Of a DNA stretch of 64,000 nucleotides, positions 1-64,000 are shown one piece after another. Every line of letters begins with the position of its first letter. The first letter of the stretch is position 1. Below the pieces are notes generated by a model. That model was not told the DNA's origin. It searched no databases and saw only the letters and a program-made list of their open reading frames with translations. Both the position numbers and the translations under genes were made by a program. The stretch covers positions 1 through 64,000 of IMG/VR virus record IMGVR_UViG_3300036790_000419, one strand, 5' to 3'. This DNA comes from a virus.

Positions 1-14
1 GCTGGCCGGAGCGC

Positions 15-53
15 CTTGACTCAGGTAAAGCAAGCAACTAGACTCGGGTTAAG
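15..53 (+). promoter_or_regulatory. Operator-promoter with two operators
   Basis: Operator at 15-30 (CTTGACTCAGGTAAAG) contains the -35 TTGACT (16-21); 17 bp further is the -10 TAGACT (39-44). A second operator copy, CTAGACTCGGGTTAAG, lies at 38-53 and contains the -10. A bound repressor would cover both promoter elements. It drives the gene starting at 75. Confidence 0.8.
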
Positions 54-74
54 CAACCAACCGAGGAGGACCCG

Positions 75-272
75 ATGGCGGACAGGCTGAGGCCGAGTGC
101 CGCGCGGCTGACCCCGGCCGCGCTGACCCTGCTGGCCAGGCAGAGCGCGTCCACCGCGCGCGCCGCGCGGTCGCAGGGAGCGCCGGACGTGGCGCGCGCG
201 GCAGCCCGGCGCGCGCTCTACTACCGTGACCGCCGCGCGGTTTCCTCGCGCGGCAGGAGGCGGGCGGCGTGA
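75..272 (+). CDS. Small basic Ala/Arg-rich protein, unknown
   Basis: 65 residues, rich in Ala and Arg with no recognisable domain. The ATG has a strong Shine-Dalgarno run GAGGAGGA about 6 nt upstream and lies 30 bp downstream of the -10 of the operator-promoter. The stop overlaps the next GTG start, so it is the first gene of a run to about 2.5 kb. Its basic charge would allow nucleic-acid binding, but that is inference from composition only. Confidence 0.7.
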   Translation: MADRLRPSAARLTPAALTLLARQSASTARAARSQGAPDVARAAARRALYYRDRRAVSSRGRRRAA

Positions 273-508
273 GCCCGCGCGGCGCGTGGCGGTGGCTGAC
301 CAGCCCGCGCGGGAGCCGGGGCGGGTTCTCCGCCTGGGGCTGCCCCGGCAGCCGGTGCGCCGGGATCTTCCGCTCCCCGGAGAAAGCCAATGAGCACGCC
401 TGGGCCGCCCGGGTCACCGGTACCCACGACGCTCCCGAGCAGCGCCGCCTCCTGCGCGAGCGCAACCGGGTCGCGCGCCAGCTGCGCCGCCGCGGCAGGT
501 CCCGGTGA
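269..508 (+). CDS. Small basic protein, unknown
   Basis: 79 residues starting at a GTG that overlaps the stop of the previous gene (GTGA). The middle has two Cys (CPGSRC) and the C-terminus is strongly basic (RRLLRERNRVARQLRRRGRSR-like). No family recognised. The overlap at both ends with neighbouring genes is the main support for it being real. Confidence 0.6.
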   Translation: MSPRGAWRWLTSPRGSRGGFSAWGCPGSRCAGIFRSPEKANEHAWAARVTGTHDAPEQRRLLRERNRVARQLRRRGRSR

Positions 509-1038
509 AGCGCGCGCTCGCCGTCGCCGCGGTCGTCGCCGGCGTCATCCTGTACGCTCACCGCTCCGCCGTGCACGAGGCTGTCGTTGACGCGTCCCTG
601 GCGCTGGCCAGCCTGGCCGTCTTGTGCGCGGCTGCCTACGCGGCCACCTGCGTCATCGGCCGGCTGCGGCCGGACCCGGCCAGGGCCGCGGTGCGTCATC
701 GGCGGGCCGCCGCCCGGCCGGCTCCCCGGCCGCAGGCCGGCCGGCCCTGCGCGTGCGGCGGCCCGGCCACTAGCCGGATCGACGGCCGGCCGGCCTGTGC
801 CGAGTGCGCGGCCGACTGGGAGGCCGGCTCCGGCCCGTGCGGGTCGTGCGGCAGCCGGCCGGCGGTTACCGGCCGGCCTGGCGGGCCGCCGCTGTGCCGG
901 CCGTGCGCGGGCAAGGCCGCCGAGGCCGCGCTGGCGGAGGCACCCGGCTACAGGCTGACCCGGCCGCCGGCCGTCCCCGCCGGGGAGACCATCGGGCACA
1001 TCGACATGAGCGAGTTCGAGAGGGACCTACCGTCATGA
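505..1038 (+). CDS. Membrane-anchored zinc-ribbon protein
   Basis: 177 residues. Two hydrophobic segments at about residues 4-18 and 30-52 should be membrane helices. The remainder holds Cys pairs (CACGG, CAEC, CGSC, CRPC) typical of tandem zinc ribbons. The GTG start overlaps the previous stop and the next gene's ATG overlaps its own stop. A metal-binding domain tethered to the membrane is visible; its substrate is not. Confidence 0.65.
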   Translation: MKRALAVAAVVAGVILYAHRSAVHEAVVDASLALASLAVLCAAAYAATCVIGRLRPDPARAAVRHRRAAARPAPRPQAGRPCACGGPATSRIDGRPACAECAADWEAGSGPCGSCGSRPAVTGRPGGPPLCRPCAGKAAEAALAEAPGYRLTRPPAVPAGETIGHIDMSEFERDLPS

Positions 1039-1346
1039 GCAGGTTTGACAAGATGGACCGCGCCCAGGACTTCGTGTTCGCGGTCACCGGCTCGATACGC
1101 CGCCGCGTAACCGCCGCGGGCACCGACGCCTGGAACTACGGCCCGTTGCACCGGCAGGCCCGGGAGCGCTCGGCCGGCCTCCTGGCGCGCGCGGTGAACC
1201 GCGTCGACCGCGAGGCCGCCGCCCTGCACCGGGCCGGCATGCCCGAGGGCGTCACCCGTACCCGGCTGCGCGACCGCGCCGGGGACCGCGCCGCGCGAGA
1301 GCGCGCCGCGCGCAACCCGCACCCGCTGGGGCGGGCAACCCGCTAG
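1035..1346 (+). CDS. Unknown helical basic protein
   Basis: 103 residues from an ATG overlapping the stop of the preceding membrane protein (ATGA). Rich in Arg, Ala and Asp, probably mostly helical; no motif recognised. Placed in the middle of a translationally coupled string, which supports co-expression with the membrane zinc-ribbon protein. Confidence 0.65.
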   Translation: MSRFDKMDRAQDFVFAVTGSIRRRVTAAGTDAWNYGPLHRQARERSAGLLARAVNRVDREAAALHRAGMPEGVTRTRLRDRAGDRAARERAARNPHPLGRATR

Positions 1347-1356
1347 GAGGCAACTC

Positions 1357-1512
1357 ATGCTCGCAGCAATCGTCGTGGTGGTCGTCATCGTGCTATTGCT
1401 CGGCGGCAGCCACCACCGGCACTACCGCCGGCACCGCCGGGCCGGCTTCGGCTTCTGGTACTCGCTGAGGGGACCCTTTGGTACCAGAGAAACAATTAGT
1501 AAGCGCTGGTAG
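1357..1512 (+). CDS. Small single-pass membrane protein
   Basis: 51 residues. An N-terminal stretch of Val/Ile/Leu (residues 2-16) forms one membrane helix, followed by a His/Arg-rich cytoplasmic tail (HHRHYRRHRR). A canonical TAGGAGG ribosome-binding site lies 8 nt upstream. The stop codon is immediately followed by the ATG of the next gene. Function unknown. Confidence 0.65.
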   Translation: MLAAIVVVVVIVLLLGGSHHRHYRRHRRAGFGFWYSLRGPFGTRETISKRW

Positions 1513-1653
1513 ATGGCACCTATCAAGAACCGTGTAATCGCAGGCCGGCGTGTGGGCCGGGGTGTAGTTGTCGATCCGGAGGTTCGTATCCGAGTAGGCA
1601 AGGAAGAGCACCGAGTTTCAAGAGAGGTTCTGAGCCGTGCCACTCACCGATGA
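1513..1653 (+). CDS. Small unknown protein in a lower-G+C patch
   Basis: 46 residues beginning at the ATG directly after the previous stop. The sequence reads plausibly (VVVDPEVRIRVGKEEHRV), with Val/Glu/Arg alternation suggesting beta strands. Bases 1480-1640 are visibly less G+C-rich than the surroundings, which may mark recent acquisition. No good ribosome-binding site, so translation would depend on coupling. Confidence 0.4.
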   Translation: MAPIKNRVIAGRRVGRGVVVDPEVRIRVGKEEHRVSREVLSRATHR

Positions 1654-1831
1654 CGAGATCGAGGCGGCGGTCATCGAGGCTGCCGCCCTGGTCGAGCGGG
1701 CGCTCCCGCTCGGGGCCGTCGGCCCCGGCTGCCGCGCTGAGCGCGAGGGGCTCCGCGCCCTGGCGTTCACCGAGGCGCTGCGCGAGCTGCTGGCCCGGGC
1801 CCGCGTCCCGCAAGGCTGGTCGGCCAACTGA
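1637..1831 (+). CDS. Unknown acidic helical protein
   Basis: 64 residues from a GTG, preceded by AGAGAGG. Predominantly helical with alternating Ala/Glu/Leu (LRALAFTEALRELLARAR). Its TGA stop shares a base with the ATG of the next gene (1831). No family recognised. It overlaps the end of the small 1513 gene by 17 bp. Confidence 0.6.
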   Translation: MPLTDDEIEAAVIEAAALVERALPLGAVGPGCRAEREGLRALAFTEALRELLARARVPQGWSAN

Positions 1832-2037
1832 TGGGGGTACGAGGAGCCCTCGCTTACCTGCGCTGGCGCCGCAGCCTGCAAGGGCGCGCCGTCTACCAGG
1901 GCTACGCGCAGGCCATGGAGCCGCAGCGCGCGCTCAGCCCCGCCCCGTCGCGGCGCGCGCGAGCCCGCGTCACCGGTCACGCGGCCGGCTGGCGGGACTT
2001 CGAGCGCCCCCAGCGCGGGGTCCGGCGGTCCCGGTGA
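1831..2037 (+). CDS. Small Arg-rich protein, unknown
   Basis: 68 residues, ATG overlapping the previous stop. Very basic, ending in RPQRGVRRSR. The stop overlaps the GTG of the next gene. No domain can be named; composition resembles the other short basic proteins at 75, 20545 and 39392, all of which begin or sit near the start of a transcription unit. Confidence 0.55.
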   Translation: MGVRGALAYLRWRRSLQGRAVYQGYAQAMEPQRALSPAPSRRARARVTGHAAGWRDFERPQRGVRRSR

Positions 2038-2351
2038 GCCGCCCTGCCTGGTTCTGGCAGCCCGCGTTCTGGCGGGAGAAGGCCCGTGTCCGCGGGCTGC
2101 GCAGGTCAGGGGCCATCCCGCCCCGCTACAACTCCCGCAGGGCGCGCCTGGCGCGGCGCGATGCCGCCGCCGAGCGGAACAGGCGCGCCCCGTGCCTGAT
2201 GCTGGCGCAGGCCACTGACATCTGGGCCGACGGCCGCCGCCGGGTGACCGACTTCGACGCCCGCACCGGCCGTAAGGCCCGCGTGCACGAGACCCGCCCC
2301 CGCGCGAAGGGCCCGGACGGGCTGCGCCCGGGGCAGCGCCGGGCCCGGTAG
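2034..2351 (+). CDS. Unknown basic protein
   Basis: 105 residues from a GTG overlapping the previous stop. The N-terminus is aromatic (PAWFWQPAFWRE); the rest is rich in Arg and Lys and ends in RPGQRRAR. No recognisable family. It closes the coupled string begun at 75, followed by one short gene. Confidence 0.55.
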   Translation: MSRPAWFWQPAFWREKARVRGLRRSGAIPPRYNSRRARLARRDAAAERNRRAPCLMLAQATDIWADGRRRVTDFDARTGRKARVHETRPRAKGPDGLRPGQRRAR

Positions 2352-2363
2352 GGGGTGAATGAC

Positions 2364-2483
2364 ATGGAACCCCTGGTGCATAACCCGGACGGCTCAACTG
2401 AGCCGGGCCCGGATGAGAGCTGGCAGGAGCTGGCCGAGCACTCGCTCACTCATGACGACCTGCCGGCGCCTGCCGCAGCGTAA
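2364..2483 (+). CDS. Short acidic peptide, unknown
   Basis: 39 residues, acidic (PGPDESWQELAEHSLTHDDL). A GGGGG run lies upstream of the ATG; an in-frame GTG at 2355 is an alternative start. It sits between the basic 2034 gene and the next operator-promoter. Too short to classify. Confidence 0.4.
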   Translation: MEPLVHNPDGSTEPGPDESWQELAEHSLTHDDLPAPAAA

Positions 2484-2493
2484 GATATTTTCT

Positions 2494-2523
2494 CTTTACT
2501 CAAGACAAGCCGTCAGGTAGACT
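2494..2523 (+). promoter_or_regulatory. Operator-promoter
   Basis: Degenerate operator CTTTACTCAAGACAAG (2494-2509). -35 TTTACT 2495-2500, 17-bp spacer, -10 TAGACT 2518-2523. Transcription should start near 2530, next to the ATG at 2531. Confidence 0.75.
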
Positions 2524-2530
2524 GGGAGGC

Positions 2531-3496
2531 ATGGCAACCGCGACTCTCCCGGGCTACCGGGCCAGCAAGACCGTCAGCCGGGACCGGTCCCGGGAATGCT
2601 GCCGACCGAAGAAGGCCGATGAAGTGGAAGGAACCACGCACGCCGCGACCGGCCTGGTGCTGGGCGCGGGCGTCGGCCTGCTGACCAGCGTCCCGCACGC
2701 GCACGGCATCGTCATCGCCGAGGACATCGGGCGCGACGTGCTGTTCGGTGCGCTGACGGCCGGCTTCGCGCTGCTGCCTGACGCGGATCACCCGAAGGCG
2801 AGTTTTGCTTACGCGGCAAGCGGCTTTTCCCATGGGCTCAGCCACATTATCGCCGTCCTGTTCGGCGGCCACCGTGCCGGGATGCACTCTTTCTTCGGTA
2901 TCGGCCTTGCGGCGGCTGCCACGGCGGCTTGCACGTTGTGGTACCCGAATCGCTGGTCCCTCGGGGTCTTCGTGCTGCTGGCCGCCGTCTGCGTTGCGGC
3001 AGCTTTGCACGCTACCGGCTTTGCCCGCCGCCGGTTCGTGCCGTTCCTGGTCGCGGCAGCTGTCGTTGGCGTCGCGGTCGCCAGCCCGCAGATCAGGCCA
3101 AGTTTGTGGTGGCTGGTGGCGATGGGCATGGCCCTGCACATCTTCGAGGACGAGTTCTCCGGCCACGGCTGCGCGCTGCTGTGGCCCGTCTCGCGGCGGC
3201 GGTACGGCGGCGACGGGCACCAGCCCGCCGGACGGCGCCCCGTCCGCCCGCCCAGGTCCGGCTACCAGAAGGCGAAAGCCCGCGCCGCGCGCCCGGTCAC
3301 CCCCAGGCCCCAGTCACGGCCGAAGGCCGCGGCGCGCGGGCCGCAGGTGATGTGCCCGTCCTGCTGGGTGGGGGAGTGCGAGAGCTGCAAGGGGCAGGGC
3401 TGCGCGTGCCCTCAGCCCGCCACGTCCCACCCGGGCCGGCCGGCCCGCCGGGCTCCCGCCACTCCTGCCGAGCTGCCTGAGATCCCGCCGTTCTGA
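2531..3496 (+). CDS. YdjM-like membrane-bound metal-dependent hydrolase
   Basis: 321 residues. The first two thirds match the YdjM/DUF457 pattern of inner-membrane predicted metal-dependent hydrolases: THAATG (36-41), LLPDADHP (81-88), HRAGMHS (114-120) and HIFEDEFSGHG near residue 205, separated by several hydrophobic segments. The C-terminal third is a basic, Pro-rich tail with a Cys cluster (CPSCWVGECESCKGQGCACP) that may bind zinc and is not part of the usual family. If the ATG at 2531 is used the mRNA is leaderless; GTG 2624, preceded by GAAGAAGG, would give a start closer to the family norm. Confidence 0.75.
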   Translation: MATATLPGYRASKTVSRDRSRECCRPKKADEVEGTTHAATGLVLGAGVGLLTSVPHAHGIVIAEDIGRDVLFGALTAGFALLPDADHPKASFAYAASGFSHGLSHIIAVLFGGHRAGMHSFFGIGLAAAATAACTLWYPNRWSLGVFVLLAAVCVAAALHATGFARRRFVPFLVAAAVVGVAVASPQIRPSLWWLVAMGMALHIFEDEFSGHGCALLWPVSRRRYGGDGHQPAGRRPVRPPRSGYQKAKARAARPVTPRPQSRPKAAARGPQVMCPSCWVGECESCKGQGCACPQPATSHPGRPARRAPATPAELPEIPPF

Positions 3497-3498
3497 CA

Positions 3499-3529
3499 TT
3501 TGACCCCGGTAAAGCAAGGAGCGTACGCT
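3499..3529 (+). promoter_or_regulatory. Operator-promoter facing a terminator
   Basis: Operator TTTGACCCCGGTAAAG (3499-3514), -35 TTGACC 3500-3505, 18-bp spacer, -10 TACGCT 3524-3529. The predicted start (about 3536) lies at the foot of the terminator hairpin at 3537-3584, so the only product would be a 49-nt hairpin RNA. Confidence 0.55.
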
Positions 3530-3536
3530 GCTGAGC

Positions 3537-3584
3537 GAGCCGGGCAGTTGCCTACCACCCCAGGTGCAACTGCCCGGCTCTTTT
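3537..3584 (+). terminator. Intrinsic terminator
   Basis: Perfect 15-bp stem, arms 3537-3551 and 3566-3580, followed by TTTT. It ends the YdjM-like gene and also any transcript from the promoter at 3499. Confidence 0.9.
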
Positions 3585-3585
3585 G

Positions 3586-3615
3586 CTTGACCAGAGTCAA
3601 GCCCTGGACTATGAT
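3586..3615 (+). promoter_or_regulatory. Operator-promoter
   Basis: Operator CTTGACCAGAGTCAAG (3586-3601); -35 TTGACC 3587-3592, 17-bp spacer, near-consensus -10 TATGAT 3610-3615. Leader contains GAAGGGCGGGCAC before the GTG at 3648. Confidence 0.85.
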
Positions 3616-3647
3616 CAGGGGCAGGCACCGAGCGAAGGGCGGGCACA

Positions 3648-4400
3648 GTGAACGCTGAGCTGCAAGAGCAGGCGGAGCGGGACGCGGCGCTGACGGCGGT
3701 CGCGCACGCGCTGACCGAGGACGAGGCGATGACCCTGCTGCGCGACGTCGGGAACTTGTACCCGCACCTGCACGGCGCGACGGTCGCCGACGTGCTCGAC
3801 TGCACCACCGACCACGACATGTTCCTTGACCAGACCGAGCCGTTCCTTGAGCGGTTCTCCGGCCAGCTCCCGCAGGACGTGCGGCTGTCCGCCGCGATGC
3901 ACGCGATCATCCTGCTCCACCGGGAACTGACCCCCGGGCGCGTCATCGCGCTGCTGCAGCGGGCCGGCATGACGGCCGTGCCGCGCTACCCCGAGGTCGA
4001 GGCGAGCCTGCTGGCATATGCCAACTTCAGCCGGGACTACGACGTCAACCACCTGGTGCTCAAGGCCCGCGCCGAGCAGGGCATGCGCGCCCGGGGTGTT
4101 CCCGAGAGTGAGATAACGGAGTTCCTCGGCTCGGTGCGCTACACCGGCGTCCCCGGCTACTCGCGCAACGCGGCTGACATCGCCGCGTGGGTGACCCTCG
4201 TGGACCGCTGCACCGCGACGCCCCGCAAGCCCTATGACCCTGTTGACGACCTGGCCGTACTGCTCCGGCAGTACGACCCGGACGGCCCGGACGGCGGCCA
4301 GGTCGCGCAGGCCCTGGCCAACCTCCGCTCGCACCTGGACATGAGCACCCCCGAGAGACTCGGCGCCAGCCTGCGTGCTCACTTCGGCAGGGAGGCCTGA
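3648..4400 (+). CDS. Unknown helical protein, 250 aa
   Basis: GTG start preceded by the conserved leader motif GAAGGGCGGGCAC, the same leader seen before most operator-controlled genes. Mostly alpha-helical, soluble, no Cys cluster or transmembrane segment. Contains a region YPHLHGATVADVLDCTTDHDMF but no motif I can assign. First gene of a unit continuing to 5218. Confidence 0.75.
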   Translation: MNAELQEQAERDAALTAVAHALTEDEAMTLLRDVGNLYPHLHGATVADVLDCTTDHDMFLDQTEPFLERFSGQLPQDVRLSAAMHAIILLHRELTPGRVIALLQRAGMTAVPRYPEVEASLLAYANFSRDYDVNHLVLKARAEQGMRARGVPESEITEFLGSVRYTGVPGYSRNAADIAAWVTLVDRCTATPRKPYDPVDDLAVLLRQYDPDGPDGGQVAQALANLRSHLDMSTPERLGASLRAHFGREA

Positions 4401-4402
4401 GC

Positions 4403-4480
4403 ATGAAGATCGAGGTCATCGAGGTCGGCGAGGCCGTACTGCGCATTCCGGGCACGGTGCACAGTGGAGAGGGGCTCTGA
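4403..4480 (+). CDS. 25-residue peptide, unknown
   Basis: Short reading frame MKIEVIEVGEAVLRIPG... between two coupled genes, with GGAGGC upstream of the ATG and its stop directly before the next ATG at 4482. The composition looks like a folded beta-rich peptide rather than random sequence. Too short for family assignment. Confidence 0.45.
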   Translation: MKIEVIEVGEAVLRIPGTVHSGEGL

Positions 4481-4481
4481 C

Positions 4482-4955
4482 ATGAACTGGTACCCGATCG
4501 GCGCGAGCCGCGGGGAGCACGGCTGGGGCGACGAGACCACTTACCTGGTGACCGTCCTTGAGCACGAGGTCCGGCTGTCCCGGTTCCGCTCGCCGGGCAC
4601 TAGCCCGCTGGACATGGCCGTCGAAGCAGCCCGCAACGTCATCGTCTTCCCGCTCGGCCGCGGCCCTGGCCGTCCTGGCGGGGAGCCCGAGCTGGCCGCG
4701 CTGGCGGAGTCGGCCAAGACGTACGCCGAGCGGTTCGAGGCCGGCGAGTCCCTGGAGGGCTACCCGGCCTGGCAGCGTGAGCAGCCGAAGGCCCGGCGGC
4801 ACTTTCATGCGCCGTTCGAAGTTGAGCGGGAGTGCTTTAAGTCGCATGACCTGTCAGCCCTGGACTACCTGGCCGACCTGCGCGCCGCAGACGGCCACGT
4901 GCCGGACTACAACCGGGCGGAGGCCGACCGCCGGCTGCGCGAGATGCTGGGCTAG
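4482..4955 (+). CDS. Unknown protein, 157 aa
   Basis: The ATG at 4482 is chosen over the upstream in-frame GTG at 4464 because of the GAGAGGGG site 8 nt before it. The protein begins MNWYPIGASRGEHGWGDETTY and has mixed alpha/beta character. The stop overlaps the GTG of the following gene. No domain recognised. Confidence 0.65.
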   Translation: MNWYPIGASRGEHGWGDETTYLVTVLEHEVRLSRFRSPGTSPLDMAVEAARNVIVFPLGRGPGRPGGEPELAALAESAKTYAERFEAGESLEGYPAWQREQPKARRHFHAPFEVERECFKSHDLSALDYLADLRAADGHVPDYNRAEADRRLREMLG

Positions 4956-5218
4956 TGAACGTCTGGCGCGACGTCACCGAGTCGGTCCTGCGCGCCGGGT
5001 GCGGCAGCGTGCTGGGCCCGGACACCCGCCGCCGTACCCGCTGGTGGGACCTGCGCCTGGAGTGCGGGCACCACGTGGAGCGGCACGTCCGCTACCGCAA
5101 GCTGGACTCCCCGGCACGGCAGGGCACCCGCCGGGCTGCGGCCGACGTGCTGCCCCCGGTGGCCCGGGTGGCCTGCCGGGAGTGCGCGCGGCTGGCGCTG
5201 AAAGAAATGTTCTCTTGA
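4955..5218 (+). CDS. Small zinc-ribbon-like protein
   Basis: 87 residues from a GTG overlapping the previous stop (TAGTG). LECGHHVERHV in the middle and ACREC near the C-terminus give a Cys/His arrangement suited to one zinc ion. The 3' end reads into the next promoter: the stop TGA lies inside the operator at 5214. Confidence 0.6.
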   Translation: MNVWRDVTESVLRAGCGSVLGPDTRRRTRWWDLRLECGHHVERHVRYRKLDSPARQGTRRAAADVLPPVARVACRECARLALKEMFS

Positions 5219-5243
5219 CTCGGGTCAAGTCATCCGGTAGCCT
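5214..5243 (+). promoter_or_regulatory. Operator-promoter
   Basis: Operator CTTGACTCGGGTCAAG (5214-5229); -35 TTGACT 5215-5220, 17 bp, -10 TAGCCT 5238-5243. Leader ends in AAGGGCAGGCAC before the ATG at 5281. Confidence 0.88.
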
Positions 5244-5280
5244 GGTGCCGTAAGCACTTCCGAGCAAGGGCAGGCACCCT

Positions 5281-5742
5281 ATGACTGAGCACCTGAACCA
5301 GTACCACGTGGCCGTCCTGACCGCGCTGCGTAACGCCGCTGCCCTGCGGCGCGAGCCCAAGATCCTGACCCCCGACGGCCGCGAGCAGTGGTTCTCGCTG
5401 CGCGAGCTGTCCGAGGAGGGCCAGCTGGCCGGCCTGCCCGTGGGGGTGCTGGAGCCGGCGGCGCGGACGCTGCGCAAGCGCGGGCTTATCGCCGGCCGCA
5501 CGTTGTCGGGCATTCTCCGGTACGCGGTTGACGAGCCGGGTTCCATGGTGCTGGCAGCGCTGGAAGAGCGCGCCGGCATCACCGGGCTGGTGGCCGCCGA
5601 CCTGGCGGTCGCACAGGCCCGGATGGACGCCCGGCTGGCGAGGCGGCGCGAGGCCGCCGCCCTGGCGAAGCGGTCCGGGCTCGCGCTCCGCCACCCGTCG
5701 TACGCCGAGATCGCCGCGTTTTCCGAGGAGGTTTACCAGTGA
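5281..5742 (+). CDS. Winged-helix DNA-binding-like protein
   Basis: 153 residues. WFSLRELSEEGQLAGLPVGVLEPAARTLRKRGLI (about 35-70) has the layout of a winged helix: helix, turn, recognition helix, then RTLSGILRYAV as the wing. A helical C-terminal half could dimerise. It is one of few candidates in the window for a transcription factor, but nothing ties it to a particular operator. First gene of a six-gene coupled operon (5281-7662). Confidence 0.55.
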   Translation: MTEHLNQYHVAVLTALRNAAALRREPKILTPDGREQWFSLRELSEEGQLAGLPVGVLEPAARTLRKRGLIAGRTLSGILRYAVDEPGSMVLAALEERAGITGLVAADLAVAQARMDARLARRREAAALAKRSGLALRHPSYAEIAAFSEEVYQ

Positions 5743-5939
5743 GCATCGTTCGCATTCAGGTGACGGTCGAGCCGCGAGGCCGCGCCGGCACGCTCACCGA
5801 GGTCGTGGAAGTCGACGCGGCTGAGCTTGAGGGCCTGACCGGCGAGGAGCGCGAGGCCCTCCTCGCCAGGATCGCCGAGGAAACCGCCAACGAGCTGGCC
5901 CCGTGGGGCTGGTACGAGCTGCCTGAGGAGGCGAGGTAG
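5739..5939 (+). CDS. Small unknown protein
   Basis: 66 residues from a GTG overlapping the stop of the winged-helix gene. Begins with beta-strand-like MSIVRIQVTVEPRGRAGTLTEVVEVDAAEL followed by an acidic helix. Its stop is directly followed by the GTG of the next gene. Not recognised. Confidence 0.65.
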   Translation: MSIVRIQVTVEPRGRAGTLTEVVEVDAAELEGLTGEEREALLARIAEETANELAPWGWYELPEEAR

Positions 5940-6653
5940 GTGCCTAAGAAGTACGAGGACTGCACCACCGACGGGGACGGCGACGAGCGTCACCCGGCAT
6001 TCGGGGCGGTCAGCCTCCACCGGATCAGCGCGAGCCCTGGCGCGGTGCTCTTCCAGTCGGACGTCCGGCACCCGGAGTACATGCGGATTGAAGTTCACGA
6101 GGCCGCCCGCAAGCGCGACCTGCACCGTGACTGGGTGCACCCGGAGCGGGTGGTCTGCGAGATCAGCCTGTCGATGGCGCAGTTCGCCTCGTTCGTGGCC
6201 AGCACCGGCCAGGGCGGCGGCGTGCCGTGCACCATCGAGTGGGCCGGAAGCGGCTCGCACGAGCCCGGCGACCGGCCCGGACTCCTCCCGGCTCCCCGGC
6301 TCTCACTCAGCCATGACGAGGTGCGGGCGGCAGCAGACGAGGCATTCGAGAAGATTAAGGAGGCCGAGGCCGAGCTTCAGGAGGCCATGGCCGCCAAACC
6401 GCCGGTTCCGGCTGCGGAGCGCAAGCGCCTGATGGCGGTCCTGCATTTCGCGATCGAGCACGCCGCTCCCAACGTGGCGTACGCGGCCAAGAAGCTGGAT
6501 GAGCACGCTGAGGCCGTGGTGGAGAAGTCCCGCGCCGACATCGAGACCATGGTCACCAGGATGGCTGAGCGGGCCGGCATCGAGTCCGGCGCGACTATCC
6601 GCGCCATCACGGGAGTTCCCGATGAGCGGGGGGACGCCGGCGATGCTGTCTGA
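5940..6653 (+). CDS. Phage/plasmid-type hypothetical protein, 237 aa
   Basis: The stretch ISLSMAQFASFVASTGQGGGVPCTIEW (split here by my reading at about residues 77-103) resembles a motif common in hypothetical proteins of plasmids and phages, in which S/T-x-x-Q-F-A precedes G-x-G-V-P-C-T. The C-terminal half is a long helix (EIKEAEAELQEAMAA onwards) probably forming a coiled coil. GTG start with no spacing from the previous stop. Molecular function unknown. Confidence 0.65.
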   Translation: MPKKYEDCTTDGDGDERHPAFGAVSLHRISASPGAVLFQSDVRHPEYMRIEVHEAARKRDLHRDWVHPERVVCEISLSMAQFASFVASTGQGGGVPCTIEWAGSGSHEPGDRPGLLPAPRLSLSHDEVRAAADEAFEKIKEAEAELQEAMAAKPPVPAAERKRLMAVLHFAIEHAAPNVAYAAKKLDEHAEAVVEKSRADIETMVTRMAERAGIESGATIRAITGVPDERGDAGDAV

Positions 6654-6993
6654 CGACCTGTCCGGCATTGAGCGCGGCGACACGGTGCTGCTCGTTACGA
6701 GCTGCTCGCAGCCGCGTGCCGTGACCGTGGAGGCGGCCGGCGCCCGGTGGATCACCGCGGGGAGCCACCGGTTCAGCCGCGTCAGCGGGCGCCGCGCCGA
6801 CGGCGGGACCGAGCCCCGGATCGAGACCGTGGCCGGGCACGCCGAGCGTGCTGAGCAGCGCGCCCTGGCGGAGCGGATGCACCCCTGGGGCTGGATCCCG
6901 GCGGCCGGCCAGCACCAGATGACCACCGGCCAGATGCGCCGCGCGGCCACCTTGCTGGCCGAGTTCGAGGCTGAGGAGGCAGGCTGTGAGTAG
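6622..6993 (+). CDS. Unknown protein, 123 aa
   Basis: ATG 6622 overlaps the end of the preceding gene; ATG 6643, after GGGGGGA, is an alternative. The first half (GDTVLLVTSCSQPRAVTVEAAGARWITAGSHRFSR broadly) looks like a small beta barrel, the second half is helical. The end overlaps the next GTG. No family assigned. Confidence 0.6.
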   Translation: MSGGTPAMLSDDLSGIERGDTVLLVTSCSQPRAVTVEAAGARWITAGSHRFSRVSGRRADGGTEPRIETVAGHAERAEQRALAERMHPWGWIPAAGQHQMTTGQMRRAATLLAEFEAEEAGCE

Positions 6994-7495
6994 GCTGCGG
7001 AGAATTTACCGGCTGGACGTCATCTACCCCGAGGGCTCGCACGCGCCCGGCTGGCGCCCGGCCTGCTGGGGCGACCCGGCGCTCCTGGCGACGCTCGACA
7101 AGAAGCAGCGCCGCGAGCTGGCGAAGGCCGAGTTCTACTGGCCGCGCGAGCGGGTGTTCCTGTCCAGTTCAAGCGCCTACGCGCGCAGGAACCTGCTGGA
7201 GTGGTACGGGGCTGACGCTGAGGTGCTGGCCTCCGACCCGGTGACCTGGCCGAACCTGGACGACTGGGAGGCGGGCGACGGCTGGGAGCACGGGAGCACG
7301 GCTTTCCGCTGGGCCGCCGACCTGGAAGACGCCCTTGAGCACGCCCGCGAGATCCTGGGTGAGCCGGAGATGCCCGAGCTGGCGGACCTGGTGCGCGGCC
7401 TCCCCGGTGCCGTGCTGGACGAGGCGGCTAAGTTTAGCGCCGCCGCCCGCCAGCTCGCCGCTTACCGGACGTTGCCGGCTGAGGGGGCACGATGA
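6986..7495 (+). CDS. Unknown protein, 169 aa
   Basis: Starts MSRLRRIYRLDVIYPEGS and includes conserved-looking aromatic positions (WYGADAEVLASDPVTWP). Reminiscent of hypothetical proteins found in actinobacteriophages, but I cannot name a family. GTG start overlaps the previous stop by 8 bp and its stop overlaps the ATG of a small membrane protein. Confidence 0.65.
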   Translation: MSRLRRIYRLDVIYPEGSHAPGWRPACWGDPALLATLDKKQRRELAKAEFYWPRERVFLSSSSAYARRNLLEWYGADAEVLASDPVTWPNLDDWEAGDGWEHGSTAFRWAADLEDALEHAREILGEPEMPELADLVRGLPGAVLDEAAKFSAAARQLAAYRTLPAEGAR

Positions 7496-7662
7496 GGCGG
7501 TACCCGTGGGTCATCCTGTGCGCCCTGGGCGTCGTGCTCGGGCCGCTCCTGATGCTGTACGCCGGGCTTGCCGGCGCGTGGGGCGCGCTCTGGCCGGCCG
7601 CCGTGGCCACTGTCGCCGGGGTCACCGGCTGCCTGACGTTCCGGTCGGCCCGTCGGCGCTGA
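7492..7662 (+). CDS. Small two-helix membrane protein
   Basis: 56 residues: two hydrophobic segments (residues about 6-24 and 28-48) flanked by Arg (MRRYPW at the start, RSARRR at the end). ATG overlaps the previous stop (ATGA). It ends the operon from 5281, four bases before the next operator. Function unknown. Confidence 0.65.
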   Translation: MRRYPWVILCALGVVLGPLLMLYAGLAGAWGALWPAAVATVAGVTGCLTFRSARRR

Positions 7663-7666
7663 TGCT

Positions 7667-7696
7667 CTTGACTAGAGTCAAGACACTCCGTAGACT
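7667..7696 (+). promoter_or_regulatory. Operator-promoter
   Basis: Operator CTTGACTAGAGTCAAG (7667-7682); -35 TTGACT 7668-7673, 17 bp, -10 TAGACT 7691-7696. Confidence 0.9.
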
Positions 7697-7726
7697 GGAG
7701 CCACAGGCAGCCGAGAGGGGCAGGCA

Positions 7727-7963
7727 ATGGCAGGCACGACGTTCGGGTTCATAGCACGGAAGCTGGCCGAGAAGGTAGCAGCTGGCACCCTCACGCAGGA
7801 AGACGCCGAGGCCGCGCTGCGCCTGGAGCCGGGCGAGCGGCTGTGCGCGAACGGCGTCATTTCCGGCTCCGCAGCGCACCCGGACATCCCGCGCCACGGC
7901 GCGGACGAGACCGACAACGATCACCCGGCCTGCGACTTCCCGAACCTACGCGGGCAGGACTGA
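7727..7963 (+). CDS. Small unknown protein with Cys/His
   Basis: 78 residues, preceded by GAGGGGCAGGCA. The N-terminal helix (FIARKLAEKVAAGTLTQEDAEAAL) is followed by RLCANGVISGSAAHPDIPRHG and a second Cys near the end, possibly a metal site. First of a coupled series to 10253. Confidence 0.65.
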   Translation: MAGTTFGFIARKLAEKVAAGTLTQEDAEAALRLEPGERLCANGVISGSAAHPDIPRHGADETDNDHPACDFPNLRGQD

Positions 7964-7979
7964 GGAAGGGCAGGCACAC

Positions 7980-8417
7980 ATGATCGAAGTCAAGTTCATC
8001 ACCCATGACGAGGAAACAGACGGCATCGCCGTCGAGCACGACGGGCGCGAGGTGTGGGCGGACGGCCCGCACGACTCGTGGGACCAGTACTTCCGGCGCT
8101 ACATGCCCAGGGGCGTGCCGGTGCTGCTGAGCCAGGACACGCGGCCGAGCGAGCGCGAGGGCCAGGCCCGCGACGACCCCCGGCCGTACCCGCAGGGTGA
8201 GGGCACGGACGCCCGGCTGGCCCGCTGGCTGGTCGACAACACCAGCGCCTACGGCATCCGCTTCGCCGAGGAGGACGAAGAGGGACGGCCGACTGAGGTC
8301 GTCGGGCCGGTCATCATGGACGGCAGCGCGCTGATGGAGCTATTGACCAACGTGGCCGAGCGGATGTACTGGCACGGGGTGGACGACGTGCGTGCTACCC
8401 ACGGCCTCCAGCGGTGA
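7980..8417 (+). CDS. Unknown protein, 145 aa
   Basis: Although internal to the operon it carries the full leader motif GAAGGGCAGGCAC ahead of its ATG, showing that the motif is a translation signal and not only part of the promoter cassette. Begins MIEVKFITHDEETDGIAVEHDG; no family recognised. Stop overlaps the next GTG. Confidence 0.7.
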   Translation: MIEVKFITHDEETDGIAVEHDGREVWADGPHDSWDQYFRRYMPRGVPVLLSQDTRPSEREGQARDDPRPYPQGEGTDARLARWLVDNTSAYGIRFAEEDEEGRPTEVVGPVIMDGSALMELLTNVAERMYWHGVDDVRATHGLQR

Positions 8418-8548
8418 GCGGCGCGCTGCCGGAGGCGGCCCTGCGGGTTTACCTGGCCGTCTGGCTGGTGCTCCGTGCCCTGCTGCCCTGGATGCTCGCG
8501 ACGGCTCTCGTGACTCGCGTTGTGCTGATCCTGGCACGTGTCCGGTGA
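8414..8548 (+). CDS. 44-residue membrane peptide
   Basis: GTG start overlapping the previous stop. Nearly the whole protein is hydrophobic (LRVYLAVWLVLRALLPWMLATALV), so one or two membrane helices. Its own stop overlaps the GTG at 8545. No function can be inferred. Confidence 0.55.
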   Translation: MSGALPEAALRVYLAVWLVLRALLPWMLATALVTRVVLILARVR

Positions 8549-8865
8549 GCGGCGAGCTGACGCCGGAAGAGACCCTGGAAGCGGCGGCGGTGCTCGCCGA
8601 CGTGCACCGCTGGGCAGCGCCCGCCTGGCGGTACGTGGCCAGCGGGACCGCGACCCGGGAGACCGTCCTGGCCAACCTGGGTGACATGACTACCCGGCTA
8701 GGGCAGCTGCGCGTCCTGCTGGACAAGGGCGAAACGGCTGACGGGCCGGAGGAACTAGGCGAGGGGAAGGCACATGGCACGACTTCCGAGTTACAGGTAC
8801 CTCATCCAGCAGGCCGGCGCGCAGGTGATCCTGTTCGAGGAGGGCACCGAGCGCCAGATCGTTAA
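8545..8865 (+). CDS. Unknown helical protein
   Basis: 106 residues from a GTG coupled to the membrane peptide. The first 70 residues are helical and well formed (LTPEETLEAAAVLADVHRW); the last 30 run 92 bp into the following gene in another frame, an unusually long overlap, so the functional part may be the N-terminal domain. Confidence 0.5.
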   Translation: MSGELTPEETLEAAAVLADVHRWAAPAWRYVASGTATRETVLANLGDMTTRLGQLRVLLDKGETADGPEELGEGKAHGTTSELQVPHPAGRRAGDPVRGGHRAPDR

Positions 8866-9217
8866 GTTCGACCCGTCCGACGGCAGCGCCGCCGCGGGCG
8901 CCCTGGACGTCATCCGCGATTCCGAGATGAGCGGCGAGGACAAGTGCTACGCCTGCTTCTGGGCCGGCTACTTCCACGCGTATGCCAACCGGGCTCCCGA
9001 GATGGCACGAGAGGCCTACGTTCGCGAGGCGGACGAGGGCCGGGCCGTGGTGGTGACCTCGCCGCGCGGGCGCGGGCTCGAAATCGTGCGGTTCGACCCG
9101 CGCGACGCCAGCGCGGCGGCCAGGGCGCAGAAGAACATCTACGACTCCGGGCTGAGCCCGGACGAGAAGAACCGGGCCCATTTCTGGTGCGGATTTTTTT
9201 ACGGTCAGGCATCGTGA
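8774..9217 (+). CDS. Protein with internal tandem duplication
   Basis: 147 residues made of two repeats of about 60 residues. Repeat 1 reads ERQIVKFDPSDGSAAAGALDVI...CFWAGYFHA and repeat 2 GLEIVRFDPRDASAAARAQKNI...HFWCGFFYG, so VxFDPxDxSAAAxA and the aromatic FWxGxF segment recur. GAGGGGAAGGCAC precedes the ATG. The family is not known to me; duplication within one gene suggests a pseudo-dimer. Confidence 0.65.
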   Translation: MARLPSYRYLIQQAGAQVILFEEGTERQIVKFDPSDGSAAAGALDVIRDSEMSGEDKCYACFWAGYFHAYANRAPEMAREAYVREADEGRAVVVTSPRGRGLEIVRFDPRDASAAARAQKNIYDSGLSPDEKNRAHFWCGFFYGQAS

Positions 9218-9846
9218 TGCCCGTGCGCTGCGAGGAGGGCGGCAGCCTGTGGCAGCTCGTGGAGGCGGCCAAGGACGACCAGCCGGCTGCCAGTGACGAA
9301 GCCCCGCCCGCAGCCGGCATCCTAGCCGTGGCACAGTACGGGCCGCTGTACGACGCTGTATGGGCGAAGTGCCAGGAGCTGGTGCCGGGCAATACCGGCA
9401 GCAGCATCCAGTCCGGCCTGTACCGCGCGGACGGGCGCGGCTGCTCGGGCATCGTGGAGCGCTTCAACAACGACGGCACCGGCACCGTCTGGCACGTGGG
9501 AGCCTACGCCCACATCGACGGGCGCCGGCCGCGGATCTCGGTTCAGGTGCACGGCCCGTGGACCGACAACAGTGACGACCTGTGGGAGAAGAACATCGCC
9601 GACCTGGCTAAGGGCCGGGATAACGTGGTCATCGAGAACCACTGCTGGTTCACGGTCGGCGACGAGGGCGCGAGTGGCATGCGCGGGTTCGGCGGGCACA
9701 GGTTCGAGTTCCGGCCGCTGGACGGCGGGCTCCTGCTCGTGTCCACCAACATGTGGTTCGGCGGGGCCATCCCGCCCGTGTTCCGTGACCGCATCCCCGA
9801 CACGCACAAGATGCTCAAGGGTTTCTACCCCGGGCCGGTGGAGTGA
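9217..9846 (+). CDS. Unknown protein, 209 aa
   Basis: ATG 9217 overlaps the previous stop; a GTG at 9214 directly upstream is equally possible. The C-terminal part is rich in aromatic and Gly residues (HCWFTVGDEGASGMRGFGG, STNMWFGGAIPP), suggesting a beta-rich fold. No motif recognised. Confidence 0.6.
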   Translation: MPVRCEEGGSLWQLVEAAKDDQPAASDEAPPAAGILAVAQYGPLYDAVWAKCQELVPGNTGSSIQSGLYRADGRGCSGIVERFNNDGTGTVWHVGAYAHIDGRRPRISVQVHGPWTDNSDDLWEKNIADLAKGRDNVVIENHCWFTVGDEGASGMRGFGGHRFEFRPLDGGLLLVSTNMWFGGAIPPVFRDRIPDTHKMLKGFYPGPVE

Positions 9847-10253
9847 TGAGCGAGCCGTGCGCCCGCGGGTGCGGCCGGGCCGCGTCCTGGTGGTACGGCG
9901 GCCCGGAGCGGGACCAGCCGGAGGCCTGGGTGTGCACGTCCTGCTACGAGGCCGAGGAGTTCGCCCCGGGCCACGTCCGCGACGGTGACCGCCGCCATTT
10001 CATGGCCACCGGCTGCCGCGACTGCTGCGCCCGCACGGTGGCCGGCATGACCCTGGAGCAGGTGGAGCACTGGTACCACGACGGCTACGTCGGGCAGGAC
10101 GTGTACGAGGCCTACTGCCACGCGTGGGCGACCAGTGCGACTCACAGCGCCGCCTGGGACTCATGGCTGAAGCCGCCGGCTGTCCCCGAGGTCGTGCGCC
10201 TGGTGGCTATCATCCGCGAGGTGAACGCGCGGCGGGCGGCAGTCCGGCATTGA
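9846..10253 (+). CDS. Zinc-binding unknown protein
   Basis: 135 residues. CARGCGRAASWWYGG...CTSCYEAEEF at the N-terminus gives a C-x3-C...C-x2-C zinc ribbon; a second pair (CRDCC) follows. ATG overlaps the previous stop (GTG 9843 is an alternative). Last gene of the operon; its stop TGA abuts the next operator. Confidence 0.65.
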   Translation: MSEPCARGCGRAASWWYGGPERDQPEAWVCTSCYEAEEFAPGHVRDGDRRHFMATGCRDCCARTVAGMTLEQVEHWYHDGYVGQDVYEAYCHAWATSATHSAAWDSWLKPPAVPEVVRLVAIIREVNARRAAVRH

Positions 10254-10283
10254 CTTGACCCGAGTCAAGTCAATGCCTATGCT
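10254..10283 (+). promoter_or_regulatory. Operator-promoter
   Basis: Operator CTTGACCCGAGTCAAG (10254-10269); -35 TTGACC 10255-10260, 17 bp, -10 TATGCT 10278-10283. Leader GAAGGGCAGGCAC follows. Confidence 0.88.
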
Positions 10284-10319
10284 CGCGGGTGAGGTAACCA
10301 ACCGAAGGGCAGGCACCTG

Positions 10320-10847
10320 ATGGGCCCCTACTGCAAGTACTGCGACCAGCGCTGCTTCCTGCCGCGCGTTATCCCCGGCGGCCCGGACAAGGGCAAGCGG
10401 GTCCTCCTGGCCACGTGCGAGGCGGGCATGGCGGCCGACCTGGAGAGGGACGGCTACACGCACGAGACGGCGCTCAACCCGGTCACCCGGACCTCAGCCG
10501 CGGAGGCGCTGGCCGCTGAGGTCCGCGGCGAGGCTGCCCCGGCTGGCATCCAGCGGATCACCAGGCGCGATGACCTGGTGGCCCTGAAGAACGTGCTCGG
10601 GATGCACCCTGACTGGCACGAGCCGGACGGGCGGGACGTTACCGCGCGGGTGTTCGGCAGTGACTTCGACAATGCCGGGAACTGGGGTACTGCCGAAGCG
10701 CTGCAGCGCAAGGCCGAACGTGCCAGGGGCATTCCGCGTTCCGGCTCCCTGGAGCTGGGGGTGACCATCTACCGGGACGGCAAGCCGGTGGCCGAGGTCA
10801 ACCTGGCCACGCTGCTGGCGTGGGCGACCGGCTACGAGGACGACTGA
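10320..10847 (+). CDS. Zinc-ribbon protein, unknown
   Basis: 175 residues. YCKYCDQRCFLPRV at the N-terminus followed by ATCEAG near residue 37 is a compact zinc-ribbon signature. The remainder is mixed alpha/beta and ends LATLLAWATGYEDD. Directly controlled by the promoter at 10254 through the conserved leader. Not assignable to a family. Confidence 0.7.
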   Translation: MGPYCKYCDQRCFLPRVIPGGPDKGKRVLLATCEAGMAADLERDGYTHETALNPVTRTSAAEALAAEVRGEAAPAGIQRITRRDDLVALKNVLGMHPDWHEPDGRDVTARVFGSDFDNAGNWGTAEALQRKAERARGIPRSGSLELGVTIYRDGKPVAEVNLATLLAWATGYEDD

Positions 10848-10850
10848 GCT

Positions 10851-11249
10851 ATGCCGCTTATGGCGTACACGCCTGCCGAGCTTGCGGAGCACCTGGACAA
10901 CTTGCGGTACTGCCCGCACTCCACTGGCTCGTTGTCCATGCTGGACGAGGCCACGCTGGCTTATGGCGGCAGGTACCCGGAAGTTGACGGCCCGCAACGG
11001 GCGTTCGCCGCTGCCCGCTACGCGCACATGCAGTCGTACCGGACTGAGACCTGCCGTTACTCCGACGAGGCGTGGCAGCGGGCCGTAGATGCCGCTCGCG
11101 CACTCGCAAAGGTACTGCGCCCGTTGGGCGATTCTCGGATAGAGCGGTGCAAGCGTCAGGCCGGCTGGGGGGTGTGCAACCTTCCTCTCGGCGATGATGG
11201 CGTTTGCTGTTACCAGCCCCATGTTGAGCAGGGCCACGGCTGCCACTAA
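10851..11249 (+). CDS. Unknown Cys-containing protein
   Basis: 132 residues, three bases after the preceding stop; ATG 10860 is an alternative. Helical N-terminal two thirds, then Cys residues in CKRQAGWGVCNLP and CCYQPHVEQGHGCH, likely a zinc site at the C-terminus. Followed by a strong hairpin terminator. Confidence 0.65.
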   Translation: MPLMAYTPAELAEHLDNLRYCPHSTGSLSMLDEATLAYGGRYPEVDGPQRAFAAARYAHMQSYRTETCRYSDEAWQRAVDAARALAKVLRPLGDSRIERCKRQAGWGVCNLPLGDDGVCCYQPHVEQGHGCH

Positions 11250-11255
11250 CCTCCG

Positions 11256-11293
11256 GAGAGCCCCTGTCCGGCGATGACCGGACAGGGGCTCTC
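11256..11293 (+). terminator. Hairpin terminator without U-tract
   Basis: Perfect 16-bp stem, arms 11256-11271 and 11278-11293, loop of 6. No T-run follows, as is common for actinobacterial terminators. It separates the 10320 operon from the sigma-like gene. Confidence 0.8.
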
Positions 11294-11306
11294 GCGCGTC
11301 GCTACG

Positions 11307-11978
11307 ATGCCGCTCATGCCTGAGTTCGCCGACCTGTACGCCGAGCACCTGCCTGCGGCCCGCAGGGCGGCCCTGGCCCTGGTGCCCGCCGACGCGGCCG
11401 ACGACATCGCGCACGAGGCGTTCGCCCGCGTGCTGGCCCGCCAGGCAGCCGGGGGAGGCCCTGACGGGGCGTTCCGCCCCTACCTGCTGGCAGCGGTGCG
11501 CAACCTGGCGCGGGACTGGCTGGCCGAGCGCAGGCGCACCGTGCCCGCTCCCCTGGACCCGCGCGCGGTGCGCGTGCCCGGTGCCGGCGAGCTGGTGACC
11601 GCGGCCGAGGAGCGGCGGATGACCCGCCGGGCGTTCGGCTCGCTGCCGGCCCGCTGGCGCGCGGTGCTGTGGCAGACCGAGGTGGAGGGGCGCACGCCCG
11701 CCGAGCTGGGGCAGGCCTCCGGCATGAGCCCCAACGCGGTGGCCGCGCTCGCGCTGCGGGCCCGGCTCGGGCTGGCGCTGGCGTGGCAGCGCGAGCGCGG
11801 CACCCAGGAGCGGCTGACCGGCCCCGCTCCGGCCCTGGTCAGGCTGGCGGAGAGAAAATACCAGAGAGCACTTGACACGAGTCAAGCTGATCGTTTATCT
11901 TTAAGAGGTCAGGCAGGGAGAAGCGGGTTCGAGTCCCGCCCCGTCCCGAATGGGGCGGGATGGTCTAGGCCAGGTTAA
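11307..11978 (+). CDS. ECF-like sigma factor
   Basis: Region 2 is recognisable (FADLYAEHLPAARRAALALV...DDIAHEAFARVL, then FRPYLLAAVRNLARDWLAERRR) and region 4 as FGSLPARWRAVLWQTEVEGRTPAELGQASGMSPNAVAALALRARLGL (about residues 110-155). These match actinobacterial sigma-70 family ECF proteins. The conserved body ends near 11860; the last 35 residues read through the promoter at 11871 and the RNA locus and are probably not functional. ATG 11316 is an alternative start. No operator precedes it, so it may be expressed when the rest of the element is repressed. Confidence 0.8.
   Translation: MPLMPEFADLYAEHLPAARRAALALVPADAADDIAHEAFARVLARQAAGGGPDGAFRPYLLAAVRNLARDWLAERRRTVPAPLDPRAVRVPGAGELVTAAEERRMTRRAFGSLPARWRAVLWQTEVEGRTPAELGQASGMSPNAVAALALRARLGLALAWQRERGTQERLTGPAPALVRLAERKYQRALDTSQADRLSLRGQAGRSGFESRPVPNGAGWSRPG
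11871..11901 (+). promoter_or_regulatory. Operator-promoter of the non-coding RNA locus
   Basis: Operator CTTGACACGAGTCAAG (11871-11886); -35 TTGACA 11872-11877, 18 bp, -10 TATCTT 11896-11901. It lies inside the 3' end of the sigma-like reading frame. No coding gene with the standard leader follows; the transcript enters the tRNA-like structure. Confidence 0.8.
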
Positions 11979-12430
11979 GGCGCCCTGCCGGGCACAACCG
12001 GCTGACCGGTCGCATGCTCACCCCGGAGACGCGGGGCGAGTTGCTGGCGCAGGCTGGCTAAGACTTCCCGGGCCGCCGCGCGGCGGCACCTGGCGAACGC
12101 CTGAGTCGCGGGGCGCGAAGCTCCCGGACAACACGGCTCCGGACCAGGGAAAGCCGCACGGCAGCCCGGGATCCCAAAACTCAACAGAGCTGCTGGCCAG
12201 TGCGCCTCAATCAGGAGCCGATCTCCGGCCCTGGCCAGTACAGACGAGGGGTCTCGTTCGAGGCGAGGCGGTATCCAGTCCGCCTTTACCTGCCACCCGG
12301 CGCAAGCCGGGCCGTGGCCGACACGTGACGGCAGGGCTTGGGGTTCGTGACCCGACAGTGAACTCGGTTCCCCCTCGCGAACGCCCTAGCGGATGTCTCG
12401 GTTGCCTGCCCTGCCCGCTAGGGCGTTCGC
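11905..12430 (+). ncRNA. Structured RNA with circularly permuted tRNA-like fold
   Basis: From the 5' end: a strand GGCAGGG (11912-11918), a canonical T-arm (stem GCGGG 11923-11927, loop TTCGAGT, stem CCCGC 11935-11939), an acceptor 3' strand CCCGTCCC (11940-11947), a four-base GAAT link, the acceptor 5' strand GGGGCGGG (11952-11959), a D-arm-like hairpin (GTCT 11963-11966 with AGGC 11978-11981, loop containing GG) and CCCTGCC (11983-11989), which pairs with GGCAGGG as the anticodon-type helix. The 3' half thus precedes the 5' half. A further helix GGTCA/TGACC (11907-11911, 12003-12007) extends it. No U33 or clear anticodon is present. Downstream is a short frame (12014-12061) and possible ends at about 12287 or 12430. 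It could be a permuted tRNA, a two-piece tmRNA-like RNA or a tRNA mimic. Confidence 0.6.
12377..12430 (+). terminator. Hairpin terminator
   Basis: Perfect 16-bp arms 12377-12392 and 12415-12430 with a 22-nt loop, just before the next operator. An earlier weaker hairpin with TTT (AGGCGG...CCGCCTTT, about 12265-12287) could also end the RNA. Confidence 0.75.
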
Positions 12431-12435
12431 ATTGT

Positions 12436-12465
12436 CTTGACTCAAGTAAAGCTGACAGGTAAGCT
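12436..12465 (+). promoter_or_regulatory. Operator-promoter
   Basis: Operator CTTGACTCAAGTAAAG (12436-12451); -35 TTGACT 12437-12442, 17 bp, -10 TAAGCT 12460-12465. Leader GAAGGGCGGGCAC follows. Confidence 0.88.
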
Positions 12466-12496
12466 GTAGCCAGGTAATCGAGTGAAGGGCGGGCAC

Positions 12497-12907
12497 ATGA
12501 GCGAGGAAATCGAGATCACCGCCGGCGACGGCGACGAACTGGCCGAGGAAGTTTGCAACGCCGTCGAGGCGGCGAGCAGCCAGGACAAGATCACGTGGGT
12601 GACCGACCACGGTCAGCGCGTCGCGGCCATCGTGCCGGTCGACGTGGCCGAGGCGCACGAGCAGATGATCGAGAAGGTGCTCAGCACCCCCGTGGGGAAG
12701 CCGAAGGTGCGGTTCCCGAATGTCACGGTGTGCCTGAGCGTGAACCACAGCGGCAGCACCGGGGCCATCATGGCGACCGTGGCCAAGGCGATGAAGGAAG
12801 CCGGCTGCGAGGAGCGCGACATCCGCACCTTCCGCGAGGGCGTGTTCGGCCGCGCGAGCTACGACGAGGTGCTGCAGTTCGTCATGCGCACGGTGAACGT
12901 CGAGTAG
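12497..12907 (+). CDS. Protein with Phd/YefM-like segment
   Basis: 136 residues. The part KITWVTDHGQRVAAIVPVDVAEAHE (about 30-55) resembles the core of Phd/YefM antitoxins, where an ITRHGKPVAVLVP-type strand pair follows a helix. The second half (VTVCLSVNHSGSTGAIMATVAKAMKEAGC) is unlike typical Phd proteins, and no toxin-like gene is adjacent, so a role as antitoxin is unsupported. ATG 12497 is chosen because the leader motif ends 3 nt before it. Confidence 0.6.
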   Translation: MSEEIEITAGDGDELAEEVCNAVEAASSQDKITWVTDHGQRVAAIVPVDVAEAHEQMIEKVLSTPVGKPKVRFPNVTVCLSVNHSGSTGAIMATVAKAMKEAGCEERDIRTFREGVFGRASYDEVLQFVMRTVNVE

Positions 12908-12918
12908 GGGGTGGGCAC

Positions 12919-13176
12919 GTGAGCGTACGACTGATCGTTATTCAGGGCCATGAGACGGTGGCCCGTGTCGAGGACTACGACGGGCCGGTCCCCCGGGTAG
13001 GGGACTACCTGTTCCACCCGGACCTGGACGACGACGGCACCAGTGACATGACGTTGCAGGGCACTGGCATAGCCGGGTGCGTGAAGACCGTCACCTGGGG
13101 GCTCTACACGCGGCCTAGCAACGGAGAGGCGCACTTCGTGAAGCGCGCTGTTCCGGTTGTTGAGGTAGAAATATGA
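12919..13176 (+). CDS. Unknown beta-rich protein
   Basis: 85 residues from a GTG preceded by GGGGGTGGG. Alternating hydrophobic residues (VRLIVIQGHETVARVEDYDG, HFVKRAVPVVEVEI) predict a small beta fold. Stop overlaps the ATG at 13173. No family recognised. Confidence 0.65.
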   Translation: MSVRLIVIQGHETVARVEDYDGPVPRVGDYLFHPDLDDDGTSDMTLQGTGIAGCVKTVTWGLYTRPSNGEAHFVKRAVPVVEVEI

Positions 13177-13577
13177 GCGCCGCTTCCGTGCGCCTGGTCG
13201 TGAACGCGCGCCCGCCGACAGGTGACCCGGTGACCGACGCCGACCACGCCACCACGATGGCTGACCTCCGTGCCGCGCTGTGCCTGGCCACGGGCGTCCC
13301 GCAGGAGTACATCTCCTCACTCGGCTTCGACATCTCTGACAAGGGCTACGCGAACGTGAAGGCCAGCTGGGTGCGCTACATCGGGCAGTGGGGGTGGTCG
13401 GCCCAGTTCGACGGCCCGCACCTGGCCCGCGCGTTCGACCTGTGGCGGCACGACCGGCCGGACCTCGCCGTGGACGGCGACTGGTTCGCCCCCGGGGTGT
13501 ACGCCCACGCTGACCGTTACCCCGGGGGGTGCGGCCGGCAGACGTGCGACCTGTGCCACGCGGTGCCGGCGTCATGA
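13173..13577 (+). CDS. Unknown protein, 134 aa
   Basis: ATG overlaps the previous stop. Contains WVRYIGQWGWSAQFDGPHLARAFDLWRHD and ends in CGRQTCDLCHAV, a probable zinc-binding knuckle. Coupled at the 3' end to a short zinc-finger gene. Function not known. Confidence 0.65.
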   Translation: MSAASVRLVVNARPPTGDPVTDADHATTMADLRAALCLATGVPQEYISSLGFDISDKGYANVKASWVRYIGQWGWSAQFDGPHLARAFDLWRHDRPDLAVDGDWFAPGVYAHADRYPGGCGRQTCDLCHAVPAS

Positions 13578-13741
13578 GCGGGGCACCGCAGGTTAAGCGC
13601 CGGGCGCGCTGCCTGTACTGCGGCACGATGAAGCCGGTCACCAGGGCGGGCAAGATCCGCAAGCACTGGGTGACCGGCGGGCCGACTACAACGCATCCCG
13701 GTGAGCGCGTGGTGTGCGGCGGATCGGGGCGCGACGCATGA
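13574..13741 (+). CDS. Short zinc-finger-like protein
   Basis: 55 residues, basic. CLYCGTMKPVTRAGKIRKH near the start and a single later Cys (VVCGG) form a possible treble-clef or ribbon. ATG overlaps the previous stop and its stop overlaps the ATG at 13738. Confidence 0.6.
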   Translation: MSGAPQVKRRARCLYCGTMKPVTRAGKIRKHWVTGGPTTTHPGERVVCGGSGRDA

Positions 13742-14127
13742 GCGGCACGTGGGCCGTGACCCGGCCGGGCGAGCGCGGGATGACCGCCGGGTACGCCGAG
13801 GACGAGGCGCGCAGGTACGCCGCCGAGTTGCCCGGCCTGCTGGAAGACCTCTCCTTGTCGTTCACCGCTACCGACCTGCTGCCTGAGCTTGAGCGGCGGT
13901 TCCCGGTCGGTGGCACGGTGTGGCTCGGGAAGCCGGTGTACTGGCGCAGGGGCCAGCGGGGCACGGTGGCCGCGGGCGTGCCGGACCTTTGCGTCAAGTG
14001 GCAGCCGGAGCCCGGGCCGGTGCCCTGGTTCATCGGCACCGGCGGCGCGTACGTGCACGTGGTGTTGGACGACGGCACCGCGTCCTGGTGGCCGTCGCGG
14101 TGGCTGGATACGCGGGAAGCACCGTGA
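13738..14127 (+). CDS. Unknown protein, 129 aa
   Basis: Helical first half (AEDEARRYAAELPGLLEDLSLSFTATDLLPEL), then a beta segment FPVGGTVWLGKPVYWRRGQRGTVAAG resembling a KOW/SH3-like barrel. Coupled to both neighbours by four-base overlaps. Not recognised. Confidence 0.65.
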   Translation: MSGTWAVTRPGERGMTAGYAEDEARRYAAELPGLLEDLSLSFTATDLLPELERRFPVGGTVWLGKPVYWRRGQRGTVAAGVPDLCVKWQPEPGPVPWFIGTGGAYVHVVLDDGTASWWPSRWLDTREAP

Positions 14128-14279
14128 CCCGCGTTAACTGGCTGGGCGTCGCCGTCTGGGCTTCCGGGCTGACCTGCCAGCTGTGGGCCGGCCATAAGCC
14201 GGAAGCGGTCCTGGGGACGGCGACACTCCTACTGTGCCTCATCGGCCTGGTGCTGGTCTTCTGGAGGCCGCGCCGGTGA
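14124..14279 (+). CDS. Small two-helix membrane protein
   Basis: 51 residues, GTG start overlapping the previous stop. Two hydrophobic stretches (WLGVAVWASGLTCQLWA and LGTATLLLCLIGLVLVFW) separated by a short charged turn; ends WRPRR, so the C-terminus is likely cytoplasmic. Confidence 0.6.
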   Translation: MTRVNWLGVAVWASGLTCQLWAGHKPEAVLGTATLLLCLIGLVLVFWRPRR

Positions 14280-14698
14280 GCGGGGACTGCGACCGGGCGA
14301 ACCAGATGGAAGCCGGGGCCGCGAGGGCATGCGCCCCGCAAGGCTGGGCGGGCACGCTGGCCTGCTGCCTGGCTCACCACCGGGACATGTTCTGGCAGCC
14401 GATCTGGGGCTACTGGGTGCACAGCGCGGGGGTGCGCCCGTGCGAGTCGATGAAAGGCGAGCCCGACCCCGAGTTCCTGCCCTGCCGCTACTGCGGCGCG
14501 CGCCTGGCGGTCGACGGCGGCGGGAAGGTGTGGTCGCTGGTGCCGGAGGCGAGCCGGAACCCGTACTGGGCCCGCGACACGGTGTACGTGTGGCAGCCGC
14601 CGCGGGTGCGCGACACCTGGCACGATGACGCGTGGACCGACAAGTGCCCGGTTTCCCCCACTTTCCTTCATGAAGTGACCCCGCTGCGCTTCACGTGA
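14276..14698 (+). CDS. Zinc-binding unknown protein, 140 aa
   Basis: GTG overlaps the previous stop. CRYCGARLAVDGGGKVW in the middle is a zinc-ribbon half-site; other Cys residues occur in LACCLAHH and RPCESM. Many Trp and Tyr residues. Its stop lies within the next operator (14689-14704). Confidence 0.65.
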   Translation: MSGDCDRANQMEAGAARACAPQGWAGTLACCLAHHRDMFWQPIWGYWVHSAGVRPCESMKGEPDPEFLPCRYCGARLAVDGGGKVWSLVPEASRNPYWARDTVYVWQPPRVRDTWHDDAWTDKCPVSPTFLHEVTPLRFT

Positions 14699-14718
14699 GT
14701 TAAGCAGCCTGTTAAGCT
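14689..14718 (+). promoter_or_regulatory. Operator-promoter, degenerate
   Basis: Operator CTTCACGTGAGTTAAG (14689-14704); -35 TTCACG 14690-14695, 17 bp, -10 TAAGCT 14713-14718. The leader differs (GGTGAGGGGAGAGCG) from the usual one. Confidence 0.7.
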
Positions 14719-14757
14719 AACCCGCCAGTAACAAACCCCGGTGAGGGGAGAGCGTCA

Positions 14758-15009
14758 ATGAACGCCATTGCCACGGAGCCGGCGGACGCCGTGCGCGAGG
14801 CCGCCGGGGAGTTCCCTTGCCTGCGCGCGGGGGGCTCCCGGATCTACGCCGGGCTGAGCGCTGACGGCGTGCTCGTGGTCCGCGTCTACCCGGAGGGCGA
14901 CACGCCGGTCGCTGTTTTCGTGGACGAGGCCCTGGTGGCCGGCAGCGAGATGGACTGGCGCCCGGTCGGCCGCCACCGGGTACCGCCTGACCCGGCCGAC
15001 GGGGAGTAA
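14758..15009 (+). CDS. Unknown protein, 83 aa
   Basis: Single gene between the promoter at 14689 and a terminator. GGGGAGAG lies 8 nt before the ATG. The sequence (YAGLSADGVLVVRVYPEGDTPVAVFVDEALV) predicts a small beta sheet. No family recognised. Confidence 0.65.
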   Translation: MNAIATEPADAVREAAGEFPCLRAGGSRIYAGLSADGVLVVRVYPEGDTPVAVFVDEALVAGSEMDWRPVGRHRVPPDPADGE

Positions 15010-15094
15010 GTGCCCCCTTCCCCGGCCGGGGTTGTGTGATACTGGGGGAGGCCAGGCTGAGGCGCTGCCCCGAGCGCCCGCCGTGGCTTCCTCT

Positions 15095-15137
15095 GCGAAG
15101 GGCCCTGGGGTTTCCCCCGTGCTCCGGGGCCCTTCGC
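15095..15137 (+). terminator. Hairpin terminator
   Basis: Arms 15095-15105 and 15127-15137 pair perfectly over 11 bp, with further G/C pairing inside the loop; AATTCCTCTT follows. Ends the 14758 gene. Confidence 0.75.
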
Positions 15138-15144
15138 AATTCCT

Positions 15145-15202
15145 CTTGACACGAGTCAAGACTGTGCATAGCCTGAGACCTTACCGCTTAACCGCAGTCA
15201 AG
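15145..15202 (+). promoter_or_regulatory. Operator-promoter with downstream second operator
   Basis: Operator CTTGACACGAGTCAAG (15145-15160); -35 TTGACA 15146-15151, 17 bp, -10 TAGCCT 15169-15174. A second, weaker copy CTTAACCGCAGTCAAG (15187-15202) lies 42 bp downstream, four helical turns, in the transcribed leader. Confidence 0.8.
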
Positions 15203-15217
15203 CGAAAGGTCAGGCAC

Positions 15218-15385
15218 ATGCCAAAGCCAGCCACTCCCGTTAACAAGCCGGGCCAGGACCGCCCCGGGCAGGGCGCCGGGCGCGGGGGCCGCCCCGGTTC
15301 CTCCGACCGCGGCGGCTCAGGCCAGGGCCGCAGCCCCGGCGGGCACCCGCCGGTTCCCGCGCGCCCGGCGCCCCGCACCCGGTAA
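15218..15385 (+). CDS. Gly/Pro/Arg-rich low-complexity protein
   Basis: 55 residues consisting almost entirely of Gly, Pro, Arg, Ser and Gln, probably disordered. AAAGGTCAGGCAC precedes the ATG. Its last base is the first base of the next ATG. The double operator argues that its unit is tightly controlled; its role is unknown. Confidence 0.55.
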   Translation: MPKPATPVNKPGQDRPGQGAGRGGRPGSSDRGGSGQGRSPGGHPPVPARPAPRTR

Positions 15386-15591
15386 TGAGCACGCGGCCCC
15401 CGGGCACGCCCACGGCCCCGGACCGGTTCACGCCGGGCCGGGAGCCGTGCGGCTGCCTGGCGTGCCCGGAGTGCGGCTGCGCCTGCGCGCACCGCTCCGG
15501 GCTGTGCGCGTGCTGCCGCGCGGGCCTGCACGACGGCTCGTGCGGCCCGGCCCCGTCCTACCTCGTGGCACTGCCCGGCGGCCTCCCGTGA
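15385..15591 (+). CDS. Small Cys-rich zinc-binding protein
   Basis: 68 residues with ten Cys: CGCLACPECGCACAHRSGLCACC and one later. This spacing can hold two zinc ions. ATG overlaps the previous stop (TAATG). Translationally coupled to the 15588 gene. Confidence 0.65.
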   Translation: MSTRPPGTPTAPDRFTPGREPCGCLACPECGCACAHRSGLCACCRAGLHDGSCGPAPSYLVALPGGLP

Positions 15592-15794
15592 CAAGCGAGG
15601 AGGTGGCTGCCGTGCTCGGTGCCGGCCGCGGCCGGGCGGTCGCCTACCTGGCCGCGCTGCGGCGTTCGGACCTGGAGGCGGTCGCCCGCTCGCGCGGCGT
15701 GCCCTTCACCCGGCAGACGTCATCAGGCGACATCGCGCGCCGCGTCGTGAGCCGTGCCGCTGAGCAGGCCCGGCGGGGGAAGCGCTCGCGTTAG
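15588..15794 (+). CDS. Small helical basic protein, possible DNA binder
   Basis: 68 residues from a GTG overlapping the previous stop. SEEVAAVLGAGRGRAVAYLAALRRSDLEAVARSRGVPF forms two or three helices with a basic C-terminal tail (EQARRGKRSR), a pattern seen in small nucleic-acid-binding proteins. No specific family can be claimed. Confidence 0.55.
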   Translation: MTSEEVAAVLGAGRGRAVAYLAALRRSDLEAVARSRGVPFTRQTSSGDIARRVVSRAAEQARRGKRSR

Positions 15795-15824
15795 CTTGAC
15801 TTGAGTTAAGACATCGGGTACCAT
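15795..15824 (+). promoter_or_regulatory. Operator-promoter
   Basis: Operator CTTGACTTGAGTTAAG (15795-15810); -35 TTGACT 15796-15801, 17 bp, -10 TACCAT 15819-15824. Leader GAAGGGCAGGCAC. Confidence 0.88.
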
Positions 15825-15856
15825 GGAAGTACAAGCTCCGACGAAGGGCAGGCACG

Positions 15857-16294
15857 ATGGCTCAGGCCAGGACCAGTTACGACATGACGGTCTACCCGAT
15901 GACGGTGGCCGTGCGCAGCGCGTCCAACGGGGCGAGGGCGCACCTGGTGCAGCTCCCCTACTGCGACTGCGAGGACTTCACCAACCGCCGCGGCCGGCTC
16001 ACCACCGAGGGCACCGTCACGGTGTGCAAGCACGTCCGCGAGGCACTTGAGCGCGTCGGCGGCTGGCACCGCGAGGACCCGAAGGACGAGGTCTACGAGG
16101 ACCTGACGTACTCCGAGGCCTCCGAGCTGCTGACTAGCATCCTCGCCGTCGATGCCACGATGGTGCTGGGCGCACTGGCCGGCGTTCATACCGGCCAGCC
16201 GGTGGAGCTGGCGCGCGCGGCGGGCGAGGCTGTTCGCCTGTCGGTCAAGCCGGGCGAGCGGGGACGGCGCTACACCGTTACCATCCCCGCGTAG
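15857..16294 (+). CDS. SWIM zinc-finger protein (paralogue 1)
   Basis: 145 residues. LPYCDCEDFTNRRGRL...TVCKHV (about 35-62) is the SWIM signature C-x-C-x(n)-C-x-H, a zinc-binding fold that mediates DNA or protein contacts. The rest is helical then beta (GRRYTVTIPA). It is about 40 % alike by eye to the 16749 protein, including a shared YDMTV..P start, RVGGW and the final YTVTI. Each copy has its own operator-promoter, so this is a duplicated cassette around the small gene at 16424. Confidence 0.75.
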   Translation: MAQARTSYDMTVYPMTVAVRSASNGARAHLVQLPYCDCEDFTNRRGRLTTEGTVTVCKHVREALERVGGWHREDPKDEVYEDLTYSEASELLTSILAVDATMVLGALAGVHTGQPVELARAAGEAVRLSVKPGERGRRYTVTIPA

Positions 16295-16308
16295 CCCGGA
16301 CCGGGGCA

Positions 16309-16352
16309 GGCAAGGCCCGCGAGTGGCACGGCGCCCGCTCGCGGGCCTTGCC
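16309..16352 (+). terminator. Hairpin terminator
   Basis: Perfect 15-bp arms 16309-16323 and 16338-16352, no U-tract; ends the first SWIM gene immediately before the next operator. Confidence 0.8.
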
Positions 16353-16356
16353 TATG

Positions 16357-16386
16357 CTTGACTCGGGTCAAGCCATGCGCTACGAT
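16357..16386 (+). promoter_or_regulatory. Operator-promoter
   Basis: Operator CTTGACTCGGGTCAAG (16357-16372); -35 TTGACT 16358-16363, 17 bp, -10 TACGAT 16381-16386. Leader GAAGGGCAGGCAC. Confidence 0.9.
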
Positions 16387-16423
16387 GGGACTGTAAGCAG
16401 CCAAGCGAAGGGCAGGCACCTCG

Positions 16424-16639
16424 ATGGTCCAGCAAATCACCCGCGAGCAGTTCGCCCGGCTCACCAACCCGGTGTGCTCGGCTTGCGACCAGCCGGTCGC
16501 GTTCGACGGCATCGCCGTCCGGCACGTCGATGCAGTCGCTGGCACCGTGTGCCGCCTGCTCGCCGCCGGCGAGGGCCGCACGCTCCACGCGGACGACACC
16601 CCGGAGACCCGCGCGGTGCGCGCCGAGCTGGCCGGGTAG
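16424..16639 (+). CDS. Small zinc-knuckle protein
   Basis: 71 residues. CSACDQPVAFDGIAVRHVD is a C-x2-C followed by His, and one more Cys occurs in TVCRLL, so one zinc site is likely. Single-gene unit with its own promoter and terminator between the two SWIM genes. Confidence 0.7.
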   Translation: MVQQITREQFARLTNPVCSACDQPVAFDGIAVRHVDAVAGTVCRLLAAGEGRTLHADDTPETRAVRAELAG

Positions 16640-16647
16640 CCTCCGCG

Positions 16648-16684
16648 AGGCCCGCACCTGGAAACGGGTGCGGGCCTTGTTTTG
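16648..16684 (+). terminator. Intrinsic terminator
   Basis: Arms 16648-16658 and 16667-16677 (11 bp) followed by TGTTTTG. Confidence 0.85.
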
Positions 16685-16685
16685 T

Positions 16686-16715
16686 CTTGACTCAAGTCAA
16701 GATATCAGGTACCAT
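16686..16715 (+). promoter_or_regulatory. Operator-promoter
   Basis: Perfect-consensus operator CTTGACTCAAGTCAAG (16686-16701); -35 TTGACT 16687-16692, 17 bp, -10 TACCAT 16710-16715. Leader GAAGGGCAGGCAC. Confidence 0.92.
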
Positions 16716-16748
16716 TGGAGGTACAAGCTCCTACGAAGGGCAGGCACA

Positions 16749-17219
16749 ATGGCAGCTCCCGCCAAGAACTACGACATGACCGTTCACCCGACCGCGGGCC
16801 TGGTGCGCAGCCAGAGTGACGGTGCCAGGGCGCACCAGGTCACTCTTCCGTCCTGTGACTGCGCGGACTACATCAACCGCAAGGGCGACCTGGTGCAGGT
16901 CGACGGCCTTACGGCTATCACCCTGTGCAAGCACATTGTTGAGTTCCTGGAGCGAGTCGGCGGCTGGAACCGGCCTGCCGGCCCGCCGTCGCCTGAGGTC
17001 TACGAGAACCTGTCCCGACAGCGGGCACGCACGCTCATGGCTGAGGCTCTCCTGGCGGATTCGATGATCACTCACCTGCTTGACATCGTGATCGTGGACG
17101 GTAACCCGGTGACCTGCCCGGGTGCCCCTAAGCACCCGGAGGTGAAGCTGGCCGCCGTGCGCTTCGCGGCAGGCTTGCGCTACACCGTGACCATCACCCG
17201 CAGGGCTAGGGCCGTATAG
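16749..17219 (+). CDS. SWIM zinc-finger protein (paralogue 2)
   Basis: 156 residues. LPSCDCADYINRKGDL...TLCKHI reproduces the C-x-C...C-x-H SWIM motif at the same place as in the 15857 protein, and RVGGWNR and YTVTITRR match as well. A third, shorter SWIM protein is at 53646. Likely role: protein or DNA recognition through the zinc module; no enzymatic motif. Confidence 0.75.
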   Translation: MAAPAKNYDMTVHPTAGLVRSQSDGARAHQVTLPSCDCADYINRKGDLVQVDGLTAITLCKHIVEFLERVGGWNRPAGPPSPEVYENLSRQRARTLMAEALLADSMITHLLDIVIVDGNPVTCPGAPKHPEVKLAAVRFAAGLRYTVTITRRARAV

Positions 17220-17221
17220 GG

Positions 17222-17252
17222 CTTGACTCAAGTCAAGCCCATGACGTAAGCT
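17222..17252 (+). promoter_or_regulatory. Operator-promoter
   Basis: Operator CTTGACTCAAGTCAAG (17222-17237); -35 TTGACT 17223-17228, 18 bp, -10 TAAGCT 17247-17252. Leader GAAGGGCAGGCAT. Confidence 0.9.
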
Positions 17253-17288
17253 GTACTCACAAGCACCGAGCGAAGGGCAGGCATCCCG

Positions 17289-17528
17289 ATGCGAGTAACA
17301 CCGGACATGACAACCGAGGGCGGAGCGCCGCTCGTCAAGCTAGCTGACGTGCTCGCCGAGGATGAGGTGGGCGTCAAGGTAGACGTCTCCGAGTTCGGCG
17401 ACCAGGTGCGGCTCACGGTCGACTCGACCGCCACCACCGGCAAGCACGCCTACCTGACGGCGGACGACGCTGACGCCCTGGCCGACCTGCTGCAGCGTAA
17501 GGCACAGGAAATCCGGAGCGCGCCGTGA
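17289..17528 (+). CDS. Unknown protein, 79 aa
   Basis: Begins MRVTPDMTTEGGAPLVKLADVL; a beta segment (VGVKVDVSEFGDQVRLTVDSTA) is followed by a C-terminal helix (TADDADALADLLQRKAQEI). Stop overlaps the GTG at 17525. No family recognised. Confidence 0.65.
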   Translation: MRVTPDMTTEGGAPLVKLADVLAEDEVGVKVDVSEFGDQVRLTVDSTATTGKHAYLTADDADALADLLQRKAQEIRSAP

Positions 17529-18388
17529 GCACTCAGCAGAACGAGGCCGGGGCCTACGTGCCCCGGCTGGGCGACCGGGTGACGGTCCGTCGCTACATCG
17601 CGCCGACTACCGGCAAGCGAGAGCTGAGTTCCGTGCGCACCGGGGAAATCACCAACCTGCACCCGGAGCACGGTGAGTACAGGATCTGGCTGGACGGAAG
17701 TCCTGAGTGGATCTTCACCGGCGACCAGTTCCTGGGCGCTGGCACAGACGGGAGCGGCCCGGCATCGCTGGTGATCGAGGTAACGCCGGACACCGGAGAA
17801 CGTGAACCGGACGCCGGGCTTGCCCGGCTCCGCCTCCGCCAGGCGCAGGAGCGCATCGCCACCCGCTTCCCGCGCGTAGCGCGAGACAGCCAGCTGGCCT
17901 CCGCTCTTGAGAGCCTGGGCGACGCACTTGGCGCCGGCCCGGAGGCGAGCGACCCTGAGCACGCGAGCGCGCGTGAGGGCGACGTTTCCCGCCAGCGGCT
18001 CAGCCCGGACCTGTGGGTGGTGGTCGACGCCTCGCTGAATACCGTGCTGGAGGTAACCACCCCGTTTGACCGGATCGTGCGACGTGTCCTGGTCAGCCGC
18101 AGCGCGGTGCGGGAGGCGCTGGAGACGGCGTACGCGCTGACGGTCAAGGCTGAGGGCGAGATCGAGGAGAGCCGCCGGCGCGGCCGGGACGAGAGGCGCC
18201 GCGCGCAGGGCAGGCTCACGCAGCCCGAGGCGGTGGAGTGGCTCACCGGCAAGGGCCGGAGCCGGCGCATGGCGGTATGGATTGCCGGCCAGTTGCGTGA
18301 CGGGTACTACGTGCTCGACGCGTTCGGCATGACCTACGACGGCACCTGCTGGGTGGTGCCGGTTATCACCGAACAGCCTGCGCGGTGA
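17525..18388 (+). CDS. Unknown protein, 287 aa
   Basis: N-terminal 60 residues look like a small beta barrel (LGDRVTVRRYIA...GEITNLHPEHGEYRIWLDG), as in KOW/Tudor-type domains. The central part is a long charged helix (RRRGRDERRRAQGRL region) and the end has QPEAVEWLTGKGRSRRMAVWIAGQL. Coupled to the 17289 gene and followed by a terminator. No enzyme motif seen. Confidence 0.65.
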   Translation: MSTQQNEAGAYVPRLGDRVTVRRYIAPTTGKRELSSVRTGEITNLHPEHGEYRIWLDGSPEWIFTGDQFLGAGTDGSGPASLVIEVTPDTGEREPDAGLARLRLRQAQERIATRFPRVARDSQLASALESLGDALGAGPEASDPEHASAREGDVSRQRLSPDLWVVVDASLNTVLEVTTPFDRIVRRVLVSRSAVREALETAYALTVKAEGEIEESRRRGRDERRRAQGRLTQPEAVEWLTGKGRSRRMAVWIAGQLRDGYYVLDAFGMTYDGTCWVVPVITEQPAR

Positions 18389-18410
18389 TAACCGCGCGGC
18401 GTAGTAAGGA

Positions 18411-18440
18411 AGGGACGGCGGGGCAACCGCCGTCCCTTTT
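18411..18440 (+). terminator. Intrinsic terminator
   Basis: 11-bp stem (18411-18421 with 18427-18437), 5-nt loop, ending in CCCTTTT. Confidence 0.9.
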
Positions 18441-18461
18441 ACCTGCGGGGGGGTAATCCGG

Positions 18462-18722
18462 GTGGTTGAGGGCGAGGAGAACGTGCTGTACGCGCGGCTG
18501 CTGAGGGAGGCGGCAGGCGCGAGCGCGGCTGACTGGGTGATGGGCGAGGCTGACGAGCGCAGCGCCATCCACCAGCGCGGCCTGTGCGTCCTGGTGGAGG
18601 CGGCCGGCTGGTGCACGGCCAGGTGGCTGCGGCTGGGCGCGTGCATTAAGGTGCAGTCGGACATACTGCTGAGCGGGGCTACCGCGCTCGGGGTCAGCAC
18701 CGAGTGGGAGGGGTGGCCGTGA
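18462..18722 (+). CDS. Unknown helical protein, 86 aa
   Basis: GTG start after a GGGGGGG run, directly downstream of a terminator and with no copy of the operator or the conserved leader, so its promoter is not evident. Helical (ARLLREAAGASAADWVMGEADE). Stop overlaps the GTG at 18719. Confidence 0.5.
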   Translation: MVEGEENVLYARLLREAAGASAADWVMGEADERSAIHQRGLCVLVEAAGWCTARWLRLGACIKVQSDILLSGATALGVSTEWEGWP

Positions 18723-18967
18723 GCCCGCGGGGCGGAGACACGAAGGCGATAATCCTGCCCGGCGTCTGCTGCGCGCTGTGCGGCGGCCCGGAGGGCCCCG
18801 GGCTGAACGTGCCGGTGTTCACCCCCGACGGCCGGCCGGCGTTCCCGCGGCTGTGCCAGGACTGCCTGGGGATCGTGCTGAAGGTCACGCTCTCGCTGCT
18901 CGGGCACGCCGGCGGCAAGGTCGCGGCCGTCGCGGTGAGCGTGCCCTTTGACAAGCCTGCTACTTGA
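18719..18967 (+). CDS. Small zinc-ribbon protein
   Basis: 82 residues. CCALCGGPEGPG...RLCQDCLG is a C-x2-C...C-x2-C ribbon of the kind found in many short actinobacterial proteins. The stop codon is inside the next operator. Confidence 0.6.
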   Translation: MSPRGGDTKAIILPGVCCALCGGPEGPGLNVPVFTPDGRPAFPRLCQDCLGIVLKVTLSLLGHAGGKVAAVAVSVPFDKPAT

Positions 18968-18993
18968 CTCTAGTCAAGACGATGAAGTAGACT
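18963..18993 (+). promoter_or_regulatory. Operator-promoter
   Basis: Operator CTTGACTCTAGTCAAG (18963-18978); -35 TTGACT 18964-18969, 18 bp, -10 TAGACT 18988-18993. Leader GAAGGGCAGGCAC. Confidence 0.9.
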
Positions 18994-19025
18994 GCCTGCA
19001 GGCAACCGAGAAGGGCAGGCACATC

Positions 19026-20120
19026 ATGGCACAGGCACTGACCACAGGCCCGCCGGTCAAGTACTCCGACGGCTGGCTCAGGCACGACATCCCCGGCACC
19101 CCGTTCTTTGTCAACGAGACCCCGAAGGGGTCGTCATTCCATGTGCTGGAGGCAGGCGCGGCAGCGTGGGGCGGTGCCCACGCGCACGGGAAGCGCGGCT
19201 CACTTCGCGCGGCGCTCAAGCTCGCTGAGGGCCTGGTGCCGAGCACCCCGGCTGACATCATGGCCCGGGTCAAGGAGACCACCCCTTATGACCATGAGAC
19301 GTTCGACCGCATGGCCTACCTGGCTGAGCCGGGACGGCGCTTGTGGGTCCTCCCGGTCTACGGCGACGATGGCTACATCGGGCTAGGCGAGGCAGCAACC
19401 GCGGCCGGCTTGCACGCTAGTGGCATCGAGATGATGTTCGGTTCCCCGTCTAGTGTCTGGTGCGTGGCGTTCACCACCGACAGCGGCCGGGAGAGCCAGC
19501 TTCACCCCATCGCGCTCAGCACCGTGGAGGAGGCGCGCGAGAAGTGGTGGATTCTCAGCCATGACGGTCGCAACCTGGTCAGCGGCGGGCACTCCGACCG
19601 CGCGAGGATGGAGCGCCTCGCGCTCGACTACCCCGGCAGCCAGGTTTACCAGGGCTGCATGTTCATCCGCGAGGACGGGAGCGTGTTCACGACGCTGGTG
19701 TCCTTCGCTGACCCGTACCTGGCTGAGCTGACCGCGCGGCGCAAGGCTGACCGTGCCGCCATGGCCCGCCGGGTAGTCGACCTGGCCGGCGAGTACAAGC
19801 TGGCAGCATGGCACAGGCCGGAGCTGCCGGGGACCAAGCGGACCGACGTCGACCTGGAGTGCCCGCACGGGCTGAAGGTGACCGTCAGGTTCGAGGCCAG
19901 CGGCACCCGCGCCCCGGATACCTACCTGCTGAGCTGGCACGGGGTGGAAGAGGGCGTGCGGCTGCACCCGGGCATGTTCAACCATGTCAACCCGTGCCAC
20001 GGGTGCAAGGCCACCGACGTGGCGCACGGGTTCGCTCAGCTGCTGCGCATCCTGCGGGAGCGGTTCGCGGTCATTCGCGACGACTCCGCGTTCATCCGCG
20101 ACCCGGAGAGCGCCCGATGA
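19026..20120 (+). CDS. Unknown protein, 364 aa
   Basis: One of the larger unknowns. An N-terminal SSFHVLEAGAAAWGGAHAHGKRGSLRAALKLAEGL segment, a central part with FTTLVSFADPYLAELTARRKADRAAM and a C-terminal Cys/His group (LECPHGLKVTV, NPCHGCKATDVAHGF) that could bind zinc. No signal peptide or membrane segment. It is the first gene after the operator-promoter at 18963 and is followed by two coupled small genes. Function not assignable. Confidence 0.7.
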   Translation: MAQALTTGPPVKYSDGWLRHDIPGTPFFVNETPKGSSFHVLEAGAAAWGGAHAHGKRGSLRAALKLAEGLVPSTPADIMARVKETTPYDHETFDRMAYLAEPGRRLWVLPVYGDDGYIGLGEAATAAGLHASGIEMMFGSPSSVWCVAFTTDSGRESQLHPIALSTVEEAREKWWILSHDGRNLVSGGHSDRARMERLALDYPGSQVYQGCMFIREDGSVFTTLVSFADPYLAELTARRKADRAAMARRVVDLAGEYKLAAWHRPELPGTKRTDVDLECPHGLKVTVRFEASGTRAPDTYLLSWHGVEEGVRLHPGMFNHVNPCHGCKATDVAHGFAQLLRILRERFAVIRDDSAFIRDPESAR

Positions 20121-20176
20121 CGGATGACCCGGGCGCGCGGCGTGCTCTCGCTAAGCTCGACATGGGACGATCGTGA
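20117..20176 (+). CDS. 19-residue coupling peptide
   Basis: Reading frame MTDDPGARRALAKLDMGRS whose ATG overlaps the preceding stop and whose stop overlaps the next GTG. It may serve only to carry ribosomes to the winged-helix gene. Confidence 0.35.
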   Translation: MTDDPGARRALAKLDMGRS

Positions 20177-20445
20177 ACAGCACCGGTGACGTCGCGGCGA
20201 CCTGGGAGCTGCTGACTGAGGGGGAGCGCAAGGTGCTGGCCGTCATCGGCCGGGGGAACGGCGTGACGACTCCGCAGGAGGCCGGGCGGGTGACCGGGAC
20301 GACGTGGCAGGCTGCCGCGCGGCACGCGCGCATGCTGCGGGCGCTGGGCCTGGTCACCGTGACCTCGCTGCCCAAGCAGGTGAGCTACGCGCTGTCCGGG
20401 CGGGGCCGGGCGTGCCTGGCCGCCGGGGAGGGGCCGCCGGCGTGA
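20173..20445 (+). CDS. Winged-helix (MarR-like) DNA-binding protein
   Basis: 90 residues. LLTEGERKVLAVIGRGNGVTTPQEAGRVTGTTWQAAARHARMLRALGLVTVTSLPKQVSYALSGRGRACL is a textbook winged helix-turn-helix: helix 1, helix 2 (PQEAGRVTG), recognition helix (TWQAAARHARML), then a two-stranded wing and a return strand. Small enough to be a single DNA-binding domain. It could regulate this or another operon; nothing links it to the 16-bp operator. Confidence 0.7.
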   Translation: MNSTGDVAATWELLTEGERKVLAVIGRGNGVTTPQEAGRVTGTTWQAAARHARMLRALGLVTVTSLPKQVSYALSGRGRACLAAGEGPPA

Positions 20446-20472
20446 GGAGGCTGAGCGCGGTCAGCACTGACG

Positions 20473-20502
20473 CTTGACTCAAGTCAAGTCATGCCCTAGA
20501 CT
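20473..20502 (+). promoter_or_regulatory. Operator-promoter
   Basis: Operator CTTGACTCAAGTCAAG (20473-20488); -35 TTGACT 20474-20479, 17 bp, -10 TAGACT 20497-20502. Leader CAGGGCAGGCAC. Confidence 0.92.
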
Positions 20503-20544
20503 TGCCCTTGTAAGCAACCCAACTCCACAGGGCAGGCACACACC

Positions 20545-20730
20545 ATGGACGTTGAGAGCACCCGTCAGGGCATCAGCCGCCGGCCGCGAGTCGGCGGGGA
20601 CGAGGTCGACGCGCTTAACCCCGGGCACCGCGTGTACGCGTGGCGCCCCGGCGAGCGCAAGCGCATCAAGGCCGGGGCCAACCGCCGCGAGCGCCGCGGC
20701 GCTCGCCGGACGCTGCGCGGCCGGTACTGA
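20545..20730 (+). CDS. Small strongly basic protein
   Basis: 61 residues with about a third Arg/Lys, concentrated at the C-terminus (KRIKAGANRRERRGARRTLRGRY). Single-gene unit with promoter and terminator. Composition suggests nucleic-acid binding. Confidence 0.6.
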   Translation: MDVESTRQGISRRPRVGGDEVDALNPGHRVYAWRPGERKRIKAGANRRERRGARRTLRGRY

Positions 20731-20742
20731 CGACCAGGGCGA

Positions 20743-20775
20743 GGCGGCCAGGCTAGGACAGCTGGCCGCCCCTTC
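20743..20775 (+). terminator. Intrinsic terminator
   Basis: 9-bp stem (20743-20751 with 20762-20770), 10-nt loop, followed by CCTTCTGTGT. Confidence 0.75.
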
Positions 20776-20780
20776 TGTGT

Positions 20781-20790
20781 CTTGACTCCA
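20781..20790 (+). promoter_or_regulatory. Operator half-site
   Basis: CTTGACTCCA matches the left half of the operator but the right half is CGAGGG and no -10 lies at 17-18 bp. It is placed just after a terminator like the complete sites; probably a decayed promoter. Confidence 0.35.
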
Positions 20791-20805
20791 CGAGGGGAGG
20801 TGAGC

Positions 20806-20877
20806 ATGCGCGGCAGCCACGCGGGCGAGGAGAAGCCTGAGGGTAACCCGGCTTACGAGCCGAGGCACGGCAAGTAA
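20806..20877 (+). CDS. 23-residue peptide
   Basis: MRGSHAGEEKPEGNPAYEPRHGK, with a very strong GGGGAGGTG ribosome-binding site 5 nt upstream but only a half operator. Between two terminators. Possibly a remnant. Confidence 0.35.
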   Translation: MRGSHAGEEKPEGNPAYEPRHGK

Positions 20878-20903
20878 GGGCAGGCGCGGGCGAAGAACCT
20901 GGA

Positions 20904-20938
20904 GTCAGCCCGGTAGCAGCGACAGCTACCGGGCTGAC
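20904..20938 (+). terminator. Hairpin terminator
   Basis: Perfect 14-bp arms 20904-20917 and 20925-20938 with a 7-nt loop; TGCTGTC follows. Confidence 0.85.
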
Positions 20939-20944
20939 TGCTGT

Positions 20945-20974
20945 CTTGACCCGAGTTAAGCCGTGCACTATGCT
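20945..20974 (+). promoter_or_regulatory. Operator-promoter
   Basis: Operator CTTGACCCGAGTTAAG (20945-20960); -35 TTGACC 20946-20951, 17 bp, -10 TATGCT 20969-20974. Confidence 0.85.
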
Positions 20975-21002
20975 GGCACCGGGCCGGAGAGGAGCCGGGC
21001 AC

Positions 21003-21272
21003 ATGAGCATTACTGACGGGCACTGGCCGGTGGCGCGCAAGGTGCCCGAGCTGGGCAACCGGACGGCCATCTGCTGCGCGTGCGGGGAGCGCCCCAAGAA
21101 GATCGCCGCGCGCGTGAGCATGCTCCACGTGTGGCACCAGGTGCACCGGCGCGGCCTGCGGCTGCGGCCGGTCAGTTACGCGTGGCCGGGCCGCATGGAG
21201 GGCCCGAGCGCCGGCGGTTACGTCAAGGCGCCCGGCTGCAAGTGGGAAAACGGGAACTGGGTATCTGCTTGA
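21003..21272 (+). CDS. Small zinc-knuckle protein, unknown
   Basis: 89 residues. AICCACGERPKKIAARVSMLHVWHQVHRRG carries C-C-x-C and two His in a basic segment. GAGAGGAGCCGGGCAC precedes the ATG, a variant of the usual leader. Its stop is in the next operator. Confidence 0.65.
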   Translation: MSITDGHWPVARKVPELGNRTAICCACGERPKKIAARVSMLHVWHQVHRRGLRLRPVSYAWPGRMEGPSAGGYVKAPGCKWENGNWVSA

Positions 21273-21297
21273 CTTGAGTTAAATCATCCCCTACCGT
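21268..21297 (+). promoter_or_regulatory. Operator-promoter
   Basis: Operator CTTGACTTGAGTTAAA (21268-21283); -35 TTGACT 21269-21274, 17 bp, -10 TACCGT 21292-21297. Leader GAAGGGCAGGCAC. Confidence 0.85.
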
Positions 21298-21340
21298 AAC
21301 CATCATCAGCATCACCAGACGAAGGGCAGGCACACCACTC

Positions 21341-21925
21341 ATGAACATCACCAGAGCCGTTACAGCGGCCTCGCTGCTAGCCGGCGCGGCTCTCGCCGTC
21401 ACCGCGTGCGGGCCGACTGTGGCCAAGACCCCGGCCACCGCGCCGTCCACGTTCGGGCCCGCGGCAACGTCTGCCCCGGCCTCGCCGGGCCAGGCCGGCT
21501 CCGGCCCGCTCGGCACGAGCTACACGGTCACCACCACCGACGACAGCGGCAACGCCGTGGCCTACAAGGTCATCCTGGGCAGGGTTGACCAGCATGCCGG
21601 GCTGACCGCGTACGAGACGCTGGACAAGCCGGGCGACCACATGGCCGCGGCCCGGTTCACCATCACCGGAGTGACCGGGCAGGAGAGCGACGACGCCAAC
21701 AACGACGCGACCGCCGTCGGCACGGACACCACCGAGTACCAGCCGTCGTTCACCTCCGTTACCGACGGCGGGAACTTCAGCAGCGGCACGTTCAGCGTCA
21801 GCCCGGGCGAGACGGTCAGCGGGTGGGTGGCTTTCGAGCTGGCGCCCGGGCAGTCGGTCGCCTCGGTGCAGTGGTCGCCGAGCAGCGGCTTCAGCGGCAG
21901 CCATGCCACCTGGACGCTCGGCTAG
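21341..21925 (+). CDS. Secreted lipoprotein, DUF4352-like
   Basis: 194 residues. Residues 1-23 form a lipoprotein signal peptide with lipobox LAVTAC, so Cys 23 should be lipid-modified and the protein held on the outer face of the membrane. A Pro/Ala/Ser linker follows. The rest (YTVTTTDDSGNAVAYKV, HMAAARFTITGVTG, GWVAFELAPGQSVASVQWSP) has the strand pattern of the DUF4352/MPT63-like immunoglobulin fold common in actinobacterial lipoproteins. It is the only clearly exported protein here, so it could act in surface exclusion or contact with other cells; that is inference. Confidence 0.8.
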   Translation: MNITRAVTAASLLAGAALAVTACGPTVAKTPATAPSTFGPAATSAPASPGQAGSGPLGTSYTVTTTDDSGNAVAYKVILGRVDQHAGLTAYETLDKPGDHMAAARFTITGVTGQESDDANNDATAVGTDTTEYQPSFTSVTDGGNFSSGTFSVSPGETVSGWVAFELAPGQSVASVQWSPSSGFSGSHATWTLG

Positions 21926-21947
21926 CGTCTGACCTGTACCGCTGAGC

Positions 21948-21989
21948 GCTAGCCTGCCTCCCTGTGCCCGGGGAGGCGGGCTAGCTTTG
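21948..21989 (+). terminator. Intrinsic terminator
   Basis: 15-bp stem with one G-T pair (21948-21962 with 21971-21985), then TTTGT. Confidence 0.85.
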
Positions 21990-21990
21990 T

Positions 21991-22020
21991 CTTGACTTGA
22001 GTCAAGCTAATGCGTACAGT
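21991..22020 (+). promoter_or_regulatory. Operator-promoter
   Basis: Operator CTTGACTTGAGTCAAG (21991-22006); -35 TTGACT 21992-21997, 17 bp, -10 TACAGT 22015-22020. Leader GAAGGGCAGGCAC. Confidence 0.9.
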
Positions 22021-22051
22021 GGGGTCACGACCAACCGAAGGGCAGGCACTC

Positions 22052-22084
22052 ATGAGTGAAACCACGGGCCACGGTGCGGCATGA
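22052..22084 (+). CDS. 10-residue leader peptide
   Basis: MSETTGHGAA. The conserved leader motif is correctly spaced for this ATG and not for the next gene, whose ATG (22081) overlaps this stop (ATGA). It therefore appears to couple the promoter to the 22081 gene. Confidence 0.5.
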   Translation: MSETTGHGAA

Positions 22085-22362
22085 GGACGTACGCCCTGCG
22101 GCTGCGCGCCGGGGCCGACCCGGCGTTCGCCGCCGAGCTTGCCGAGGAACTGGCGTCCCTCGCCGAGTCGAGGGACTACTTCACCCACCCCCAGCACATG
22201 ACGCCGCCGGAGAAGTGCGAGGCCTGCGGCACGCTGGTCACGTTCGTTCCCGAGGTGCACATCGACCGCCGCGACAGTAAGCCGGAGCCCGGGCTGTGGG
22301 AGGCAGGCCAGTGGCGCAAGCACACCCCGCGCCGCTGCAAGGCGATGCGGAGGGATGGCTGA
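22081..22362 (+). CDS. Unknown zinc-binding protein
   Basis: 93 residues. Helical N-terminus (FAAELAEELASLAESRDYF), then KCEACGTLVTFVPEVHIDRR and a late Cys (RRCKAM) for a probable zinc site. Translation coupled to the leader peptide at 22052. A further 17-codon frame starting at 22362 may follow but is poorly supported. Confidence 0.6.
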   Translation: MRTYALRLRAGADPAFAAELAEELASLAESRDYFTHPQHMTPPEKCEACGTLVTFVPEVHIDRRDSKPEPGLWEAGQWRKHTPRRCKAMRRDG

Positions 22363-22418
22363 TGTGCGTTAGGAGGGCAAGACGAAGCCACGGGAAACGT
22401 GAGGGCTGGAAGTAGCGT

Positions 22419-22465
22419 CAGCAGCGGGCCCGCCCTGTGCACGGAACAGGGCGGGCCCGCTGCTG
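22419..22465 (+). terminator. Hairpin terminator
   Basis: Perfect 20-bp arms 22419-22438 and 22446-22465, the longest such stem in the window. Confidence 0.88.
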
Positions 22466-22466
22466 T

Positions 22467-22496
22467 CTTGACTCAAGTCAAGCTATGCCCTAAGCT
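22467..22496 (+). promoter_or_regulatory. Operator-promoter
   Basis: Operator CTTGACTCAAGTCAAG (22467-22482); -35 TTGACT 22468-22473, 17 bp, -10 TAAGCT 22491-22496. Confidence 0.92.
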
Positions 22497-22526
22497 GATG
22501 ACAGGCAACCGAGAGAGGCGGGCACC

Positions 22527-22910
22527 ATGACTTACCAGGTAACAGGGCCAACGGGCATGAGGCACAAGGTCGAGGCCGGCATGCCGACCGGGGATGTCGC
22601 CATCAAGATGTGGAACGGGGACGTCAAGCCGTTGCTGGCCTGCGGCCGGACGCTCAAGCAAGTGGTCAACTTCTACCAGGCCGAAGCGCTGCCGGGCGGC
22701 TACGCGTGCTCGAAGTGCTTCCCGCCGGACCCCACGCTTCCCAAGGGCGCGACGGTCGTTATCCAGCTGGCCGGCACGCAGGTAATCCTGACCGGCCGGG
22801 GCTTTTACGCCCGCTGCCAGCGGTGCCCGTGGACATCAGGGGAAACCGTGAGCGCCCGTTACACGGCGCGCAGCGCGGCCGAGGGCCACGAGAGGAGCTG
22901 CGCGTCATGA
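22527..22910 (+). CDS. Zinc-binding protein, 127 aa
   Basis: Two Cys pairs, ACSKCFPP and RCQRCPW, each C-x2-C, followed by a C-terminal His and Cys (GHERSCAS), which is enough for two zinc ribbons. GAGAGGCGGGCAC precedes the ATG. First gene of a four-gene coupled unit up to 23777. Confidence 0.7.
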   Translation: MTYQVTGPTGMRHKVEAGMPTGDVAIKMWNGDVKPLLACGRTLKQVVNFYQAEALPGGYACSKCFPPDPTLPKGATVVIQLAGTQVILTGRGFYARCQRCPWTSGETVSARYTARSAAEGHERSCAS

Positions 22911-23128
22911 GTGAGCGCCTGGAGCCGGGCACCGCGGTACGCATCGAGATCCTGTGTTCCCGGCCGCGCATCGGGCAGACGTCCGTGCGCGTGAGGCGGG
23001 CACAGGGAACCGTGCTCGGGCCGGTGGCGTTCGAACCTGGCATGACCCGCGTACGGGTCAACGGCGAGGCCGTCCGCCTGCTGAGCGAGTACCTGACCCC
23101 GGCTGAAGAGGAGAGGTGCACGCCGTGA
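22907..23128 (+). CDS. Small beta-rich protein
   Basis: 73 residues, ATG overlapping the previous stop. VRIEILCSRPRIGQTSVRVRRAQGTVLGPVAF and VRVNGEAVRL suggest a small barrel. It ends ERCTP, encoded by an 18-bp sequence repeated exactly at the end of the next gene. Confidence 0.6.
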   Translation: MSERLEPGTAVRIEILCSRPRIGQTSVRVRRAQGTVLGPVAFEPGMTRVRVNGEAVRLLSEYLTPAEEERCTP

Positions 23129-23355
23129 CCCGGGACGAGTGGGAAGCGCGCATTCCGCTTTACGCGGACGGTTCTCCGGTCAAGTCCGGAGACAAGATCC
23201 GTTACAGGCAGGCACCTGGCGGGCTGATGGCCCGTGACGAGGCGTGGACCTACGGGACTGCGGTCCCCTTCCCGCAAGACGGGGAACTGGTGCTGGAAGC
23301 TGACGGACACTACTACATGCTGTTCAGCCACGAAATCGAGAGGTGCACGCCGTGA
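23125..23355 (+). CDS. Small unknown protein
   Basis: 76 residues from GTG 23125, overlapping the previous stop; GTG 23116 would add three residues. A beta-type segment (KSGDKIRYRQAPGGLM) follows the start. It also ends ERCTP. The repeated junction GAGAGGTGCACGCCGTGA (23111-23128 and 23338-23355) supplies both a ribosome-binding site and the overlapping stop/start. Confidence 0.6.
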   Translation: MTRDEWEARIPLYADGSPVKSGDKIRYRQAPGGLMARDEAWTYGTAVPFPQDGELVLEADGHYYMLFSHEIERCTP

Positions 23356-23777
23356 GCATGATCGGGGAACTGTGCACCGAGGGCTGGGAGCGCAACCTTC
23401 CGCGCACCGGCCGCCAGGTGGCGGAGGCCATCGCCGCGCAGCGCCAGGCGGAATGGGACTGGGGTTTCGCCCGGGTCAAGAGCGGTGACGAGCTGGTGAG
23501 CTACACCGCGGTCAACCGGGCGGCCTACCAGGCGCGCGTGAACGCGCTGCGCGCGTCGGGCGAGGCCGGCGGGCAGGAGTACCAGCTAGCGCTCACGTGG
23601 GCGCGCACCATGGCCGCGCACATCGCGGACGGGGCCGAGCGCTGCATGGTCGAGCGGGTTATCGAGTTGCACCAGCAGTGCCGCCCGGTGGTGTCATGGT
23701 CCGCCATGACGCTGCCGATGCGTACCGCCTGGCTGGCCCTGGAGGGCAGGACAAGGCCGTGGGAACCTGCTCAGTAG
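23352..23777 (+). CDS. Unknown helical protein, 141 aa
   Basis: GTG coupled to the previous stop. Predominantly helical with conserved-looking aromatic positions (QAEWDWGFARVKSGDELVSY). Ends one base before the next operator. No family recognised. Confidence 0.65.
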   Translation: MSMIGELCTEGWERNLPRTGRQVAEAIAAQRQAEWDWGFARVKSGDELVSYTAVNRAAYQARVNALRASGEAGGQEYQLALTWARTMAAHIADGAERCMVERVIELHQQCRPVVSWSAMTLPMRTAWLALEGRTRPWEPAQ

Positions 23778-23807
23778 CTTGACTCAAGTCAAGACATAGC
23801 CTACGCT
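23778..23807 (+). promoter_or_regulatory. Operator-promoter
   Basis: Operator CTTGACTCAAGTCAAG (23778-23793); -35 TTGACT 23779-23784, 17 bp, -10 TACGCT 23802-23807. Leader GAAGGGCGGGCAC. Confidence 0.92.
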
Positions 23808-23839
23808 TGCGAGTACCGACCACGAAGGGCGGGCACCCG

Positions 23840-24223
23840 ATGAGCACGCTCCCCGACCAAGCCGTCGTTTCTAGCCCGTACGTGTCGTACGAGGGCGGGA
23901 CGCGGGTCCTGGTCGTGTCGCCGGCACCCGGTGCCGAAGCCTGGTACCGCGTTGAGACGTGGGGCTACGCCGTGCAGCGGTGGACCTGGCAGGCCGACGT
24001 CGTGAACCTGCGCGACCTCGCCGCCTACGTGCACCCGCGTGAGCTGGTTGACGCCGACAGCGCCGAGCTGTGGGCGAACGTGGACCCGCGGTTGCCCGCC
24101 TGCATCGCCCGCGCCCGGATGGCGTGCGAAGGCCGGCCGCTGAAACTGCGGGTGGCCGGCAGCGAGCAGCTACGGGAATGGCAGTACGACCCCTACGCGC
24201 CCAAGGGCGACGAAACCGAGTGA
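23840..24223 (+). CDS. Unknown protein, 127 aa
   Basis: Begins MSTLPDQAVVSSPYVSYEGGTRVLVVSP. Beta-rich first half with several Trp (WGYAVQRWTWQADVV), helical second half. First of a four-gene unit to 25313. Not recognised. Confidence 0.65.
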   Translation: MSTLPDQAVVSSPYVSYEGGTRVLVVSPAPGAEAWYRVETWGYAVQRWTWQADVVNLRDLAAYVHPRELVDADSAELWANVDPRLPACIARARMACEGRPLKLRVAGSEQLREWQYDPYAPKGDETE

Positions 24224-24237
24224 AGGGCAGGCACGTC

Positions 24238-24624
24238 ATGAGCAAGCGAGAGCCTGAGACGCTGGGCGGGCTGGAAGTGACCAGCCTGCGCGGCGAGGGG
24301 AAAGCGTGGTACGTGGCTCATGCTGCCAGCGGGATAGAGGTGTTCGGCAGCGGGTGGCTGCGGCAAAAGCGCTTCGCGCTGGAGGCGCGCGCGGATCTCC
24401 TCGCGACCGGGGTCGACTGGACCCTGAGCGTTGCGGGCCTGAGCGGAAAGCTAGGGGCCGCGTGGCCTGTTGTCGCGCTGTGGCGGTTCCGCGCGGGACA
24501 AGACGAGATCGACTTGCGGACCGGAGAGCACTACAGCTGGTCGGTTCATTACGGCCAGGTCGTCCCGAGTGCCGAGCACGCTAAGCGCCTCGGCGAGGCG
24601 TTCGCGTCCTACGTGTGGAGCTGA
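24238..24624 (+). CDS. Unknown protein, 128 aa
   Basis: An internal operon gene that nevertheless has the conserved GAAGGGCAGGCAC motif before its ATG, overlapping the stop of the previous gene. Sequence is mixed alpha/beta with Trp-rich patches (WPVVALWRF). No family assigned. Confidence 0.65.
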   Translation: MSKREPETLGGLEVTSLRGEGKAWYVAHAASGIEVFGSGWLRQKRFALEARADLLATGVDWTLSVAGLSGKLGAAWPVVALWRFRAGQDEIDLRTGEHYSWSVHYGQVVPSAEHAKRLGEAFASYVWS

Positions 24625-24627
24625 GCT

Positions 24628-25083
24628 GTGGACATGAGCGGAGAGCAGCGCGAGCAGGCAGCCAGGGGCGTAGTGGCGGTGCGCGGGATGCTGGCGGAAT
24701 GGCAGGCTCTACGGGCTGAGCTGCGCGCCATCGAAGAGGCCGAGCACCCCGCGTTTACCGACAGGTTCGGCCGGCTGTGGACGTGGAAGTCCAAAGAGCT
24801 GTGGCACCACGATGACACGCTGGCGATGTCGCGAGACATGGTCGACGCGCTGACCGGGCTTCCGCCCGAGAGGCTGCGCGGCAACCCGAACTACTGGCAG
24901 CTCTGTGACATCTGCCGTAGCCGGTGGCGCGACACCTCGCCCGTCTCCCCGCGCATCCTGCTGAGCGGCAGCGGCTATTACGACGTGCGAGACGGCAAGT
25001 ACTACGCGGAGCGCGAGGGGTCGCACGCACCCGAGGACGCAGCCGACCTGGCCCGCTGGGAAGCTGACGGGGGAGCGTCGTGA
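24628..25083 (+). CDS. Unknown protein with zinc knuckle
   Basis: 151 residues from GTG 24628 (ATG 24634 is an alternative). A helical N-terminal half (AVRGMLAEWQALRAELRAIEEAEH) and LCDICRSRWRD, a C-x2-C that may pair with distant ligands. Stop overlaps the next GTG. Confidence 0.6.
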   Translation: MDMSGEQREQAARGVVAVRGMLAEWQALRAELRAIEEAEHPAFTDRFGRLWTWKSKELWHHDDTLAMSRDMVDALTGLPPERLRGNPNYWQLCDICRSRWRDTSPVSPRILLSGSGYYDVRDGKYYAEREGSHAPEDAADLARWEADGGAS

Positions 25084-25313
25084 GCGGTTTCGTTAACAGC
25101 CCTACTGCTGACTGCCTTTACTGCGGCAAGCCGGTCCGGCGCAATAGCGCGGGCATCTGGGGAGCGCGCAAGCGCGATGACCCGCACCCGTGGTACTGCG
25201 ACCTTAGCCCTGATGACGACAAGCGCCATGCTCCGTCACCAGCGCCTGAGATGACCGAAGGCCAGCGGATAGTCGAGGAGTCGCTACTTGACTCAAGTCA
25301 AGACACAGCCTAA
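25080..25313 (+). CDS. Small zinc-ribbon protein ending in the operator
   Basis: 77 residues: CLYCGKPVRRNSAGIWG...WYCDLSP makes a zinc ribbon. The final residues LDSSQDTA are encoded by the operator and spacer of the next promoter (25287), so the coding region tolerates the regulatory site. Confidence 0.6.
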   Translation: MSGFVNSPTADCLYCGKPVRRNSAGIWGARKRDDPHPWYCDLSPDDDKRHAPSPAPEMTEGQRIVEESLLDSSQDTA

Positions 25314-25316
25314 GCT
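25287..25316 (+). promoter_or_regulatory. Operator-promoter
   Basis: Operator CTTGACTCAAGTCAAG (25287-25302); -35 TTGACT 25288-25293, 17 bp, -10 TAAGCT 25311-25316. Inside the 3' end of the preceding gene. Leader AGAGGGCAGGCAC. Confidence 0.92.
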
Positions 25317-25356
25317 GTACCTGTAAGCAGGCAGCCGAGCAGAGGGCAGGCACGTC

Positions 25357-25641
25357 ATGAAGTTCACCGTCACCTACTGGGAGCACCGGCAGGTTTCCGC
25401 GGTCGCCGAAGAGGACGAGGTTCTAGAAGCGCTGCGCAGTTACATCGAGGGCAACCCCGGCGACAGCTACAGGCAGCGTGCCGCCTCTGCGGCGGTTGAC
25501 ATCGGCGTAGGCCGTGAGCCGTCCGACATGGGCATCATCGCCCTGGCGCTGCGCGAGATCAGCTTCGAGGCACCCGCCGGCACTGAGCCGGACCGGGCGG
25601 ACGAGAACACGGACTACACCGCGGACATCAGGCCGTCATGA
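25357..25641 (+). CDS. Unknown protein, 94 aa
   Basis: MKFTVTYWEHRQVSAVAEEDEVLEALRS: a beta hairpin followed by a helix, then a second helix and an acidic tail. Stop overlaps the ATG at 25638. No family recognised. Confidence 0.65.
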   Translation: MKFTVTYWEHRQVSAVAEEDEVLEALRSYIEGNPGDSYRQRAASAAVDIGVGREPSDMGIIALALREISFEAPAGTEPDRADENTDYTADIRPS

Positions 25642-25961
25642 CACGGGAGACGTACAAGGGCCGCAAGCTTAAGGTCGTCAAGTCCGGTGACGGCGGGCTC
25701 ATCGGCTCCGTCAACGGCCAGGCGGAATTCGCACGTTACGGCGTGACGGCTCAGCAGGTAATCGAGCAGTTCCGCCGCGACATTGACCTGGTTGACCAGG
25801 ACCCGGTTATCAACGGCCGGTGGGGTGCGTACATGTACGCACCCGGCACGTACGTGCTGTGCGAGAACGGCCACCCGAAGACCCCGGGCGGTACCTGCCG
25901 TCATGACTACTGCCGTGCTGCGGCAGCGGGTGAAGAGGCCCAGGGAGGCGATGACGAGTGA
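25638..25961 (+). CDS. Unknown zinc-binding protein, 107 aa
   Basis: Begins with a basic beta segment (YKGRKLKVVKSGDGGLIGSVNGQAEF). The C-terminal CENGHPKTPGGTCRHDYC has Cys/His spacing for one zinc ion. Coupled on both sides by four-base overlaps. Confidence 0.65.
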   Translation: MTRETYKGRKLKVVKSGDGGLIGSVNGQAEFARYGVTAQQVIEQFRRDIDLVDQDPVINGRWGAYMYAPGTYVLCENGHPKTPGGTCRHDYCRAAAAGEEAQGGDDE

Positions 25962-26539
25962 GCACCCTGGCTGAGCTGCACGCGGAGGCGGTCGCGCACC
26001 TGAGCGCGCGCCCCGTTCTCCCGTGCGCCGAGTGCGGTACGCCGATGACGCACGGTCAGGGCACCGACGGAGGCAGGGACGTCTTTACCGACGTGGCTGT
26101 CGACGGATCGGCCTACGGTCCCGCGGTTGACCTGGCTCCGCTCTTCGACCCGTCGGCTAACTGGCTGGGCGAGTCCAGCCCGTATGCCTACCTGGCCAGG
26201 CTGGGGGACTTGTGCAGCGAGGCGACGTCGGCGAAGCGCGCGTCGACCACCTGGCTGTATGAGCGGACGATCCGCGAGTACGTGTCGCTGAAAGTCCGCC
26301 TTGACACCGGCGGTTACTACCACAGCCACACCCCGGCGCGCGAGCCGTGGACCTACGACCCCTCGCGCGAGGTCGCCGGCGAGCGGGAGTGCGCCTGCCA
26401 CTGCGGCCGGCCGGCGTGGCTCCGTCCGTCGGGCTGGTACTGCCGTGAGTGCGGCGGCCTGCTGACCGACGCGACCGCTGAAATCCGCATGGCTCCTGTC
26501 TACGCGGACGAGGCGCGGCCAGTCACGCCGGCATCCTAG
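25958..26539 (+). CDS. Unknown protein with two zinc ribbons
   Basis: 193 residues. CAECGTPMTHG near residue 24 and CACHCGRPAWLRPSGWYCRECGG near residue 147 are separated by a helical middle. Treble-clef or zinc-ribbon ends of this type often frame recognition domains, but no partner is evident. Last gene before the ATPase unit. Confidence 0.65.
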   Translation: MSTLAELHAEAVAHLSARPVLPCAECGTPMTHGQGTDGGRDVFTDVAVDGSAYGPAVDLAPLFDPSANWLGESSPYAYLARLGDLCSEATSAKRASTTWLYERTIREYVSLKVRLDTGGYYHSHTPAREPWTYDPSREVAGERECACHCGRPAWLRPSGWYCRECGGLLTDATAEIRMAPVYADEARPVTPAS

Positions 26540-26571
26540 CTAGGCACCTCGCGAGGCTGTACCCGTGAGCG

Positions 26572-26602
26572 CTTGACTCAAGTCAAGTCATGGGTATAGC
26601 CT
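26572..26602 (+). promoter_or_regulatory. Operator-promoter
   Basis: Operator CTTGACTCAAGTCAAG (26572-26587); -35 TTGACT 26573-26578, 18 bp, -10 TAGCCT 26597-26602. The leader is atypical (GAGCACAGGTGAGGCACC). Confidence 0.9.
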
Positions 26603-26639
26603 CGCAGCATCATCAACCCACGAGCACAGGTGAGGCACC

Positions 26640-27854
26640 ATGTCGTTCCCGTTTGACGCGCCCGCGGGCGACGTCGCGCCGGTTGACCCTGACGAGCTGG
26701 CCGCGGTCAGCTACGACAACATCCCGTTCATCCCGCGCCGCTGGCTGTGGCCTGATTACATCCCGGTCGGCAACCCCGTTCTCTTCGCGGCGGCCGGCGG
26801 GACCGGCAAGGGGATGCTGTTCTGCGCGGTGACCGCGCGCGTAGTGCTCGGCCTCCCGTTCCCCAACGAGGACCAGGCCATCAGGCGCGAGCCTGGCCGC
26901 GTGGTCTACATCGCCGGCACCGAGGACGACCCGTTCGAGGACCTGGCGCCGCGCCTGCGCGCGGCCATCGCGTCCGCGGTCGCCGGATTCGGCCTAGACC
27001 CCTCGCTAGCGGAGGAAAGCGGCGCCATCCGCTACGTGCACGACCTGAGCGAGTGGAAAGACGGCTCCCCGTTCGAGGTGCCCGGCGACATGGGCCGCCT
27101 GCTCACGGAGGTAGGCAAGCTCGGCCGCGTGGGCGGCCCCCCTGCCGCCCTGGTGGTCATCGACCCCCTGGCGGACCTGCTAGGCGAGGCTGACCACATC
27201 ACCAGCGTGCGCAGCGCGCGCAAGGTGATGCGCGGAATCAAGCAGTTCACGCGGCAGGCTGACGTCGCGCTCGGCATCATCCACCACCTGACCAAAGACG
27301 GGAAGGTGTCCGGGTCGCCGGCGGTTGTCGACGCGCTACGCCTCGCCTACATGGTGGAGCGCGCCAAAGACGATCCTGAGCTGCGCGTCATCACGCCGGT
27401 TAAAGCCAACATCGTCAAAGGCGAGCCGCAGCAGTACACCATCACCGGCGCCGGCGCCGGCGCTCACGCCGTGTTCGTGAGCGCCGAGGACGCGCGCGCC
27501 GAGCGGGTGAGCGGCGCCGCGCGCGCCAGCGCGCCCGCCGGGCCGGCCGCCGGGTCCAACCGCGCGCGCCTCGCCGCGGTCAGGGCTGCTGACGCCGAGG
27601 GGGCCCCGTTCCGCGTGCTGCGCCAGACGCAAGAGCCCGGCGAGGCGGCCCCCGTGCGCGACCGCGTGGGCACCTCCTACGCCACGCGCAGCGAGGCACG
27701 CCTCGCTGCGGTGCGGGACGCCGGCATGGTCTTGGACTGGAACCGCGCGGACGGCTCGCCTAATGAGATGGCGGCACTCAACCGCGCGGACGGCGCGGTG
27801 CGCGGTTATGCCGTTGTGCCTAGTGCCAAGCGCGCCGGGCGGGTGGCCGTGTAG
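26640..27854 (+). CDS. RepA-like AAA ATPase (hexameric helicase fold)
   Basis: 404 residues. Walker A AAGGTGKGML (51-60), Walker B LVVIDPLADLL (171-181) and the sensor-like GIIHHLTKDG (about 217-226) are those of the RecA-fold AAA_25/RepA family, which includes plasmid RSF1010 RepA and many phage ATPases acting at replication forks. The C-terminal 120 residues are a distinct, Ala/Arg-rich region ending VPSAKRAGRVAV. Alone in its unit and under the common operator, unlike the DnaB-type helicase at 50932, so the element has two RecA-fold ring ATPases. Confidence 0.85.
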   Translation: MSFPFDAPAGDVAPVDPDELAAVSYDNIPFIPRRWLWPDYIPVGNPVLFAAAGGTGKGMLFCAVTARVVLGLPFPNEDQAIRREPGRVVYIAGTEDDPFEDLAPRLRAAIASAVAGFGLDPSLAEESGAIRYVHDLSEWKDGSPFEVPGDMGRLLTEVGKLGRVGGPPAALVVIDPLADLLGEADHITSVRSARKVMRGIKQFTRQADVALGIIHHLTKDGKVSGSPAVVDALRLAYMVERAKDDPELRVITPVKANIVKGEPQQYTITGAGAGAHAVFVSAEDARAERVSGAARASAPAGPAAGSNRARLAAVRAADAEGAPFRVLRQTQEPGEAAPVRDRVGTSYATRSEARLAAVRDAGMVLDWNRADGSPNEMAALNRADGAVRGYAVVPSAKRAGRVAV

Positions 27855-27858
27855 GAAT

Positions 27859-27921
27859 TCACCCGTACGGGTGAGAAAGCTCTTGACACGTACGGGTGGC
27901 GTCTGGTTAACTGGAGTCAAG
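27859..27921 (+). promoter_or_regulatory. Composite promoter with second operator type
   Basis: Perfect 16-bp palindrome TCACCCGTACGGGTGA (27859-27874). 25 bp downstream a degenerate copy centred on GTAC (27890-27893) overlaps the -35 TTGACA (27883-27888). -10 TTAACT is at 27907-27912 (18 bp). A weak copy of the common operator, GTTAACTGGAGTCAAG (27906-27921), overlaps the -10. Two regulators may converge here. Confidence 0.7.
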
Positions 27922-27962
27922 CAAGGGGGACACGCCCCCGGCAACGAAAGGGCAGGCACCCA

Positions 27963-29030
27963 ATGAGCAAGGAATCGATGGAATGGCTCCGCTCCAATAT
28001 CCGCGTCGGCTACACGGGCAGTGACGGGCCGGCCTGGTGGGCCAACAGCGGCGAGTACATGACCGACGGCTCGCACTTCGACGGGCCGGTACCGACAGAA
28101 GAGGTTGAGCGCCTGCTGTCGGTCGAGTTCGCGGAGGGAACGGTGTTCAGCACCTACACCGACGCGAGCGGCAACAAGCAGAGCACGCAGGACAAGACGC
28201 GCAAGACCATCGTCACGCCGGACAACGGCGCGATCCTGGGCATCTTCAGGCTCGGCTACCAGGTCCACGACTACAAGAAGTGGACGGCCGACCAGATCGC
28301 GGCCATCCTGGACACCTCGCGCGGCGAGCTTGGCACCAAGTCGGTGGGCTTGCTCCGCAACCGCGGCGTTGCGTTCATGCAAGCGCAGTTGGCCGGCTCT
28401 GGCCTTGAGGTGGGCGGATTCGAGTTCACCCCCTACATCCTCGCGGCCACGTCGGTCGACGGCACGCTTTCGAGCACCTACGCCACCGGCGTCACCGCTG
28501 CCGTGTGCGATAACACGCTCGCCGCGGCGCTGTCGTCCGCGGTCACCAAGTTCAAAGTCAAGCACTCGCGCAACAGCGCCGGCAAGATCGGCGAGGTGCG
28601 CAACGCGCTAGGGCTGGTCTACCAGGCCGGCGACGACTTCGCCGCTGCCGCTGCCGACCTTCAGAAGGTCGACGTCACGCCGGCCGACTTCAGCGCCTGG
28701 CTTGACTTGACGGCCCCCGTTCCCGCCCCCGACCCCAAGAGCAGCACGGGCGGCGCGAAGTACTCCAACGCGGTCAAGCTGCGCGAGACGTACGAGGCGA
28801 TGTGGCAGCACGACGTCAAGGTCAAGCCGTGGGCGGGTACCGCGTTCGGCGTGATCCAGCTCTCCAACACCTACAACACGTGGAAGCGCAACGTGAGCGG
28901 CGCGGACGGCGGCCGGATGGAGCGCACCTACCTCAACATGGTGACCGGCGTCACGGCCAGGGAAGACGCCGGCGCGCTTGACGCTCTCGCGTCGGTCATG
29001 GGCGAGAGGCTTACCGCCGCCCTGGCCTAA
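27963..29030 (+). CDS. DUF932-like phage/plasmid protein
   Basis: 355 residues. The start (WLRSNIRVGYTGSDGPAWW), YQVHDYKKWTADQIAAILD, the TYATGVTAAVCDNTL segment and the end NTYNTWKRNVSG...ERTYLNMVTG follow the layout of the DUF932 / phage-plasmid-like (TIGR03299) family found on many actinobacterial plasmids and phages. Biochemical function unknown. Preceded by the full leader GAAAGGGCAGGCACC but by a differently regulated promoter, and followed by a strong terminator. Confidence 0.75.
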   Translation: MSKESMEWLRSNIRVGYTGSDGPAWWANSGEYMTDGSHFDGPVPTEEVERLLSVEFAEGTVFSTYTDASGNKQSTQDKTRKTIVTPDNGAILGIFRLGYQVHDYKKWTADQIAAILDTSRGELGTKSVGLLRNRGVAFMQAQLAGSGLEVGGFEFTPYILAATSVDGTLSSTYATGVTAAVCDNTLAAALSSAVTKFKVKHSRNSAGKIGEVRNALGLVYQAGDDFAAAAADLQKVDVTPADFSAWLDLTAPVPAPDPKSSTGGAKYSNAVKLRETYEAMWQHDVKVKPWAGTAFGVIQLSNTYNTWKRNVSGADGGRMERTYLNMVTGVTAREDAGALDALASVMGERLTAALA

Positions 29031-29032
29031 GT

Positions 29033-29046
29033 GCCTCGCGCGAGGC
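29033..29046 (+). repeat. GCCTCGCGCGAGGC palindrome, copy 1
   Basis: 14-bp perfect palindrome between the stop of the DUF932-like gene and its terminator; an identical copy lies after the gene ending at 30156. Confidence 0.6.
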
Positions 29047-29050
29047 AGGC

Positions 29051-29083
29051 AGCACCCCCCGGGAACATCTCCCGGGGGGTGCT
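29051..29083 (+). terminator. Hairpin terminator
   Basis: Perfect 14-bp arms 29051-29064 and 29070-29083 with a 5-nt loop; TCGCTGT follows. Confidence 0.88.
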
Positions 29084-29094
29084 TCGCTGTATGG

Positions 29095-29130
29095 CTTGAC
29101 TTGAGTCAAGCCATCACTCATACTGGTGAG
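29095..29130 (+). promoter_or_regulatory. Operator-promoter
   Basis: Operator CTTGACTTGAGTCAAG (29095-29110); -35 TTGACT 29096-29101, 17 bp, -10 CATACT 29119-29124. GGTGAG (29125-29130) after the -10 is the right half of the second operator type; the left half is degenerate. Confidence 0.85.
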
Positions 29131-29131
29131 C

Positions 29132-29392
29132 ATGACCTACATCAACGGCAACGTGTACGCGGGCCCTACCGAGAGCGCGCCGCTTGACAAGTTCGCGCAC
29201 GACGCGTGCCTGCCCGCGGAGGAGTTCACCACGGCCATGCTGGACGACTTCACCACGGGCCGGACAGACCCCGTAACCGGCTACCGCGTCTACGACAAGA
29301 CCCCGCACGTTCACCACAACTGGCCGTGGCACTGGCACCCCGCTTACGGTGCCCCGGAGCCTTGCTACGTGTGCGGGCTTCCGGTCAAGTAG
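29132..29392 (+). CDS. Unknown protein, probably leaderless
   Basis: 86 residues from ATG 29132, which coincides with the expected transcription start 7-8 nt after the -10; the in-frame GTG at 29126 would lie upstream of it. No leader motif, in contrast to neighbours. His/Trp-rich (HVHHNWPWHWHPAYG) with a C-terminal CYVCG pair, so metal binding is likely. Confidence 0.6.
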   Translation: MTYINGNVYAGPTESAPLDKFAHDACLPAEEFTTAMLDDFTTGRTDPVTGYRVYDKTPHVHHNWPWHWHPAYGAPEPCYVCGLPVK

Positions 29393-29428
29393 CTTGACTC
29401 AAGTCAAATGCTCACCTATCCTGGTGAG
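29393..29428 (+). promoter_or_regulatory. Operator-promoter with both operator types
   Basis: Common operator CTTGACTCAAGTCAAA (29393-29408) over the -35 (29394-29399); -10 TATCCT 29417-29422 is the centre of CTCACC-TATCCT-GGTGAG (29411-29428). Confidence 0.88.
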
Positions 29429-29460
29429 CAGAGTAACCCACCGACCTAGGGCAGGCACAC

Positions 29461-29646
29461 ATGATTACCGTAGTCGCGCAAGAGCCGGCAGGCGAAGACT
29501 CGACAGACAAGGCGTCCGCCCGCTACCGCGCGTGGGCCCTGGCCGGCGGCCAGGCACACGCGTTCGCCGGCAGTAGCCTCTACTGCGCGGAATGCGGCTG
29601 CCTGGCGGGCAGCGTTCACCACGGGGCGCTTCGCTTTGCTCAATAG
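29461..29646 (+). CDS. Small zinc-knuckle protein
   Basis: 61 residues; YCAECGCLAGSVHHG provides Cys and His ligands. Leader CTAGGGCAGGCAC before the ATG. Single-gene unit under a doubly controlled promoter. Confidence 0.6.
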   Translation: MITVVAQEPAGEDSTDKASARYRAWALAGGQAHAFAGSSLYCAECGCLAGSVHHGALRFAQ

Positions 29647-29647
29647 T

Positions 29648-36476: not shown

Positions 36477-36769
36477 GCCCGCGCACCACGGAGAACGTGG
36501 CAGCCGACCTGGTGCGCCTGGCCGTGGCCGGCTCGCCGGACCCCGCTGTCCGCGCTGAGGTGGAAGCCCGGGTGCGCAAGCTGACGGCCGAGGCGTGCGG
36601 CATCACCGCCGCCGCGACCGCGGCGGAGGCCCGCAGGTCGCTCGCGCGGGCCTGGGGCGCCTGGCTGGAGCTGGCCATGTCCACGGGGGTGCTGCGCGAC
36701 GTCCTGGACCTGGAGCCGGCCCTGCGCCGCCGGTTCCTGCTCTTCCTGGAGGGCAAGAAGGATGGCTGA
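36473..36769 (+). CDS. Unknown helical protein, 98 aa
   Basis: GTG overlaps the previous stop. Entirely helical (TTENVAADLVRLAVAGS, AEARRSLARAWGAWLELAM, ALRRRFLLFLEGKKDG). Overlaps the next ATG by 8 bp. No family recognised. Confidence 0.65.
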   Translation: MSPRTTENVAADLVRLAVAGSPDPAVRAEVEARVRKLTAEACGITAAATAAEARRSLARAWGAWLELAMSTGVLRDVLDLEPALRRRFLLFLEGKKDG

Positions 36770-37082
36770 CGGCGCGTTCCTGCGGTTCGAGGACCCCTAC
36801 GGCACGGGCAAGGCCTACGCGGAGCTGCCGGCCGGCGAGTACGGCTACAGCGACTCCCAGGGCCTGTACGAGTGGCGCCGGGTGCCGTACGACCACCCGG
36901 AGGGCTCGCTGCTGCCCGGCCCCGGAACGATCCTGGTCCGCATCCACTACTCCGGCGGCGACCGCCAGGGCAGCAGCGGCGGCCAGGTGTGGGCCTCCGG
37001 CCCGGAGCCCCCGGGCCGCGTGCTCCCGTACCCGCACGAGCTGGGCTTCCACGCCGCTGTCAGCCCCGCGAGGCTGAACTGA
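36762..37082 (+). CDS. Unknown beta-rich protein, 106 aa
   Basis: MADGAFLRFEDPYGTGKAYAELPAGEYGYSD; many Gly, Pro and Tyr, suggesting a compact beta fold. Coupled to the preceding helical protein. Not recognised. Confidence 0.6.
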   Translation: MADGAFLRFEDPYGTGKAYAELPAGEYGYSDSQGLYEWRRVPYDHPEGSLLPGPGTILVRIHYSGGDRQGSSGGQVWASGPEPPGRVLPYPHELGFHAAVSPARLN

Positions 37083-37426
37083 TGCCGGGGCTCATCGCCG
37101 GCTTCACCCATGTCCAGCGGGGCAGGTCCGCCTACAGGGGCGCGCTGCGGGTAACCCCGAAGTCGGTGCCCCGCTGGACCTGCGCCTGCGCCCCTGACCA
37201 CCTGACGGCCGCCGGGGCCGTGAAGTGCGCGGAGGCCGAGCTGGAGCGGCGCGGGCAGGGCGGCCGGGAGGTTTTCACCCTGCTGCGCTGCAAACCGTGC
37301 GACCGCTGGCTGGCGGACGGGCCCGGCCCGGTGGCCTGCCCGTGGTGCTCGGTGCCGCTGGAGCGGGTGAAGCTGGCGGTACTGGGCCGCGGCGCCGCTG
37401 TTGACCCCGGCCGCAGGAAACACTAG
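37082..37426 (+). CDS. Zinc-ribbon protein, 114 aa
   Basis: WTCACAPDHLTAAGAVKCAEAEL and LLRCKPCDRWLADGPGPVACPWCSVPL: the latter is a canonical C-x2-C...C-x2-C ribbon. ATG shares a base with the previous stop. Its 3' end contains the next promoter. Confidence 0.65.
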   Translation: MPGLIAGFTHVQRGRSAYRGALRVTPKSVPRWTCACAPDHLTAAGAVKCAEAELERRGQGGREVFTLLRCKPCDRWLADGPGPVACPWCSVPLERVKLAVLGRGAAVDPGRRKH

Positions 37427-37438
37427 ACTCAAGTCAAG
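37401..37438 (+). promoter_or_regulatory. Operator-promoter with operator at the -10
   Basis: -35 TTGACC (37401-37406), 17 bp, -10 TAGACT (37424-37429). Here the operator CTAGACTCAAGTCAAG (37423-37438) covers the -10 and start region instead of the -35. Confidence 0.75.
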
Positions 37439-37454
37439 AAAGTAGGAGGCCAGC

Positions 37455-37766
37455 TTGAGCAACGACGCTGCCGTCGCCGTGCCGGACGGGTTCACCCGCC
37501 CGGAGCCGCCGTACGAGGCACCTGACGGCCAGCACTGGGAGGCCGCGCGGGAGGGCCCTGAGTGGGACGTCGCCGGGCCGGGCAGGAAGTGCCGGTTCCG
37601 CGGCGCGTCCGAGCGCGCCTGCGGCGAGCCCGCCGGCCTCGTGCGGCTGCGCGGCATCAAGACGCGCATCCCCTGGAACTACTGCCTTGCCCACGCCTAC
37701 GGGCGCTGGGCGGAGGACGGGAAGGTCATGACATGGAAGCTGAGGGACGACCCGCCGGAGGGGTAG
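37455..37766 (+). CDS. Unknown protein, 103 aa
   Basis: TTG start after GTAGGAGGC, 6 nt spacing. Contains CRFRGASERACGEPAGL and NYCLAHAYGRW, a possible Cys-based site. Overlaps the next gene by 34 bp in another frame. Confidence 0.6.
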   Translation: MSNDAAVAVPDGFTRPEPPYEAPDGQHWEAAREGPEWDVAGPGRKCRFRGASERACGEPAGLVRLRGIKTRIPWNYCLAHAYGRWAEDGKVMTWKLRDDPPEG

Positions 37767-38110
37767 AGGCCTGGCTGGAAGCCGACGGCGCGGAGTTCCG
37801 CGGCGGAGCCGCCGGGCTGGACACCGACGGGTTCGCCAGTCGCACCCTGGAGGTGCTAGGGGCTGTCGTGCCGCTGCCGGACGCCACCGCCGACGACTTC
37901 GGCCGGGTGGACTCCGCGGAGCGGCTGCGCACCCCGGAGGCCTGGCAGGAGTGGCTGGGCGAGTGGACCGGCCGGATGGCCTGGGCCGGGGACCGCCAGG
38001 TGCACGAGACCAACTTCATGGCCCGGGCGAAGCCCGGCGAGGTGACCGGCGGCTACGTCAAGTCGGCCGCCACCCGTGACGGCCTGCCGCTCTGGGAGAA
38101 GGCGACCTGA
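37733..38110 (+). CDS. Unknown protein, 125 aa
   Basis: ATG within the end of the previous gene; GGAGGACGGGAAGG lies upstream. Acidic, helical, with aromatic motifs (EAWQEWLGEWTGRMAWAGDRQVHE). Stop shares a base with the next ATG. Confidence 0.6.
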   Translation: MEAEGRPAGGVEAWLEADGAEFRGGAAGLDTDGFASRTLEVLGAVVPLPDATADDFGRVDSAERLRTPEAWQEWLGEWTGRMAWAGDRQVHETNFMARAKPGEVTGGYVKSAATRDGLPLWEKAT

Positions 38111-38712
38111 TGGACCTGGCCCCGCTGGAAATCAGCAAGGACGAGGCACGGGAGAAGCTGGCCGAGTACCAGCAGGCGCTCCTGGCCGAGCGCTCGGCCG
38201 AGGACGAGGCCATCGCGGCCGGCTACCGCGCCGCCTCGCGCGGCCTGCCGGTCATCAGCCTGACCCGGACTATCGCGGCCGGCGGGTTCCACGGTAACGG
38301 GCTGCCCCGGCTGGCGGTCATCGGCGCGGGGGCGACTGAGTGCTACGCCAGGTGGGACGGCGGAGCCCTGGTTTACGCTGACCGCGACGACTGGATGGTT
38401 AACCGCGGTGCCCTGGTCGGCGCGCACTCGGTACGGGTGCCGGTGGCCGCCGACGACCTGCCCGGCGACTTCCGGCGGGTCTGGCACCGCGGGCACGCGC
38501 TGGTCCCGCTCATCCCGCCCCGGCACCGGCCGAAGCCCCGTCGGCTGCGGCACTGCCACGTCCTGTGGGAGGTGGAGGAGTGGACGCTGACCCCGCCGCA
38601 CGACCCGGCGCTGCTGCGGCATATCCGTGGCGACCTGTGGGCCGTACTGGCCGTCTGGGACCTGACCGAGCTTGAGCGCCTGGTCCTGACGCAGCGGGTT
38701 ACCGCACGGTGA
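38110..38712 (+). CDS. Unknown protein, 200 aa
   Basis: Helical N-terminus (EISKDEAREKLAEYQQALLAE), then a beta-rich central domain (LPRLAVIGAGATECYARW, SVRVPVAADDLP) and a C-terminal helix. No catalytic motif. Coupled on both sides. Confidence 0.65.
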   Translation: MDLAPLEISKDEAREKLAEYQQALLAERSAEDEAIAAGYRAASRGLPVISLTRTIAAGGFHGNGLPRLAVIGAGATECYARWDGGALVYADRDDWMVNRGALVGAHSVRVPVAADDLPGDFRRVWHRGHALVPLIPPRHRPKPRRLRHCHVLWEVEEWTLTPPHDPALLRHIRGDLWAVLAVWDLTELERLVLTQRVTAR

Positions 38713-38918
38713 GCTTTGCGTCCGAGCACCCCGTTTCCTGCGCGCGCCGGGAAGACCTCAGCTGCCAGGCCAGCCACCCGGGCAGCCGACGGGACGCCAT
38801 GGCCGCGGACCGGAAGGGCTGGTTCCACAGCAAGGCTGAGGAGCTGGCCTGGTGCCCCGATCACGTGCCGGACTGGGTTCCGGCCTGGCGCGCCAGGCAG
38901 CGGGCCGTCAGCCGGTGA
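38709..38918 (+). CDS. Small conserved-type hypothetical protein
   Basis: 69 residues. GWFHSKAEELAWCPDHVPDWVPAWRARQ matches a short C-terminal motif I recognise from hypothetical proteins of Streptomyces and relatives; the N-terminus has CARREDLSC. GTG start overlaps the previous stop. Possibly zinc-binding. Confidence 0.6.
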   Translation: MSFASEHPVSCARREDLSCQASHPGSRRDAMAADRKGWFHSKAEELAWCPDHVPDWVPAWRARQRAVSR

Positions 38919-39319
38919 CTGAGCCGCTGCCCCGCCGCTACGGCAGCCTGTGGCTGCCCGCGCTCGGCCTGCGGGTACTTGACCGGCCGTGCCGGCGCCC
39001 CGGCACGGCCGAGGCCCGCCTGCGGGTGTGGCACGCCTCGGAGGGCGGCTTCTTCGCCGTCGTCACCGACCCGGGCACGCGCCGCGGCATCCCCGAGCTG
39101 GCCGCGGCCGAGGACACCTGGCGGCGGCTGGCGGGGCAGTACGGGCACCCGCTCGGGATGGCGGAGCTGTGGCCGGGCGGCGAGGTTGACCTGGTCCTGC
39201 CGCCGCGCGAGGGGCAGCTCGGCTGGCTGCAGGCTTACCCGCACCGGCCCGGGCACTCCCTGGCGGGCGTGGTCGCCACCTGGTGGGCGGTCAACGGAGA
39301 CGTGATTCTCGCGCCATGA
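38915..39319 (+). CDS. Unknown protein, 134 aa
   Basis: GTG overlaps the previous stop. Mixed alpha/beta: LRVWHASEGGFFAVVTDPGTRRGI and VDLVLPPREGQLGWLQAYPH. Last gene of the run, ending one base before the next operator. Confidence 0.65.
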   Translation: MTEPLPRRYGSLWLPALGLRVLDRPCRRPGTAEARLRVWHASEGGFFAVVTDPGTRRGIPELAAAEDTWRRLAGQYGHPLGMAELWPGGEVDLVLPPREGQLGWLQAYPHRPGHSLAGVVATWWAVNGDVILAP

Positions 39320-39350
39320 CTTGACATGAGTCAAGTAACCTCCCTAGACT
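39320..39350 (+). promoter_or_regulatory. Operator-promoter of the coupling-protein unit
   Basis: CTTGACATGAGTCAAG (39320-39335); -35 TTGACA 39321-39326, 18 bp, -10 TAGACT 39345-39350. Leader GGGGAGAGGCACAC. Confidence 0.88.
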
Positions 39351-39391
39351 CGGGACAAGAGGGCAACCGAGTACAGGGGAGAGGCACACTC

Positions 39392-39559
39392 ATGGCTGAT
39401 AACCGGGCCGGCCGGTCACGCGAGGCCGGGAACCGCAACCGCGAGCAGCGCTTGCAGGCCAGGCGCTTGCAGGCCCGGCAGGAATTCTGGGACGTGGCGG
39501 GCGAAGGCGGCGGCAGGCCGCACCGGCGGTCGCGCCAGCTTCGCCGGAGGTCCCGGTGA
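39392..39559 (+). CDS. Small very basic protein
   Basis: 55 residues, Arg/Gln-rich (NRNREQRLQARRLQARQEF, RRSRQLRRRSR). Stop overlaps the GTG of the coupling ATPase, so the two are translated together; it may be a DNA-binding accessory, by composition only. Confidence 0.6.
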   Translation: MADNRAGRSREAGNRNREQRLQARRLQARQEFWDVAGEGGGRPHRRSRQLRRRSR

Positions 39560-41274
39560 GCCTCCTCAAGGGCATGACCGCCGTCAGCGGCTTCGACCCT
39601 GACGAGGCCGCCGTTTCCCGGCGCGTGCCGGCGGACGGCACGCTGACTGTCACCGACACCGCGCTGACGCGCGCGCTGACCGCCGCCGGGCGCGGCCTGG
39701 TGACCGGCGGCGGCGGGTACGCGGTCGCCGCCGGGGCCGGGCTCGGGGTGTGCGCCGTCGCCGGGCTCAACCCGATGACGGACCTGCTCGTGGTCGGCGC
39801 GTGCGGCGCTCACGTCGCCCAGCGGGCCCTTGACGGCTGGGCCTGGCACTTCGCCGGCGGCCGGGCCGCGCAGCGCCGCCGGCGCAAGTACCAGGGCGAG
39901 GCCACCCCGCTTGAGGTGCGCGCCTCGCTGTCGCCCGCGTTCGCGGCGAGGAAGATGCGGCGGCTCGCCCCGGGCCTGCCCGCGCCGCAGTCGTACCTCT
40001 CGCTCGGCTACACCGTGCACCGGCCGCGGCAGGCCGTCGCCGTCTCCCGCGCGGAGACCGTCGCCGTCATCGGCGTGCCGCAGACCATCAAGACCGCGCT
40101 CATCAGCCGCTGGATCCTGGAAGCGCCCGGCCCGGTGCTCGCTACCTCCTCGCGTGCCGACCAGTACCGGCACACTGTCGCCGTGCGGGAGACGGCGGGC
40201 GCGGTGCTGGTGCTCGACGCCGACGGGTACGGTCCTGGCACCAACTTCGCGTGGTCGCCCGTCGCCGGGTGCCGCGTCCCCGCCGTGGCCATCCGCCGGG
40301 CCGGCGACTTCATGCACGCCAGCCCGCGCGACCCGTCCGGCAAGGACGCCTGGCACGAGGACCGCGGCGCGAAGCTGCTGCGCTGGGCGCTGCATGCCGC
40401 CGACCTGGCCGGCAAGGACATATTCGACGCGCGGTCCTGGGTGCTGAACCCGGAGGCCGAGGGCTTCCTCAAGGCGCTGCGCGGCGAGGCCGCCGCGCCC
40501 GGCTGGGGCGACGCCCTGGAGACGCTGCTCACCATGGACGGCGAGATGCTGAACAGCGCCGTCGCCTCCGCCGACGCCGCGCTCGGGTGGATGGACGACC
40601 CGGACCTGCTGGCCGTGGCGTGCCCGCGCCCGGGCCAGGGGCTCGACGTCGCCGCGTTCCTGCGCGAGGGCAGCGGGACCGTCTACCTGATCGGCTCGGA
40701 GAGGCCCTACGGCTCGCTCACCCCGTTTTTCAGCGCGTTCGCCACCGAGTTCCTGGAGCAGGCCCGCGTCCTGGCCGAGCAGCAGGGCGGCCGGCTGAAG
40801 GTCCCGGTGCTCGTGGCGGCCGACGAGGCCGCCACCACGGCGAAAATCGACTTCCCGCGCTGGTGCGCGGTCACCGCCGGCTACAACATCACGGTGGTCG
40901 CCGGCTTCCAGGCCGTCAGCCAGATTGACACCGGCTGGGGCGGCCCCGCCGTGACCGAGACCATCCTGGAGCTGATGTCCACCAAGGTCGTCGCCGGCGG
41001 CGGCACCAGCCCGGCCGCCCTGGAGCGGCTGTCGACGATCTGCGGCAAGCGGGAGACCTGGCGCAAGGAGCCCGGCGGCAAGGTCTACGCGGAAGAGCCC
41101 GTCTTCCCGCCCGAGCGCCTGCGCCAGCTGCCCCGGTTCAACGCCCTGGTCGTGCAGCGCGAGGCCAAGCCGGTCCAGGTTCGCATCTCACCCGTCTGGG
41201 AGCATCCCGCTCACCAGGAAGTCGTCATCACCGACGCACCGGGGCCGCAGGCCCCGGACAGCACCGAGGAGTAG
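39556..41274 (+). CDS. VirD4/TraG-like coupling ATPase
   Basis: 572 residues. N-terminal hydrophobic segments (GYAVAAGAGLGVCAVAG, about 52-70) could anchor it in the membrane. From residue 160 it follows actinobacterial TraG/VirD4 type IV coupling proteins: a P-loop AVIGVPQTIKTALIS with Lys 179, then APGPVLATSSRADQYRHTVAVRETAGAVLVLDADG and TNFAWSPVAGC, a Walker B VPVLVAADEA (Asp 423, Glu 424), and a TraM-binding-like C-terminus. The P-loop lacks the second Gly (GVPQTIKT). These ATPases pump DNA or protein through a secretion channel; no relaxase or VirB4 is visible here. Confidence 0.75.
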   Translation: MSLLKGMTAVSGFDPDEAAVSRRVPADGTLTVTDTALTRALTAAGRGLVTGGGGYAVAAGAGLGVCAVAGLNPMTDLLVVGACGAHVAQRALDGWAWHFAGGRAAQRRRRKYQGEATPLEVRASLSPAFAARKMRRLAPGLPAPQSYLSLGYTVHRPRQAVAVSRAETVAVIGVPQTIKTALISRWILEAPGPVLATSSRADQYRHTVAVRETAGAVLVLDADGYGPGTNFAWSPVAGCRVPAVAIRRAGDFMHASPRDPSGKDAWHEDRGAKLLRWALHAADLAGKDIFDARSWVLNPEAEGFLKALRGEAAAPGWGDALETLLTMDGEMLNSAVASADAALGWMDDPDLLAVACPRPGQGLDVAAFLREGSGTVYLIGSERPYGSLTPFFSAFATEFLEQARVLAEQQGGRLKVPVLVAADEAATTAKIDFPRWCAVTAGYNITVVAGFQAVSQIDTGWGGPAVTETILELMSTKVVAGGGTSPAALERLSTICGKRETWRKEPGGKVYAEEPVFPPERLRQLPRFNALVVQREAKPVQVRISPVWEHPAHQEVVITDAPGPQAPDSTEE

Positions 41275-41278
41275 GACA

Positions 41279-41863
41279 TTGCCCCTGACCCACCCGCACC
41301 GCCGCAGGCTGCCGAAGCACGCCCGGCACATCGCCCGGCAGATGCTGCGGCCCCGTGCCGCCTCGCGCGCCAGCGTCCTGATGTCGCACGTGCAGCAGCT
41401 CGACAGCGCCGTCAACCTCCGGGACTACCCGGACCGGCTGCCCCCCGACAGCGACCGGCATTCTCCCGGTGTCCGCGTCATCGCCGGCCCCGAGACCCGC
41501 TCCCTGCTGCGGCAGCTGCTGGCCTCCCGGGACCTGCGCACCCAGCAGCAGCTCGTGCGCGAGATCCGCCACCAGGTTCAGAAGCGGGTCCTGGCCGCGC
41601 TGCGCCGCGCCCGCGCCATGGAGCGCGCCCGCGAGCGCCTCGGCAAGGTCGCCCGGGGTGCCCGCCACCACGGGGGCCGGCTGCTCGGCTGGCTTCGCTC
41701 CGCTGCCGGACGCGCCCGCGGTGCCCGGGAGACCCGTACCGTCGGCAACCGCAAGCCCGTGACCCGTGCGCGCACGGGGGGCCAGGCCCGCACCCGCGAG
41801 CCCGTGGCCCGCACCCGCAAGCCCGCCGAGCGGGCTACCCGGGCCCGGACCGCGCGGCAGTGA
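41279..41863 (+). CDS. Large very basic protein with Arg repeats
   Basis: 194 residues, TTG start after GAGGAGTAGG, four bases from the stop of the coupling ATPase. A helical middle (LRQLLASRDLRTQQQLVREIRHQVQKRVLAAL) and a C-terminal tail repeating RTR-x-PV/RKPxxRA. Charge and linkage to the ATPase suggest binding of the DNA to be transferred; inference. Confidence 0.6.
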   Translation: MPLTHPHRRRLPKHARHIARQMLRPRAASRASVLMSHVQQLDSAVNLRDYPDRLPPDSDRHSPGVRVIAGPETRSLLRQLLASRDLRTQQQLVREIRHQVQKRVLAALRRARAMERARERLGKVARGARHHGGRLLGWLRSAAGRARGARETRTVGNRKPVTRARTGGQARTREPVARTRKPAERATRARTARQ

Positions 41864-41870
41864 TATTGAC

Positions 41871-41908
41871 GCTCTCCGGTCAGGGGCCGTAGCCTCTGAC
41901 CGGAGAGC
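41871..41908 (+). terminator. Hairpin terminator
   Basis: Perfect 13-bp arms 41871-41883 and 41896-41908; ends the coupling-protein unit. Confidence 0.8.
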
Positions 41909-42081
41909 CCGAGAGGCCCAGTCCGCACCCGGCGCACCCGGGCGGGGACAGGTGCCCCGGGCCTGCCTCCGCTTCGGCAGGAGGCTCTATGAGGCCAGTT
42001 GCAGTCCCTTCGGCAGGGCAGCGACTGGCTTCACGCCTTTTCCGCAGCGCGCCGGCCTGGGATAACCGGGCCGTAATTGAC
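41909..42081 (+). other. Non-coding stretch with nested hairpins
   Basis: No convincing gene. CCAGTTGC pairs with GCGACTGG (about 41994-42027) around an inner CCCT/AGGG with a TTCGGC loop, and GCCTCC/GGAGGC forms another stem just upstream. Could be a structured RNA or remnants of terminators. Confidence 0.4.
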
Positions 42082-42140
42082 AGGCACCCGGTTCCGCGGC
42101 CGGCTGGTGAGGCTGGCGGGGAGGGAACCGGGTGCCTTTC
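42082..42140 (+). terminator. Intrinsic terminator with long loop
   Basis: 14-bp perfect arms 42082-42095 and 42124-42137, 28-nt loop, then TTTC. Confidence 0.75.
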
Positions 42141-42196
42141 ATGTCGACGCGAGCGCCACCGCACCTGGCGCGCTGTAGATCGCATGCGAGTCCAGT

Positions 42197-42937
42197 TTGC
42201 CTTACGAGCTGCTATATTCCAACCTCGGGGCCCCCTGGCCCTCGCTCGCGGAGCGCACGGTGACCGTGGGCGGGGTCCGCGTGCCCTTCGCCGAGGCGCT
42301 GCGCGCCGCTGAGATCCTGCGAGCCAGCCGGACGTCCGCCATCGCGCCGGTGCTGCGCTCGGCGGGCTCGCCGCTGGCCGGGTGCGATTACCTCGCCGCC
42401 GCCGCGCCCTACCTCGCCGCGGCCCGCGCCGTCCCCAAGACCGGCCGCGCCGGCGCGGCCGGCCGGCACGTCGCCAAGGACGCGTTCCTCCAGGCCGTCG
42501 CCCTGGCGCTGGCCGTCGCCCGCGAGCAGGACCTGGCTGACGCGCTGGAGGCGTTCACCTCCGACGAGCGGTACGCCGTGGCCATCGCCCGCGCCGCTGT
42601 CGACGCCCGTGAGCGCGCCTACGCCGCCGGGGTGCGCTCGGCCGTCCGCTCGGCCGTCGCCCGCGCTGTGGCCGCCTGCGGGGCCGTGCCGGGGCAGTTC
42701 TCGTGCTCGGCCGCCACCGCGTGCGGGACGGGCTGCTGCCGGTTCGCCGCGCCCGCGTACCGCGCGGCCGCCGCCCCGGCCGCCCCCGGCCGGTTCACCC
42801 GGCCGGCCAACCACACGGACGCCGGGCGGGGCTTCACCGAGGCCGGGGCCGCCACCGAGATCGCCGCCCGGGGCGGGCCCGCCCGCGGGGTGCAGGTCTG
42901 GGACGCCGATGCCCTGGCCGGCGGCGAGGCGGCGTGA
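42197..42937 (+). CDS. Unknown Ala-rich protein, 246 aa
   Basis: TTG start with no strong ribosome-binding site; an internal GTG is possible. Helical, Ala-rich body (FLQAVALALAVAREQDLADALEAF) and a Cys group near residue 170-180 (FSCSAATACGTGCCRF). No recognised family and no operator-promoter upstream. Confidence 0.5.
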   Translation: MPYELLYSNLGAPWPSLAERTVTVGGVRVPFAEALRAAEILRASRTSAIAPVLRSAGSPLAGCDYLAAAAPYLAAARAVPKTGRAGAAGRHVAKDAFLQAVALALAVAREQDLADALEAFTSDERYAVAIARAAVDARERAYAAGVRSAVRSAVARAVAACGAVPGQFSCSAATACGTGCCRFAAPAYRAAAAPAAPGRFTRPANHTDAGRGFTEAGAATEIAARGGPARGVQVWDADALAGGEAA

Positions 42938-42967
42938 GGCCTGCTGGAGCAGGATCCCGATGCCCTC

Positions 42968-43327
42968 GTGCGGGGGCTCATGCTGCTCACCCCGTACCAG
43001 CGAGCCGCGCCGCGGCTCGCGCTCGCCGCGGCCGATTCCCCCGGCATGTCACTGGTTACCAGCGCCGAGCAGGCTGCCGAGAAGGTCTTCCGCGAGGTGG
43101 AGGCCAAGGTTGAGGAGTTCGACGGGGAGGCGCTGGCCGAGGCCCGGCGGCTGCTCGCTGACGCGAAGGCGGCGGAGTCCCGGCTGGTGGTCCTGCTGGG
43201 CAATTACCGGACCGAGATCGGGGCGCTGGTCGCGAAGTACGGGCCGGAGGTCGTGACGGACGTCGACGCCGAGCTGGCGAAGCTGCTGGCCCAGGTCGAG
43301 GGGCTGTTCGGCACCGCCGGGCGGTGA
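42968..43327 (+). CDS. Unknown coiled-coil protein
   Basis: 119 residues from GTG 42968; ATG 43046 is an alternative giving 93. EQAAEKVFREVEAKVEEFDGEALAEARRLLADAKAAESRLVVLLGNYRTEIGALV is a long heptad-like helix. Stop overlaps the GTG at 43324. Confidence 0.6.
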   Translation: MRGLMLLTPYQRAAPRLALAAADSPGMSLVTSAEQAAEKVFREVEAKVEEFDGEALAEARRLLADAKAAESRLVVLLGNYRTEIGALVAKYGPEVVTDVDAELAKLLAQVEGLFGTAGR

Positions 43328-43752
43328 GGGTCCCCCGTGCGGCTGCCATTATGGGCCTTGCCGACGGCACCACCACCGGCACCGGGCTTTCCCTGGCCCT
43401 GTACATCGCTCACCAGTCGCACCTGGCCGTGTGGCTGGCAGGGCTGTCCGGGGGCCTGGCCGCGTTTCCTGGCATGTCTTCGGGCCGCTATCAGTCGGAC
43501 CCGGGCGACGGCATCGGCGGCGCGGTCGTCTGCGGTGCGGCTACAACTGCCGGATCAGTGCTGGTCGCACTTCCTTTCGCGTTTGCGTCAGGGCGCGCTG
43601 CTCTCCTTGCGGGTGGCCTCGTCACCCTTGCCCTGTGCTCTGTCGTCGCTGTGATAAGGCCGGACACCGGGTGGCGGGCGTGGGCGCTGAGCTACGGGAT
43701 TACCGCCGTAGCGGCCGGGCTGTGCATCGGTGCCGGCGTCATGACGCAGTGA
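43324..43752 (+). CDS. Multi-pass membrane protein
   Basis: 142 residues with four or five hydrophobic segments. The start IMGLADGTTTGTGLSLALYIAHQSHLAVWLAG vaguely resembles the GxxDGxxTxxG segment of VIT/CCC1 metal transporters, but the acidic metal-binding region of that family is missing, so transport is not claimed. Confidence 0.6.
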   Translation: MRVPRAAAIMGLADGTTTGTGLSLALYIAHQSHLAVWLAGLSGGLAAFPGMSSGRYQSDPGDGIGGAVVCGAATTAGSVLVALPFAFASGRAALLAGGLVTLALCSVVAVIRPDTGWRAWALSYGITAVAAGLCIGAGVMTQ

Positions 43753-43765
43753 CGATCGCAGGGGC

Positions 43766-44074
43766 GTGGCGTTCGTCAGGTTCCTGGTCCACTTCTTCGG
43801 CTGTGACTACGGGGCCGCCTACGGGAGGTTCGTCCCCTACGACTTCTGGTCGGGCGTCGCCGGCTCGTTCCTGGTCGGGGTGGTCGTCTTCGGCGGCACC
43901 TGGTACCTGAGCCACACCTGCCACGGGTCGGCGTGGTGCCTGCGCTGGGGAAAGTACCAGGCGGCGGGCGGGACGTTCAAGCTCTGCCGGCATCATCACC
44001 CTGACCTGCGCGGCCAGCGCCCGCACCGCGAACTCATCGAGCGGCTGCACCGCGAGCACCAGGCCCGGACGTAG
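43766..44074 (+). CDS. Membrane protein with His/Cys tail
   Basis: 102 residues, GTG start. One membrane helix (VAGSFLVGVVVFGGTWY) followed by HTCHGSAWCLRWGKYQAAGGTFKLCRHHHPDL, which offers several Cys and His ligands. Nine bases upstream of the helicase gene, probably co-transcribed. Confidence 0.6.
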   Translation: MAFVRFLVHFFGCDYGAAYGRFVPYDFWSGVAGSFLVGVVVFGGTWYLSHTCHGSAWCLRWGKYQAAGGTFKLCRHHHPDLRGQRPHRELIERLHREHQART

Positions 44075-44082
44075 CAGCAGGC

Positions 44083-46875
44083 ATGACGCCCGTCCTGCCT
44101 GACGCTGCCCGGATGTCCCGCGACGCCCGCCGTACCGCTGCCGCCCGCGTCCGGGCCCTGGACGACATCCAGCCGTTCCCCGGGCTGGAGTGGTTCAACT
44201 CCGCGCCGTGCGAGAGGCACGAGTCGCTGAACATCCTGTGCCGCCGCTGCGGCGTCAGGCTGCGCAGGCACCAGCGGATCGGGGCCTCGTGGATGTACCT
44301 GGGGCTCCCGGGCCTGCTGGGCGACACCATGGGGCCTCAACCACTAGACGCCAAGGTGCTGACACCGGGCGGCTGGGCTCTTATGGGAGAGTTGCAGGGC
44401 GGGGACGAGGTAATCGACCCAGACGGTTCGTCGTCGGAGGTCGCTGAGGTCATCCCGCAGGGCACCCAGGACGTCTACCGGATCACGTTCTCGGACGGGA
44501 CCTCGGCTGAGTCCACGCTCGGGCACCTGTGGGAGGTTCGGGGTATGGGCAACGACCGGTACCGGTACAAGACCCGGGTCGGTCGTGAGCAGCGGGACGT
44601 GTCTGCGTGGAAGGTCCGCACGCTGGGCGAGATCCGGGCCCTGAAAGGTAATTTCGCCGTTCCGCTCATGCGACGGGCTCCGGATCTCGCTGTTGCGGAC
44701 GGAACCCTCCCCCTGGACCCTTATTTGCTCGGCCTCCTGCTGGGCGACGGGTCACTGAGCAAGCACACCCCGGAATTCGGCTCTGCGGACCAGGAATTGC
44801 TGACGGCTGCGAAGGAACTTCTCCCGAAAGGCTGGGGCTGGACGTTCACGCAGTATCGCACGGGGTGCGAGTGGTACCGCTTGAACGGCAGTCAGCCCGT
44901 TTTGCGGTCACTCGGCCTGTTCGGCAAGCGGGCCTGGGAGAAGGCGGTTCCCGAGCAGTACAAGTGGGCTTCTGCCGAAGCCCGGCTGGCCCTGCTCCAG
45001 GGGCTCATGGACACGGACGGAAGCTGGGCGGCGTGTGCTGGCGCGGAGTTCGGCTCTGCGTCGCGCCAGCTTGCTGAAGATGTTGCGGATCTGGGCCGTT
45101 CGCTTGGCTTGCGTACGTCGTCGGTGCGGGCCAAGAAGACCAGCTACACCTATAAGGGGGAGAAGCGGCAAGGGCGGGATGCCTACCGGGTAACCGTTGC
45201 TCCCGCGCCTGGCCGGATTCTGTTCCGGCTCGCTCGAAAGGTCCGGCCTGCACCCCGTCAGCGCGCGCACGGGGACATGACCAATGCCGGAGCGCGGTCG
45301 CATCATCAGCGTGACCAGCGGGTCAAGTGGATTCGCACGATCGAGTACGCCCGGACCGTGCCGGTGCAGTGCATCCGGGTGACCGCGCCATCGCAGCTGT
45401 ACGTTACCGATGACTGGACCGTCACCCACAACAGCGGCAAGACCGCCCAGATGCTGGCGATGCTCGCCATGTGCAAGCAGAACGGGGAGCTGGGGCTGCA
45501 CAACCGGGCGGTCATCGTCTGCCGGGCCGCCGCGACCTGGGACCCGTGGGGGAACGAGCTGGGGCGGCTGCTGCCCGGCATCAGCGCCTACGTCGCCGAC
45601 GGCACCCGCGAGCAGCGCATCCGCGGCTACATGGGCAACTGGGAGATCGCGGTCGTGTCCGACCGCACGCTGGGCGGCGCGCACGGCAAGCGGCAGTCCC
45701 GCGAGGGCGACGTGGCACTGCTTGAGCAGTTCCCGGTCGGGATCTTGATCTACGACGACGTGGACCCCCTGCGCAACCACCTCACCGAGACCAGCGCGGC
45801 GGTCAACCGGCTGGCCGCGCAGTGCCGGCGGGTCCACGGGGCGCACGCCACCCCGACGCAGAAGCGCCTGGCGGAGCTGTGGTGCATGGTGCAGCCGGCC
45901 GGCGGCCGGTCGGCCCTCGGGTCACTGGACTACTTCGAGACCAAGTTTTCCGGTCCGGTCTCCAGGACCATCCTCACCCGGGACCCGGACGACCCGACGG
46001 GCCGCCGCCGCGTCCGCAAGAAGGTGCAGCTCGGCAACGGGGGCGGGATCGTCTCCGACCCGAAGAAGGCAGCCGAGCTACGCCGGCTCATCTACCCCCT
46101 GGTGCTGCGGCGCACCGCCAAGGACATCGAGGGTGACGTGGCGATGCCCGCCGTCCAGTACAACCCGGTGTTCCTTGACCTGAACCCGCGCCAGCGGGCC
46201 CGCTACGAGGAACTGCGCCGGGGCACGCTGCGACGGCTCAGGGAAAGCGGCGAGGTGGTCACCCAGACGGAGGCCGCCGCGGCGTTCAACTACGGGTGGC
46301 AGATCTGCAGCGGCCTGGCCGCCATCGACGAGGGGCCGGGGGCTGACGACTCGTGCAAGTTCGACTGGCTGATGAACCTGCTCACCGGCGACCTGAGTGA
46401 CGAGAAGGCGGTCTGCTTCGTCTACTTCAAGAAGAACGTGGCGGCGCTCGCACGGCGGCTGCAGGCCGAGGGCATCGGCGGCGTGCTCATGTGGTCGGGC
46501 GAGACCGACAAGCGCGAGCGGGCCCGCCGGCTGGCGCGGTTCCACGAGGACCCCAAATGCCGGGTGCTCATCGGCACTACCACGATCGAGGCCAGCCTCA
46601 ACTTGCAGGTGGCCCGCCAGGTCGCCCTGGTCGACACCATCCTCAACCCGGCACGGATGGCCCAGATCGTGGGCCGGTGCGCCCGGGTGGGCAGCCAGTT
46701 CCCGACGGTGTACGCGCACCACCTGCTGGCCAGGCACACCCAGGAGGACGCCTACCTGCCGATGCTGCGGCAGGAGGGCGAGATCGCCGACACGGTGTGG
46801 GACGAGAAGCAGAGCCTGTTCACCGCGCTGAGCCCGCGGCAGATCATGCGCCTGGTGGCTTTCGGCAAGCTCTAG
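44083..46875 (+). CDS. SNF2/SF2-type helicase with intein in the P-loop
   Basis: 930 codons, 564 after removal of the intein. N-terminal zinc-like motif CERHESLNILCRRCGVRLRRHQ (43-64), then the Walker A DTMG|SGKT formed only when residues 85-450 are spliced out. Motif II is the DD of ILIYDDVD, motif III region GAHATPTQK, and the C-terminal lobe has AVCFVYFKKNVAAL, VLIGTTTIEASLNLQ and the final QIVGRCARVG, as in SNF2 and other SF2 ATPases that track on duplex DNA. No operator precedes it. ATP hydrolysis must wait for protein splicing. Confidence 0.85.
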   Translation: MTPVLPDAARMSRDARRTAAARVRALDDIQPFPGLEWFNSAPCERHESLNILCRRCGVRLRRHQRIGASWMYLGLPGLLGDTMGPQPLDAKVLTPGGWALMGELQGGDEVIDPDGSSSEVAEVIPQGTQDVYRITFSDGTSAESTLGHLWEVRGMGNDRYRYKTRVGREQRDVSAWKVRTLGEIRALKGNFAVPLMRRAPDLAVADGTLPLDPYLLGLLLGDGSLSKHTPEFGSADQELLTAAKELLPKGWGWTFTQYRTGCEWYRLNGSQPVLRSLGLFGKRAWEKAVPEQYKWASAEARLALLQGLMDTDGSWAACAGAEFGSASRQLAEDVADLGRSLGLRTSSVRAKKTSYTYKGEKRQGRDAYRVTVAPAPGRILFRLARKVRPAPRQRAHGDMTNAGARSHHQRDQRVKWIRTIEYARTVPVQCIRVTAPSQLYVTDDWTVTHNSGKTAQMLAMLAMCKQNGELGLHNRAVIVCRAAATWDPWGNELGRLLPGISAYVADGTREQRIRGYMGNWEIAVVSDRTLGGAHGKRQSREGDVALLEQFPVGILIYDDVDPLRNHLTETSAAVNRLAAQCRRVHGAHATPTQKRLAELWCMVQPAGGRSALGSLDYFETKFSGPVSRTILTRDPDDPTGRRRVRKKVQLGNGGGIVSDPKKAAELRRLIYPLVLRRTAKDIEGDVAMPAVQYNPVFLDLNPRQRARYEELRRGTLRRLRESGEVVTQTEAAAAFNYGWQICSGLAAIDEGPGADDSCKFDWLMNLLTGDLSDEKAVCFVYFKKNVAALARRLQAEGIGGVLMWSGETDKRERARRLARFHEDPKCRVLIGTTTIEASLNLQVARQVALVDTILNPARMAQIVGRCARVGSQFPTVYAHHLLARHTQEDAYLPMLRQEGEIADTVWDEKQSLFTALSPRQIMRLVAFGKL
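44335..45432 (+). other. Intein coding region (class 3 features, LAGLIDADG)
   Basis: 366 residues inserted between Gly 84 and the Ser of SGKT. It begins PQPLDAKVLTPGGW, so residue 1 is Pro and not Cys or Ser. Block B is STLGHLWEV, block F is VQCIRVTAPSQLYVTDDW and the C-terminus is VTHN followed by extein Ser. Trp in block B, Cys in block F and Thr before the final HN form the WCT set of class 3 inteins. The homing endonuclease has both LAGLIDADG-type motifs, LLGLLLGDGSL and LLQGLMDTDGSW, with their Asp residues, so it may be active. Confidence 0.88.
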
Positions 46876-46878
46876 TCA

Positions 46879-46901
46879 CTTGACTCAGGTAAAGATAAGA
46901 T
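46879..46901 (+). promoter_or_regulatory. Operator, promoter spacing atypical
   Basis: CTTGACTCAGGTAAAG (46879-46894) just after the helicase stop. No -10 at 17-18 bp from TTGACT; the best -10 is TAAGAT (46896-46901), which would place the operator in the spacer. Start would then fall at about 46908. Confidence 0.6.
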
Positions 46902-46908
46902 GGCGGGT

Positions 46909-47634
46909 ATGGGACTAAGAATTCACAAGGCAATCGGCTGGGGGCTGACCAGCCTGGCTCCGGGTGAAGACGGGCAGGCCGACTCCCGCGTCAACTGGAA
47001 GGCCGAGCCGTTCAAGTACGAGGGGCGCACCGGGCGGGAGTACCTGGCCTGGCTGCGCGAGCAGGCGGAGGTTCGCCGCCGGAACGGCCTGCAGTGGTTC
47101 TCGATCGACTCCATGACCCTGGGCGACGCTGAGTGGCTGGATAAGTTCGGCGGCGAGCCGGTCTGGCAGACAGTCACCTACAGCCCCGAGTACGGGCTCC
47201 CCGAGGTGCTGGTCATCCGGCCCTTCGTCTGCACGGACTGGTCCCGGACGGACGACATGATCGACTACTCGGCCGAGAGACTCAGTCACCCGGATGCGGA
47301 GAACTGGTGGGCACCCGTCCGCGGGGGCATTCACCCGTTCGAGGGCCTGTTCATGGATGCCGAGACCGGTGAGAGCCTGCCGCACGCCGTCGTCCAGTGG
47401 GTCCGCCTCGTCAACGGCCTGACCGAACGCGGTGTCTCTGACGAGGAGGCCAGGCTGGGGCTGGCAGCGGCGGTGCGCGCGTGGACGCCGTACAGGTCGC
47501 AGGCCGAGGCGAAGGCACGCATCGTGCCGCGGGTGCCGGAGGAGGTCCGCGACCTCGCGGAGTACCTAGACCTGTTCACCGACGCTGCGGTCTGGCGGCA
47601 GCTCCGGCCGGTGCTCTACACGTACTGGTCGTAG
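46909..47634 (+). CDS. Phage-type hypothetical protein, 241 aa
   Basis: The start MGLRIHKAIGWGL resembles that of hypothetical proteins in several unrelated phages. ATG 46909 coincides with the expected transcription start (leaderless); ATG 46900 would lie inside the -10. Acidic, Trp-rich, alpha/beta. Convergent with the bL12 gene, whose stop is adjacent. Confidence 0.6.
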   Translation: MGLRIHKAIGWGLTSLAPGEDGQADSRVNWKAEPFKYEGRTGREYLAWLREQAEVRRRNGLQWFSIDSMTLGDAEWLDKFGGEPVWQTVTYSPEYGLPEVLVIRPFVCTDWSRTDDMIDYSAERLSHPDAENWWAPVRGGIHPFEGLFMDAETGESLPHAVVQWVRLVNGLTERGVSDEEARLGLAAAVRAWTPYRSQAEAKARIVPRVPEEVRDLAEYLDLFTDAAVWRQLRPVLYTYWS

Positions 47635-48018
47635 CTACCGCACGTCCACGGTCGCCCCGGCGACCTGGAGTGCCTCTACGGCCTTTTCCGCGGTCGCGCG
47701 GTCTGCGTTCTCCAGTACGGTGACCGGAGCCCGCTCCACCAGGTCCTTGGCCTCCTTGAGGCCCAGCTTGGTGAAGACCCGGACCTCCTTGATGACCTGG
47801 ATCTTCTTGGGGCCCGCGTCCTCGATGACGACATCGAACTCCGTCTGCTGGTCTTCCTCCTCCGGTGGCGCGTCAGCGACGGCGGGCGGCGTGCCGTTGA
47901 CCGACACGGCGGCGGTCACCCCGAATGTCGTCTCGAAGTCCTTCACGAACTCCGCCAGTTCCAGCACGGTCATTTCCCTGAACGCACCCATCAGGTCGGC
48001 GCTGCTCAGCTTCGCCAT
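47635..48018 (-). CDS. rplL: Ribosomal protein bL12 (L7/L12) homologue
   Basis: 127 residues, full length for the family. N-terminal dimerisation helices [25 protein letters not shown], a short acidic/Pro hinge ([15 protein letters not shown]), then the C-terminal factor-binding domain [21 protein letters not shown]...[14 protein letters not shown]...AGATVDVR with the conserved Lys, Val and Ile of KKIQVIK and the [10 protein letters not shown] helix. It is close to actinobacterial chromosomal bL12. AAGGAGG is well placed before the ATG. In the ribosome this stalk protein recruits EF-Tu, EF-G and IF2; an element-borne copy could replace or modify the host stalk. It is the only minus-strand gene here and has no operator. 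Confidence 0.93.
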
Positions 48019-48095
48019 CTGTCCTCCTTGGCCTGATTGTGACCGTCATCGTAGCGGGCTCCCGCTGTCGGTGATGCGTGACGATCACGCGGGAC

Positions 48096-48299
48096 ATGGC
48101 ATCTACACGGGTTGAATGGTTCCTGGCGGCCAAGAAGGCGCTGCGCGCTCACCGGGACTGGACCGACGAGCAGGTGGCGAACCACTGCGGCATCCCGCTC
48201 GCCGTCGCCGGCGAGATCATCCGCCCGGCCCGTCAGGAGGTCGAGCAGGACCAGACGGACCCGGCCTCGCGGCACGCGAAGCGGATGACCGGTGACTGA
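48096..48299 (+). CDS. Small helix-turn-helix-like protein
   Basis: 67 residues from ATG 48096 (GTG 48078 would add six). WTDEQVANHCGIPLAVAGEIIRPARQEV looks like a helix-turn-helix with a Cro/XRE-type spacing. Directly upstream of and overlapping a sigma factor gene, so an anti-sigma or regulatory role is imaginable but not shown. Confidence 0.5.
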   Translation: MASTRVEWFLAAKKALRAHRDWTDEQVANHCGIPLAVAGEIIRPARQEVEQDQTDPASRHAKRMTGD

Positions 48300-48984
48300 G
48301 GCAGAGGTCCGGGCGCGGATCGGCGAGCTGGTCACGGAAATCGTGCCGTCGGCCCGGTCGGAGGCCTACCGGGTGTGGCAGCGCGCCCCGCACGCCCTGG
48401 AGATGGACGAACTCGAAGCCCTGGCCCTGTCGGGCCTGGCCGCCGCTGCGGCCCGCTGGCCCGTGTACTGCGCTTCCCGGGGGTACAGCCCGACGGCCTG
48501 GGAGTTCTTCAGGGCTTACGTGACCAGGCGCATGCGGGGCGCGATGCTCGATCACCTGCGGTCGCAGGACTGGGTGACCCGCAGTGCCCGGACCAGGGCC
48601 AAGGCGCTGCGCGAGGCAGGCCAGGACCGCGGGCTGAGCGACGCCGAGCTGGCACGGGCGACGGGCATGGGCATCGACGAGGTGCGTGCCACCGCCGCCG
48701 CCGTCTCCGCGCGCCCGGTGTCGATCGACGCCGAGCCCTACGACGTGGCCGGGACCGACGACGTGGAGGGCCAGGCCGTGGTGTCGCAGGTCCTCGCCGC
48801 GATGACGGGAGTGATTAGCCGCCTGAGCGATCACGGGCGCGTGATACTGGTTTTGCACTATTACCAGGGCATGACCGTCCCCGAGCTTGCCCCGTACGTC
48901 GGCGTAACACCAGATGAGGCCGCCAGGCTTCACCAGGAGGCGATCCTGGAGTGCCATCGGGCAATGCTGGGGGTAGTGGCGTGA
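48292..48984 (+). CDS. WhiG/FliA-like sigma factor
   Basis: 230 residues. Region 2 spans EMDELEALALSGLAAAAARW...FFRAYVTRRMRGAMLDHLRSQDWVTRSART, where RMRGAMLDHLRSQDW matches the hallmark of the sigma-28/SigB/WhiG group. Region 3 (LREAGQDRGLSDAELARATGMGIDEVRATAAA) and region 4 (ISRLSDHGRVILVLHYYQGMTVPELAPYVGVTPDEAARLHQEAI) follow in order. It should direct host RNA polymerase to promoters unlike the TTGAC type, perhaps late genes outside the window. Confidence 0.88.
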   Translation: MTEAEVRARIGELVTEIVPSARSEAYRVWQRAPHALEMDELEALALSGLAAAAARWPVYCASRGYSPTAWEFFRAYVTRRMRGAMLDHLRSQDWVTRSARTRAKALREAGQDRGLSDAELARATGMGIDEVRATAAAVSARPVSIDAEPYDVAGTDDVEGQAVVSQVLAAMTGVISRLSDHGRVILVLHYYQGMTVPELAPYVGVTPDEAARLHQEAILECHRAMLGVVA

Positions 48985-49319
48985 AGTACGAGCTGTACGC
49001 GGTTGAGATCGAGGTCTGCTCGAACCCGCTGACTTACGAGCTGGAGCACCGCCGCGATGAGCACGGACAGGGTTCCCCGCTTACCTGGGAGACAAGGGCA
49101 GGCGCGGAGGCTTACATCGAGGGCATCAAGCGCGAGGCCGGTGACCTCGAACTGGACATCTTCCAGGTGGTGCCGCTGACCGGCGAGACGGACAGCGAGA
49201 ACGAGGACTCGTTTGACTTCCTGACGGAAGCAGAGCGGGCCAGCTCGGCACCCGCCGGGGTTCCTTACCGTGAGCTGACCGACGCTGAGGCGGCGGCCGA
49301 GGAAGCGACATGGGGCTGA
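48981..49319 (+). CDS. Unknown protein, 112 aa
   Basis: GTG 48981 overlaps the sigma-factor stop. Starts MKYELYAVEIEVCSNPLTYEL; acidic C-terminus (LTDAEAAAEEATWG). Overlaps the next ATG by 10 bp. No family recognised. Confidence 0.65.
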   Translation: MKYELYAVEIEVCSNPLTYELEHRRDEHGQGSPLTWETRAGAEAYIEGIKREAGDLELDIFQVVPLTGETDSENEDSFDFLTEAERASSAPAGVPYRELTDAEAAAEEATWG

Positions 49320-49753
49320 CTGCCCTTGAAAAGCAGGCCGGGCGGGCGTTCCGCGACGCTGCCCAGGCTGTCCTCGACAGCCGGAACAGGCTGGACCCGC
49401 CTGGCGTGTTCGTCTTGCCGCTGTGGCGGGTGGTCCGGCACGAGTGCCCGGCTGCGGGCGGGGCCTCTATCGGCATCACGCTGCGCGAGGAGTGCGAGGA
49501 GAGCCCGGAATACTGGGGCTGCTACTGCGGAACCGTTACCACCTGGGGCACGCCGAACTTTCCGCACGAGGACTGCGATGGCAGTAGCGTCATTGCTGTG
49601 GTCGGGCGGTTCGCGTTCGTCTGGAAAGAGGGGAAGTGCTCCGGGTGCGGCCTGACCGTCCGCACCCGCCGCGGGCGCTTCGTTGCCGATCGCCCGCTCA
49701 GCCACGGAAGGACCAGCGGTGAGCAGCGACGACCGGCCAGCCCACATCCTTGA
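49310..49753 (+). CDS. Unknown Cys-containing protein, 147 aa
   Basis: Helical N-terminus, then a beta-rich part with CYCGTVTTWG...PHEDC and KCSGCGLTVRTRRGR, likely a zinc ribbon. The last 12 residues overlap the next gene. Function unknown. Confidence 0.6.
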   Translation: MGLTALEKQAGRAFRDAAQAVLDSRNRLDPPGVFVLPLWRVVRHECPAAGGASIGITLREECEESPEYWGCYCGTVTTWGTPNFPHEDCDGSSVIAVVGRFAFVWKEGKCSGCGLTVRTRRGRFVADRPLSHGRTSGEQRRPASPHP

Positions 49754-50300
49754 GATCCCCGAGTCCCTCGGGCGCGACGTGGACGCCTTCTACGCGGGCA
49801 AGAGGCCCGCGCCGCCCGTGGAAGCGTTCATGTCCGACGCCGCCCTTCAGCAAGTAGAGCAGCAGACCCGCGCCGCATCTGCGCCGGTCCACGCCGAGGA
49901 CCTGGTGCCTATCAGCAAGGCGGAAGCCGCCGCGCGCACCACGTTCGACGGCGAGCACCTGCCGAGGGTGCCGGCGACAAGGCGCGTTATCCCTGCGCCG
50001 TTCCGCCGCCCCCGGTTCGACCTGGACCGGCACGGGCGCGACTGGACTACCTGCCGGGCCGACGACGTGGCCCCGGGGGACATGGTGGCGGTGGACGGGA
50101 CGTCGTTCCGGGTCGCTGCGGTCGAGCCCGTGCTCAGGTACGAGGTGGTCGCCGGCATCCCCGACGTAGCAGTAGGCATGAAGGTCATCATCACCGGGAT
50201 AGCCGGTAACCAGCTCGTGTTCGAGCCTGGCTCCAACGTCAGGGCCTTCCGCCTGGCCGAGTTATGGCCACCTGGGCGGGATGGCGGGGGCTGGATCTAG
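49719..50300 (+). CDS. Unknown protein with beta-barrel region
   Basis: 193 residues from GTG 49719. The C-terminal 90 residues (RADDVAPGDMVAVDGTSFRVAAVEPVLRYEVVAG...KVIITGIAGNQLVFEPGSNV) look like a Hint/SH3-type barrel without catalytic residues. Overlaps the methyltransferase start by 37 bp. Confidence 0.6.
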   Translation: MSSDDRPAHILEIPESLGRDVDAFYAGKRPAPPVEAFMSDAALQQVEQQTRAASAPVHAEDLVPISKAEAAARTTFDGEHLPRVPATRRVIPAPFRRPRFDLDRHGRDWTTCRADDVAPGDMVAVDGTSFRVAAVEPVLRYEVVAGIPDVAVGMKVIITGIAGNQLVFEPGSNVRAFRLAELWPPGRDGGGWI

Positions 50301-50947
50301 GGTGTGGTGTTGGTATCTCCACCGACGGCTACGTCAAGGCCGGGGCCAAGATGACCGGGATCGACCTGAACCCGGACGTCGGCGAGTACTACCCGGGTGA
50401 GTTCCAGTGCCGGGACATGCTGACGGTGGGCACCGAGGAGCTGCGCAGCTACGATTTCGTGCACGTCGGGCCGCCGTGCCAGCGGTGGAGCAGGATGCTC
50501 AGCTGCCGCCCCGGCCTGGCTGAGCGGTATCCCGACCTCATCACCCCGATGCGGCCCCGGCTCATCGAGGCCGGCGTGCCGTACGTCATCGAGAACGTGG
50601 AGAACGCGCCGCTGGAGGGCGCGGTCTGGCTGTGCGGGCTCATGTTCGGCTTTGAGCTGTACCGGCACCGCGGGTTCGAGGCGGGCAACGGCCTGGTAAT
50701 CCCGAGGCTCCGCCACCCGGAGCACACGATGCCCGCCAGCAAGGCTGGGCACTGGGTGCCGGGTACGGTGATGTCGATCGCCGGGCACGCCGCTCCCATC
50801 GCCCGGGCCCGGCAGTTGATGGACGTGGCCCGGCACGTGCCGCGCGAGATGCTGGTGGAGGCCGCCCCTGGCTACATGACCGCCTACGTGGCCGCGCACA
50901 TGACGGCCTACCTGAGCAGGGAGGCGGCGTTATGGCGGACGCTGTAG
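50264..50947 (+). CDS. C5-cytosine methyltransferase homologue
   Basis: 227 residues. LDLGCGVGISTDGYVKAG (10-27) is motif I, HVGPPCQRWSRM (67-78) motif IV with the catalytic Cys 72, and PYVIENVENAPLEG (106-119) motif VI. Short like the 33180 homologue but only distantly similar to it. Embedded and overlapping in the replication block, so probably expressed with the helicase; a role in modifying newly made element DNA is plausible. Confidence 0.8.
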   Translation: MATWAGWRGLDLGCGVGISTDGYVKAGAKMTGIDLNPDVGEYYPGEFQCRDMLTVGTEELRSYDFVHVGPPCQRWSRMLSCRPGLAERYPDLITPMRPRLIEAGVPYVIENVENAPLEGAVWLCGLMFGFELYRHRGFEAGNGLVIPRLRHPEHTMPASKAGHWVPGTVMSIAGHAAPIARARQLMDVARHVPREMLVEAAPGYMTAYVAAHMTAYLSREAALWRTL

Positions 50948-52380
50948 CGCACGGCAAGACGGTGCTGGCGGCCGTCGCCGCTGACGGCGGGTCGATCTCG
51001 GCGCTGGACTACGCGGCTGCCCGGGTCGGCGGGGAGCATTTTCCCGACCCGGTGCAGCGGTCCCTGTTCCTGCTGCTGACGCGGTACGCCGACCAGACCG
51101 GCGGTGTCATGACCCGCGCGGCGCTGAGCGACCTGCTGCGCGGCCGGAAGCCGGGCACCGTGCAGATGTACGAGGAGGCATACGACGCCGTCGCGGCGGC
51201 GGTGCCTCAGTTGCACGAGTTCCGGCACTCGGTCAGCCAGCTGCGCGAGCTGGCGGCCGAGCGCGCCACCGATGAGGCCCTTGCCGCGGGCAAGCTGATT
51301 ATGCGGCAGGAGGTCCGCCTGGAAGACGGCCGGGAGCTGTTCGGGCACGCTGACGCGCGCGAGTACGTCCAGGTGGCCCTGGCTGAGGCTGAGCAGCTTT
51401 CCAGCACGTCCGACACCCCGGAGGGCGACGTCGCCGCCGAGGGGGACGAGGTGCTGGCCGCCTATGCCGCCGCGAAGGAGCTGCGCAGGTCCGGCAAGCC
51501 GGTCGGCGTCCAGTTCGGCCTCCCGGACCTGGACCGCGCCCTGGGCGGCGGCCTCGGCAAGGGGCTGTCGCTGGTGGTGGCCGGCACGACGGTGGGCAAG
51601 TCCAGTCTGTGCGTGCAGCTTGCCTGGTACAACGCGGTCATCGAGGGCCGCGACGTCCTGGTTTTCACCACCGAGCAGCACCGTGACGAGGTGCGCGTCA
51701 AGCTGGTCGCCCGGCACTCGCGCCACCCGAAGTTCGGCCTCGGCCGCGGGCTCGACAGCCTGAAGATCGTCTCCGGGTGGCTCAGCGAGGACGAGGAGAG
51801 GGCCCTGGCCTGGGTGGCCGGGGACCTGAAGGCCGGCGGCTACGGTGAGCTGCAGGTCGTGCAGATGCCCGAGCACTGCACGACCTCGGTCATCGCGGGC
51901 CGGGCCGAGGCGATGGCCCGCCGCCGCAGGCCCGACCTGATGGTGTTCGACTACCTGCAACTGTGCGACCCTGAGCGCCGCAGCCGCGAGTCCAAGGAGC
52001 ACGAGAACCAGTCCGGCATCGTCAAGGGCGCGCACCGCTGGGCGCAGACGGCCTTCCACGGCCGGGGCGTTCCCCTGGTCTCCCCCTGGCAGGCCAACCA
52101 GGGCGGCTCCCAGGCGCTGCGCGGCAGCGGCGGGTTCTCGCTGGACACGCACATGTCGCAGACCAAGGAGGCCGGCAACACGGCGGCGACGGTGCTGTCC
52201 CTGGCCATGCCCGAGGAGGACAACTCCAGGGGCCGTGACGTGAAGCTGGTGCTGACGGTGGAGAAGAACCGCAACGGGGTGCGCGGCGGCCGATTCCACG
52301 TGACCGCGGACTACGCCACCAGCCACTTCACGGACCGCGTGGCCCTGGAGGAGGACCCGATCGACTTCGAGGTCGAGTGA
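50932..52380 (+). CDS. dnaB: DnaB-like replicative helicase
   Basis: 482 residues. N-terminal helical domain (ALDYAAARVGGEHFPDPVQRSLFLLL) as in DnaB, then a RecA-type core: LVVAGTTVGKSSL Walker A (214-226), DVLVFTTEQ (H1a-like), LMVFDYLQL Walker B (336-344), and the H3/H4 region WQANQGGSQALRGSGGF and TVEKNRNGVRGGRFHV. It should unwind the fork 5' to 3' as a hexamer. ATG overlaps the methyltransferase stop; the primase-type gene follows by one base. Confidence 0.9.
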   Translation: MADAVAHGKTVLAAVAADGGSISALDYAAARVGGEHFPDPVQRSLFLLLTRYADQTGGVMTRAALSDLLRGRKPGTVQMYEEAYDAVAAAVPQLHEFRHSVSQLRELAAERATDEALAAGKLIMRQEVRLEDGRELFGHADAREYVQVALAEAEQLSSTSDTPEGDVAAEGDEVLAAYAAAKELRRSGKPVGVQFGLPDLDRALGGGLGKGLSLVVAGTTVGKSSLCVQLAWYNAVIEGRDVLVFTTEQHRDEVRVKLVARHSRHPKFGLGRGLDSLKIVSGWLSEDEERALAWVAGDLKAGGYGELQVVQMPEHCTTSVIAGRAEAMARRRRPDLMVFDYLQLCDPERRSRESKEHENQSGIVKGAHRWAQTAFHGRGVPLVSPWQANQGGSQALRGSGGFSLDTHMSQTKEAGNTAATVLSLAMPEEDNSRGRDVKLVLTVEKNRNGVRGGRFHVTADYATSHFTDRVALEEDPIDFEVE

Positions 52381-52381
52381 C

Positions 52382-52933
52382 GTGCCCCGCAAGAGGTCGC
52401 TGTACGCCGTCGCCAACGAGCGGGTCTCGTTCGACACGGCGATGGCCTGGGCGGGCGCGGGCAGCACCGGCGCGCGCGAGCGCGGCATGAAGGTGACCTG
52501 CCCGTCTTGCGGCGAGCAGGGGGCGTTGCGCGTCTACCCGGACCACGGCTGGTGTTTCGGTGAGCAGCAGTACTTCTCACCGGTCGGCCTGCTGGCCGAG
52601 GTCTGGGACATGGACCGGGAGGAGGCGGCGATCAAGGCCCTGGACAGGATCGGCTACGTGCCGGCCAGCTACGCCCACCTGTGGGACGAGGCACAGCGTG
52701 AGTGCGAGCCCGCGCTTGACGACTTGTCGGCGGCGCTGCGCACCTGGTGCGAGGCGAGCTGCCCTGACTGGAGGGCCCGGCAGTACGACGACGCGGTGGC
52801 GCGCGCGCTGTCCCGCTGCCTCGGCCTGCTGCCCGCGGTGCGGACGGAGGCTGACTGCCGCAAGTGGCTTACGGTAAGTAAAACGGTCATGGGGCGGGTG
52901 CTGTCGCGGGCTAGCAGGAATAGCTTGACATGA
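52382..52933 (+). CDS. Primase-type zinc-binding protein lacking TOPRIM
   Basis: 183 residues. VTCPSCGEQGALRVYPDHGWCFGEQQYFSPVGLLAEVWDMDREEAAIKALDRIGY (38-92) is the CHC2-like zinc domain of DnaG and phage primases: C-x2-C, then His and Cys on the ribbon and the helical region that follows. No TOPRIM catalytic motif appears here or in the next genes, so either it guides a host or distant primase, or catalysis is elsewhere. Directly downstream of the DnaB-like gene. Confidence 0.75.
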   Translation: MPRKRSLYAVANERVSFDTAMAWAGAGSTGARERGMKVTCPSCGEQGALRVYPDHGWCFGEQQYFSPVGLLAEVWDMDREEAAIKALDRIGYVPASYAHLWDEAQRECEPALDDLSAALRTWCEASCPDWRARQYDDAVARALSRCLGLLPAVRTEADCRKWLTVSKTVMGRVLSRASRNSLT

Positions 52934-52954
52934 GTTAAGCTTAATACCTGAGAC
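52924..52954 (+). promoter_or_regulatory. Operator with weak promoter
   Basis: CTTGACATGAGTTAAG (52924-52939), -35 TTGACA 52925-52930. No good -10 at 17-18 bp (TGAGAC 52949-52954 is the nearest). It overlaps the 3' end of the primase-type gene. Confidence 0.55.
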
Positions 52955-52995
52955 AGACGCGCGCCCCGGGCTGGGGCAGGCAGGAGAGAACGGTT

Positions 52996-53388
52996 ATGGC
53001 AAGTTTGGAAGACCTGGACGACGGGGGAATCCCGGTCCTTGAGGGCTGGCTGAGCCTGCCCGCGGTCGGGGACCTGCTGGGGGTCACGCGCCAGCGGATC
53101 TACCAGATGGGGCTGAACGAGCGCAAGTTCGCGACCATCCGCAAGATTCCCGGCAAGGCCCCGGACGATCCCGGCAAGCGGGCCCGCCCGGCGGTATACG
53201 TCGTGAAGACCGAGGAAGCGGAACGGTTCCTGGCGGAGCAGCGCGCGGCCATCGCGAGGCACGACAGCGCCGGCAACCCGCTGAACGAGGCCGGCCTCGT
53301 GGTGGACCCGGGCACCGGCAGGGTGCCAGGGCAGGGGACACAGGGCTCTTACGCGCTGACCCCGGCCGGGGCAGCCGCTGCGCAGTAG
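52996..53388 (+). CDS. Excisionase-like winged-helix protein
   Basis: 130 residues. EGWLSLPAVGDLLGVTRQRIYQMGLNERKFATIRKIPG (15-52) is a MerR/Xis-type helix-turn-helix in which LLGVTRQRIYQM is the recognition part; VYVVKTEEAERFLAEQRA continues as wing and helix. Gly/Pro-rich tail. Such proteins act as excisionases or repressors; no integrase is adjacent. Confidence 0.7.
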   Translation: MASLEDLDDGGIPVLEGWLSLPAVGDLLGVTRQRIYQMGLNERKFATIRKIPGKAPDDPGKRARPAVYVVKTEEAERFLAEQRAAIARHDSAGNPLNEAGLVVDPGTGRVPGQGTQGSYALTPAGAAAAQ

Positions 53389-53397
53389 GGTGGCGGC

Positions 53398-53649
53398 ATG
53401 CGCGTGCCCGATTCCCTTGACGCGTCCGTGCCGGCAGCCCTGGATGACCGGGCCCCGTGGTTCGAGTGGATGGCGAAGACATGGCCCGACCGGGCTACTG
53501 CCGTCGGCTGTCATGAGGCGGTACACCGCCTGGAAGTCGAGCGCGCGGCTCAGGTGCCTGTCATCAACGTCACCGTGCCCGGCGTGCCGGGGCATTTCAC
53601 GGGCACGCCGGACGGGCCGGTGGCGTACTCGCCGGACTCCCTCACGTGA
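53398..53649 (+). CDS. Unknown protein, 83 aa
   Basis: Contains WFEWMAKTWPDRATAVGCHEAVHRLEVERAAQVPVINVTVPGVPG. Stop overlaps the GTG of the SWIM gene. No family recognised. Confidence 0.6.
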   Translation: MRVPDSLDASVPAALDDRAPWFEWMAKTWPDRATAVGCHEAVHRLEVERAAQVPVINVTVPGVPGHFTGTPDGPVAYSPDSLT

Positions 53650-53897
53650 GGGTCTCGGTGCTGGCCCGGCAGCCGGTGCCGCACCGGGTCACCCTCGCCC
53701 TCGCCTTCGAGTGCGTTATCCCGTCATCCCGCTACGACGACGTGACGTACAACGTGTGCCTGCTGGCTGACGGCACCTGGGCGTGCGAGTGCTCAGGCTA
53801 CAACTGGGCGGCGCGGGCTGACGGGGAGTGCCGGCACATCGACACCGGAAGGGAAGAGCGCGAGCGCCGCATGACGCTCGCGTTCCTGCTTTGCTGA
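53646..53897 (+). CDS. Short SWIM-like zinc-finger protein
   Basis: 83 residues. YNVCLLADGTWACECSGYNWAARADGECRHIDTG shows the C-x-C...C-x-H SWIM pattern on the same beta framework as the 15857 and 16749 proteins. GTG overlaps the previous stop. Confidence 0.7.
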   Translation: MRVSVLARQPVPHRVTLALAFECVIPSSRYDDVTYNVCLLADGTWACECSGYNWAARADGECRHIDTGREERERRMTLAFLLC

Positions 53898-53913
53898 GAA
53901 CGTAGGAACGACC

Positions 53914-54153
53914 ATGAGCACCTTTCCCTGGACTGAGGACCCGCCAGGCGCGCGGGAGTTCCCGGCTTACTGCCGGGGCTGCAGCATCCCGATCCGGCAG
54001 CTGAACGCCGAGAGCGAGCTGTGGGAGGACCCGGCCGGCCTGACCGTCTGCGTCAAGGCCCGCCTGGTGGACGTCGGCGGCGGCAAGCGGCCGGACTTCA
54101 TCCTCCACCAGCCGATGCCTGACGGCCTGGTCGGCGCTCCGCTGCAGCCGTGA
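53914..54153 (+). CDS. Unknown protein, 79 aa
   Basis: FPAYCRGCSIPIRQLNAES followed by TVCVKARL: three Cys that may hold a metal. ATG after GAACGTAGGA. Stop overlaps the HNH gene start. Confidence 0.6.
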   Translation: MSTFPWTEDPPGAREFPAYCRGCSIPIRQLNAESELWEDPAGLTVCVKARLVDVGGGKRPDFILHQPMPDGLVGAPLQP

Positions 54154-54494
54154 GCGGCGAGCGCCAGAGGCAGCCGGAGGTCGCGCTCTTTGTCTACCAC
54201 CGGGCAGCCTGGCAGTGCCAGATGCCCGAGTGCCTGTGCCCGGACGGGCGGAAGATCGACCGGCGGCTGCGCGGGACCAATGACCTGTGGGAGCCCAGCA
54301 TCGACCACATCAAGCCGCTGGCGGCCGGAGGGGCGGACACGCTGAGGAACAAGCGCGCTGCTCACAGGGAGTGCAACCGGGCGGCGGCGGAGCTGCAACT
54401 GCAGGGCGCGGCCAGGGGGAGGCCTGCGCCTGAGCCGCTGACCAGCAGCATCGGCGATCTTTACCCGGACCTCGCGAAACGCCTCGGGTTGTGA
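54150..54494 (+). CDS. HNH endonuclease-like protein
   Basis: 114 residues. CQMPECLCPDGRKI...EPSIDHIKPLAAGGADTLRNKRAAHRECNRAA (20-85) has the HNH fold: Asp-His of SIDHI, the GG-x-D turn, Asn of LRN and His of AAHRECN, with structural Cys pairs. Could be a free-standing homing or packaging nuclease. GTG overlaps the previous stop. Confidence 0.8.
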   Translation: MSGERQRQPEVALFVYHRAAWQCQMPECLCPDGRKIDRRLRGTNDLWEPSIDHIKPLAAGGADTLRNKRAAHRECNRAAAELQLQGAARGRPAPEPLTSSIGDLYPDLAKRLGL

Positions 54495-54760
54495 GAGAGC
54501 AGGGCCGGTGCTCAGGCTGCCAGGCGTCCGGTGGCCTGAAGAAGGTCACCCAGCACGTCATGACGTGCCCGAAGTGGGCCGCCCTGTACCGCTCGGACCC
54601 GGCCGCCGCGCTCATGCCGGCCGAAGAGCACGCGCGCTGGGCGCGCGAGGAGCGCGACGGCGAGCACCAGGCCGACCTGCAGCGCCGGGTCTCCGATACC
54701 CAGGACCGGCGGGCGGCGTCGGTCGCCCGGTTCAAGGTGAAGGACCCCCTGGAGGACTGA
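54491..54760 (+). CDS. Zinc-finger protein, 89 aa
   Basis: CSGCQASGGLKKVTQHVMTCPKW is a C-x2-C...H-x3-C finger; a long charged helix follows (EEHARWAREERDGEHQADLQRRV). Coupled to the HNH gene upstream and the next gene downstream. Confidence 0.65.
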   Translation: MREQGRCSGCQASGGLKKVTQHVMTCPKWAALYRSDPAAALMPAEEHARWAREERDGEHQADLQRRVSDTQDRRAASVARFKVKDPLED

Positions 54761-55056
54761 TGGCGACCACGGGCGCGTGGCAGGAGCTGTTCGGCAGCGG
54801 CCGGAAGTGGCGCGTGGCCGAGGAGGTGTCCGGTGAGGTGAAGGAGGCCGGCTTCACGGTGAAGTTCGCCCGCGGCCGGTTCGAGCTGCCGGAGGGCGCG
54901 GCGTTCCGGTCCCTGCTGTCGACCAACCTCGGGCGGCGTGGCCTCATCCTGGTCGAGACGAGCCCTGACGGATCGCAGGACATCCCCCTCTCGCGGATCG
55001 CCGTCGGCGAGCACTCTGTTGCCCGGGCGCGCAAGGAGTTCAGTGCCGTGTGGTGA
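54760..55056 (+). CDS. Unknown protein, 98 aa
   Basis: Alpha/beta with a segment FTVKFARGRFELPEGAAFRSLLSTNLGRRGLILVE. ATG shares a base with the previous stop. Ends shortly before the next operator-promoter. Confidence 0.6.
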   Translation: MATTGAWQELFGSGRKWRVAEEVSGEVKEAGFTVKFARGRFELPEGAAFRSLLSTNLGRRGLILVETSPDGSQDIPLSRIAVGEHSVARARKEFSAVW

Positions 55057-55069
55057 TTCCCCCGGTCAA

Positions 55070-55099
55070 CTTGACGTGAGTCAAGCAAGAGACTAGTCT
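55070..55099 (+). promoter_or_regulatory. Operator-promoter
   Basis: CTTGACGTGAGTCAAG (55070-55085); -35 TTGACG 55071-55076, 17 bp, -10 TAGTCT 55094-55099. The rightmost copy in the window; the usual leader motif is absent. Confidence 0.85.
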
Positions 55100-55138
55100 C
55101 GACCTACTGGTGAGGTTGGTTTCAATGGGGAGTTCCGT

Positions 55139-56344
55139 GTGGCATCTTCTCGTTCGGCTGTCTGCACTGCACCCGCAGACTACGCAGAACTGTTCCTGGA
55201 GTACGGGGACGACATCCGGCGGGTGGTGTGGCGGCAGCTAGGTTCTGTCGCTCAGCCCGCTGACGTCGATGATGGCGTGCAGTACATCGTTCAGCAGCTC
55301 ATGCCGAACGAGAAGCGCCCGGGGGTGGTTGAGCAGTACCGGCCGGATCATGTCAGCGAGTACAACCACCGGCCGGTCACCTTCAAGGCGTTTCTGCTCG
55401 CCAAGGTCGCGCTCTACTGCCGCGGCATCGGTGAGGCCCTCGGCAGGCGTGCCGGGCGCGAGCTGCCCCTGGTCGACACCCGCGTCGGGGACGACGGCGC
55501 GACGCCGTGGCTCGACCTGCTGGGCGGCGTGACCGATGAGTACCCGTCGCTGACTGATAGCGAGGCGATGGAGCGGCTGCGCGCCGCGCTGGTCTCCTGC
55601 CCCCCCGTGTCCGGCCGCGAGCCCGTGCTGCCGTTGTTCGATGCCCTCTCGGAGCAGTTCGCCTCCGGGAGGACTGTCTCGGCTGCCGCGGTGCGCCGGA
55701 AGTTCGGCAAGACCCCCGAGCAGGCTGAGGCCTGGCTCGGTGAATTGCGCGACGCGCTGCGCGAGGTCGCCGCCACGGCCCTGAGCCCTGCTGCGGCTGA
55801 GCCCGTCACCGTGGTGCCTGAGCCGGCGGCCGTGCCCTCGGAGGCTGACGCGTGGCTCGCCGGGCTCAGCGGGGCCGCCTCCGGCGAGGTCACGTTCGCA
55901 CTCGGCGGCATGCGGCTGACTGCCGCCGAGGTGCGCGATGCCGTCGCCGCGCTCAGGGCGGCCGGCGGCAACCGGGTGATGCCCGCGTTCAAGGACGCCG
56001 GCCACCGGCTCGCCGGCGCGGGCAAGACCTGGTACCTGGAGTTCGCCGATGAGGTGATGGAGGCCTACCCGGAGCTGCGCACGCCGGTGCGCCGTCATGC
56101 CGAGGGTCACTTCGGCCGCGTCAAGCAGGCACTCATTTTCGGCCTGGAGCGCTTCCTGGACGCCGTTCCCGTGGACGCCGTTCCCGTGGATGAGTCTGTG
56201 CGCGAGGCTGTGCCCGAGGTTACCGCGATGCCCAGCGACGCTCTGTGGGCGGACCTGGAGTCCGTCCTGGCCCGGTTCCCGGGGCTCGGTGCCGACGAGG
56301 TGGGCGCCGTCCTGGAGACGGCCCGGCTGCTGGGGGCGGCATGA
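55139..56344 (+). CDS. Sigma-70 region-2-like protein, 401 aa
   Basis: The first 120 residues resemble sigma region 2: YAELFLEYGDDIRRVVWRQLG...DVDDGVQYIVQQLM and FKAFLLAKVALYCRGIGEALGRRAGRELPL, comparable to ECF factors. The remaining 280 residues do not show a standard region 4; instead two helical segments (AAAVRRKFGKTPEQAEAWLGEL, LTAAEVRDAVAALRAAGGNRVM) and a Pro/Val linker. It may be a diverged sigma factor or a protein using the fold otherwise. GTG start. Confidence 0.6.
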   Translation: MASSRSAVCTAPADYAELFLEYGDDIRRVVWRQLGSVAQPADVDDGVQYIVQQLMPNEKRPGVVEQYRPDHVSEYNHRPVTFKAFLLAKVALYCRGIGEALGRRAGRELPLVDTRVGDDGATPWLDLLGGVTDEYPSLTDSEAMERLRAALVSCPPVSGREPVLPLFDALSEQFASGRTVSAAAVRRKFGKTPEQAEAWLGELRDALREVAATALSPAAAEPVTVVPEPAAVPSEADAWLAGLSGAASGEVTFALGGMRLTAAEVRDAVAALRAAGGNRVMPAFKDAGHRLAGAGKTWYLEFADEVMEAYPELRTPVRRHAEGHFGRVKQALIFGLERFLDAVPVDAVPVDESVREAVPEVTAMPSDALWADLESVLARFPGLGADEVGAVLETARLLGAA

Positions 56345-56535
56345 AGCTGACCCCTGAGCAGCTAGAGCGCGTTCGCCGCGTAGCCCGGCGGTGGGAGCAG
56401 TTTGTCGCGCCGTGCGAGATCTCGTACGCCGACGTCTACAACCCGTGCCTGCCGGAGGATGTGCCCGGCGAGCCCGGCCGCTTGCGGTGCGTCACTTGCG
56501 GGCTCCGCCAGCGACTGGCCCTGGAGGCGCCGTGA
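56341..56535 (+). CDS. Small Cys-containing protein, 64 aa
   Basis: MKLTPEQLERVRRVARRWEQFVAPCEISYADV then RCVTCGLRQRL, giving one zinc half-site. ATG overlaps the previous stop, stop overlaps the next GTG. Confidence 0.6.
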   Translation: MKLTPEQLERVRRVARRWEQFVAPCEISYADVYNPCLPEDVPGEPGRLRCVTCGLRQRLALEAP

Positions 56536-56966
56536 AGATCGGGCTGTACGAAGTCACCGGCGAAGAACTCGTGCTGGCCGAGGAGCAGTGGGCCTACAGT
56601 TCCACGGTCGAACGGTGCCGCCTGTGGGCCGTCAGCATGTGCCGGATGGCCCGTGGCCATGACTGGTACCTGGAGATCGACCCCGATGACGGGGTGTCGC
56701 TCTACTGCCGCAAGTGCTGGGCGGACACCAACGACCTGTACCCGGACGGGATTGACCTGCTGGGCGGCGACTTCGAGGTCTACCCGGGTTACGCGCTCAA
56801 CTTGCGGTCGGGCTCGGTTTTCGTGAACGGCGACTACCGCGAGGGCCACGTCTACGGCTGGCGGGGGCCGGTCACCGTCGAGCTGTATACGGAGAAGTAC
56901 ACCAGCATGGACTGGATCGGCTACGAGTACGACGCCTGGATTGAGGTGGAACCCCGTGACTCCTGA
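56532..56966 (+). CDS. Unknown protein, 144 aa
   Basis: CRLWAVSMCRM and LYCRKCWADTNDLY, with long beta-type stretches rich in Tyr, Asp and Gly. Overlaps the clamp-loader-like gene by 11 bp. No family recognised. Confidence 0.6.
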   Translation: MKIGLYEVTGEELVLAEEQWAYSSTVERCRLWAVSMCRMARGHDWYLEIDPDDGVSLYCRKCWADTNDLYPDGIDLLGGDFEVYPGYALNLRSGSVFVNGDYREGHVYGWRGPVTVELYTEKYTSMDWIGYEYDAWIEVEPRDS

Positions 56967-57612
56967 CCAGGTTCTCGCCGAGCTGGCCGGCTCCCTTCCC
57001 CCGGCCACGCTGGTGCTCGGCCCCGGGTCGTGGCCCCTGGTCACCCTGGCGGCCGGCCCGGAGTGGCTGCTGCGGTACGACTTGTCCGCGGGCGACGCGC
57101 GCCAGGTTCGCGAGAGCGTCTGGCTACTGCCGTGCGGGAACCTGCGCGTGGTGGCGCTCTGCCTGGACAAGGCGTCGCAGCAGGTTCAGAACATGCTGCT
57201 CAAGATCCTGGAGGAGCCGCCGGCGTCTACCCGGTTCGTACTCGCCGCCGAGAGCCGCCCGCTGCCCACCGTGCTGTCCCGCTGCCGGGTGCTGGTGCTC
57301 GGCGGCGGGCCCGCCGCCGAGCCGCCGGACGCGCGGGACAAGGCCGCGGTCGCCGCCGTGCTGCGCGCTGCCCGCTCGGGGCAGGCCGCGCTGCTGGCCC
57401 GGAGTCTCCGGGACTGGCTCCCGGCGCAGGCACGGCTGCTCGGGCAGTGGGCGGCCGAGGCCGCCTCCGGGCAGTGGCGGGTGTTCGGGCCGGATACCGC
57501 GCCCGGCGTCAGCCCTGAGCAGGCGATGCGCCTGCTGGCCGAGCTGGCGCGCTACGCGGGCACCCGGCTCGGGGCGCTGGCCGCCCTGAGCGCCGTCTTC
57601 TCGCCGGGGTGA
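56956..57612 (+). CDS. holB: Clamp-loader delta'-like AAA protein
   Basis: 218 residues from GTG 56956. DKASQQVQNMLLKILEEPPASTRFVLAAESRPLPTVLSRCRVLVL (about 70-115) is the diagnostic segment of DNA polymerase III gamma/tau and delta' subunits, with the sensor SRC motif. The Walker A position reads VLGPGSWPL and cannot bind ATP normally, as in delta'. The C-terminal helical domain is shorter than in bacterial delta'. Works with the delta-like protein at 58170. Confidence 0.8.
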   Translation: MTPDQVLAELAGSLPPATLVLGPGSWPLVTLAAGPEWLLRYDLSAGDARQVRESVWLLPCGNLRVVALCLDKASQQVQNMLLKILEEPPASTRFVLAAESRPLPTVLSRCRVLVLGGGPAAEPPDARDKAAVAAVLRAARSGQAALLARSLRDWLPAQARLLGQWAAEAASGQWRVFGPDTAPGVSPEQAMRLLAELARYAGTRLGALAALSAVFSPG

Positions 57613-57678
57613 TTAGGGGAGAGATCCTGTGCTCCCGATTGAACGTGACACTGCCCCCGTCACGTCAGGAGAGTCGCC

Positions 57679-58164
57679 GTGGTCCACCCGAACGGCCAGC
57701 CCCGCAAGGCCAACCGCAAGCAGCCTGGCGACGGCCGGGTGCCGGGCCCGCCGCCCGGCCGCCCGGTGGCGCAGGGGCAGCTTCCCCAGGCGCAGCAGGC
57801 TAGGGTTGCCCAGCCACCGGTCCCGCCGTCGCTGGAGGGCCTCTCTGCCGAGTTCGAGGCCCTCATCGCCTCAAACCAGGCCAAGTTCGCCGAACTCGCC
57901 GCGCAGGGCGCCGCGCCCGACCCGTTTTTCCTGGTGCACGCCCGGATCAACCACCTGATTGACGCCATCGCGCAGGCGACCGGCCCCAGCGGGCCGCGCT
58001 GGGCGGCGATGACCCGGCTCGGGTTCGAGAAGTACATCGCGGGCGAGCTGGAGCAGGCTGGCCCGGCCACCCGGCGCATGCAACTGGCTGAGGGAGCCCG
58101 CTACACGCCCGCGATGATCCGCGCCCTGGCTGCCCAGACGGGAACACTGCGCCATCCGCAGTAG
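57679..58164 (+). CDS. Unknown protein with disordered N-terminus
   Basis: 161 residues, GTG after AGGAGAG. The first 50 residues are Pro/Gln/Arg-rich; the rest is helical (LSAEFEALIASNQAKFAELAAQ, HARINHLIDAIAQAT). Lies between the two clamp-loader-like genes, so a replisome accessory is possible. Confidence 0.6.
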   Translation: MVHPNGQPRKANRKQPGDGRVPGPPPGRPVAQGQLPQAQQARVAQPPVPPSLEGLSAEFEALIASNQAKFAELAAQGAAPDPFFLVHARINHLIDAIAQATGPSGPRWAAMTRLGFEKYIAGELEQAGPATRRMQLAEGARYTPAMIRALAAQTGTLRHPQ

Positions 58165-58169
58165 AGGGC

Positions 58170-59105
58170 ATGGCTAGTTACCTCCAGTGGTCGAGGAAGA
58201 AACCCCTCCGCAAGGTCACCTGGGTATGCGGCCCTGAGCCCGTGCTGGTGCGCGAGGTCGTGGCGGCGCACCGGGCGGGAGCCCCGCCTGACCAGTGCAC
58301 GGCGGTGTTCGCCGGCGAGGCTCCCGGGTACGAGGCCTGGGACCACCTGCTGGCCGACCCGCTGCCGGGCGGCCGGCGGACGGTGGTCTACGGCGCGGAG
58401 AAGCTGGAGAGCCTGGAGAACGTGGCCCTGCTGGCCGCCGAGGCCGCGGACACCACTTTTACAGTCTTCGTGTCCGGGGAGACTGATTTCGGGCGCGAGA
58501 GCGGCAAGCTGGTACCGTACCTGGCCGCACTGCAGGCCTCGAAGGCCGCGCAGCTCATCCGCTGCTGCGAGCCGAGCAGGGCTGAGGACCGGACAGCCCT
58601 GGTGGCCTCCTGGTGGCCCGGCGCGACCCTCAGCTTCGCCTACGACGTGCTCAGCCGGTGCGGGAGCCTGGAGCGCGCCTGGCTGGCGTGCGAGCAGGCC
58701 CGGATGGCCTGCCTGCCGCCGGAGCCCGCGATGGCCGCCGTCACCTGCCCGGCTGAGCCCGGCGGCGAGTTCGCCGACCTGCTCATGAGCGGGAACAAGG
58801 CCGCTGCCGTGACGGCGGCCGGGCAGGTGAGCCGGGGCGAGCTGGGAGCGGTCATCGGCCTGCTGGCGTCGCGGCTGGCGGTCGCCGAGCAGATTGGCGA
58901 GGGAGTCCGGCACGGCATGCGCCCGCGCGAGGCTGCCAGCCGCGAGCATGTCGACCGGTTCGTGGCCAGCCGGGTTATCCCGTACCTCGGCGCGTACGGG
59001 TCCGACCGCATCCGCCGCCTGCGCCGCGTGCTCGCCGGGTCTGAGGCTGCCTGGCGGTCCGGCTCGCCGACTGGCGTGGCGGAATCCCTCGTAGCACTCT
59101 GGTGA
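58170..59105 (+). CDS. holA: Clamp-loader delta-like subunit
   Basis: 311 residues, the size of HolA. KVTWVCGPEPVLVREVVAAHR near the start matches the G-x-[DE]-x2-L-x4-[IV] opening of delta; GRRTVVYGAEKLESLENVALLAAEA and the final helical collar (LGAVIGLLASRLAVAEQIGEGVRHG) follow the family order. No Walker motifs, as expected. It would open a sliding clamp; no clamp gene is seen in the window. Confidence 0.7.
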   Translation: MASYLQWSRKKPLRKVTWVCGPEPVLVREVVAAHRAGAPPDQCTAVFAGEAPGYEAWDHLLADPLPGGRRTVVYGAEKLESLENVALLAAEAADTTFTVFVSGETDFGRESGKLVPYLAALQASKAAQLIRCCEPSRAEDRTALVASWWPGATLSFAYDVLSRCGSLERAWLACEQARMACLPPEPAMAAVTCPAEPGGEFADLLMSGNKAAAVTAAGQVSRGELGAVIGLLASRLAVAEQIGEGVRHGMRPREAASREHVDRFVASRVIPYLGAYGSDRIRRLRRVLAGSEAAWRSGSPTGVAESLVALW

Positions 59106-59106
59106 C

Positions 59107-59289
59107 ATGGGCTGCAGCGACTGCAAGGCTGACCTGGCACGGGCTCAGCAGGACCTTGACGAGGTCACCACGGAGCGGAATCAGCTCCTGGCCATCGTGG
59201 GCGCCGCCATGAGCGTGGTGACCGCTGAGCAGCTCGCCGAGATGCGCCGCCGGATCGCCGCGCGTGACTCGGGTGGCCTGTCCGTATAG
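59107..59289 (+). CDS. Small coiled-coil protein
   Basis: 60 residues: MGCSDCKADLARAQQDLDEVTTERNQLLAIVGAAM is a heptad helix with an N-terminal C-x2-C. Its stop is followed directly by the polymerase GTG. Confidence 0.6.
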   Translation: MGCSDCKADLARAQQDLDEVTTERNQLLAIVGAAMSVVTAEQLAEMRRRIAARDSGGLSV

Positions 59290-61836
59290 GTGAGCATGGA
59301 CGCTGACCTTGAGGGCCTGTCAAGCCACGAGCTGGCTGAAGTTCAGCTTGAGGCGAAGCTCAAGGGGGCCCCGAGCTACGCCCTGCTTACCGACCTGGAC
59401 GAGATCCGTGCCCGCGTGCACGCGCTCATCGCGGAGAAGAAGCCGTTCGGTTTCGACTGTGAAACAGGGTACCTGGGGGACTCGCGCGAGGGCGCGTCGC
59501 TGCACGCGGAAGAGAACCTCCTGGTGGCCTACCAGTTCACCAACAGCCTGGACTGGGCCCGGATGATCCCCCTCGGGTTCGACTCCGGGCCGAACGTCGA
59601 CAACAAGGCGGCGGCGGCCCTGCTGTGGGAGATGCACCACGCGACTGACGACGAGGGCCGCCCTCTCGGGGTGGCGCACGGCGCTATCGCCGAGCTGCGG
59701 TGGATGGCCCGGTGGTTCCTGCGCCACTTGTGGGACCACCCGCTGTTCGGCCGCCAGGTCCGCGAGGCGCACGGCTACTACCCGGTCAGGTCGTGCACGC
59801 TGCTGGAGAGCTTCGCTGAGGGGGTCAACCAGTTCCACGGCCTCAAGGCGTCCACGTTCGACAACTACGGGCACCGGATGCGCGAGCTGACTGACGGGTC
59901 GGACAGCCTGCTGGGCCGGCTGCTGGGCCGGGTGCCGACCAAGAAGGAGAAGAAGTCGGTCCGGTTCAACGTCTTCGACCCCAGTGACCCGGAGGTCACC
60001 GCCTACGCGTGCGAGGACGCGGTGTGGTGCCTGCGCCACCACGCTGACCGCTGGCCGAAGGTGCGGGACACGTTCATCTACAAGGTCGAGATGAACGTGC
60101 TGCCCGTTGTCTGCGCGATGACAGATGCCGGGCTCGCCTACGACTGGAACCTGATGCGGGCCAAGGCGGCGGAGGCCAGTGACTTCTGCGCCCGGCTGCT
60201 CGCGGAGGTCATCGAGGACTTCGAGGAGCTGGCCGGGGAGAAGCTGCCCCCGGACTTCAACTTCAACAGCAACGCGCAGTTCGCGGACCTGCTCTACGGC
60301 AAGTGCGGCATGCCGGTGCTGCACAAGACTCCCGGCGGCAAGCCCAGCGTGGACGCCAAGAACGCGCTGCCCGGCCTGGCCGGGAAGTACCCGCAGGTCA
60401 AGAAGTACATGGGCTGGAAGAAGCTCACCGACCTGCAGGTCAAGTTCCTGAACAGCTACGAGACGGCCTTCTGCTGGGCGGCCGACGGGCGCGCGCACCC
60501 GACCCTCAACCAGCACGGCACCATCGGCGGCCGGTTCGCCTGCGAGGACCCAAATTATCAGCAATCGCCCAAGAAGTACCATTACGAGCTGCGCGACGGC
60601 ACGGTGTTCGACTTCAACTTCCGCGACGTCATCATCGCGGCCCGGCCCGGAGGCCGTCCCTGGTGGGAGTGGGTACTGCTGGACGCGGGATGCACGGACC
60701 TGCCGGAGCCTGACGGGCACGGGTACTACGTGCTCGGGTTCGACTACAGCCAGATCGAGCTGCGGGTCATGGCCGGCGAGGCTGGCGAGACCGCGCTGCT
60801 GGAGGCGTTCGCCCGCGGCGAGGACGTGCACAGCCGCACCGCCGCGCTGATGCTCGGCATCCCGTTCGAGCAGGTGACCGAGGATGCGAGAGCTGTCGGG
60901 AAGACGAGGAACTTCGCGTCGATCTACGGCCAGGGCATCAGGGCGCTCGCGGACCAGCTCGGCATCAGCGAGGACGAGGCCCGGGAGAAAGACCTGCAGT
61001 ACAAGACCGCGCACCCGCACATGGGCCCGTACCGGAACAAGATCATCGCCCGCGCCCGCCGCGACGGGTACATCACCACCAAATTCGGCCGCCGGATCAC
61101 TCTTCACCGGATCAGGGACGAGAACCCCAGGGTCCGGGCGGCCGAGGAGATGACCGCTGGCAACGCGGTCATCCAGGGCCCGGCTACCGGCGAGTACGTC
61201 AAGGTGGCCATGGTGCGCGCGGTGCGCGCCCTGGAGAAGGCCGGGCTGTCCGGCCGGGTGCGACTGGTCATGAACATCCACGACGCCCTGGAGTTCGAGG
61301 TGCGCAAGGACGTGCCCCCGATCGAGGTCATGAGCGTGCTGCAGCCCGCGGTCGTCTACCCGGTCACCGGCCCGGGTGAGCCGTGGCCGGAGATGGTCGC
61401 CGAGTGGCACCTGGGCGGGTCCTGGGGCTCGGTGAAGGACATCCACACCGAAGACGGCCGGATCGTGCTCGGCAAGAAGGACAAGTGCGAGCGCTGCCGC
61501 CCGGCCTCCGCGCCGGAGCCTGTTCCCGTAGTCGCCGGGCGGCCGGAGCCCCCGGTTCCCGCCCCTGAGCCTGGCCTGCCCCGCAACGTCATCGTGGTGG
61601 CCCGTGAGACACCGTCGCGCGAGCAGGTGACGCGGCTGGCCGGCTTCCTGCGGAAGCTGCCCGGCCGGAACCTGGTGGAGCTGCACCTGCCTGACGGGAA
61701 CATCCCGGTTAAGTTCCCCTGCGGCCTGTCGCCGGCGCACGAGTCGCACGTGGCGGTCATCCTCGGCGGCGCTGCGGTGCACTACGCGGCGGACTCCGTG
61801 GACGATCGCGCGCTTACCGCCGGCCTCGGGTTGTAG
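59290..61836 (+). CDS. polA: Family A DNA polymerase (Pol I type)
   Basis: 848 residues. 3'-5' exonuclease domain with FGFDCETG (Asp 56, Glu 58), AHGAIAELRWM and YACEDAVW (DEDDy-type). Polymerase motif A LGFDYSQIELRVMA (Asp 485), motif B with Lys 538 and Tyr 546 (GKTRNFASIYGQG) and motif C VMNIHDALEFEV (Asp 665) are intact. No 5' nuclease domain. About 110 extra residues at the C-terminus, after the usual end, hold a C-x2-C (KCERCRPA) and a small alpha/beta region. GTG start; the element's likely replicative polymerase. Confidence 0.95.
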   Translation: MSMDADLEGLSSHELAEVQLEAKLKGAPSYALLTDLDEIRARVHALIAEKKPFGFDCETGYLGDSREGASLHAEENLLVAYQFTNSLDWARMIPLGFDSGPNVDNKAAAALLWEMHHATDDEGRPLGVAHGAIAELRWMARWFLRHLWDHPLFGRQVREAHGYYPVRSCTLLESFAEGVNQFHGLKASTFDNYGHRMRELTDGSDSLLGRLLGRVPTKKEKKSVRFNVFDPSDPEVTAYACEDAVWCLRHHADRWPKVRDTFIYKVEMNVLPVVCAMTDAGLAYDWNLMRAKAAEASDFCARLLAEVIEDFEELAGEKLPPDFNFNSNAQFADLLYGKCGMPVLHKTPGGKPSVDAKNALPGLAGKYPQVKKYMGWKKLTDLQVKFLNSYETAFCWAADGRAHPTLNQHGTIGGRFACEDPNYQQSPKKYHYELRDGTVFDFNFRDVIIAARPGGRPWWEWVLLDAGCTDLPEPDGHGYYVLGFDYSQIELRVMAGEAGETALLEAFARGEDVHSRTAALMLGIPFEQVTEDARAVGKTRNFASIYGQGIRALADQLGISEDEAREKDLQYKTAHPHMGPYRNKIIARARRDGYITTKFGRRITLHRIRDENPRVRAAEEMTAGNAVIQGPATGEYVKVAMVRAVRALEKAGLSGRVRLVMNIHDALEFEVRKDVPPIEVMSVLQPAVVYPVTGPGEPWPEMVAEWHLGGSWGSVKDIHTEDGRIVLGKKDKCERCRPASAPEPVPVVAGRPEPPVPAPEPGLPRNVIVVARETPSREQVTRLAGFLRKLPGRNLVELHLPDGNIPVKFPCGLSPAHESHVAVILGGAAVHYAADSVDDRALTAGLGL

Positions 61837-61844
61837 TAGTCCCT

Positions 61845-62150
61845 ATGGAGATAAAGCGAGGATGGGCCACCGACTGGGGCAAGGTCCGGTTCGACGTGCT
61901 GGTGGAGGAAGTCGACCTGCTGCGCATGCTGGCCGCGCGCGGCGACGAGGGCCCGGAGGCGACGCGCCTGTGCATGACCACCGGGGACGTCATGCAAATC
62001 ATGGACGCCGAGGCGCAGGCGTTCGTGCACCTTTCCCTGGCCAAGCAGGAGCCTGCCCAGCGCGAGCAGCACATGACGAAGATCGCCGAGTACCGCGCTG
62101 AGCGTGACCGCCTGCTGGACAAGTACGCGCCGAGGAAGTCGCCCGCGTGA
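61845..62150 (+). CDS. Unknown helical protein, 101 aa
   Basis: MEIKRGWATDWGKVRFDVLVEEVDLLRML, then helices rich in Glu and Gln. Eight bases after the polymerase gene; stop overlaps the next GTG. No family recognised. Confidence 0.6.
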   Translation: MEIKRGWATDWGKVRFDVLVEEVDLLRMLAARGDEGPEATRLCMTTGDVMQIMDAEAQAFVHLSLAKQEPAQREQHMTKIAEYRAERDRLLDKYAPRKSPA

Positions 62151-62650
62151 GCGACGCCCCGGCGGATGGGCCGGCGCACCGCAAGCAGTGCGCGGACCTG
62201 CTGAACGAGCTGGCCGGGCTGCGCGCCTTCCCCGTGCCGTCGCACGACGCGACCCCGGACACGGTGCACGAGGCGCTGCGCGAGCTGCGCGGCCGGCTGG
62301 ACCGGGCCGAGGTCATCCTGACCGAGGTCGTCAGCCTCCGTCACCGGGCGCGGCGCGAGTACCGGAGGCTGGCCTTCGACCTGGACGAGGCCTATGACGC
62401 GGCGCTGGGGCCGCAGTCGACGACGGCAATTCGCCGGGAGTTCGAGAGCATCAAGGACCGGGAGGTTACGGCCCGGGTCAAGACCTCCGCCACGCGCCGC
62501 GACGCCAAGCGGGCCGACCGCGAGGCGGACGTCTTCGAGCAGGCTGAGGATGCCGCGAAGCGGATGTTCTTCGGCATGCGCGACATCCGCGCCGAGCTGC
62601 TCACCACGCTGGACAAGTACCTGCCTTGGCGCGCGTCCATGGAATTCTGA
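62147..62650 (+). CDS. Coiled-coil protein, 167 aa
   Basis: Long heptad helices throughout (LRELRGRLDRAEVILTEVVSLRHRARREYRRL, RREFESIKDREVTARVKTSATRRDAKRADRE). GTG overlaps the previous stop. The pattern resembles small phage recombination or structural accessory proteins, but no family is certain. Confidence 0.6.
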   Translation: MSDAPADGPAHRKQCADLLNELAGLRAFPVPSHDATPDTVHEALRELRGRLDRAEVILTEVVSLRHRARREYRRLAFDLDEAYDAALGPQSTTAIRREFESIKDREVTARVKTSATRRDAKRADREADVFEQAEDAAKRMFFGMRDIRAELLTTLDKYLPWRASMEF

Positions 62651-62673
62651 CAGGCAGCGCCGATCGTGGCGGC

Positions 62674-62835
62674 ATGAAGGCGACAGAGGCGATCGAGGAA
62701 ATCGAGCGCGCCGTGCATGAGTTCGGGGACTACGAGCTGCAGATTCCCGACCCGGTTGAGCGCTGGTGGTACCCGGTGGACCGGATTGAGGTCGTACCCG
62801 AGGTGCAGGCAATCAGGGTTGTCTCTGATCACTGA
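62674..62835 (+). CDS. Small unknown protein, 53 aa
   Basis: MKATEAIEEIERAVHEFGDYELQIPDPVERWWYPVDRIEVVPEVQAIRVVSDH: helix then beta strands, a pattern I recognise from short phage proteins that carry a DxV...P-D-G-type fold, without a known role. Confidence 0.6.
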   Translation: MKATEAIEEIERAVHEFGDYELQIPDPVERWWYPVDRIEVVPEVQAIRVVSDH

Positions 62836-62899
62836 GGCTCGTCGGCGGCCGGGCGTATTAACAGCCAAGAGCGTAACCAGCCGACAGGAGACACCGCAG

Positions 62900-64000
62900 A
62901 TGCCGAGAGACGTAATCAGTGACAAGCTCGTTAGCAGCGACCGGGTAGAGCTGTTCGACGCCCTGAAGATGGAGACCGGCGAGTGGGCCCGGCTGTGCGT
63001 GCCCGCCGACGAGAACATCTGGTGGGAGTACGTCCACTCCATGCGCGCGCCCGTCCTCGATGACGAGGACATGCCCGTCATCGAGGACAAGAAGCGCCGG
63101 GACGGCTCCAGCGCCGGCCAGGGCTACTTCATGGGGTTCGTCGGGCAGCGCATCTGCCTCGGCGACCCGGCCATCCTGGAGGACAAGAAGCTGGACCCAG
63201 CCCGCTGCCCGGCGTGCGCCTCGGCCGCGCGCGGGACCGCGGGCATGACTCCCGACCGCCGGTTCGCGGTGCCGGTCGTCCGGTACCAGTGCAAGAAGCG
63301 CAACAACACCGACCTGCCGGCCACGCCTGGCGGCAGCGTGCTGGTGTGGAAGATGAACCAGAAGATGTACAACGAGCTGGTCAAGGACAACAAGAAGGCG
63401 ATCCGGGAGCTACTGGAGATCCCCGAGGGCAAGGAGTTCCCCCTCCGGGTCGCCGACATCGCGGTGTTCTGCGAGAACGGGGACTTCAGCCGCATCGTCT
63501 TCAAGCCGCCGATGCGCCCGGCCTGGGGCAAGGACCCGAGGTACGCCGCCTGGATCAAGGAGCTGAAGGCCGACGAGGGCCTCTGGCCGACCGACGCGCA
63601 GCTGAAGGCGGCGTGCGGCCGGGACGGGGACCGCGAGTACATGGCCCTCGACGTGGCGAGCGTGGAGGACCGCTGGCGCAAGGCCGAGCGGGCCGGCAAG
63701 GACGGCGCGCGCCGGCCGGGCCCGGCCGGGGACGGCCCGGTCTCCGGCGGCCAGTCGGCGGCTGACCTGGACAAGAGCCTGGACGCCCTGCTCACCGACC
63801 ACCCGGGCGGCCTGGACGAGTTCGCGTCGCGTGAGGCAGAGGCTCCCGTGGCGGACGACCCGTTCGCTGAGGACTCCGCGCCGGCTGCGGCGGGCGCCGC
63901 AGCCGGGCAGCCGGCCGACCCGTGGGCTGAGGACTCCGCGCCAGAGGCCACGCCGGCTGCCGCCGCTCCCGCAGCTTCTGGCGGGGCACCGCGGGCGCAG
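62900..64000 (+). CDS. Probable single-stranded DNA-binding protein (partial)
   Basis: 367 codons, open at the window end. ACAGGAG lies 12 nt before the ATG. YFMGFVGQRICLG, CPACASAARG, VPVVRYQCKKRNN and VLVWKMNQKMYNEL suit an OB-fold with a zinc site, as in gp32-like phage proteins. The C-terminal 90 residues are Ala/Pro-rich and acidic with two DP(F/W)AEDSAP repeats, comparable to the acidic tails by which ssDNA-binding proteins recruit partners. Position after the polymerase supports the role; the assignment rests on composition and context. Confidence 0.6.
   Translation, partial: MPRDVISDKLVSSDRVELFDALKMETGEWARLCVPADENIWWEYVHSMRAPVLDDEDMPVIEDKKRRDGSSAGQGYFMGFVGQRICLGDPAILEDKKLDPARCPACASAARGTAGMTPDRRFAVPVVRYQCKKRNNTDLPATPGGSVLVWKMNQKMYNELVKDNKKAIRELLEIPEGKEFPLRVADIAVFCENGDFSRIVFKPPMRPAWGKDPRYAAWIKELKADEGLWPTDAQLKAACGRDGDREYMALDVASVEDRWRKAERAGKDGARRPGPAGDGPVSGGQSAADLDKSLDALLTDHPGGLDEFASREAEAPVADDPFAEDSAPAAAGAAAGQPADPWAEDSAPEATPAAAAPAASGGAPRAQ

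Follow-up and report, generated by a model that had tools for sequence, protein, structure and literature searches.

What kind of RNA is encoded at a phage locus in which the two halves of a tRNA-like structure follow one another in reversed order? The window analysed here covers the first 64 kb of the 148,913-base record of a tailed phage; its host is a soil bacterium, probably an actinobacterial one given the 70.6% G+C content and portal relatives that occur mostly in actinophages. The virus carries 33 tRNA genes detectable with ARAGORN, located at about 88.4-93.3 kb, with none inside the window. The original prediction, which placed at this locus a non-coding RNA with tRNA halves in permuted order joined by GAAT, had considered a permuted tRNA gene and a permuted two-piece tmRNA as possible identities. 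The features of the locus are as follows; Pro slot denotes the position after a tRNA-Pro gene in related viruses.

11871-11901, + strand: phage operator-promoter with inverted repeat CTTGACACGAGTCAAG (11871-11886), -35 element TTGACA (11872-11877) and -10 element TTATCT/TATCTT near 11895-11901
11912-11918, + strand: anticodon-stem 3' strand GGCAGGG, first in order, pairing with 11983-11989 and covarying among Pro-slot homologues
11923-11939, + strand: T-arm GCGGG TTCGAGT CCCGC, stem 11923-11927 / 11935-11939 and loop TTCGAGT, supported by covariance model R1, a partial Rfam match and folding
11940-11959, + strand: acceptor helix CCCGTCCC GAAT GGGGCGGG, strands 11940-11947 / 11952-11959, covarying
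11963-11981, + strand: D-arm GTCT AGGCCAGGTTA AGGC, stem 11963-11966 / 11978-11981, conserved GG in the loop, on a comparative basis
11983-11989, + strand: anticodon-stem 5' strand CCCTGCC, last in order, supported by folding and covariation
12063-12182, + strand: second module, a helix whose internal-loop strands CCUGGCGAACGCNUGA / AACACNGCUNCGGACCAG are invariant, with conservation across six related viruses
12178-12187, + strand: linker AACTCAACAG between modules, the same as in other non-coding RNA and Y-RNA loci of the group
12242-12293, + strand: third conserved module, 98% identical to its counterpart in related virus G001
12377-12431, + strand: long hairpin GCGAACGCCCTAGCGG ... CCGCTAGGGCGTTCGC, lacking a long T-run; a similar hairpin ends homologous loci

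All the elements of the predicted permuted domain were recovered. In the DNA (11912-11989) the T-arm and acceptor 3' strand come before the acceptor 5' strand and D-arm, the order of 3' half, intervening sequence and 5' half that is typical of permuted tRNA genes. The acceptor helix, closed by GAAT (11948-11951), has 8 bp including the extra G-C pair noticed originally and, on our reading of the sequence, a G3-U70 wobble. The two strands at the anticodon position, whose pairing had likewise been proposed, form a stem of 7 bp with predicted pairing probabilities of 0.9-1.0 in transcripts ending by 12012. The acceptor helix was formed in every tested transcript ending by 12300, and the T and acceptor stems were present in all shorter-than-full transcripts folded; in the full transcript of about 525 nt, single-sequence prediction replaces the permuted domain with a long hairpin. 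The D-stem is absent from the single-sequence minimum-energy fold, its support being comparative.

The locus had also been credited with its own operator-promoter, and a promoter scan at the element found one such site against 0.1 expected. The site belongs to a family, CTTGACTCNAGTCAAG, with dozens of copies in the window (1-64000), and many short genes of the window each have their own operator-promoter of this kind. The same site precedes homologous non-coding RNA loci in G001, G003 and G019, and a variant precedes that of G021. The element, just downstream of this phage promoter, is presumably transcribed as a non-coding RNA. A caveat is that the open frame (11274-11978) of the preceding sigma-factor-like gene (PHROG match) overlaps the permuted element.

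Relatives of the virus were gathered through the portal protein, the neighbour protein having found none as bait; the 33 related records obtained, together with shorter loci, made up 57 contigs and 2.2 Mb of scanned sequence. The structural scan combined a T-arm, an acceptor strand, a spacer, a second acceptor strand, a D-arm with GG and pairing anticodon strands, with ARAGORN tRNAs masked. The window element scored 17.1, whereas five controls, either reversed or block-shuffled, reached 14.8 at most. All 18 matches scoring at least 15 in the 57 contigs fell in tRNA arrays, in clusters judged to be of Y RNAs, or at the window element itself. A covariance model (R1), built from 29 other viral elements and thus excluding the window element from its training set, matched 11913-11988 with 32.7 bits (E 4.3e-10), the only strong match in the 64 kb. 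Since R1 also scores the T-arm/D-arm junctions of ordinary tandem tRNAs it is discriminating only outside arrays, and calls inside arrays rest on the structural scan with ARAGORN masking. In the wider element set both partners varied in 17 of 19 pairs, and pairing held in 96.7% of cells vs 67.8% after shuffling; because the members of this set were chosen for pairing, the reversed and shuffled scan provides the cleaner control. A DNA similarity search against annotated phages returned T-arm matches only, and a pattern containing TGGTCTAG mainly returned ordinary tandem tRNAs.

Homologues of the element were found within the tRNA arrays of related viruses. An 85% identical copy sits exactly between tRNA-Pro(cgg) and tRNA-Pro(tgg) in G003/G004, its anticodon stem being one pair shorter than that of the window copy through a gap on each strand, i.e. 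a paired difference. The slot after tRNA-Ala is occupied in G000, G003, G005, G020 and G021 (the last identified by eye only, having failed the scan), the Pro slot in G003, G005, G014, G017 and G024, and the slot after tRNA-Gln in G000, with a partial element in G020. The gap between an array element and the preceding tRNA is 1-6 nt, and for several elements the following tRNA starts 5-10 nt further on. Their acceptor spacers vary from a few nt to about 75 nt; acceptor-loop inserts of 40-75 nt occur at G024:120155-120246, G020:9590-9645 and G005:52960-53045 (- strand), and by eye those of the Ala slot share a GTACGC...GCGGAAAGCC stretch.

Covariation of the stems in homologous loci had been named beforehand as a point on which the original prediction could fail. 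Within slots of the relatives, both sides of acceptor and anticodon pairs change in step. At acceptor pair 7 of the Ala slot, three viruses have C-G, A-T and T-A; at anticodon pair 2 of the Pro slot, counting the window copy, C-G, A-T and G-C occur, so the prediction withstood this challenge. A conserved anticodon was sought among the elements and none was found. The similarity between window and array copies extends over the opening bases of the tRNA-Pro that comes next (ACAACCGG / ACAACGGG), a weak hint that an array was the source of the window copy. Two further ideas were abandoned: an alanine identity conferred by G3-U70, a feature present in a minority of the elements, and a natural permuted group I intron-exon arrangement, since several elements lie only a few bases from their flanking tRNAs.

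The class that the original prediction had overlooked, and that the sequences appear to fit, is the tRNA-like domain of the bacterial Y RNA YrlA (RF02553), which was the best Rfam match of the window element: a weak, partial match here (19.1 bits, E 0.33; gathering threshold 69) and a good one in relatives, where full-length matches reach E values of 6e-9 and 8e-7 (45 and 38 bits, also below the gathering threshold). YrlA superposes on tRNA in three dimensions by circular permutation (PMC11472068); it is a substrate of DusA and TruB, and its tRNA-like domain binds PNPase (PMC8394870). For this domain, competitive inhibition of an anticodon nuclease has been proposed (PMC7790460). When viral contigs were scanned with a pattern, many RNAs of this permuted plan with paired flanks emerged. 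Among 26 other virus records that carry the permuted domain, 15 had a Ro60/TROVE match (13 above the cut-off). Multi-copy YrlA-type permuted RNAs are common in IMG/VR contigs (L363, L351, L430, L368, L443 and others), and Ro60 is often found elsewhere in the records that carry them. Microbacterium phage Magritte, whose portal is 50% identical, was the nearest relative in culture that we found; it has a Ro-like gene (gp118, "Ro-like RNA binding protein") beside a tRNA array and a Y-RNA cluster. Its annotated tRNA-Arg(tct), at 76028-76104 of OR553905 (L459:26028-26104), overlaps a YrlA match (L459:26036-26162); the tRNA annotation is probably wrong and the RNA a Y RNA.

Clustered Y RNAs carrying a GCUUCCUUC strand occur in G002, G003, G004, G006, G014 and its relatives, and G028. 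Tandem clusters of two to three Y RNAs sharing this strand, at G003:573-966 (- strand), G006:3500-3760, G028:11175-11430 (- strand) and G014:35590-35720, lie near tRNA arrays in viruses without detectable Ro60. No Y-RNA cluster was found in the window virus, and no strand of the GCUUCCUUC type, as expected of a Y-RNA basal stem, was found around the window domain. Ro60 was not found by Pfam in 23 records comprising the window virus and its 20-odd relatives, some of which may be incomplete, nor, in the same viruses, with a phage-specific profile that detected other phage Ro60 proteins at 1e-44 or by tblastn with the Magritte Ro protein. To judge from the sequence, the Ro60-binding basal stem has been lost from the window element or was never present.

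Downstream of the permuted domain the same RNA carries further structured modules. The second, for which no Rfam family was found, recurs at L187:1263-1384, L227:9374-9511 (- strand), L279:9151-9258 (- strand), L261:6483-6584 (- strand) and L281:16121-16207 in addition to 12063-12182 of the window; its strand CCUGGCGAACGCNUGA resembles GGCGAACGGGUGAGUAACAC, which we take to be a stretch of 16S rRNA. The linker AACUCAACAG (variants AACUGAACAG and AACACAACAG) separates modules at 12178 of the window, in the non-coding RNA loci of G003, G005, G017, G021, G023 and G024 and in the Magritte Y-RNA cluster; it is rare elsewhere in these genomes and is a possible processing site. The hairpin at 12377-12431, which the terminator scan did not call, is the probable RNA 3' end or terminator. 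The permuted domain is present at this locus in one virus only, and the syntenic loci of relatives have different 5' modules. As far as comparison of these loci can tell, the domain is grafted as a 5' module onto another conserved structured RNA.

With moderate confidence, we favour the view that the element is a closed permuted tRNA-like domain derived from YrlA, devoid of the basal stem, which forms the 5' module of a longer phage RNA and serves for docking or as a decoy. Comparison across these viruses shows the permuted architecture, the covarying stems, the occurrence between tRNA genes of relatives and the linkage of the class to Ro60, and descent from the YrlA tRNA-like domain appears the most likely origin. 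Transcription from the phage promoter would yield an RNA with the permuted domain at its 5' end; the domain would fold into a tRNA elbow, which elbow-binding host proteins may recognise much as TruB, DusA and PNPase recognise YrlA, and it could thereby act as a decoy for, or a docking site of, host tRNA-binding or tRNA-cleaving enzymes. By analogy, such a role seems the most likely one in a virus with 33 tRNA genes, large phage tRNA sets being thought to offset tRNA-cleaving defences (PMC7824862). The element would not be decoded, as it has no anticodon loop, and is probably not aminoacylated, as it has no free acceptor end.

A working permuted tRNA gene, whose transcript would be ligated within the anticodon loop into a circle, freed of GAAT by RNase P and RNase Z and given CCA, is quite unlikely. 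The short distances to flanking tRNAs in the arrays speak for it, since tRNA processing could there make ligatable ends, and if joined, the G014 element would by eye yield a 7-nt loop, ATAACGA, with U33; in known permuted genes the anticodon loop holds the junction, and the intervening sequence may measure only 1 nt (PMC3978253). The joined loops of the array elements are, however, inconsistent in length, with no conserved U33 or anticodon when the flanks are read by eye (G014 being a possible exception). In the window element the anticodon stem extends to 7 bp and the RNA does not end there, in a virus whose tRNA array already holds 33 tRNAs. We know of no bacterial tRNA-splicing endonuclease and of no bulge-helix-bulge splicing machinery in bacteria. 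RNA ligases of families PF01139 and PF09414 were not found in the 23 records (a PF09511 ligase search had no positive control), but divergent actinophage ligases exist (PMC7824862), and family searches could miss them. A variant that we hold very unlikely would make the array elements genuine permuted tRNA genes and the window copy a derivative: processing of the flanking tRNAs would create ends within the anticodon loop that bear a 5'-phosphate and a 3'-hydroxyl, a divergent ligase would circularise the RNA, and RNase P and RNase Z would open the acceptor loop. If true, this would be the first such pathway in bacteria or their viruses, as no earlier one is known to us. The permuted tRNA gene and the tmRNA of the original prediction went unsupported, with no consistent anticodon loop and no tmRNA match, while its permuted halves within a non-coding RNA held.

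A permuted tmRNA with MLTPETRGELLAQAG (12014-12061) as its tag frame is barely credible: the gene order and the G3-U70 wobble in the acceptor agree with it, but the D-arm has a stem and GG, the other stem is of anticodon type, the proposed frame is absent from the homologous loci read, and searches with Rfam and ARAGORN returned no tmRNA (for Rfam, at the gathering threshold) anywhere in the virus. It is unlikely that the element is a true YrlA RNA whose Ro60 comes from the host or has diverged beyond recognition. The tRNA-like domain is the same, relatives have retained genuine YrlA RNAs, complete with basal stem and GCUUCCUUC motif, and a short outer stem, at best of 5 bp and across a bulge, could form between GGTCA (11907-11911) and TGACC (12000-12004). 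We do not class the element as a Y RNA because a basal stem and Ro60 were not found and other modules follow downstream. Improbable, too, is a functionless remnant, either an array element copy in decay or what is left of the halves of two neighbouring tRNAs. The resemblance to the Pro-slot element of G003 and to the first bases of the tRNA behind it would fit such an origin, as would the occurrence at this locus in a single virus; against it, all helices are intact, the paired difference is kept, a promoter lies directly upstream, and the slots of relatives are retained with covariation.

If the element is a YrlA-derived domain, the tRNA-mimic half of Y RNAs has been separated from Ro60, being kept and covarying in this virus group while Ro60 goes undetected, and appears to have moved in among genuine tRNA genes and onto a further RNA. 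The usefulness of the mimic itself thereby becomes testable, for instance as a decoy for tRNA-cleaving defences. In addition, phage tRNA annotation misses or misnames such elements.

Among known systems, the circularly permuted tRNA genes of red and green algae and Thermofilum (PMC3978253, PMC3218864) likewise have the 3' half first, a short intervening sequence and a break in the anticodon region; unlike them, the element has no anticodon loop and no sign of ligation or of an added CCA. Permuted two-piece tmRNAs of alphaproteobacteria, betaproteobacteria and cyanobacteria share the encoding of the acceptor 3' strand before the 5' strand, whereas the element has a canonical D-arm and anticodon-type stem, no match to tmRNA models and no credible tag. 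YrlA (RF02553, structure 6CU1) has the T-arm, closed acceptor helix and D-arm in the same circularly permuted order, and its domain is joined to the rest of the RNA via the stem at the anticodon position. The window element differs in being fused to other structured modules and in having neither a Ro60-binding basal stem nor a Ro60 found in the virus, so that the functional setting of YrlA is missing; its homologues differ in lying inside tRNA arrays, some with 40-75 nt in the acceptor loop. Phage Ro60/Y RNA pairs (Magritte gp118; the ROT/TROVE genes of jumbo phages, PMC7824862) also combine YrlA-type RNAs with a phage setting near tRNA arrays, whereas the window virus and its close relatives keep tRNA-like domains without detectable Ro60. 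What appears new here is a YrlA-type mimic that stands alone, interleaved with the tRNA genes of relatives and placed as the first module of another non-coding RNA.
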